Virus record (IMG/VR): IMGVR_UViG_3300023179_000516
Location: 1-23,613 of that record
Length of the DNA stretch: 23,613 bases
Direction: 5' to 3' (one strand)
Source: a virus
Position numbers and translations under genes: made by a program. Shown in pieces: positions 1-23,613 of this stretch. Within the stretch, counting starts at the first letter, position 1; each line of letters begins with the position of its first letter. The notes below the pieces were generated by a model, which was not told the origin of the DNA, made no database searches, and saw only the letters and a program-made list of their open reading frames with translations.

Positions 1-259
1 CTTCAGTTTGTTGATCGTATTTATCTTTACGATTTTGTTTATAGTCAGGATAAATAGTTTTACGATAGCTGCTAGATCCTTGATCTGTGGCTATAATTAT
101 GTGCTGTGCTTTATAGCTTTTAGCTAAACTTTCAACAGTGCGTAAATAATCTTCAGCAAAATCTCTGGCTTTACTATGCTTATATCGAAAAGCCAGATTA
201 AGCGCATCTATTATCATTAGTGTTTTTTCAGTTTGTTCAAATTGTTTAAAAGTTTTCAT
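1..259 (-). CDS. 5'-3' exonuclease / flap endonuclease (N-terminal part, runs off the window)
   Basis: The first 86 codons of a gene whose 3' end lies beyond position 1. The product is a PIN-like 5'-nuclease of the Pol I 5'-exonuclease, T5 D15 and T4 RNase H type, which removes RNA primers and flaps at replication forks. Visible signatures are the first acidic strand MIIDALNLAFR (Asp18), the second acidic site ATDQGSSSYRK (Asp59) and the basic run YPDYKQNRK at about residues 70-78, which match the family's D-G-N-N-L-x-R and S-x-R-x-x-x-Y-P-x-Y-K-x-N-R blocks. The start is the ATG at 259. No strong Shine-Dalgarno is seen, but a near-consensus promoter lies just upstream. The more C-terminal acidic residues and the helix-hairpin-helix are outside the window. 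Identity is confident; which subfamily is not. Confidence 0.85.
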   Translation of the reverse strand, partial: MKTFKQFEQTEKTLMIIDALNLAFRYKHSKARDFAEDYLRTVESLAKSYKAQHIIIATDQGSSSYRKTIYPDYKQNRKDKYDQQTE

Positions 260-283
260 ATTATTTTAATGGTGTAATCTACT

Positions 284-312
284 ATTATAACACTATTGAT
301 AAAAAAAGTCAA
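284..312 (-). promoter_or_regulatory. Sigma-70-type promoter for the flap exonuclease gene
   Basis: On the minus strand, TTGACT (312-307), a 17-base spacer and TATAAT (289-284), preceded by TGT, an extended -10. It overlaps the stop codon of the upstream resolvase gene. The predicted start, near 277, gives a leader of about 18 nt to the ATG at 259. Confidence 0.8.
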
Positions 313-767
313 TTTACAAATTTAGTTTTGGTATTTTGAAGCCAATCTTCTAGTAAAAACATATAGAATTCATAATCTTGTGAGTAAAACATTAGCCAAC
401 GTTTTTCCATCATATTATCACAAACAAAACTAGTAGCCCCAAATAATTTACTGCGATCATATTTGAATATTAATAAGGGCATTTTATCTACTTGAAATGC
501 TTGACGTTGTGTTTGCTGCCACCACTCTACAATCTGTGGAGTTTTGTGTGTTAGTAATCCACTGTTAATATGATCATCTGCGTAGCCTTTTACTTCTACG
601 CAATAGTTGTTAGCATAATTGGGCACATATAAGTCTCCTTTTAAACCGTGTTTTGCATCTAGTGCTCCACTACCCGGAACACGCTCCCAACCTAATCCAG
701 TATATTTACGAAGCATATCACGTGCTAGCGTTTCTGTACGAGCGCCTTTTTGGCGACTATCTACCAC
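309..767 (-). CDS. PD-(D/E)XK nuclease, probable Holliday-junction resolvase (T5 D14 position)
   Basis: A 152-residue protein with the layout of archaeal Hjc-like and phage resolvases of the PD-(D/E)XK fold. There is an early Glu in GARTETLARDML (Glu12), an Asp in GDLYVP (Asp45) and the E-x-K pair in CVEVKGY (Glu58, Lys60). These would cut branched recombination intermediates using Mg2+. I chose the GTG at 767 because a GAGG lies 6 nt upstream. An in-frame GTG at 779 gives four extra residues but has no ribosome binding site. The gene overlaps the end of the preceding small gene by 11 nt. It sits between the Rad50-like gene and the flap exonuclease, as expected for a recombination or packaging-clearance nuclease. 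The fold is fairly sure; the substrate is inferred. Confidence 0.65.
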   Translation of the reverse strand: MVDSRQKGARTETLARDMLRKYTGLGWERVPGSGALDAKHGLKGDLYVPNYANNYCVEVKGYADDHINSGLLTHKTPQIVEWWQQTQRQAFQVDKMPLLIFKYDRSKLFGATSFVCDNMMEKRWLMFYSQDYEFYMFLLEDWLQNTKTKFVN

Positions 768-936
768 TAGTAGCCTCACTAATATGTTTAGCTAAGCGGC
801 TCCAATCTATAGTTAGATCAGAATTAAAATATAGATTATTTGTTTCAATACTATCTGATAATTCTATTTTATTAATAGCTCTATCTAGTTTTTTACGCCT
901 AATTTCTAAAACTTTTTCAAATTTATTTGCTCGCAT
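757..936 (-). CDS. Small basic hypothetical protein (59 aa)
   Basis: A short charged protein, rich in Lys and Arg in its first half (KFEKVLEIRRKKLDRAINK), that probably forms a helix. I do not recognise the family. The start is taken at the ATG at 936, where a GAGG in the last codons of the Rad50-like gene lies 9 nt upstream. A longer reading from the ATG at 981 would overlap that gene by 41 nt. It is sandwiched between the recombination ATPase and the resolvase and is translated from the same mRNA, so a helper role in recombination is possible but unproven. Confidence 0.5.
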   Translation of the reverse strand: MRANKFEKVLEIRRKKLDRAINKIELSDSIETNNLYFNSDLTIDWSRLAKHISEATSGR

Positions 937-940
937 ATAT

Positions 941-2743
941 TCATGCCTCAATACGAGATATGTTATTACGTTTGATAACATTTATTTTCTCTAATAATGG
1001 GTGTGTAAATCCATGACTAATTAAAAAAGTATTTAAGTGTTCTTCTCGTAGTAAAACTTCTACCAATTTTTCTTTACCTTCTAGATCTAGTGTTTCAACA
1101 GTTTCGTCTAATATAAGTAAATTGATCCTACTACTTGATAAGGTCTGCATTAGCTTTCTAATTGCTAATAACGTAGCTACATTGACTCTAGCTTTTTCAC
1201 CACCACTAAGTGCACTAATATCAATATCTCGACTATTATCTGTAACTATTACTAATAATTTATCACTACTATTTATCTTAAAAGTGATTTGAAATCTGCC
1301 GTCACTCAAATCTACTAAATATTGATTAGTTATTGCCTCCAAGTCTTTAACTAAACATTCTATTTTGTATGCTACTAAACCAGTAGTACTAAAAGTTTTT
1401 GTAAGCACACCTAGTATACTCATTCGTTCATTCATTAAATGTAATTGATAGCTGTATTCTTCCAATTCCTCAGTCATATCTTGTAATTGCTGACGAATTG
1501 TATCAACTTTACTGTTATGAGTATTTATTTGACTATTTTTTTCTTCTGCTTGTTTTATGCGCTTTTTAACTTCTTGAATAGAACTAACTAATAAATCATA
1601 TTCATTAGTTAGTTCATTTCTGTCTAGTGTTTTGTTTGGTAGCGACTCATCAATTAATAAGTGTAACTGTTCAAAGTCTTGCTGAGCTTTTACAGCCCGT
1701 TTATAAACTTTGTCTAACTCTTCTAGTTCATTTGCTTGAATTAGTGCCACGGCAGCCAAAGATCTAGCAGTTTCTATTTCTTCTGTTTTTGTATTAATTA
1801 ATTCTTGTGTTTTACTACTGTCTATTTCGCTAAAACAAGTTGGACATATTCCACTTAGATTTTGTAATTTTTTAACAAAAGTTTCGCCATCCTTAACAGT
1901 TTTCATATTTTCTGTTTGTTCTTGCTGTAGCTTTTTAATTTTTTGAGCATCAATTGGTTTAATAGCGGAAAAATCTAGATCTATTGTGCTAAGCTGTTGC
2001 TTATAGGTATTATTTTGAACAATTTTACGATTAGTTTTATCAATATTAGTAATTTCTAAGTTTAATTCTGCTATTCGTTCTTCAAGTTTAGGATCTAATT
2101 GTTCTATATCTACCGTTTGTTTAATTGATAAATCCATTTTTTCATATTTATCTAACCAACTACGTATAGTATTAACTTTTGCTTGTACCGCACTTAATTC
2201 TTTACCTAATTCTAAACTTATTTCTTTAAATACCTCACTAGCCTTAGTATACTTTGTAAGATTTAATATTTCAATTAAAAACTTTTTTCTAGCTGTATCT
2301 GGACTAGTTAAAAATTCTAAACTCATTGCATTGCTTTGATAAACGATCTGCGAAAAGCTTTTATGATCAATACCTACAACTTCTTCTATAATTTTGTAGG
2401 TTTGAGTAGCTGTATGTGCGCTAATATCTTTACCATTTTTTAATAATTTTACTGTTTGTTGAGTTCCACGAACAGATTTAATAGTATAATTATTACCATC
2501 GCGTTCTAAATCTAATTCTATTGTATAATTTTTATCTTTAATATATCTATTAAGTATATCGGCTTTTTTAATACCTTTACTATTTTTATTAAATAGTATT
2601 TCTTCTAGTATAAGTGCAACGCTACTTTTACCATGACCATTTTTTCCTACTAATTGGGTAAGTGGAGCTTTTATAAAATTTATAGTATTATTACTACCAT
2701 AACTAAAACAATTACTCCATCGTAATTCTTTGATTGTTATCAT
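941..2743 (-). CDS. Rad50/SbcC-like recombination ATPase (T4 gp46 / T5 D13 type)
   Basis: A 600-residue SMC-like ATPase that partners an Mre11-type nuclease to process DNA ends for recombination-dependent replication. Walker A is GKNGHGKS at 33-40. A long coiled coil follows, interrupted by the zinc hook CPTC (Cys300, Cys303). The ABC signature LSGGE is at 512-516, Walker B LLILDE at 542-547 and the H-loop His at 577 (LISHGF). The coiled coils are short compared with bacterial SbcC (about 1000 aa), which is normal for phage gp46. The start ATG at 2743 lies 32 nt inside the preceding small gene, which points to translational coupling. The nuclease partner is encoded just upstream (3867-2902). 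All motifs needed for ATP hydrolysis are intact. Confidence 0.93.
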   Translation of the reverse strand: MITIKELRWSNCFSYGSNNTINFIKAPLTQLVGKNGHGKSSVALILEEILFNKNSKGIKKADILNRYIKDKNYTIELDLERDGNNYTIKSVRGTQQTVKLLKNGKDISAHTATQTYKIIEEVVGIDHKSFSQIVYQSNAMSLEFLTSPDTARKKFLIEILNLTKYTKASEVFKEISLELGKELSAVQAKVNTIRSWLDKYEKMDLSIKQTVDIEQLDPKLEERIAELNLEITNIDKTNRKIVQNNTYKQQLSTIDLDFSAIKPIDAQKIKKLQQEQTENMKTVKDGETFVKKLQNLSGICPTCFSEIDSSKTQELINTKTEEIETARSLAAVALIQANELEELDKVYKRAVKAQQDFEQLHLLIDESLPNKTLDRNELTNEYDLLVSSIQEVKKRIKQAEEKNSQINTHNSKVDTIRQQLQDMTEELEEYSYQLHLMNERMSILGVLTKTFSTTGLVAYKIECLVKDLEAITNQYLVDLSDGRFQITFKINSSDKLLVIVTDNSRDIDISALSGGEKARVNVATLLAIRKLMQTLSSSRINLLILDETVETLDLEGKEKLVEVLLREEHLNTFLISHGFTHPLLEKINVIKRNNISRIEA

Positions 2744-2909
2744 TGCCCCAAAACCTTTGTTTATTTAAAAACCCCAATTGCTCTATTAATAGTACTATAT
2801 TAACTGCATTATCAAATTCTAGTTGCCAACTATCTTGTGAACCATGTTTGCGTTCAGCAAGTATTCTAGCAACATAGTAAAAATTAGGATGATAATCTGT
2901 ACTAATCAT
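2712..2909 (-). CDS. Small hypothetical protein between the nuclease and ATPase genes (65 aa)
   Basis: I do not recognise this 65-residue product. Its ATG at 2909 overlaps the end of the Mre11-like gene by 8 nt, and its end overlaps the start of the Rad50-like gene by 32 nt. Its translation must therefore be coupled to both. It has an aromatic N-terminus (DYHPNFYYVARIL) and a helical centre (DNAVNIVLLIEQLGF), with no transmembrane segment or cysteines. The position invites the idea of an accessory subunit of the nuclease complex, but nothing in the sequence proves it. Confidence that it is real rests on the tight overlaps and on the absence of any other way to fill the gap. Confidence 0.55.
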   Translation of the reverse strand: MISTDYHPNFYYVARILAERKHGSQDSWQLEFDNAVNIVLLIEQLGFLNKQRFWGNDNNQRITME

Positions 2910-3867
2910 GTTCTATTTTGTCCAAATTATTTTGTACTTCTAATATCGCTTTATCAATAGTTTCTTGTGGTAATTCTAATATATATTGTAAATATTCTTT
3001 TACTTCTTCTATCAAAGTCATATTATTATCAAGCATTAGTTGAACATCACTACTACGCTTAATAACTTTTTTATCAATAAGCTCACTATCTTCTAGTTCG
3101 CCCAATTCTTGAATATCGCCCTCAACCTGATAAATAGTATGATGATATGTGGTTGACGGTTTAGGGTCATTAGCAGCTACAGTTTTTCTTATTAGCTGCG
3201 GAAGTTCTAAACGAATCCACTCATGTTTTAATGTTTCACTATCTAATAGAATAATACCAGTTTGTACAACATCTCTATGAAAACTAGTGGTGATAGGGCT
3301 ACCAGGATATACTATATTACGCTGACAATTTTCATAACTATGTAAATCTCCAGCTAATACTACATTCCAATTATTAAAAATATCTAAATTAACTTCTGGT
3401 GTAACATGCGGAGGTATTTCTCCTCTAACATGTGTACAGAGTATATTACCTCCTTCTGGCCAAGGATTAGCTGTTTCAAAATCTTTTAATTTATTGTATG
3501 GTACAAATTCTATACCATAATCGCTATAGTAATCATCTATTACTATAACATTACGTTTACTACTCATTAGGTTAGTAGCTCTAGCCAAATTACTCATAAA
3601 AGTAGTAGATTTTTTAACTGCTTCATGATTACCACTATAAATTATAGTAGGTATTGTACAGTGGCTAATTAAATCAAAATAAATTTCTAATTCATCCATA
3701 CTAGGCAATTTATCAAAAACATCTCCACCTATTATAAATAAATCTGCTTTATTTTGTAAACTTTCTAATTCTTTCCACAAAAGATTATATCTATTTCTAG
3801 CCCAATCAATAGGAACATTTTTTTGACCTAATTTTATATGTATATCAGCTGTAAATAGTACTTTCAC
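2902..3867 (-). CDS. Mre11/SbcD-like nuclease (T4 gp47 / T5 D12 type)
   Basis: A 321-residue calcineurin-like phosphoesterase nuclease, the catalytic partner of the Rad50-like ATPase. The metal-binding motifs are present in order: Asp8 and His10 in FTADIH, GGDVFD (Asp49), SGNHE (Asn80, His81), THVRGE (His146) and AGDLHSYE (His176), followed by the usual YPGSP. The C-terminal 80 residues are the charged capping and partner-binding region. The start is GTG at 3867, with AGGAG 6 nt upstream. A perfect 12-bp hairpin separates it from the SSB gene. No key residue is missing. Confidence 0.92.
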   Translation of the reverse strand: MKVLFTADIHIKLGQKNVPIDWARNRYNLLWKELESLQNKADLFIIGGDVFDKLPSMDELEIYFDLISHCTIPTIIYSGNHEAVKKSTTFMSNLARATNLMSSKRNVIVIDDYYSDYGIEFVPYNKLKDFETANPWPEGGNILCTHVRGEIPPHVTPEVNLDIFNNWNVVLAGDLHSYENCQRNIVYPGSPITTSFHRDVVQTGIILLDSETLKHEWIRLELPQLIRKTVAANDPKPSTTYHHTIYQVEGDIQELGELEDSELIDKKVIKRSSDVQLMLDNNMTLIEEVKEYLQYILELPQETIDKAILEVQNNLDKIEHD

Positions 3868-3884
3868 TATTATCTCCTAAAGAT

Positions 3885-3912
3885 ATAGGTTCAGTATTTC
3901 TACTGAACCTAT
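3885..3912. promoter_or_regulatory. Perfect intercistronic hairpin between SSB and nuclease genes
   Basis: A 12-bp perfect inverted repeat, ATAGGTTCAGTA at 3885-3896 and its complement at 3901-3912. Read in the transcribed (minus) direction, the loop is the stable tetraloop GAAA and no U-run follows. The run of Ts lies on the other side (3912-3917), so it looks like an intrinsic terminator only for plus-strand transcription. In the sense direction it more likely protects the 3' end of the abundant SSB message or marks a processing site. Confidence 0.6.
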
Positions 3913-3918
3913 TTTTTA

Positions 3919-4560
3919 TTAGCCTAAATCTTTAATTGCTTCTTGCTGACTTTGGTCTAAATCATCTTCTTCATCTTGTTGGGTATTTATTTTTTCCAAT
4001 AAAGCCTTAACCTCCTCAGGTGTAGGTCTAGGAAATTTTTCATCAATTGGCTGAGCATTATCAGCTAATTGTCTATCTTCAGCACTTAATTTTTTTGGTT
4101 TACAACGCAATACTTGCAATGTATATTCTACATTAAATGCAAGTGGACCAGTTTTTGTACGTTTAAATACTACGTCCCATCCTGTATCATAATCAGTTGG
4201 ATCTCCTAAATCTTCTGCTGCGGTAATAATTTGCTCAAATAATTTCTTTTTAAGATTAAGAGCCTTAACTTTTCCATCTTTAGGATCAATACAATTAATT
4301 GAATAACTCCAACTACAACGTAAATCTGGGTAGTAGTCTGGAACATAATCTTTTTCTAAATTATCAAATTTTTCTTTATCTCTATTAAAAGCCAAGCATT
4401 CGATAGGAATGTCTTTATTATTTGTACCTTTAACCCAATAAATATACCTGGGTAAAATTCCACCAATTAATCGTACTGTATTTTCACCATCTTTATACTC
4501 ATAAGTTTCTACTTTATTTGATAGTGCTTTGCCTTTTGTTTGTTTGAAACTAAGTGCCAT
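3919..4560 (-). CDS. Single-stranded DNA-binding protein (gp32-like, T5 D11 position)
   Basis: A 213-residue protein that would coat ssDNA at phage forks. It has an N-terminal Lys-rich tip (MALSFKQTKGKALSNK), an aromatic-rich core suitable for an OB fold (RYIYWVKG, DYYPDLRCSWSYS, GWDVVFKRTKTG, NVEYTLQVL) and the hallmark acidic C-terminal tail (QQDEEDDLDQSQQEAIKDLG) through which SSBs recruit partner proteins. It lacks the zinc-binding Cys cluster of T4 gp32. Its placement directly before the Mre11/Rad50-like pair and the hairpin after it suit an abundant SSB. It starts at the ATG at 4560, immediately after the stop of the preceding gene. The assignment rests on composition and context more than on a sharp motif. 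Confidence 0.7.
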   Translation of the reverse strand: MALSFKQTKGKALSNKVETYEYKDGENTVRLIGGILPRYIYWVKGTNNKDIPIECLAFNRDKEKFDNLEKDYVPDYYPDLRCSWSYSINCIDPKDGKVKALNLKKKLFEQIITAAEDLGDPTDYDTGWDVVFKRTKTGPLAFNVEYTLQVLRCKPKKLSAEDRQLADNAQPIDEKFPRPTPEEVKALLEKINTQQDEEDDLDQSQQEAIKDLG

Positions 4561-4917
4561 TTATTCCTCGTGTTTAAAATAAATTTTATTGTTTTCTATT
4601 GTTATTATCGGATTATATTTTATTGCATTTATATTTAGGTCTGGATAATAAGTTAAGTCTAAGTATTTTTGTCCTAAATCTTTATATTGCTGATAACTTC
4701 TACGACCCGCTAATTCAATATATTGTGCTTTATACAATATGTCTGTACTACGATCAAAGAAAAATTTACCAGGATTAATTAAAAAATTATATCCTGAAAT
4801 TTTGCTATTTGTTATTCTATAGTGTTTATATAAAATTAATACAAGACTTTTTGGATCTTTTTTAGACTGTTTTTGTAATTTTATAAGATCGAATCTAAGT
4901 AAATTTCTTTGAATCAT
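4561..4917 (-). CDS. Hypothetical protein (118 aa), probably from a leaderless mRNA
   Basis: A basic, Tyr-, Asn- and Ile-rich protein of unknown family, with no transmembrane segment, cysteine motif or known nuclease signature. The gene is placed directly before SSB; its stop abuts the SSB start codon. Its ATG at 4917 lies only five bases after the TATAAT of a well-formed promoter, so transcription should begin on or next to the start codon and no ribosome binding site can exist. There is no alternative downstream Met near the N-terminus. A replication-linked role is inferred from position only. Confidence 0.65.
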   Translation of the reverse strand: MIQRNLLRFDLIKLQKQSKKDPKSLVLILYKHYRITNSKISGYNFLINPGKFFFDRSTDILYKAQYIELAGRRSYQQYKDLGQKYLDLTYYPDLNINAIKYNPIITIENNKIYFKHEE

Positions 4918-4922
4918 AGTAT

Positions 4923-4951
4923 ATTATACTACAAATAATAGTTTAATACAA
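4923..4951 (-). promoter_or_regulatory. Sigma-70-type promoter upstream of the 118-aa gene and SSB
   Basis: On the minus strand, TTGTAT (4951-4946), a 17-base spacer and TATAAT (4928-4923). The next ATG is at 4917, so the +1 site falls on the start codon. It would drive the 118-aa gene, SSB and the Mre11/Rad50-like genes. Confidence 0.65.
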
Positions 4952-4961
4952 GTTAAAAATT

Positions 4962-6254
4962 CTATACCGTTAGTATATCCCAACCTTTTTTAAGATATAA
5001 TCCTAGTCTATCATTATTTTGTTTTTTATCTAACCATCCACTAAATTGAATATCTACTACAATAGGATTTAATTTACCTGGATATGGTCTCATTATTCTA
5101 CCTATAATTTGTTCCAATAAACTGTCATTACTCATTGGTACTGCTAATATAACACAACTTAGAATATTGATGGAGATTCCTTCACTAAAGATTTGCCTAC
5201 TACCAGCAACGCACATTTTTGTTTTACTAAGCAATTGTTCTTTAGCTGAATGTCTTTCTTCTGTAGGGGTGTCGCCAGTAACCAACAAACACGTTTCACC
5301 AACATATTCTTTTACCTTTTCTAAAAATTCTACTCTATCAGCAATTATAAGTACACTATGACCAGCAATTATATGAAATTTTGCTAATTCACTTATATAC
5401 TTTCTATAATATTCATTTTGTGTTAATTCATTAATTTTATCAACCCAACTAACTGTTGGATTTAAAACTAGTTTACTTTTTACTAAATGTACGGTAGGAT
5501 TTATAGTATTACTTTGTGGTGGCCTATATACTTTATCACCAAAATAATCTTTAAATACAACATGTTTACCGTCTTTTCTAATCATTGTACCGCTCAATGC
5601 TAATCTATATCTACTATGAAAAGTATCTATAGTTTGACTAAAGGTTGTAGCAGGACAATGATGAGCTTCATCTAAAATAATTGTACCAAATTCTTTATTT
5701 ATTTTATCTAAATATTTAACAATACTTTGAATATTACCTATTACTATAAAATGATCGTCTATTTCATAAAATCCGCTACCGATAATGCCGGGATCCATAC
5801 CAAATAATACTTTAACTTCTTCACACCATTGATCTCGTAGCGCCGTAGTATGAGTAATTACTAGTGTTTTTTGACCCCACTTGTGTGCTATATGTAAAGC
5901 TGTAAAAGTTTTACCCCACCCTACTAACGCATTTATAAAACAAGTATCATTAGCTTGATTATATACGTCTATTTGTTCTGTACGTAACTCATATTTTGGT
6001 TTTGGAAACGGTACTGAGTTATATACACGTTTATCAATTATTTCATAATCTTCAGGTATTAAATCTGTTCTTCCTTGCGGAATACTAATCATTCCACCAT
6101 TAAATAATCTATAATTCCTAATTGTTTCTATAGTATTAAATTTCTTAGATCCTGTATTTTTTGGAATTTTATAGGTTAATTGATTACTTATAAATTTTGT
6201 TGCAGCATTTCCAGGATTATCCATATAAATTCTATTACTAATAATAGCTTTCAT
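4962..6254 (-). CDS. SF2 ATP-dependent helicase (UvsW / T5 D10-like)
   Basis: A 430-residue superfamily 2 helicase with all core motifs. Motif I is GWGKT at 112-116, motif Ia is near VITHTTALRDQW, motif II is DEAHH at 195-199, motif III is SGT at 221-223 and motif VI is QIIGRIMRP at 382-390. In phages of this kind, such enzymes unwind branched DNA and R-loops and help recombination-dependent replication. The start ATG at 6254 overlaps the TGA of the preceding gene (ATGA), with GGAG 6 nt upstream. The first 100 residues before motif I are poorly conserved and probably form a small DNA-binding domain. The class is certain; the exact in vivo role is inferred. Confidence 0.9.
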   Translation of the reverse strand: MKAIISNRIYMDNPGNAATKFISNQLTYKIPKNTGSKKFNTIETIRNYRLFNGGMISIPQGRTDLIPEDYEIIDKRVYNSVPFPKPKYELRTEQIDVYNQANDTCFINALVGWGKTFTALHIAHKWGQKTLVITHTTALRDQWCEEVKVLFGMDPGIIGSGFYEIDDHFIVIGNIQSIVKYLDKINKEFGTIILDEAHHCPATTFSQTIDTFHSRYRLALSGTMIRKDGKHVVFKDYFGDKVYRPPQSNTINPTVHLVKSKLVLNPTVSWVDKINELTQNEYYRKYISELAKFHIIAGHSVLIIADRVEFLEKVKEYVGETCLLVTGDTPTEERHSAKEQLLSKTKMCVAGSRQIFSEGISINILSCVILAVPMSNDSLLEQIIGRIMRPYPGKLNPIVVDIQFSGWLDKKQNNDRLGLYLKKGWDILTV

Positions 6255-6808
6255 ACTAATCTCCAGGTAGCTTTAATTTTTTCACTTGATAATCCATATA
6301 ATAAATATTTTCCTTTATAAGTTAAAATAGCAGCATATTTTTGTGTTATACCCGGTACTGTTAACGATTTAAATCTTTCACTAAATCCTTTTATTTCTAA
6401 TATACAACCTATGCCATTAACTGGCAAAATTTGTATAATATCATGTGTTTCTAGTTTGGCGCGGGTAGTTTTTTTATACTTAAAAAGGATTCCACTTGTA
6501 TCAATAAACCAAGTTTTTGGACAAGATAGTTTAATTAAATCTTGTATAGTATATATGGCAATGCGTAGAGGATATAATTTATCCTTATCTATATTTAATC
6601 TACGCATACCAATATTTTTGCCTTTTATATTTTTATTATCAATAATATAGCTATTTACTACTATTTCACTACTATCAGTTATATATTCATTATTTATGTA
6701 ATAGATTCCATTATCAATTTCTGGATCACGTGTGCCTAGCTTAAATACGGGCCAAATTATTTGATCCAACTCTATAAGTTTCTTCGAAACTTCCAAAGCT
6801 GTAGTCAT
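6251..6808 (-). CDS. Hypothetical protein (185 aa) overlapping the polymerase 3' end
   Basis: I do not recognise this beta-rich 185-residue protein, which is rich in Ile, Lys and Tyr and has no obvious membrane segment. It begins at the ATG at 6808, with AGGA 8 nt upstream, and therefore shares 68 nt in another frame with the last codons of the DNA polymerase. There is no second Met until about residue 68, so this start is likely. Its stop overlaps the helicase start by 4 nt (ATGA). It is co-transcribed with polymerase and helicase and may be a replication accessory factor, but no motif supports that. Confidence 0.65.
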   Translation of the reverse strand: MTTALEVSKKLIELDQIIWPVFKLGTRDPEIDNGIYYINNEYITDSSEIVVNSYIIDNKNIKGKNIGMRRLNIDKDKLYPLRIAIYTIQDLIKLSCPKTWFIDTSGILFKYKKTTRAKLETHDIIQILPVNGIGCILEIKGFSERFKSLTVPGITQKYAAILTYKGKYLLYGLSSEKIKATWRLV

Positions 6809-9020
6809 CGCCTATGTCCTGATCAACGCCAATAGGAAATCCACTAATATTACAGCCCCAGTCATATTGTGTACATTCGCGTAGTATATTACAGTATTCA
6901 TCTACGTCACTGTCCTTAACAAGTGCCACGATTGAGTCATGTACAAGCATGAAGATTCTTGCGTCAAGCTTACGCTCTCTAACTGTTCTAGCAGTTTTAA
7001 TAGCTCCGAGTAAGTTAACGTCGCTTGCAAGCGATTGGATTTCCGAATTAATTCCACTACGTACTTCGTGGGCTGCGATTCCTCGATCACTGCTGAATAC
7101 ATTAGGTAGGCGTCTTTTTCTGCCAAAAAAGCTGTAAGTATATCCATTTTGTTGAATAAATTCTTTCCTAGTGTCTAGCCATTGTTTTAATTTTTTAAAT
7201 GTTGTAAAATACTGTTTAATATCATCGCGAGCACGTTCTACTGGATAATGTTGGCCAGTTGCTTTAGTAACTGTTACACTAACCTTATCTGCTCCACTAC
7301 CATAAAGAATACCAAAGCTAATAGCCTTAGCACTTTGACGCATATCTGGATAGAGTTTCTTTACCTGCTCAACTTCGCAAGGCAAGTCAAATACCATTTT
7401 AGCTATACTGCTGTGAAAGTCGCCACCATCAGTAAATACTTTTTGTAAATTCTTATCATCACTCAACACAGCAGCATAATACATTTCAGCAGTTCTTAAG
7501 TCTTGCGAAACAATTTTATAACCCGCTGGAGCCTTGATACACCCTTTGATGATTGGGTCGTCTCTAGGAATTTGCTGTGCATTAAATTTACCACTGCTAG
7601 ATAGACGACCACTAGTGGTAAAGATAAGATTAAAATTAGTACGTATCCTATCATCTTTATCCAACTCAGGAAGAATCTTATGTATATATGTATTTTGGAT
7701 TTTTGATAACTTTCTAACCTGTAATATCGCTTTAGGAAGTTCATGCTCTTCACTTAATTGTTCTAGTACTTCTGCATCTGTTGAAATAGCACCTGTCGCT
7801 GTCTTTTTACCAGTTGGTGTTAATCCTAAGTAGTCGAATAAAATTGTACGTAATTGCATAACACTATTAGGATTAAAGATTTTATTTTCATTCTTTTCGA
7901 ATAGCTTTACTTCATCAAATGTATAAATATTTTCTTTAGCTTGTTGAATTTTTTCTGTAAGGTAAATATCGGCTAGTTGCATACGTTCGCGACTAATGGG
8001 AATACCTACTTCTTCCATATCCATTAGGAATAATGTACCAGGAATTAAAATTTCTGTATAAACTTTATTTAACTTATCATTCTTTTGTATAATAGGCCAA
8101 AATTTGTTAAATAGTTCTAGTGTGACAGCTGTATCTATTGAAGCGTACTCACTAATAATGTCAAAAGGTATTAAGTCATATGTAAAGTTTTCATTGAGTA
8201 CACCATGTTGACGACAATACTCACGCTTAAATTCATCCAATTTAGCGTCATAATCACCATAGTCTGTATATTTTAGTGCTAATTCTTTTAATCCATGACC
8301 ATCATTTTCATCTAATGCATAGTGCATAACCATTGTATCGTGTACTTTGCTACGATCAAATTCTAAGTCAAGGTGATAGTTTAACATTTTATAGTCAAAC
8401 TTCATATTATGAAAAACTACTATAAATTGCTTGCAAATTTGTTGTAGTAGTTCACTATTAGTTTCACTTAAACAATCACAACTAATATATCTACCATGAT
8501 TAGGTTTATAACTAATACTGATACCTAGTACATAACCATCTCTGGGATAAAGACCTGTAGTTTCTGTATCAATTGCAACTACTCCTTGAGCACTTTCTAA
8601 AACTTCTTGTAAAAATTCATAGGCTTCGTCTTCAGTATCAATGCCACCAAAATCACCAGATTTAACACTTTTGGTCTCTCCAGCAATATATTTATGTATT
8701 TTATCTACTGCACGTTCAAAGTCTGGCTTACCTTCTGGTTTAAATGCAAGCATAGCAGGATTACTAATAGGTATAAACTTATCTGCAATAAGTTGACCAG
8801 CATAGTTTGTAACACTAGTAATTTTTGCATATTCTTTGGATGCTTCTGCGCCTACTAAAATTACTAAATCATATAGATCAATATCAATTTCTAAGTCTAC
8901 ATCTTTTTTCAATAATTTAGTAATTGGTTTTGAACTCATATGAAACAATTCAAAATCAAATTTAAAATATTGCTCATATTTTGTACGACTAGGTGCTTTA
9001 TCTATAATAGCAATTTTCAT
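6741..9020 (-). CDS. Family-A DNA polymerase with 3'-5' exonuclease (T5 D9 position)
   Basis: The 759-residue replicative polymerase. The proofreading exonuclease motifs are intact: AIDTETTG (Asp151, Glu153), FHNMKFD (Asn205, Asp209) and EYASID (Tyr292, Asp296). Polymerase motif A is QDLRTAEMYY (Asp507, Glu512), motif B is RQSAKAISFGILYG (Arg561, Lys565, Tyr573) and motif C is VHDS (His694, Asp695). In motif A, the position that is Arg in Pol I (DYSQIELR) is Tyr514. Residues 1-115 form an extra domain whose second half (ILVGAEA at about 54-60 and SNPAMLAFKPE at about 86-96) vaguely resembles uracil-DNA glycosylase folds; this is tentative. The start ATG at 9020 overlaps the primase stop (ATGA). 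Confidence 0.95.
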   Translation of the reverse strand: MKIAIIDKAPSRTKYEQYFKFDFELFHMSSKPITKLLKKDVDLEIDIDLYDLVILVGAEASKEYAKITSVTNYAGQLIADKFIPISNPAMLAFKPEGKPDFERAVDKIHKYIAGETKSVKSGDFGGIDTEDEAYEFLQEVLESAQGVVAIDTETTGLYPRDGYVLGISISYKPNHGRYISCDCLSETNSELLQQICKQFIVVFHNMKFDYKMLNYHLDLEFDRSKVHDTMVMHYALDENDGHGLKELALKYTDYGDYDAKLDEFKREYCRQHGVLNENFTYDLIPFDIISEYASIDTAVTLELFNKFWPIIQKNDKLNKVYTEILIPGTLFLMDMEEVGIPISRERMQLADIYLTEKIQQAKENIYTFDEVKLFEKNENKIFNPNSVMQLRTILFDYLGLTPTGKKTATGAISTDAEVLEQLSEEHELPKAILQVRKLSKIQNTYIHKILPELDKDDRIRTNFNLIFTTSGRLSSSGKFNAQQIPRDDPIIKGCIKAPAGYKIVSQDLRTAEMYYAAVLSDDKNLQKVFTDGGDFHSSIAKMVFDLPCEVEQVKKLYPDMRQSAKAISFGILYGSGADKVSVTVTKATGQHYPVERARDDIKQYFTTFKKLKQWLDTRKEFIQQNGYTYSFFGRKRRLPNVFSSDRGIAAHEVRSGINSEIQSLASDVNLLGAIKTARTVRERKLDARIFMLVHDSIVALVKDSDVDEYCNILRECTQYDWGCNISGFPIGVDQDIGDDYSFGSFEETYRVGSNNLARI

Positions 9021-9868
9021 TTAGTTATATATTCCTTGATACTTGTTACATCTGTTTGATCTAATTCGCCTGGATCAACACCTTCTGGTAACTTAATTAT
9101 TTCTACAATAAATTCATCCTGTTCTAAGACCGGCTTTAATTGTTTTCCTGCTTTTTCTCCAGCTTCATCGCCATCAAATAAAATATAAATATGCGTAACG
9201 CCTTGAGCCCTAAAAGGCAATAATTTTTCTTTAGTTGATTTTTGTAAAGTATTTGTACCAAAACAACATACTACATTATGTAATCCTTTATCATAAAGAT
9301 TTAACATATCAAAAATACCTTCAACTAATATTAGTGTTTTTTCTGGTTTTTCAAGATAACTAGGAAATAATGGCAACTCTACTCCACTAGGATAATTTAA
9401 ATATCTTGGGTTACCATTACTTAGGGTATGTCTACCAACAAATACTTTAGTTCTATTAGTTATATCACTAATAGGAAATATTATTCTATCCTGTAATTTT
9501 TCTACTTGATTAGTATAAAAAGCCTTAAAATGTTTAAGTGTTTGACTACTAATTCCGCGAAAGGGCTTTGTCCATGGAGTGTGTCCATTTGGCAATTCTT
9601 GTTCGACAGATGCTTTTAAAGCTAATAGTTTTTGTTTAAGACTAAATATACGAATAGGTATAGGGTTAGTAAATATTCCAAAATGTTTGAATATATTAGT
9701 TTTAAATCCACAGCTAAAACAGTGAGCAACTCCATTAACACGATCTATTCTAAAACTAGGGTTATTATCTTCATGTTCTGGATTTAAACATTTTATTAAA
9801 TAATCCCTTCCACTTACTATAAATTTAATATTATTTTTATTGAGAATATCTAATACTGGGTCACTCAT
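9017..9868 (-). CDS. DnaG-type DNA primase (T5 D7 position)
   Basis: A compact 283-residue primase that would synthesise RNA primers for the lagging strand. It has an N-terminal zinc-binding domain of the CHC2 type (Cys27, His31, Cys50, Cys53; the last two in HCFSCGF) and a TOPRIM catalytic core with LILVEGIFD (Glu183) and ILFDGDEAG (Asp232, Asp234). It lacks the C-terminal helicase-binding domain of bacterial DnaG, as phage primases often do. I take the start at the ATG at 9868, two bases after the helicase stop. A TTG at 9883 would add five residues with no better ribosome binding site. The helicase is encoded directly upstream, so the two would work together at the fork. Confidence 0.9.
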   Translation of the reverse strand: MSDPVLDILNKNNIKFIVSGRDYLIKCLNPEHEDNNPSFRIDRVNGVAHCFSCGFKTNIFKHFGIFTNPIPIRIFSLKQKLLALKASVEQELPNGHTPWTKPFRGISSQTLKHFKAFYTNQVEKLQDRIIFPISDITNRTKVFVGRHTLSNGNPRYLNYPSGVELPLFPSYLEKPEKTLILVEGIFDMLNLYDKGLHNVVCCFGTNTLQKSTKEKLLPFRAQGVTHIYILFDGDEAGEKAGKQLKPVLEQDEFIVEIIKLPEGVDPGELDQTDVTSIKEYITK

Positions 9869-9870
9869 AA

Positions 9871-11253
9871 TTAAGTATGCCAAGGAAGATCTGCATTTGA
9901 ATCATCTTGTTTTAAATCTTGTTTTTTATTTGTTTTTTTAATCGTTTCTTTTTGTTCTGGTTTATCAATACTTTGTGGACTAATTCTAAGAGTTTCCCAG
10001 TCTATTGGACAGGTAAATCTCATTTCTTTACCACCACGTATTTTAGTAGTTTCAAAACTAATTGCGCCAGTACTTTTATCATGAGCTTCCATTACTAGTG
10101 CAATATCTGCTGCATCAAGAATACCTTTTGCAAATCTAGCTTCACCACTAGCATCAATTTGATAAGGGCTTACTAAAACTACTTCATATTTTCTTGCTAA
10201 ATTTTTTAGTTTTTTGCTAACTTCTATTTGAGGCCTCCAATCATACATATCACTGCCTTCGATAACAATTTGATTTAAGTAGTCTACAACTACTAATTGT
10301 AACTTTTCACCAAATTTAGCTTTTGCTTTACCTATATGTAAATCAATACTACTAATAGTTAGGTCTCTATCATCAACTATAATCATTTGATTATCTTGTT
10401 TCAAGTGATGATTTCTCACTAAATTTTCTTCAAATTTATATCTATCTCTATGACGTAAAAACTCTACAACTGTTTGATCAGAATCCTGAAACATTCTAGC
10501 TCTTGTTTTTACAACATTTAATACTTCAGTATCAGTTAGTTTATTTTGTTTTAGTCTTTGTAGATCTACATTTGCTAAAATACTAAGATTTCGCTCCATG
10601 ACCTCGTGTGCGGTCATCTCTATTGAAAAGTATAGAGATGAAAAACCATTTTCATACTGATTAATAAAAATATTGCTACTAGTAATAGATTTACCGCTGC
10701 CTCGCTTACCGCCGATGAGTATAAGTTCCTGCCTAGCAACGCCACCAAGAACAGCATCAAAAGTGTTATTAAGTCCAAGATAAACACGTTCTTTTTCCAA
10801 TTCATTAGGATGTCTAAACATCATTATGTCAGCCATAGTAAACACTTTTTCACTAGTATGTGTTTTTTCTTCTATGGTCATAGCTATTGTAGCTAAATTT
10901 TCTTTTATTTCATTACTATCATATAATGGAAGTTTATCTACAAATTTATCTAATAATTTTACTGTTTCGTTTTGTGTATATTGATCTATTAGTGCATCTA
11001 AAGCAATTTCTGCACTAACATCAGGTACTTCCGTTAGTCGGAGAGTTGCTAACGTTTTAGACGCTGGACCCTCCCTTAACGTAAGTGTTAAATCGTCAAA
11101 CGAAGGTACATTATTATACTTTTCGTAATGTTTGTTGATTGCACTATAAAGAGAGCTGTACGCAGGGTCTAAAAATACTAACTTTAAACGTGCCCATAGT
11201 TCTAGGTTTTGTTCTGCTAGTAATTTATGTAAGACTACTGCACTTGTATCCAA
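9871..11253 (-). CDS. DnaB-like replicative helicase (T5 D6 position)
   Basis: A 460-residue RecA-fold (SF4) hexameric helicase that would travel on the lagging strand and recruit the primase. Walker A is GGKRGSGKS at 181-189, the catalytic Glu follows in YFSIEMT (Glu212), and Walker B is QLVVVDYLNQ (Asp324) followed by the ssDNA-binding stretch of motifs 3 and 4 (VVLVSPYQID). The first 130 residues are the small helical primase-binding domain. The C-terminal 40 residues are a Lys- and Gln-rich flexible tail ending DLPWHT. The start codon is TTG at 11253, supported by AGGA 5 nt upstream; no other Met is suitable. It lies two bases after the preceding stop. Confidence 0.92.
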   Translation of the reverse strand: MDTSAVVLHKLLAEQNLELWARLKLVFLDPAYSSLYSAINKHYEKYNNVPSFDDLTLTLREGPASKTLATLRLTEVPDVSAEIALDALIDQYTQNETVKLLDKFVDKLPLYDSNEIKENLATIAMTIEEKTHTSEKVFTMADIMMFRHPNELEKERVYLGLNNTFDAVLGGVARQELILIGGKRGSGKSITSSNIFINQYENGFSSLYFSIEMTAHEVMERNLSILANVDLQRLKQNKLTDTEVLNVVKTRARMFQDSDQTVVEFLRHRDRYKFEENLVRNHHLKQDNQMIIVDDRDLTISSIDLHIGKAKAKFGEKLQLVVVDYLNQIVIEGSDMYDWRPQIEVSKKLKNLARKYEVVLVSPYQIDASGEARFAKGILDAADIALVMEAHDKSTGAISFETTKIRGGKEMRFTCPIDWETLRISPQSIDKPEQKETIKKTNKKQDLKQDDSNADLPWHT

Positions 11254-11255
11254 AG

Positions 11256-11555
11256 TTATCCTACTTTCGATTCATTGTCAATTATTACTTGATCTATAAT
11301 TTCTGTTACTTTATATAGTACTTCTTCTCTTAGTTTCCTAATATCTTGTTGATAGTTACCATTTTGCTCAAATAATAAACTGAGCTGTTCATGGGTAACT
11401 AATTGTTGCAATCCAAAATATATATGGTCATATGCCATAGTTGATTCTGGCATGACTTCTACTTTTGCTGTTTTTCCATAATTATCTGTAGCTAGCTTTA
11501 CTACTTCTTCTATTGTAAAACTTTGATTATCATGATATGTTATAGTAACTTTCAT
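11256..11555 (-). CDS. Hypothetical protein (99 aa) preceding the helicase
   Basis: A small acidic protein with a beta-rich N-terminus (MKVTITYHDNQSFTIEEVV) and a helical C-terminal half (KLREEVLYKVTEIIDQVII). I do not recognise the family. It starts at the ATG at 11555, with a weak AGG 6 nt upstream, just after a strong intrinsic terminator, and its stop is two bases before the helicase TTG. No promoter is visible in the short gap, so it and the replication genes may depend on readthrough or an unrecognised promoter. Position beside the helicase would suit a helicase-loading or regulatory factor, but that is only a guess. Confidence 0.6.
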   Translation of the reverse strand: MKVTITYHDNQSFTIEEVVKLATDNYGKTAKVEVMPESTMAYDHIYFGLQQLVTHEQLSLLFEQNGNYQQDIRKLREEVLYKVTEIIDQVIIDNESKVG

Positions 11556-11567
11556 ACTAAGCCTAAA

Positions 11568-11607
11568 GTAAAAAAGGCTGGGAGCTTTTTACGTCTCCCA
11601 GCCTGGG
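11568..11607 (-). terminator. Intrinsic terminator after the Myb/HTH-repeat gene
   Basis: On the minus strand, AGGCTGGGAG (11604-11595) pairs perfectly with CTCCCAGCCT (11584-11575) across a 10-nt loop and is followed by TTTTTT (11575-11570). It separates the ligase and DNA-binding-protein operon from the helicase-primase-polymerase operon. Confidence 0.9.
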
Positions 11608-11622
11608 TTTTTAAGCAACTAA

Positions 11623-12375
11623 TTAAGCTGCTTGTCTGGCTTCTGCTTTAGCCCGTTTTGCTGCACCATCATAATCGGCAACTTTAATTCCACGACGTGT
11701 TAGTAAAGTCTTTAAACCACGTTCTGTTTTATCAATAGCAGCAGCAATTTCTGCAACAGTCATACTATGAATTTTTGAACCTAGTTCTGTAACAGGATCA
11801 ACTTGTTCTTTAGCATAGCTATTTTTCTGAGCAGGAATCTTAGCAATTTGACCTTTACGTGTAAGACTAAGTGCTTTACCACGAACACTAGAAATAGATT
11901 TATTAAGTGCTGTAGCAATATCTTCAATAAAAGCACCTTTTTCTGCAAGTGTAATAAATTTATTTTCTTCTGCTTCTGTATAAGTACGTGCTACTTCTAC
12001 TTTTTCTGCAGGTTTAACACTAGCAGTCATTTCTAATGCTAATAGTTTTCCTTGAATTTGTTTTGCTGTAAACTTTCCATCCATAAACTCTTCCGCAATT
12101 TGTTTATAGGTAAGATTACCGGCATTGTTTACTACAAATTCTGCGAGTTCAGCGCTCTCATCTTCAGTAAATGCACTAGTTTTTTCTTTTGCCATACTAG
12201 CTACTTCTACTTCAAGTTGACGTAACTTGCTAGCTACACTACGAGGAGTAAATTCTTCGCCTAGTGATTCGGCTACTTCCATAACCTTATCAGCACTAAC
12301 TGGTCTTTGTTTACCAATAAGTTTCATAAGCTGTGCTACGGTGTCTTCAGACCATTTTTTGGTTTTTTCAGTCAT
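11623..12375 (-). CDS. Multi-repeat Myb/HTH-like DNA-binding protein (T5 D5 position and size)
   Basis: A 250-residue protein built of about four similar helical repeats. Each begins with an aromatic plus acidic start (KWSEDTVAQL near 8, AFTEDESAEL near 68, TYTEAEENKF near 130) or a matching hydrophobic start (VTELGSKIHSM near 192). Each ends in a recognition-helix-like block (TPRSVASKLRQL, TAKQIQGKLLAL, SISSVRGKALSL, TERGLKTLLTRRG). This is the spacing of SANT/Myb or simple HTH repeats and implies cooperative double-stranded DNA binding. The tail is Ala-, Lys- and Arg-rich. T5 D5, a similarly sized abundant early DNA-binding regulator, lies between the ligase and helicase genes (from memory). 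It starts at the ATG at 12375, overlapping the ligase stop by 8 nt, and a strong terminator follows. Confidence 0.7.
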   Translation of the reverse strand: MTEKTKKWSEDTVAQLMKLIGKQRPVSADKVMEVAESLGEEFTPRSVASKLRQLEVEVASMAKEKTSAFTEDESAELAEFVVNNAGNLTYKQIAEEFMDGKFTAKQIQGKLLALEMTASVKPAEKVEVARTYTEAEENKFITLAEKGAFIEDIATALNKSISSVRGKALSLTRKGQIAKIPAQKNSYAKEQVDPVTELGSKIHSMTVAEIAAAIDKTERGLKTLLTRRGIKVADYDGAAKRAKAEARQAA

Positions 12376-13132
12376 TGATTTGTTCTCTTAAAAAAGTTTC
12401 TAAGTTTGTAATAATTTTAATTCCGAGTTGTTCGGCTTTTTTACGTTTTGTACTGCTTCTATCTTCTTCATCAACTAAATAGTTAGTGGCCTTAGTTACT
12501 GATTCGGTTATAATAAAACCATTTTGTTCTAATATTTTATAGGCCTCTGCCTTAGTTTTAAAAGAAGATAATTTACCAGTAATGCATACTGTTTTTGTTT
12601 CATTCTGCACTATGGTAGTTTCGCTATTAAATGAAAAAGGTAAAAATTCTTTCATTTCTACGAAATCTGTTTCTAACCAGTTTAATAAATTACTAGTTAC
12701 TTTTTCTCCTAAACCAGCTTGTTTACAAGTTTTTATATTAATTTCGTTAATATTTTTAACTACTTTGGATATTTTTTGACTAGCTGTGTTTCCTACTAGT
12801 GGTATACTAAAACTTGCTAGTATTTGATCAAGTGTTGCTAAACGACTACTATCTATTTGAGATATTAATTTTTCAGCTAATTTAATACTACCTAACTGTT
12901 TAGCTACTGTATCTAATTCTAGATAATAAATTTCTGTAATATCTGTAAGTTCTAACTTTTCGATTGTTTTAGTGCCCATACCCTTAATATTCATAGATTT
13001 ACAAAAATGTTCTATTCGTTTAAGTAATTGAGCATCACATGCTTTATTTCTACAAAATAATTGATCATTAACCAATTCTAATTTATAGTTACAACATGGA
13101 CAGTGTGTTGGTATTTCAATCTTCATAATCAT
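12368..13132 (-). CDS. ligB: NAD+-dependent DNA ligase, C-terminal subunit (zinc finger, HhH, BRCT)
   Basis: A 254-residue protein equal to the C-terminal half of bacterial LigA. It has a four-Cys zinc finger (Cys11, Cys14, Cys27, Cys32), helix-hairpin-helix repeats that grip nicked DNA (MNIKGMGTKTIEKL; FSIPLVGNTASQKI) and a BRCT domain from about residue 178 (KTVCITGKLSSF, then YLVDEED). It has no adenylation site, so it must act with the N-terminal subunit encoded just upstream. The break falls exactly at the linker between the OB fold and the zinc finger. The gene has its own promoter (13151-13179). The start is ATG at 13132, with a second ATG two codons in; no clear Shine-Dalgarno is seen. 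T5 is known to carry separate ligase A and B genes. Confidence 0.88.
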   Translation of the reverse strand: MIMKIEIPTHCPCCNYKLELVNDQLFCRNKACDAQLLKRIEHFCKSMNIKGMGTKTIEKLELTDITEIYYLELDTVAKQLGSIKLAEKLISQIDSSRLATLDQILASFSIPLVGNTASQKISKVVKNINEINIKTCKQAGLGEKVTSNLLNWLETDFVEMKEFLPFSFNSETTIVQNETKTVCITGKLSSFKTKAEAYKILEQNGFIITESVTKATNYLVDEEDRSSTKRKKAEQLGIKIITNLETFLREQIND

Positions 13133-13150
13133 TTATTAACTTAAGATATT

Positions 13151-13179
13151 ATTATACAGCAGTAATTAGTAATTTACAA
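13151..13179 (-). promoter_or_regulatory. Sigma-70-type promoter for the ligase C-terminal subunit
   Basis: On the minus strand, TTGTAA (13179-13174), a 17-base spacer and TATAAT (13156-13151), inside the 80-base gap between the two ligase genes. The leader to the ATG at 13132 is about 12 nt and carries no good Shine-Dalgarno. Confidence 0.65.
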
Positions 13180-13212
13180 GCTAAAATTTTATTACCCCTT
13201 AGCAACTAAAAA

Positions 13213-14166
13213 TTATGCATCAACTTTATGTAGTATACAAGGTATAATTTCTCCAGCACGAGCAACTGCTACAGTATCGCCTATACGTAGATCTAAAGCT
13301 TCGATAAAACCTGGATTATTTAATGTTGCTCTGCTTATTAGAGCATCACCAATGTAAACAGGATCTAGTATTGCTGTTGGTGTTACTTTTCCAGTTTTAC
13401 CAACATTCCATTCAACACCTAATAATTTAGTTTCTACATGTTTAGCACGCTCTTTACGAGCATAAGCACCCCTAGGATGTTTACTAGTATAGCCCATTTC
13501 TTGAAACTTAAAGTTATCATTTACTCTAATTACTAGACCATCGCTAGGATAGATTTTATCTAAATCTGGTTCTAGTACTGTACTAAAACCTAGAAACTTA
13601 AGATAGTTCATTTCATCTGTCCACAATTGGTAGTGACTAGGACTAATTTGATATGCAAAAAATTCTAGTGCTCTAGTGCGAAATTCTGCTACATCTTTAA
13701 GATTTAAACTACCCGCAGCATAATTTCTGGAATTTTCTATGTGTAATGGGGCTACAATCTCACCTGTGATTTGTACTGTTAAGTTGTTATTTAATTGTAG
13801 GGGAACAAGATTACCATGTTCATACATTTTATCTGTAATAACTTGACCTTCAATACCATCACCACGAGTAAGTGCTTGAGTAAGTATGCCTTCTTGATAT
13901 AACAAACTAATAGCTGCGCCGTCAAGTTTAATACTAGTTGTAACGTCAAGTCCTGCTAATGGATCAGATTTGTTATCATCTTCATAAAATTTTTGAAGGC
14001 TATACATTTGATATAAGTGTTTTGCTTTCTTACCATGCACAGCAGCACCTACTTTAGTATAATCACAACTTTCTGCTAGTATATCAAAAATATAATCACT
14101 AATAGTTGGTTTACCTGCATAATAGGCTTCGCTTGCTTTGTCTAATAATTTGTGTAATTTATTCAT
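13213..14166 (-). CDS. ligA: NAD+-dependent DNA ligase, N-terminal adenylation subunit
   Basis: A 317-residue protein matching LigA domains Ia, adenylation and OB. The NMN-binding Ia region is SEAYYAGKPTISDYIFD (12-28). The adenylated lysine lies in KLDG (Lys80), with RGDG at 101-104, GEIV (Glu136) and DGLVIRV at 209-215. The OB fold holds VEWNVGKTGKVTPTA and GDTVAVARAGEIIPC. The protein stops there, where normal LigA (about 670 aa) continues into zinc finger, HhH and BRCT. Those parts are the next gene downstream. All active-site residues are present, so self-adenylation should work, with nick binding supplied by the partner. The ATG at 14166 is fixed by the Ia domain and lies 7 bases after a TATAAT, so the mRNA should be leaderless. 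Confidence 0.9.
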   Translation of the reverse strand: MNKLHKLLDKASEAYYAGKPTISDYIFDILAESCDYTKVGAAVHGKKAKHLYQMYSLQKFYEDDNKSDPLAGLDVTTSIKLDGAAISLLYQEGILTQALTRGDGIEGQVITDKMYEHGNLVPLQLNNNLTVQITGEIVAPLHIENSRNYAAGSLNLKDVAEFRTRALEFFAYQISPSHYQLWTDEMNYLKFLGFSTVLEPDLDKIYPSDGLVIRVNDNFKFQEMGYTSKHPRGAYARKERAKHVETKLLGVEWNVGKTGKVTPTAILDPVYIGDALISRATLNNPGFIEALDLRIGDTVAVARAGEIIPCILHKVDA

Positions 14167-14173
14167 AAATAAT

Positions 14174-14202
14174 ATTATAGCAGTTTATGGTATAGATTTC
14201 AA
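14174..14202 (-). promoter_or_regulatory. Sigma-70-type promoter for the ligase N-terminal subunit
   Basis: On the minus strand, TTGAAA (14202-14197), a 17-base spacer and TATAAT (14179-14174), with TGC before the -10 (extended -10). It abuts the stop codon of the PC4-like gene. The predicted +1 is 14167 or 14166, the first base of the ATG. Confidence 0.75.
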
Positions 14203-14203
14203 G

Positions 14204-14485
14204 TTATTTTTTTACAATGTTGTCGTGAAAAAACTTAATAACATCTTCGCCTTCAGCTTTTGCACAAATGTCTAATAAACCATATAATAGGTTATGTATG
14301 TTTTCTATACTAGCAGGAATACTAACTCCTTCACGACTAGGAATCCACTCTCCTTCATAACTTAGAAAGTATTTACGTAATTGTATGTATGTTATGTTTC
14401 TAAAATCATTTACTACTAATTTTATTTGAAAACCTTTTTCCAAATTTTCTTCTATTAGACGTTCATATAATATATTACTATCCAT
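14204..14485 (-). CDS. PC4/YdbC-like single-stranded nucleic-acid-binding protein
   Basis: A 93-residue protein with the PC4 beta-sheet core: IKLVVNDFRNITYIQLRKYF (about 21-40), then YEGEWIPSREGVSIP and a long helix (ENIHNLLYGLLDICAKAEGE). PC4-fold proteins are dimers that bind ssDNA and melt duplexes. A homologue was described in phage T5 and linked to recombination-dependent replication, which fits its place at the head of this replication module. It starts at the ATG at 14485. A possible 23-codon reading frame runs into its start from upstream. The core pattern is convincing, though direct evidence of DNA binding cannot be seen. Confidence 0.75.
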   Translation of the reverse strand: MDSNILYERLIEENLEKGFQIKLVVNDFRNITYIQLRKYFLSYEGEWIPSREGVSIPASIENIHNLLYGLLDICAKAEGEDVIKFFHDNIVKK

Positions 14486-14549
14486 AAAAATCTTTAATCA
14501 ATATTTGCCGAATTTTTGAATATTTTGTATCAAAAATTTTATTACTCAT
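14478..14549 (-). CDS. Possible 23-aa micro-ORF
   Basis: An ATG at 14549 overlaps the stop of the FkbM gene (ATGA). The frame reads 23 codons of basic sequence and stops at 14478, just inside the start of the PC4-like gene. It could be a translational coupler that carries ribosomes from one gene to the next. It has no family, and chance is a real alternative. Confidence 0.25.
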   Translation of the reverse strand: MSNKIFDTKYSKIRQILIKDFYG

Positions 14550-15799
14550 ATTTTATATAAATATTCTTCTGAGTATTTATATACATTTAGATCATCGTCT
14601 ATTAGTAGTGATATTTTTTCATTTTCAATCAAATCAGGATGTATCCACCAATCTTCATAACTACATCGTTTTAAACGATCCGCACATATATCATTTACTA
14701 TTAATTTATAACCTAATTCTTTTAGGTATTGTCTAGATAAGTCCCTACAATCTTGAGTAATATCAGCGTAATAATCGTGTTCATAAGTTATTACTCTAAA
14801 TTTATACTTATCAAATGGTATTTTCTTTAGTATTTCATATGTTGTAGTTGCAGGTTCTGCATCTAACTGTAGATAATCAATTACATTAAAATTATTATCA
14901 GTTATTTCTTCTAAAATAGATAAATAATTTGCAGTAACAGCGTCTTGTTCTATACATTTATTTTTTCTATTTTTATTATATAAATCAACTAAATTAGAAT
15001 TTATTTCCAATCCTAAACCAGTCCAATTAAATTTAGACTCTAATAAAAATGTATTATTTCCAGTATTTGGATGTCCGCTACCTATCTCAAGATAAGTACC
15101 ATTTTCTTTACCATTAAGTATTGATAATATAAACATATCTTGTAATGATTGAGAGTAACTACAGTCTATAATTTCTGATTTTGAAAAATTGTATTTTAAT
15201 CTATTATAGTTATCTTTAGTATAGATAGTAAAAGGTTCGCTGCTACCAAGTCTTGTAATATTTTGTTGTAAACTAATTCTATGAGGCAAATCCATTTGTT
15301 TAAACAAAGTATTTTTTAGCAGATGAAAAATAGCTCTACTCTCTTCTCCGCGGCCCATATGCCAAGCAGATATACCTTTTTGAAATAATGGACCATATAA
15401 TGAAGGATAATTTAATTTAAGTTGATATTTATCGTCAGTTGCAGTTTTTGTTGTAGCTAATTCTGCAAATAAATATGCATCTACCCATTCCCCACTATTT
15501 TCATAAAGTCTAGATAAATAATAGTATGCTTCTGGTCTATCTGGTAATATTTTAATTGCATGCTTATATAAAGTCATTACACTGTGTTTTCTATTAGCAG
15601 GTATTTCAAAACATTTAGCACATTGAATTAAACAATAGTACTGTTGTTCCTTATTATCACTAACTTCAGCGGTCTTTAAATAGAATGTTAAAGCAATAGC
15701 ATATTGCTTATCAGCATAATATTGTTCAGCTACTTTAAATCTATTATCCACACTTGGATCATATATGAAACTATAGAGTAAATCTCTTATTCTAGACAT
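14546..15799 (-). CDS. TPR-like repeats fused to FkbM-family methyltransferase
   Basis: A 417-residue two-domain protein. Residues 15-160 are helical TPR-like repeats (RFKVAEQYYADKQYAIALTF; AYYYLSRLYENSGEWVDAYL), as often found in glycan-modifying enzymes. From about 215 there is an FkbM-type SAM methyltransferase: SQSLQDMFIL, the SAM-binding YLEIGSGHPNTGNNT at 236-250, GLGLEIN (Glu265), QDAV, IDYLQLDAE and the late block YLKELGY. FkbM enzymes methylate sugar hydroxyls, so a role in modifying surface or virion glycans is likely. It starts at the ATG at 15799 (GGA 6 nt upstream), overlapping the beta-propeller gene by 13 nt. Confidence 0.78.
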   Translation of the reverse strand: MSRIRDLLYSFIYDPSVDNRFKVAEQYYADKQYAIALTFYLKTAEVSDNKEQQYYCLIQCAKCFEIPANRKHSVMTLYKHAIKILPDRPEAYYYLSRLYENSGEWVDAYLFAELATTKTATDDKYQLKLNYPSLYGPLFQKGISAWHMGRGEESRAIFHLLKNTLFKQMDLPHRISLQQNITRLGSSEPFTIYTKDNYNRLKYNFSKSEIIDCSYSQSLQDMFILSILNGKENGTYLEIGSGHPNTGNNTFLLESKFNWTGLGLEINSNLVDLYNKNRKNKCIEQDAVTANYLSILEEITDNNFNVIDYLQLDAEPATTTYEILKKIPFDKYKFRVITYEHDYYADITQDCRDLSRQYLKELGYKLIVNDICADRLKRCSYEDWWIHPDLIENEKISLLIDDDLNVYKYSEEYLYKI

Positions 15800-16767
15800 A
15801 TTTTTTCCATTATTTTTTTAGGTATTTTTAGTATATAAGGAGCATTATCTTGTAGACCAAAACTTAATAGAAAATTATTTTTATAATTTGTCATACCTGC
15901 ACAAAATTCTATTTTATGATCAAAAAAACTAAATTCTGGAGTAGTTTTAATTATATTCCAATCATTATCCCAAACTATAAAACAATGCCTATAGATGGCA
16001 TTTTTTCTTCCTTGTTCTGATTTGTATAAATAAACAGTATGCAAGCAAGCAAATCTGTATTTATCATTTAACCTAATTACTTGTGATCCGCCACGAAAAT
16101 CTCTAGGATAATAAAAACTTGTTCCTAAATATGTTTGTGTTGTAGTATTACTTGTTATATTTGCTTTTACTACTTCTGTGGGATTACACCATTTTACGTA
16201 TTCAAATTCACTATCAACTATTGGCATCCAATTTTTTTCACAATAACTATTTTTATCTATTGGAGGTTCTAATCTATGCCTTGCTGTTTCTTTAACTATA
16301 TTTTTATTAATATCCAATAAAGATAATTCTATTCTACCCTGACCATTAGTAGTAGTATCTCTTCTTACTCCACTAACATAAATTTTATTATCCCATTTAA
16401 CTATTCTACAGTCTTCAAGACCTACAAAATTCCATATGGGTTTTACATCTAATAAACTAGTATCTACTTTTGTAATATAATTATATTCTAAATTCTCCGG
16501 ATTTAATTCTCCAAAGTAATTAGTTGTAGTCAGAGTCATATCATTTTCTGGATGACAGTAATGTAATGGCCCCCAAAAACTTTCAAAATAATCATGTTCT
16601 GCATGATAGAGTGTAACTTGACAATGACGAATATTTAGATAAAGTTTATCTAAATATTCGTCATAATAAACACTAGGATTAAATATACCTGTACCATTAG
16701 TTTTTTCAAAATCCAGTAATAGTGGATATATATCACCACCATTATCTAGTATATATTTTACAAACAT
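15787..16767 (-). CDS. Five-bladed beta-propeller sugar-active protein (GH130/GH43-like)
   Basis: A 326-residue soluble protein with the repeated motifs of the GH130/GH43/GH32 propeller clan: FNPSVYYDEYLDKLYLNIR near 29-47, GLEDCRIV near 116-123, CEKNWMPI near 176-183, FRGGSQVI near 224-231 and IEFCAGM near 286-292. These resemble the substrate-pocket strands of mannoside phosphorylases, though I cannot assign the catalytic acid with certainty. Such proteins occur beside glycosyltransferases in polysaccharide clusters, matching the FkbM neighbour. I start at the ATG at 16767, with GGAAG 7 nt upstream. A TTG five codons earlier overlaps the preceding gene and is less likely. It could be enzymatic or only sugar-binding. 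Confidence 0.5.
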   Translation of the reverse strand: MFVKYILDNGGDIYPLLLDFEKTNGTGIFNPSVYYDEYLDKLYLNIRHCQVTLYHAEHDYFESFWGPLHYCHPENDMTLTTTNYFGELNPENLEYNYITKVDTSLLDVKPIWNFVGLEDCRIVKWDNKIYVSGVRRDTTTNGQGRIELSLLDINKNIVKETARHRLEPPIDKNSYCEKNWMPIVDSEFEYVKWCNPTEVVKANITSNTTTQTYLGTSFYYPRDFRGGSQVIRLNDKYRFACLHTVYLYKSEQGRKNAIYRHCFIVWDNDWNIIKTTPEFSFFDHKIEFCAGMTNYKNNFLLSFGLQDNAPYILKIPKKIMEKICLE

Positions 16768-16769
16768 TA

Positions 16770-16943
16770 TTATCTTCCGCAAATTAACATAATATCAGTT
16801 GCCGAATACTTATTCTGCATACCTAACTCAATACAACTTTGTTTGCTTGCATGACTAGCAGCCATTGGGCCGCCAATCATTAACACAAACGCTACTACTA
16901 ATATAATTACACCAATTGCACCTTCTTTAAAGGTACTACTCAT
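16770..16943 (-). CDS. Small single-pass membrane protein (57 aa)
   Basis: A 57-residue protein with a short charged N-terminus (MSSTFKEG), one hydrophobic span (AIGVIILVVAFVLMIGGPMA, about 9-28) and a polar C-terminal part with two Cys (residues 37 and 55). The span ends in small residues (GPMAASHA), so signal-peptide cleavage is possible, leaving a tiny periplasmic or secreted peptide. The ATG at 16943 overlaps the TGA of the upstream HTH gene (ATGA), and its stop lies two bases before the beta-propeller start codon. This tight nesting supports it as real. Function unknown. Confidence 0.6.
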   Translation of the reverse strand: MSSTFKEGAIGVIILVVAFVLMIGGPMAASHASKQSCIELGMQNKYSATDIMLICGR

Positions 16944-17560
16944 ACTGCTACTCCAATTTTTCTTAAATGTTCTAGACTAGCTAATTCATAAGCTGGCTGC
17001 CAACACCACTGTAGCCACTTTTCACTAAGTAGCCACATTGAGTATATATACCCATGTTTAGGGTCAAATTTTTCCATTTTAATTTTAGCTAAACTATCAT
17101 ATCTAGTACTATACACTATTTCATCACATTGGAATTTATCTCGCACTGCACCATCCGGTATTAATTGTGGAGTAAAGTAGTTATGACCAGGTTGACGAAT
17201 GGGTACGTTATTATCTTCTAATACTTGTTTAATTAGATGCGATCCTCTATAAGTCATTTTAGTAATAGACTCAATAGTAGCACCACTTAAATATTCTTGA
17301 ATAATGCTAATACGTTCATTATCTGTAATAGGTTTACCACGCAATTTAGCTTTTTGTTCGGCTATACGTTGCTGTTTTTGCTTAAATTCTTCAATAATAC
17401 TTGTAAGTCTAGTAGTATTATAAGCCATACCAAGCATCTGACAAGCATCTTTCTTAGTAATTGGCTTACCTTCATCAGGCTCTAATAATTTAATGACTCT
17501 AATAATATTTACATCAGTCATTTTTTCTTGTTCAAGATCAGTTTTACGACGCTTTGCCAA
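16940..17560 (-). CDS. HTH-containing hypothetical protein (206 aa)
   Basis: A 206-residue basic protein. Residues 15-60 (NIIRVIKLLEPDEGKPITKK, then DACQMLGMAYNTTRLTSIIE) and 75-120 (ITDNERISIIQEYLSGATIE, then SITKMTYRGSHLIKQVLEDN) each look like a helix-turn-helix unit. The C-terminal half is aromatic (YIYSMWLLSEKWLQWCW) and may form a small SH3-like or oligomer domain. It could be a DNA-binding regulator or a terminase-small-subunit-like protein; I cannot decide. The start codon is TTG at 17560, supported by GGAG 6 nt upstream. It lies just after an intrinsic terminator, so it may be expressed by readthrough, and its stop overlaps the small membrane protein by 4 nt. Confidence 0.6.
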   Translation of the reverse strand: MAKRRKTDLEQEKMTDVNIIRVIKLLEPDEGKPITKKDACQMLGMAYNTTRLTSIIEEFKQKQQRIAEQKAKLRGKPITDNERISIIQEYLSGATIESITKMTYRGSHLIKQVLEDNNVPIRQPGHNYFTPQLIPDGAVRDKFQCDEIVYSTRYDSLAKIKMEKFDPKHGYIYSMWLLSEKWLQWCWQPAYELASLEHLRKIGVAV

Positions 17561-17574
17561 TCGTTTCTCCAGAA

Positions 17575-17600
17575 CTAAAAGGCGGCACTAGGCCGCCAAT
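17575..17600 (-). terminator. Intrinsic terminator after the 124-aa HTH gene
   Basis: On the minus strand, GGCGGC (17597-17592) and GCCGCC (17586-17581) form a perfect GC stem with a 5-nt loop, followed by TTTTAG. It ends the operon that starts at the promoter near 18550. Confidence 0.8.
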
Positions 17601-17612
17601 TTTATTGTGAAA

Positions 17613-17987
17613 TTATGCTGCTTTTAATACTTGTGTAAAGTAGATAGCTGCTTTGCCTGTGAGTTTGCCCAAGATGTCATCATCAATAGGCCCACCTTTT
17701 GCGGTAATCGCTGCTTTGAGTTCAGCAATACTAGTTTCTTTTGAGACGCGCTTACTACCGCTTTCTGACGCACTTTTAGTTGTCTTAGCTGAACCGGCAC
17801 TGGGGTCTTTTTTAACATAGACTCCAGCCTGTACGAGTACCATGCGTACCCCATTAGGTGACATTTCAATTTCCTCTGCGATGTCTTTGCAGATTTCAGT
17901 TGAACTTTCAGGTGTTGGATCTGCCTGTTCATACATTTTAATAACTTTAGCTTTGAGTTCATCTGTCCAGCTCGATTGGGTTGCCAT
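17613..17987 (-). CDS. Small Myb/HTH-like DNA-binding protein (124 aa)
   Basis: The N-terminal 60 residues (SSWTDELKAKVIKMYE, EICKDIAEEIEMSPNGVRMV, LVQAGVYVKKD) form one SANT/HTH-like unit resembling the repeats of the 250-aa protein at 11623-12375. A Ser/Lys/Thr/Ala-rich linker follows, then a C-terminal helical part (SIAELKAAITAKGG, then LGKLTGKAAIYFTQVLKAA). It probably binds DNA, perhaps as a small nucleoid-like or regulatory protein. Its GC content is higher than that of its neighbours, giving more GCx, ACx and GGx codons, as expected for a highly expressed gene. It starts at the ATG at 17987 with AAGGAAA upstream. It is the last gene of its operon and is followed by a terminator. Confidence 0.6.
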   Translation of the reverse strand: MATQSSWTDELKAKVIKMYEQADPTPESSTEICKDIAEEIEMSPNGVRMVLVQAGVYVKKDPSAGSAKTTKSASESGSKRVSKETSIAELKAAITAKGGPIDDDILGKLTGKAAIYFTQVLKAA

Positions 17988-17995
17988 AATTTTCC

Positions 17996-18244
17996 TTAAT
18001 GAATATTTATATTATGTTTTGGATTAAGTGTTTTAATTAAATCTTGTTCTAGTAATTTACTATACATAGCTTCATTACTAGCTACAAGCATGTATAATAG
18101 TGCACTAGGAACTAGGCTGTCTGGTAATTCTGTTAAATCTTGTTTATTTTCTATACACAGCTGTTCCAGTTTTGCTCTAAATTGTATACTATATTTTATT
18201 GTTTCATGAAGTTGAATACTATCCCATACTCTAAATTTAGACAT
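17996..18244 (-). CDS. Hypothetical protein (82 aa)
   Basis: A helical protein of unknown family (RVWDSIQLHETIKYSIQFRA, then KLEQLCIENKQDLTELPDSL). It starts at the ATG at 18244, overlapping the upstream gene by 8 nt, and ends 8 nt before the next start, so it belongs to the 18509-17613 operon. No membrane segment, metal site or nucleotide-binding motif is visible. Confidence 0.6.
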   Translation of the reverse strand: MSKFRVWDSIQLHETIKYSIQFRAKLEQLCIENKQDLTELPDSLVPSALLYMLVASNEAMYSKLLEQDLIKTLNPKHNINIH

Positions 18245-18509
18245 ACTCTACTTGAATATCTTTCATAGACTCTGGTTTGAATCTACGATAATTATGTTTT
18301 AAATCAAAATCAGCTAGTAGAGCCATTGTTTCTTCATGTTGTTTTCGACGTAATTCGCCCATACTTTGGCTAAATTCAGCAAAGGTTTGATTATCTAAAT
18401 TAGATACATCCCAACCTTCAATAAATTTAGATGGAGCAATCAATTCAATAACTGCGCGATTACTTACCGAACCATCCTCTTTAGTATAACTAAATTCGAG
18501 TAGTTTCAT
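18237..18509 (-). CDS. Hypothetical protein (90 aa), possibly WYL-like
   Basis: The first half, KLLEFSYTKEDGSVSNRAVI followed by ELIAPSKFIEGWDV and DNQTFAEFSQ, resembles the compact WYL core (a strand with x-Y-x-x-x-x-G-x-x-S-x-R, then a W-containing strand and a D-x-R-T-F-like block). WYL domains bind ligands or nucleic acids and regulate transcription or nucleases. The match is partial and the region is short, so this is tentative. The remainder is charged and helical (ELRRKQHEETMALLADF). It starts at the ATG at 18509, with AAAGG 6 nt upstream, and is the first gene after a strong promoter. Part of that ribosome binding site lies in a small AT hairpin. Confidence 0.6.
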   Translation of the reverse strand: MKLLEFSYTKEDGSVSNRAVIELIAPSKFIEGWDVSNLDNQTFAEFSQSMGELRRKQHEETMALLADFDLKHNYRRFKPESMKDIQVEYV

Positions 18510-18538
18510 CTATAGCCTTTCATTATCAATGAAATAAT

Positions 18539-18567
18539 ATTATACAGTATTCAGTATAACAAATCAA
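18539..18567 (-). promoter_or_regulatory. Sigma-70-type promoter of the 18509-17613 operon
   Basis: On the minus strand, TTGATT (18567-18562), a 17-base spacer and TATAAT (18544-18539). The leader is about 23 nt and contains a 7-bp inverted repeat (18518-18524 with 18528-18534) next to the ribosome binding site. Confidence 0.7.
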
Positions 18568-18577
18568 TAAAAAATTT

Positions 18578-18838
18578 TTAATCTTGTTTTAAAATTTCTT
18601 GCTTTAATGCTTCATAAAATTTTACACTGTGCTGATTGCTAAAAAGTGCTACAAATAATGTAGGAGCAATAAGAGTACTTATAATAATATACACTACTGA
18701 ACTCAGCACAGGACTATTAGTAAAAGTATTAATAATATTTTTTTGTTTAGCCTCTTTTACCAAAGGCATAAAATAAAAAAGCCAAGCACATATACTAGTT
18801 GAAATAGCAAATACTAAGTATATGATTAACCAATCCAT
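18578..18838 (-). CDS. Two-span membrane protein (86 aa)
   Basis: A small hydrophobic protein with transmembrane segments at about 3-24 (WLIIYLVFAISTSICAWLFY) and 43-65 (VLSSVVYIIISTLIAPTLFV), separated by a Lys-rich loop (KEAKQKN) and followed by a polar tail. It could alter the host inner membrane, for example in superinfection exclusion or lysis control, but no family is recognised. The ATG at 18838 lies 13 nt inside the preceding gene, with AAGG about 9 nt upstream. Confidence 0.6.
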   Translation of the reverse strand: MDWLIIYLVFAISTSICAWLFYFMPLVKEAKQKNIINTFTNSPVLSSVVYIIISTLIAPTLFVALFSNQHSVKFYEALKQEILKQD

Positions 18839-19233
18839 GCAGGTCTGCCTTGTCCGTCGTGTGCTCTAGCACCAATACTAAAACTAACGCGACTAGTTTG
18901 ATTAACTTTTACAAGACCTGTAGGCTTATTATAAGTATTTAAAGCATCCTGTTCAATTTTATGATTAGCATTAAACATATTTACATTAACTCTACCAGCA
19001 AATTGCTTGAATAATTGTGCAATACGAATATTACCGCTAGTCCAAAAAGGAGCTTTAGGAGTTTTACGACGATATTTAATATTTGATAGGGCTTTTTCCG
19101 CACAACTATCATTGGGATGTGTTTTTAGATGTCGATTAAGTTTCTTTTTACGATTAACTTCCCATAACTTATTGGTTTGATATCTAGACCAATAATTTTG
19201 GTCACTTTTACTACTTGTTTTACCTTTTGCCAT
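18826..19233 (-). CDS. Basic hypothetical protein (135 aa)
   Basis: A strongly basic protein with a Lys- and Arg-rich N-terminal half (KLWEVNRKKKLNRHLKTH; KYRRKTPKAP) that would suit nucleic-acid binding, and a Gly- and Asn-rich end. I do not recognise it. The start is ATG at 19233 with GAGG 5 nt upstream, immediately after the stop of the 70-aa gene. It is the second gene of the operon from the consensus promoter at 19473-19501. Confidence 0.6.
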   Translation of the reverse strand: MAKGKTSSKSDQNYWSRYQTNKLWEVNRKKKLNRHLKTHPNDSCAEKALSNIKYRRKTPKAPFWTSGNIRIAQLFKQFAGRVNVNMFNANHKIEQDALNTYNKPTGLVKVNQTSRVSFSIGARAHDGQGRPAWIG

Positions 19234-19446
19234 TTATACCTCAATATAATTTATAATAGCACCCCATTCGTCCCAAATCCAATCTTGTAGCTGTGCTGGA
19301 CTTGACCATGTAATTGCATCTATATCTGAATTATCTAAAAAATATAACATGGCATCTAATTCATTTTTACCATATATAATTTCTAAATCAATACCATCAT
19401 TTTGATCACTATAAGCAATAACAAATTTTTTGTCTTGTGTTTCCAT
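19234..19446 (-). CDS. Small acidic hypothetical protein (70 aa)
   Basis: An acidic protein rich in Asp and Trp (YSDQNDGIDLEIIYG; SSPAQLQDWIWDEWGAII) of unknown family. It starts at the ATG at 19446 with a purine-rich ribosome binding site (AGGAAAGG). It is the first gene behind the best promoter in the window, so it is probably made early and in quantity. Small acidic early phage proteins often inhibit host enzymes or act as DNA mimics; here that is only a possibility. Confidence 0.6.
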   Translation of the reverse strand: METQDKKFVIAYSDQNDGIDLEIIYGKNELDAMLYFLDNSDIDAITWSSPAQLQDWIWDEWGAIINYIEV

Positions 19447-19472
19447 AGCCTTTCCTGTATCAAAGAATATAT

Positions 19473-19501
19473 ATTATAACAAATTACCCACCATTTGTCA
19501 A
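19473..19501 (-). promoter_or_regulatory. Full-consensus sigma-70 promoter
   Basis: On the minus strand, TTGACA (19501-19496), a 17-base spacer and TATAAT (19478-19473), with TGT before the -10. Both hexamers match the bacterial consensus exactly. It lies between the glycosyltransferase terminator and the 70-aa gene. Confidence 0.9.
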
Positions 19502-19516
19502 CAAAATATTTTTAGA

Positions 19517-19540
19517 ATAAAAAACCAGCTTAAGCTGGGT
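19517..19540 (-). terminator. Intrinsic terminator after the glycosyltransferase gene
   Basis: On the minus strand, CCAGC-TTAA-GCTGG (19538-19525) is followed by TTTTTTATT. It starts directly after the glycosyltransferase stop codon at 19541. Confidence 0.85.
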
Positions 19541-20332
19541 CTAAAATCCTATATATTTTGATCTAATAAAATTTATATCATATTTGTAGTAGCCGCTATC
19601 TTCTAATAAAACATTATTTTTATTGTAGGGGTATTTTGGAACATCTAACCATCTCCACTTATTGCCCCATTTATTGGTTAAATAAACATTTTCATTTACA
19701 TATCTGCCATAGTCAATTTTTTCTTTTATTGATAAGTCATTGCGCCAAGTTTGGGATCCAGATTGTGCATAATCTAATGTTTCACCATGAAAATACGGTA
19801 AATTTACATAATCTTGAATATCATAAAAATTACGTATTCTCATAGCATAATCTAAATCTTCACAATATGCGGGATAGCAATTTTCATCAAATAATCCCCA
19901 AGTATTAATAACCCAATCTTTTATTAAAAATAAATCCCACATACCAAGATTATCTCCTTGAGAGCGCCCAAATACAATGCCAGTAACTGGATTATTTGCT
20001 TTTTCTATCATTGTTTTTAAAAAGTTTGGGGTAAATGCTATATCATGATTTACAATAATCCAATATGGATGAATTATCATAGATTTGATTATTAGATTCC
20101 ATGCTGCTGAACAACCAATATTACTTGGCATTGTACATATATGTAGTTTTTTTATTAAATCATTTTTTAAGTATTTTAATTTTATATTTTCTAATTCACT
20201 AGAAATTTGATCGCGTCCATTATTATTAATAATAATAAAATTATCTATAGGATAATCAATACTTGTTAATAATCTATCTATCCAGTGAACACCATTTACA
20301 ATGGCTGTTCCCATAACAGGAATAGGAATCAT
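19541..20332 (-). CDS. Family-2-like glycosyltransferase
   Basis: A 263-residue GT-A fold enzyme that would transfer a sugar from a nucleotide donor. Visible features are the first strand TAIVNGVHWIDRLLTSI, the nucleotide-binding IIINNNG, NIGCSAAWN near 71-79, the DXD-like metal site WIIVNHDIAF (His96-Asp97) and the acceptor-side YCEDLDYAMRIR near 156-167, where Glu158/Asp159 are candidate bases. It lacks a membrane segment. A Shine-Dalgarno AAGGTG precedes the ATG at 20332. It stands just after the tRNA cluster and could modify virion proteins, phage DNA bases or host surface glycans; the substrate cannot be told from sequence. Confidence 0.75.
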   Translation of the reverse strand: MIPIPVMGTAIVNGVHWIDRLLTSIDYPIDNFIIINNNGRDQISSELENIKLKYLKNDLIKKLHICTMPSNIGCSAAWNLIIKSMIIHPYWIIVNHDIAFTPNFLKTMIEKANNPVTGIVFGRSQGDNLGMWDLFLIKDWVINTWGLFDENCYPAYCEDLDYAMRIRNFYDIQDYVNLPYFHGETLDYAQSGSQTWRNDLSIKEKIDYGRYVNENVYLTNKWGNKWRWLDVPKYPYNKNNVLLEDSGYYKYDINFIRSKYIGF

Positions 20333-20348
20333 TTTTACACCTTATTTT

Positions 20349-20427
<79 letters not shown>

Positions 20428-20580
20428 ATATATACTTTATTAATCTATAAAATTAAACCAGCCACCAATAAAATTGGTAATATTATTTATAAAGTATTCT
20501 TTCATTATTTTTAATTTGGTCTGTCTAAAAACTATCTTAAGGTTTTTATTGCAGATATTACTGTAATAACTTTATGTGAA
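20428..20580 (-). other. AT-rich spacer between tRNA genes
   Basis: This holds no convincing gene. A 21-codon reading frame (20505-20440) has no ribosome binding site. Two weak hairpins are visible (ACCAA/TTGGT and AAAAAC/GTTTTT). It could be the decayed remains of another tRNA or a processing spacer. Confidence 0.4.
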
Positions 20581-20652
20581 ACGGCAAATCGGCATCGAAT
20601 CCACAATCATTTGCTTGGAAGGCAAATTCTCTACCAATTAAGCTACTACTGC
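20581..20652 (-). tRNA. tRNA-Gly(UCC)-like gene with weakened stems
   Basis: It starts 2 nt after the CCA end of tRNA-Gly(GCC). Its lengths are those of a normal tRNA: 7+2, D arm, a perfect anticodon arm TTTGC-CTTCCAA-GCAAA (anticodon UCC), a 5-nt variable loop and a T loop TTCGATG. The stems are poor. The acceptor GCAGTAG/TTGCCGT has three wobbles and one A-C mismatch, the D stem GCTT/GAGA has one mismatch, and the T stem GTGGA/CCGAT has two mismatches. No CCA is encoded. It may be a decaying gene, or functional and unusual. Confidence 0.5.
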
Positions 20653-20653
20653 G

Positions 20654-20729
20654 TGGAGCGGGAAACGAGTCTCGAACTCGCGACCTTAACTTTGGCAAAG
20701 TTACGCTCTACCAACTGAGCTATTCCCGC
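20654..20729 (-). tRNA. tRNA-Gly (anticodon GCC) with encoded CCA
   Basis: A 76-nt complete cloverleaf. The acceptor is GCGGGAA/TTCCCGC, the D arm GCTC/GAGC and the anticodon arm TAACT-TTGCCAA-AGTTA. The T arm is GCGAG-TTCGAGA-CTCGT, followed by discriminator T and CCA. It reads GGC/GGU codons. It lies between the acidic-protein gene and the Gly(UCC)-like sequence, apparently in one transcript. Confidence 0.95.
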
Positions 20730-20814
20730 ACTTTGATTAATTCTACTTTTACAAATTGATATTCGTCTAAATACCAGCGCAAAAAATGTTTTGCTTTAAA
20801 TAAACTAATATACT

Positions 20815-21021
20815 CTAGTCGTTCCACTTGTCATCTTCATTTTCATTTTCATCATTATCTTCAGCATGTGTACTAGTAATTACTAGATCAACATTACTAT
20901 GATTGTCAAGTTCATCCATTAATTCTGCTAATAATTTTAGCAGACGTGTATGATCGTAGTGATCTTCATCGTCACAGTTAAAACTAACTTCTAGATTATG
21001 TGTACTAAGTTGTAAGTGCAT
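20815..21021 (-). CDS. Small very acidic protein (68 aa)
   Basis: A 68-residue protein with a mixed N-terminal half (HLQLSTHNLEVSFNCDDEDH; TRLLKLLAELMDELDN) and a tail dominated by Asp, Glu and Asn (AEDNDENENEDDKWND). No family is recognised. The acidic tail suggests an inhibitor or decoy of a nucleic-acid-binding protein, but this is inference. It starts at the ATG at 21021 with GGAG 7 nt upstream, only 23 nt after the last visible tmRNA hairpin, and it precedes the tRNA genes. It may therefore be made from the 3' part of the tmRNA precursor transcript. Confidence 0.55.
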   Translation of the reverse strand: MHLQLSTHNLEVSFNCDDEDHYDHTRLLKLLAELMDELDNHSNVDLVITSTHAEDNDENENEDDKWND

Positions 21022-21090
21022 TTAATTCTCCAATTTATTGTAGCGGCGGTTGATTGGTTAATAAGGCCAACCGCCAAAACCCCACTTAGC

Positions 21091-21123
21091 TTAAGCAGCT
21101 AAGGCAAAGACCTCGTCGTTTGC
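21091..21123 (-). other. tmRNA tag-peptide reading frame (ANDEVFALAA)
   Basis: Ten codons GCA to GCT and a TAA stop within the coding piece of the tmRNA. The tag ends in ALAA, the ClpXP/ClpAP recognition end, and closely resembles tags of betaproteobacteria (ANDExFALAA). It has no start codon of its own; translation resumes here during trans-translation. An overlapping ATG in another frame is not a gene. Confidence 0.9.
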
Positions 21124-21210
21124 ATTTATTTAATTTGCTAGAATTACGCTCTTCGCCTAGCGAGTTGTCCACGTCAGTACTCTTCACCATGTCGAAACCA
21201 TGTCTGGCCC

Positions 21211-21280
21211 ATCAGAAGCACTCTGGGACGCCGTTTTCGCATCTCGCGGATAACGACCAAGACTTACATCAGAATGCTTT
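21211..21280 (-). other. Intervening segment of the permuted tmRNA precursor
   Basis: The 70 nt between the CCA end and the start of the coding piece, to be removed when the precursor is cut into two RNAs. TTCTGATG occurs at each end (near 21273-21266 and 21217-21210), and AAGCA/TGCTT can pair to extend the acceptor stem. Confidence 0.7.
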
Positions 21281-21375
21281 TGGTGGACCAGGCGGGAGTC
21301 GAACCCGCGTCCACAATGTTTTTCCTTCTATATCATACAACTATAAATTTAATATAAATATTGTTTGTAAAATTT

Positions 21376-21404
21376 ATTATAGTTTCATAATAAAATTCAT
21401 AGAA
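21376..21404 (-). promoter_or_regulatory. Candidate promoter for the tmRNA gene
   Basis: A perfect TATAAT (21381-21376) lies 17 bases after TTCTAT (21404-21399), a poor -35. It overlaps the end of the oxygenase gene. The start near 21369 would give a precursor leader of about 50 nt before the P2 strand. Confidence 0.35.
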
Positions 21405-21985
21405 ATACTAATTCTATTTTTATTACTTAAATTTTCTTCAACTTTATGTTGCAAATGCGATCTAAATATTACTATAGTTTTTTCAGTTGGTTTATAACTA
21501 CACCGATCTGCAGTTGTAAAAGAAATATCATCATCTGTTTTAGGTAATGAATAATTGTCCATAAATCCAGCATGACTTTTGAATATAAGATTACCACTAT
21601 TTTCCGGAACATCCAAATAAATAATTGCGCTAAAATGACTCCAAGAATGGTTGTGATATTCTTGATAGTTTCCTGGTTTTGATATATTAAACCAAAAATC
21701 TTTACATTCTATTTTAAAATTCTTACTTTTTGTATAATTTTTTGCAAATTCTATAACGTGTTTTTGTGCTTTATCTATAGTTTTTTTTACTGGAATATCT
21801 ATAGATGTAAACGCATCATAAATACCTAAAGTATTATATGTGTTGCACTGCCATTCAGTTTTTGGTTTTGGATTTTCTTTATTTATTTTAAATAGTATAT
21901 TATATAAATCTTCATATTCTAAATCAATATGATCACAATATATTAGTGTAGGAAAAATACTTAGAATTTTAGAATCATCAATCAT
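21377..21985 (-). CDS. 2-oxoglutarate/Fe(II)-dependent oxygenase
   Basis: A 202-residue double-stranded beta-helix dioxygenase of the kind common in phages. The sequence around the metal site, NISKPGNYQEYHNHSWSHFS (100-119), supplies a His at 111 or 113. It continues into IIYLDVPENSGNLIF, and the distal His lies in FRSHLQH (His180), with the 2OG-binding Arg in NRISISMNF (Arg191). Such enzymes hydroxylate proteins, nucleic acids or small molecules using 2-oxoglutarate and O2. It begins at the ATG at 21985 without a strong ribosome binding site, 65 bases after the preceding gene. The target is unknown; with the glycosyltransferase and FkbM enzyme nearby, glycan or DNA-base modification is possible. 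Confidence 0.75.
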   Translation of the reverse strand: MIDDSKILSIFPTLIYCDHIDLEYEDLYNILFKINKENPKPKTEWQCNTYNTLGIYDAFTSIDIPVKKTIDKAQKHVIEFAKNYTKSKNFKIECKDFWFNISKPGNYQEYHNHSWSHFSAIIYLDVPENSGNLIFKSHAGFMDNYSLPKTDDDISFTTADRCSYKPTEKTIVIFRSHLQHKVEENLSNKNRISISMNFIMKL

Positions 21986-22050
21986 AATATAAATACAATT
22001 TAATAAGTAGTTTTTAAATTAAAAATAGCAATCTAATAAATATATTTAGT

Positions 22051-22389
22051 CTATATAATATTTGCATCTGATAATATTGTATAAACACTAAAATCTATAT
22101 AAGGATCATATATTTCCGTTCCTAGCGATATCCAAAAAGCTAGTCTACCATGACTTCTTTCTATAGGAATTTCGTTAAATAATATACCACCAACTGCATT
22201 AGTTATACTATTTACCAAATCTGATATACTAGATATATCTTCGTCCCAAGGAACCGCAATTATATCTAAATCCTTTTGTAAACTACCGTGTAAACAACAC
22301 GCATATCCATGTTGTTTACATACTTCATTTATTATTGGATAAAGAAATGAGTATATAGCAGGACTAGGTTTTACTAATGGTTCTGTCAT
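22051..22389 (-). CDS. Nucleotidyltransferase-like phage protein (112 aa)
   Basis: A compact protein with the nucleotidyltransferase core CCLHGSLQKDLDIIAVPW (about 31-48). This has the hG-S pair at 35-36 and two acidic residues at 40 and 42 in the usual G-S-x(n)-D-x-D arrangement, followed by helix DEDISSISDLVNSITNAV and strand RLAFWISLG. Similar short proteins occur in many phages with unknown substrate. It may transfer a nucleotide to RNA, protein or an antibiotic-like molecule, or may have lost activity. Its start codon overlaps the preceding stop (ATGA), placing it last in the block starting at 23505. Confidence 0.65.
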   Translation of the reverse strand: MTEPLVKPSPAIYSFLYPIINEVCKQHGYACCLHGSLQKDLDIIAVPWDEDISSISDLVNSITNAVGGILFNEIPIERSHGRLAFWISLGTEIYDPYIDFSVYTILSDANII

Positions 22390-22823
22390 AAGGTTTGTAC
22401 TATTTCACGAATACGTTCTTCTAATACACCAATAGCAGTATTGTAGTATCCACCATCGCTGTCCATAGACTTGTATTTCTTTTTTAGTCGTTCTACTTCA
22501 CGAGTAAGTACACCAATCTTAACATGATCATCAGGATTTTGTCCACTATAAATACTATTGTGAATTGCTAAGTAGCCTGCACACTGTGCTTGTAAATAGC
22601 TGCTTTCATCAAATCCAAATACTTGATAGAGAATATAGCGATAACTACCTTGCTGCTCAATCTCGCCATTGTAGATTCTACGACTCACAGCACAAAAAGC
22701 ATCAAGTTGCTGCTCTTTAGTTAGTGAATTCCAGTACTGTTCACTTTTATCTTCAAATTCTTTGATCACCTGATCAAAAACTTTACTAGTTTTGTCAAGA
22801 TTTTCTAGTAGTTTACTACTCAT
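22386..22823 (-). CDS. Conserved phage protein of unknown function (145 aa)
   Basis: A helical, charged protein with a central block (GSYRYILYQVFGFDESSYLQ, then AQCAGYLAIHNSIY) that I recall from uncharacterised phage proteins, and a C-terminal coiled-coil-like region (LTREVERLKKKYK; VLEERIREIVQTL). No catalytic motif is evident. Both ends overlap neighbours by four bases (ATGA), so it is translated in a chain with them. Confidence 0.65.
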   Translation of the reverse strand: MSSKLLENLDKTSKVFDQVIKEFEDKSEQYWNSLTKEQQLDAFCAVSRRIYNGEIEQQGSYRYILYQVFGFDESSYLQAQCAGYLAIHNSIYSGQNPDDHVKIGVLTREVERLKKKYKSMDSDGGYYNTAIGVLEERIREIVQTL

Positions 22824-23041
22824 GACGTAATTTTTCCTTGCTGTGCTATTGACTCAAAACAATCCCACAATTTATTAAATTTTAACTCATAAATAGTTTC
22901 TAAGCCAAGTAAATAATTTGCAATCTGGTCACGAGTATATGTATCATCCTCAAGAACTTTTTCGTAAAGGTGTTTAATCTCTGTGGTAATTTCCCAGTTT
23001 TTTAATATAAGTTGTTCTAGGTCAAAGCGATTATATTTCAT
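22820..23041 (-). CDS. Hypothetical protein (73 aa)
   Basis: A small helical acidic protein (NRFDLEQLILKNWEITTEIK; DQIANYLLGLETIYELKF) of unknown family. It starts at the ATG at 23041, overlapping the upstream stop by four bases, and ends by overlapping the next start likewise. No motif is visible. Confidence 0.6.
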   Translation of the reverse strand: MKYNRFDLEQLILKNWEITTEIKHLYEKVLEDDTYTRDQIANYLLGLETIYELKFNKLWDCFESIAQQGKITS

Positions 23042-23505
23042 TTTAGTATAAATTTTAGTCTGTCAGCCGCATAACTAGCAGCAAATGCGTTTGGTTTAAT
23101 TAATGCTTCTAGGTTACAAGTACCGCGTATATATCCTATAGCTTGTTGCACAACTTGATTGCTAGCATGTTTAGCACTAGGATTAATATCTAGATGTACT
23201 TCTACTAATCTGTCTTCAATAACATCTTTTAGTTCTAGGTATATTTCACTAACCTTATAGACCTCTGTCATCAATCTAATATTAGGTCTATCTTTACGTT
23301 GATCGTAATCACGCTCTCGTTGATGATAACCAAATATTTTGCAGCCGTGTTTGCCGTCAATATGTACTACAATAGCAACTGTATAGTCTGCATACCATAT
23401 GCGATCTAAGCGATTACGTTCGCTGTCTGCTCCTAGATATATTTTTGTTTCTTGACTACTGGTTGTGATATAATGTTTAACTTCACTAATATTAAACTGT
23501 TTCAT
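23038..23505 (-). CDS. RNase H-fold protein of the YkuK/DUF458 type
   Basis: A 155-residue protein with the signatures of the YkuK-like RNase H fold: KIYLGADSERNR (Asp27) on the first strand, YADYTVAIVVHIDGKHG on the second, LMTEVYKVSEIYLEL (Glu in the helix), VEVHLDINPS on the fourth strand and GYIRGTCNLEALIKPNAFAA near the end. The conserved acidic residues would suit a two-metal nuclease, but activity has not been shown for this family to my knowledge. It starts at the ATG at 23505 with AGGAG 7 nt upstream and heads a chain of four genes with four-base overlaps. Confidence 0.7.
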   Translation of the reverse strand: MKQFNISEVKHYITTSSQETKIYLGADSERNRLDRIWYADYTVAIVVHIDGKHGCKIFGYHQRERDYDQRKDRPNIRLMTEVYKVSEIYLELKDVIEDRLVEVHLDINPSAKHASNQVVQQAIGYIRGTCNLEALIKPNAFAASYAADRLKFILK

Positions 23506-23529
23506 TGTAGTCTCCTAGTAGTGCTAGAG

Positions 23530-23554
23530 TATGGCCTCTGATAGAGAGGCCATA
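23530..23554. promoter_or_regulatory. Perfect 10-bp hairpin without a U-run
   Basis: TATGGCCTCT (23530-23539) pairs with AGAGGCCATA (23545-23554) across a 5-nt loop. Neither side has a T-run, so it is not a typical intrinsic terminator. It lies between two genes and could be an mRNA-processing or stability element. Confidence 0.5.
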
Positions 23555-23562
23555 ATGTAATA

Positions 23563-23613
23563 CTACTCAACGTATCTGTAGTGTTTGCCTAAGTCAACCA
23601 ACATTTGTTTAAA
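23563..23613 (-). CDS. C-terminal end of an unidentified gene
   Basis: The last 16 codons and TAG stop of a gene entering from beyond 23613, reading FKQMLVDLGKHYRYVE. The piece is too short to identify. The position, 57 bases before the next start with a hairpin in between, fits the gene arrangement here. Confidence 0.55.
   Translation of the reverse strand, partial: FKQMLVDLGKHYRYVE

What the first reader, a model, noticed from the sequence alone, without database searches (positions are those of the whole stretch)
21045..21318. Phage-encoded circularly permuted tmRNA
Seen directly: T arm, acceptor 3' strand and CCA precede the acceptor 5' strand, P2 and tag frame in the same transcript, with a 70-nt spacer. 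This is the two-piece permuted architecture known from alphaproteobacteria, some cyanobacteria and some betaproteobacteria. Phage tmRNAs are known, but a permuted one on a phage is unusual to my knowledge. It implies capture from, or matching to, a host with two-piece tmRNA, and the phage then depends on host SmpB and on precursor cleavage.
Basis: partly seen in the sequence, partly recalled or inferred. Interest (0 to 1): 0.9.

Follow-up and report, generated by a model that had tools for sequence, protein, structure and literature searches.

The report
Phage two-piece tmRNA gene
This virus of bacteria carries its own complete ribosome-rescue RNA gene in the rearranged "two-piece" form, a type already reported in other phages, but related phages turn out to keep whole protein genes inside the segment that is cut out of this RNA, which I could not find described before.

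Summary
A complete circularly permuted tmRNA (ssrA) gene lies on the minus strand at about 21345-21039. ARAGORN calls tmRNA*, and Rfam tmRNA_permuted gives 137.8 bits and beta_tmRNA 132 bits. It has a 7-bp acceptor stem with the G3-U70 alanine identity pair, encoded CCA, a 70-nt intervening segment (IVS, 21280-21211) and the tag ANDEVFALAA. It sits in a T5-like phage fragment; at least 15 relatives carry it, mostly beside tRNA genes.

The claim that a permuted tmRNA on a phage is unusual does not hold. A 2022 paper found 53 of 133 distinct phage tmRNAs to be two-piece (PMC9004378), and I recovered 265 viral copies. In a short-alignment tree phage copies cluster together next to betaproteobacterial ones, so recent host capture is not supported.

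What looks new lies in the relatives. The IVS is a swappable slot, often holding a protein gene: HNH endonuclease, IscU, thioredoxin, many small proteins. Of 21 non-redundant IVSs of 150 nt or more, 18 are filled by an ORF, against 0.35 expected from shuffles. One family shows purifying selection. Sampled bacterial IVSs were short and non-coding. The window's own IVS is a plain hairpin. Processing and translation are inferred.

The parts
21281..21345 (-). acceptor/T piece of the permuted tmRNA: inter-piece helix strand (21342-21338), T arm (21308-21292), acceptor 3' strand CTGGTCC (21291-21285), encoded ACCA (21284-21281)
   Evidence: Rfam RF04321 and RF01850 alignments; coordinates; the exact 5' end of the mature piece is not known
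21211..21280 (-). intervening segment (IVS), 70 nt, non-coding hairpin whose ends (AAAGCATTCTG / CAGAGTGCTTC) extend the acceptor helix
   Evidence: z = -2.93 for the acceptor-IVS fold; 10 of 11 end positions pair
21091..21210 (-). coding piece, first part: acceptor 5' strand GGGCCAG (21210-21204, G3-U70 with CTGGTCC), D-loop analogue GGTTTCGAC, inter-piece helix strand (21167-21163), resume region and tag
21091..21123 (-). tag reading frame ANDEVFALAA* (proteolysis-tag type, ends ALAA)
   Evidence: ARAGORN; translation
21039..21090 (-). 3' part of the coding piece with hairpin GGCGGTTGGCC...CAACCGCC (21075-21045), matching the terminal structure of the beta_tmRNA model
   Evidence: RF01850 alignment
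20349..20729 (-). three phage tRNA genes downstream: Gly(gcc) 20729-20654, Gly(tcc) 20652-20580, Met(cat) 20427-20349
   Evidence: tRNA genes also flank the tmRNA in relatives
20815..21021 (-). small ORF (68 aa) directly downstream, no family match
21377..21985 (-). 2OG-Fe(II) oxygenase gene directly upstream, about 30 nt before the tmRNA
   Evidence: PF13759 6.9e-21, phrog_81 9e-39

Best explanation
The window carries an intact phage-borne, beta-type circularly permuted tmRNA gene. Proposed working: the gene is transcribed on the minus strand, probably with neighbouring tRNAs. The two acceptor strands pair across the IVS, whose own ends lengthen that helix. Host tRNA-processing enzymes (RNase P before G21210, a 3'-processing nuclease after A21281) remove the 70-nt IVS, leaving two RNA pieces held by the acceptor stem and a short inter-piece helix. 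Host AlaRS charges the CCA end through G3-U70, host SmpB delivers it to stalled ribosomes, and the tag ANDEVFALAA marks the unfinished protein for host proteases such as ClpXP. During infection this would recycle ribosomes when mRNA is being destroyed. In this phage lineage the IVS slot is interchangeable: a hairpin here, protein-coding cassettes in some relatives. Shown by sequence: gene architecture, identity pair, tag, covariation, synteny, IVS swapping. Inferred: transcription, processing, charging, tagging and benefit to the phage.
For: ARAGORN tmRNA* with tag ANDEVFALAA. RF04321 137.8 bits over a cut-off of 47, RF01850 132 bits over 84. 7/7 acceptor pairs with G3-U70, encoded CCA. Acceptor-IVS hairpin more stable than shuffles, z = -2.93, 4 of 200 as good. 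RF04321 hits over the cut-off in 14 of 80 DNA-polymerase relatives, near tRNA genes, with a fifteenth (L217) clear once its 577-nt IVS is allowed. Compensatory acceptor changes among them. Phage replication genes of T5 type in the window. No SmpB in 18 phage records while the control rings in 10 of 14 genomes. IVS swap in place: L210 and L205 are 96% identical on both sides, yet their IVSs share no 8-mer.
Against: No RNA data. No promoter or terminator stands out near the gene (matches at shuffle level). The record is a 23.6-kb metagenomic fragment without known host. The tree rests on 128 columns and its bootstrap had not settled. Benefit to the phage is untested. Whole-gene fold energy alone is only weakly unusual (z = -1.52).
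Confidence: 0.9

Rival explanations
1. The gene was recently captured from a betaproteobacterial host with a two-piece tmRNA and simply mirrors the host gene.
For: Best clan model is beta_tmRNA; bacterial beta-type copies are the nearest bacterial group in the tree.
Against: Viral copies from unrelated phages form one supported cluster (98/95) apart from bacterial copies. T5-like relatives fall in more than one place among other phages. Only 13 of 250 sampled genomes of the one beta-type-bearing order searched have a permuted gene over the cut-off. Some near relatives carry alpha-type T loops in the same locus.
Confidence: 0.12
2. The gene is a decoy: it titrates host SmpB or AlaRS and inhibits host trans-translation rather than performing it, as reported for the tag-less tmRNA of phage DS6A.
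For: PMC11915505 reports that a CDS-less phage DS6A tmRNA inhibits endogenous tmRNA when expressed in E. coli. No SmpB gene was found in the phage records held.
Against: The window gene keeps the tag frame with an ALAA end, the resume region and the 3' structured part. Tag frames of the ten-residue type are kept across relatives (ANDEVYALAA, ANDSQFALAA, ANDNTFALAA, ANDESFALAA).
Confidence: 0.08
3. Permuted gene remnant left by integration or excision at a host tmRNA gene (attachment-site fragment).
For: tmRNA genes are common integration targets (PMC11915505).
Against: Both halves and all interactions are complete and conserved in at least 15 relatives, mostly near tRNA genes; the phage type is T5-like.
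Confidence: 0.02

Closest known systems
Phage-borne two-piece tmRNA of Methylophilales phage Melnitz and other aquatic phages (PMC9004378)
   Same: Permuted two-piece gene on an aquatic phage; that paper classes 53 of 133 phage tmRNA structures as two-piece
   Different: Melnitz copy is reported as alpha-like with a glutamine riboswitch; this one is beta-type, in a T5-like phage, with no riboswitch match
beta_tmRNA, Rfam RF01850 (betaproteobacterial permuted tmRNA)
   Same: Matches the model from end to end, 132 bits; TTCGANT T loop, G3-U70, tag of NDE..ALAA type
   Different: Phage-borne; groups with other phage copies in the tree; longer IVS (70 nt; sampled bacterial median 33 nt)
tmRNA_permuted, Rfam RF04321 (general permuted family, PMC11915505)
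   Same: 137.8 bits, positions 1-213 of 213
   Different: Nothing for the window copy; relatives carry IVS lengths up to 577 nt with coding content, which that paper's text does not mention (it notes one IVS with a tRNA-Ala and one with a repetitive element)
23S rRNA intervening sequences with the S23p ORF (for example Coxiella, PMC4990558)
   Same: Works-like parallel for the relatives only: a segment cut out of a stable RNA holds a small protein gene (abstract)
   Different: Different RNA, no homology tested; the abstract says results suggest the protein is not made there

Membership tests
Permuted (two-piece) tmRNA | T arm, acceptor 3' strand and CCA encoded upstream of acceptor 5' strand and tag in one transcript unit | tested here: met
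Permuted (two-piece) tmRNA | Score over the Rfam permuted model cut-off | tested here: met
   RF04321 137.8 bits, cut-off 47
Permuted (two-piece) tmRNA | 7-bp acceptor stem with G3-U70 and discriminator A plus CCA | tested here: met
   GGGCCAG with CTGGTCC, ACCA
Permuted (two-piece) tmRNA | Tag reading frame with stop, ending in a hydrophobic AA signal | tested here: met
   ANDEVFALAA*
Permuted (two-piece) tmRNA | Precursor cut into two pieces held by base pairing | not testable with these tools
   needs RNA end mapping; the pairing potential is present
Permuted (two-piece) tmRNA | Works with SmpB and is charged with alanine | not testable with these tools
   no SmpB gene in the phage records held; identity pair present
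beta_tmRNA (RF01850) | Score over the beta model cut-off and best of its clan | tested here: met
   132 bits, cut-off 84, best clan match
beta_tmRNA (RF01850) | Groups with betaproteobacterial genes in a tree | tested here: inconclusive
   same large branch as beta copies, but inside a phage cluster; 128 columns only

The most novel reading that the evidence does not exclude
In phages, the segment excised from permuted tmRNA genes is a cassette slot for real protein genes. The cassette typically starts straight after the encoded CCA with a Shine-Dalgarno sequence inside the IVS stem (CCACCA|UAAGGAAGUUU-AUG) and stops a few bases before the acceptor 5' strand (...KVSL-UGA-U|GGGCC), so the tRNA-processing cuts would release a mini-mRNA and both tmRNA pieces from one transcript. 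Contents include an HNH endonuclease (in a T5-like relative of the window), IscU/NifU, thioredoxin and many unknown small proteins, and the slot is swapped in place between close relatives. The window's own IVS is the non-coding hairpin form of the same slot.
Probability: 0.8. Interest if true: 0.75.

Novelty: new member of a known kind. Interest (0 to 1): 0.5.

Why it matters
The window copy adds a T5-like phage lineage to the known phage permuted tmRNAs and argues that phages exchange these genes among themselves instead of repeatedly taking them from hosts. The larger point comes from its relatives. If phages keep protein genes inside the excised segment of a permuted tmRNA, this gives permutation a use that has not been proposed as far as I could find, makes tRNA processing an mRNA-release step, and reveals a class of small phage genes that annotation skips: ARAGORN did not call the HNH-bearing gene (L217), and tmRNA calls can mask such ORFs. 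An HNH gene in the slot parallels homing endonucleases in introns. Each of these points can be tested by RNA end mapping and ribosome profiling.

Tried and rejected
1) Variant elbow as a novelty: L204, L209, L211, L212, L213 and L216 have T loops GGCAGTT or TGCRAAT paired with D loops TAGA/TAGT, which first looked like a new covariation. The bacterial control shows GGCAGTA/GGCGGTA T loops with TAGGATCGAC D loops as normal in the alpha-type genes, so this is alpha/beta mosaicism; rejected as new. 2) Ribozyme or riboswitch in the IVS: no Rfam match at E up to 1-2 beyond tmRNA, tRNA and hits below the gathering score. 3) Genome-collection scan for a near-identical host gene with a phage-specific string: 0 matches. 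4) Isolate phages with a coding IVS: tblastn with three IVS proteins gave none, and the IscU homologue in Phage C48C1 lies in an ordinary gene string, not in a tmRNA; the seven isolates with permuted tmRNA examined have IVSs without an IVS-filling SD-led ORF. 5) HNH relatives elsewhere in IMG/VR: only the same contig. 6) Promoter and terminator scan: at shuffle level.

Full report
OBSERVATION. The minus strand of the window at 21345-21039 holds a complete circularly permuted tmRNA gene. ARAGORN calls tmRNA* with tag ANDEVFALAA. Rfam gives tmRNA_permuted (RF04321) 137.8 bits, E 2.3e-27, positions 1-213 of 213, and beta_tmRNA (RF01850) 132 bits, E 2e-40, positions 1-331 of 331. Order along the transcript: inter-piece helix strand (21342-21338), T arm (21308-21292), acceptor 3' strand CTGGTCC (21291-21285), ACCA (21284-21281), a 70-nt intervening segment or IVS (21280-21211), acceptor 5' strand GGGCCAG (21210-21204), D-loop analogue, inter-piece helix strand (21167-21163), tag 21123-21091, terminal hairpin 21075-21045. 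The acceptor stem has 7 of 7 pairs including G3-U70. The IVS folds so that its ends lengthen the acceptor helix (z = -2.93; 10 of 11 end positions pair).

CONTEXT. The window is a 23.6-kb linear IMG/VR virus record with T5-type replication genes: DNA polymerase nearest to T5-like phages at 48-49% identity over nearly the whole protein, primase, DnaB-like helicase, SbcC/SbcD-like proteins, and a NAD-dependent ligase split into two genes. That these phages are T5-like is my reading of the organisms hit. The tmRNA lies between a 2OG-Fe(II) oxygenase gene and a small ORF followed by three tRNAs.

RELATIVES. Of 80 contigs that encode a close polymerase, 14 have RF04321 over the cut-off, a fifteenth (L217) is clear once a long IVS is allowed (72.3 bits), and one more is cut by a contig end (L218). 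The gene sits near tRNA genes (Thr, Gly, Met and others). Many contigs are short fragments, so absence elsewhere means little. Acceptor stems change in a compensatory way and always keep G3-U70. Tags vary but most keep the form AND..(F/Y)ALAA. No SmpB gene was found in 18 phage records, so host SmpB is presumed.

PRIOR ART. A permuted tmRNA on a phage is known. PMC9004378 describes it for phage Melnitz and classes 53 of 133 distinct phage tmRNAs as two-piece, 50 of them from marine or aquatic samples. PMC11915505 holds 79 phage tmRNAs in its database. Sequenced isolates fetched here carry permuted copies: Xanthomonas phages Rb1 and X1, Stenotrophomonas phages QDWS359, DLP_6 and Marzo, Alcaligenes phage QDWS595 and Acinetobacter phage BUCT628. 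A motif scan of IMG/VR gave mostly permuted calls among tmRNAs.

ORIGIN. In a tree of 60 copies (128 columns, bootstrap not settled) viral copies form one cluster with 98/95 support, T5-like copies fall in several places inside it, and betaproteobacterial copies lie next to it. This favours exchange among phages over recent host capture, but the alignment is short. Some T5-like relatives have alpha-type T and D loops, which points to recombination at the locus.

THE IVS SLOT IN RELATIVES. A scan for permuted genes with any IVS length (7 of 7 acceptor pairs plus G3-U70) gave 226 distinct viral copies and 265 after one more scan. Leaving out the last, motif-targeted scan, 223 have median IVS 85 nt, 59 at least 100 nt, 21 at least 150 nt. 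Of the non-redundant IVSs of 150 nt or more, 18 of 21 hold an ORF that starts in the first 20 nt and fills at least 79% of the IVS; reverse complements give 0, dinucleotide shuffles 0.35 on average and at most 3 in 200 runs. For 100 nt or more it is 31 of 48 against 3.44, at most 8. The 79% cut was set after looking at the loci, so it is not a blind threshold, but the gap to shuffles is large. In the enlarged set it is 46 of 68, of which 39 have a purine-rich Shine-Dalgarno-like motif after the CCA by a loose test, and 25 stop exactly 4 nt before the acceptor 5' strand (this set includes loci chosen by that motif, so its counts are not independent evidence). IVS ends pair at 10.3 of 11 positions against 6.0 after shuffling.

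CONTENTS. L309: IscU/NifU, PF01592, 186 bits, 128 aa in a 405-nt IVS. L346: thioredoxin, PF00085, 75 bits, 84 aa. L217, a T5-like relative of the window: HNH endonuclease, 183 aa in a 577-nt IVS, phrog_2255 8e-28. L210, a T5-like relative: 52-aa ORF in a 143-nt IVS. Many others are small unknown proteins. Conservation is at the protein level: in the 123-aa family of six (L636 and others) mean dN 0.030 and dS 0.191, and 35 of 52 variable columns are third codon positions, p = 6e-7 (sequences are related, so the p value is a guide). A second family (MKYTALCP) has 8 of 14 at third positions, p = 0.06; several smaller families show no clear excess. Terminase genes over the cut-off lie on 6 of 20 carrier contigs, including L217's and four contigs of 137-363 kb, so these carriers are phages. 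The slot is swapped in place: L210 and L205 are 96% identical on each side while their IVSs share no 8-mer.

CONTROL. In bacteria, 219 of 240 genomes of the class of G086 (apparently Alphaproteobacteria, inferred from the near-universal permuted gene and the T-loop type) and 13 of 250 of the order of G084 have RF04321 over the cut-off. Fifty-six bacterial loci, picked partly for long spans, have median IVS 33 nt, three of 100 nt or more, and none with an IVS-filling SD-led ORF; one has a 36-codon TTG frame without a Shine-Dalgarno. The control search can miss very long IVSs, so the contrast is suggestive and not a full census.

LIMITS. No RNA or protein data exist here. The coding-IVS copies all come from metagenomic contigs; no cultured isolate with one was found. 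Literature searches found no report of protein genes in the IVS, but most subscription papers are not in the library. PMC11915505 notes one IVS with a tRNA-Ala and one with a repetitive element.

VERDICT. The finding is real and correctly read. As a permuted phage tmRNA it is a new member of a known kind, so I score it moderate. The coding IVS seen in its relatives is the part worth following.

Noticed in passing
L217 (IMGVR_UViG_3300007177_000075), minus strand, IVS 577 nt: A 183-aa HNH endonuclease gene fills the intervening segment of the permuted tmRNA of a T5-like relative of the window; its stop lies in the acceptor 5' strand and no clear Shine-Dalgarno was seen.
   Followed up: partly
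L309, L346, L363, L399, L348, L225, L636 family, L657, L134 family, L246 family and others: Protein-coding cassettes (IscU, thioredoxin, unknown small proteins) fill the IVS of viral permuted tmRNA genes, with a stereotyped start after CCA and stop before the acceptor GGG.
   Followed up: partly
L204, L211, L213, L216, L217 next to the tmRNA: Hairpin elements of about 70-100 nt with long terminal stems lie between a tRNA and the tmRNA or just after it; the L204 upstream and L216 downstream copies share a core (GGGTTAAAACCCCACC...GGGCTCC...GGCTAGCTAGAGT). No Rfam match. Function unknown.
   Followed up: no
L209, L212, L213, L216: Alpha-type T loop and D loop in T5-like phages whose close relatives have the beta type at the same locus: recombination within the gene.
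   Followed up: partly
L217, L209, L212, L213: ARAGORN gives no permuted tmRNA call for these genes although Rfam or acceptor-stem scanning finds them; long-IVS or alpha-type copies are under-annotated.
   Followed up: partly
window 12368-14166: NAD-dependent DNA ligase split into two adjacent genes, each matching its own PHROG family.
   Followed up: no
window 20580-20652: tRNA-Gly(tcc) scores only 36 bits with several broken pairs; it may be decaying.
   Followed up: no
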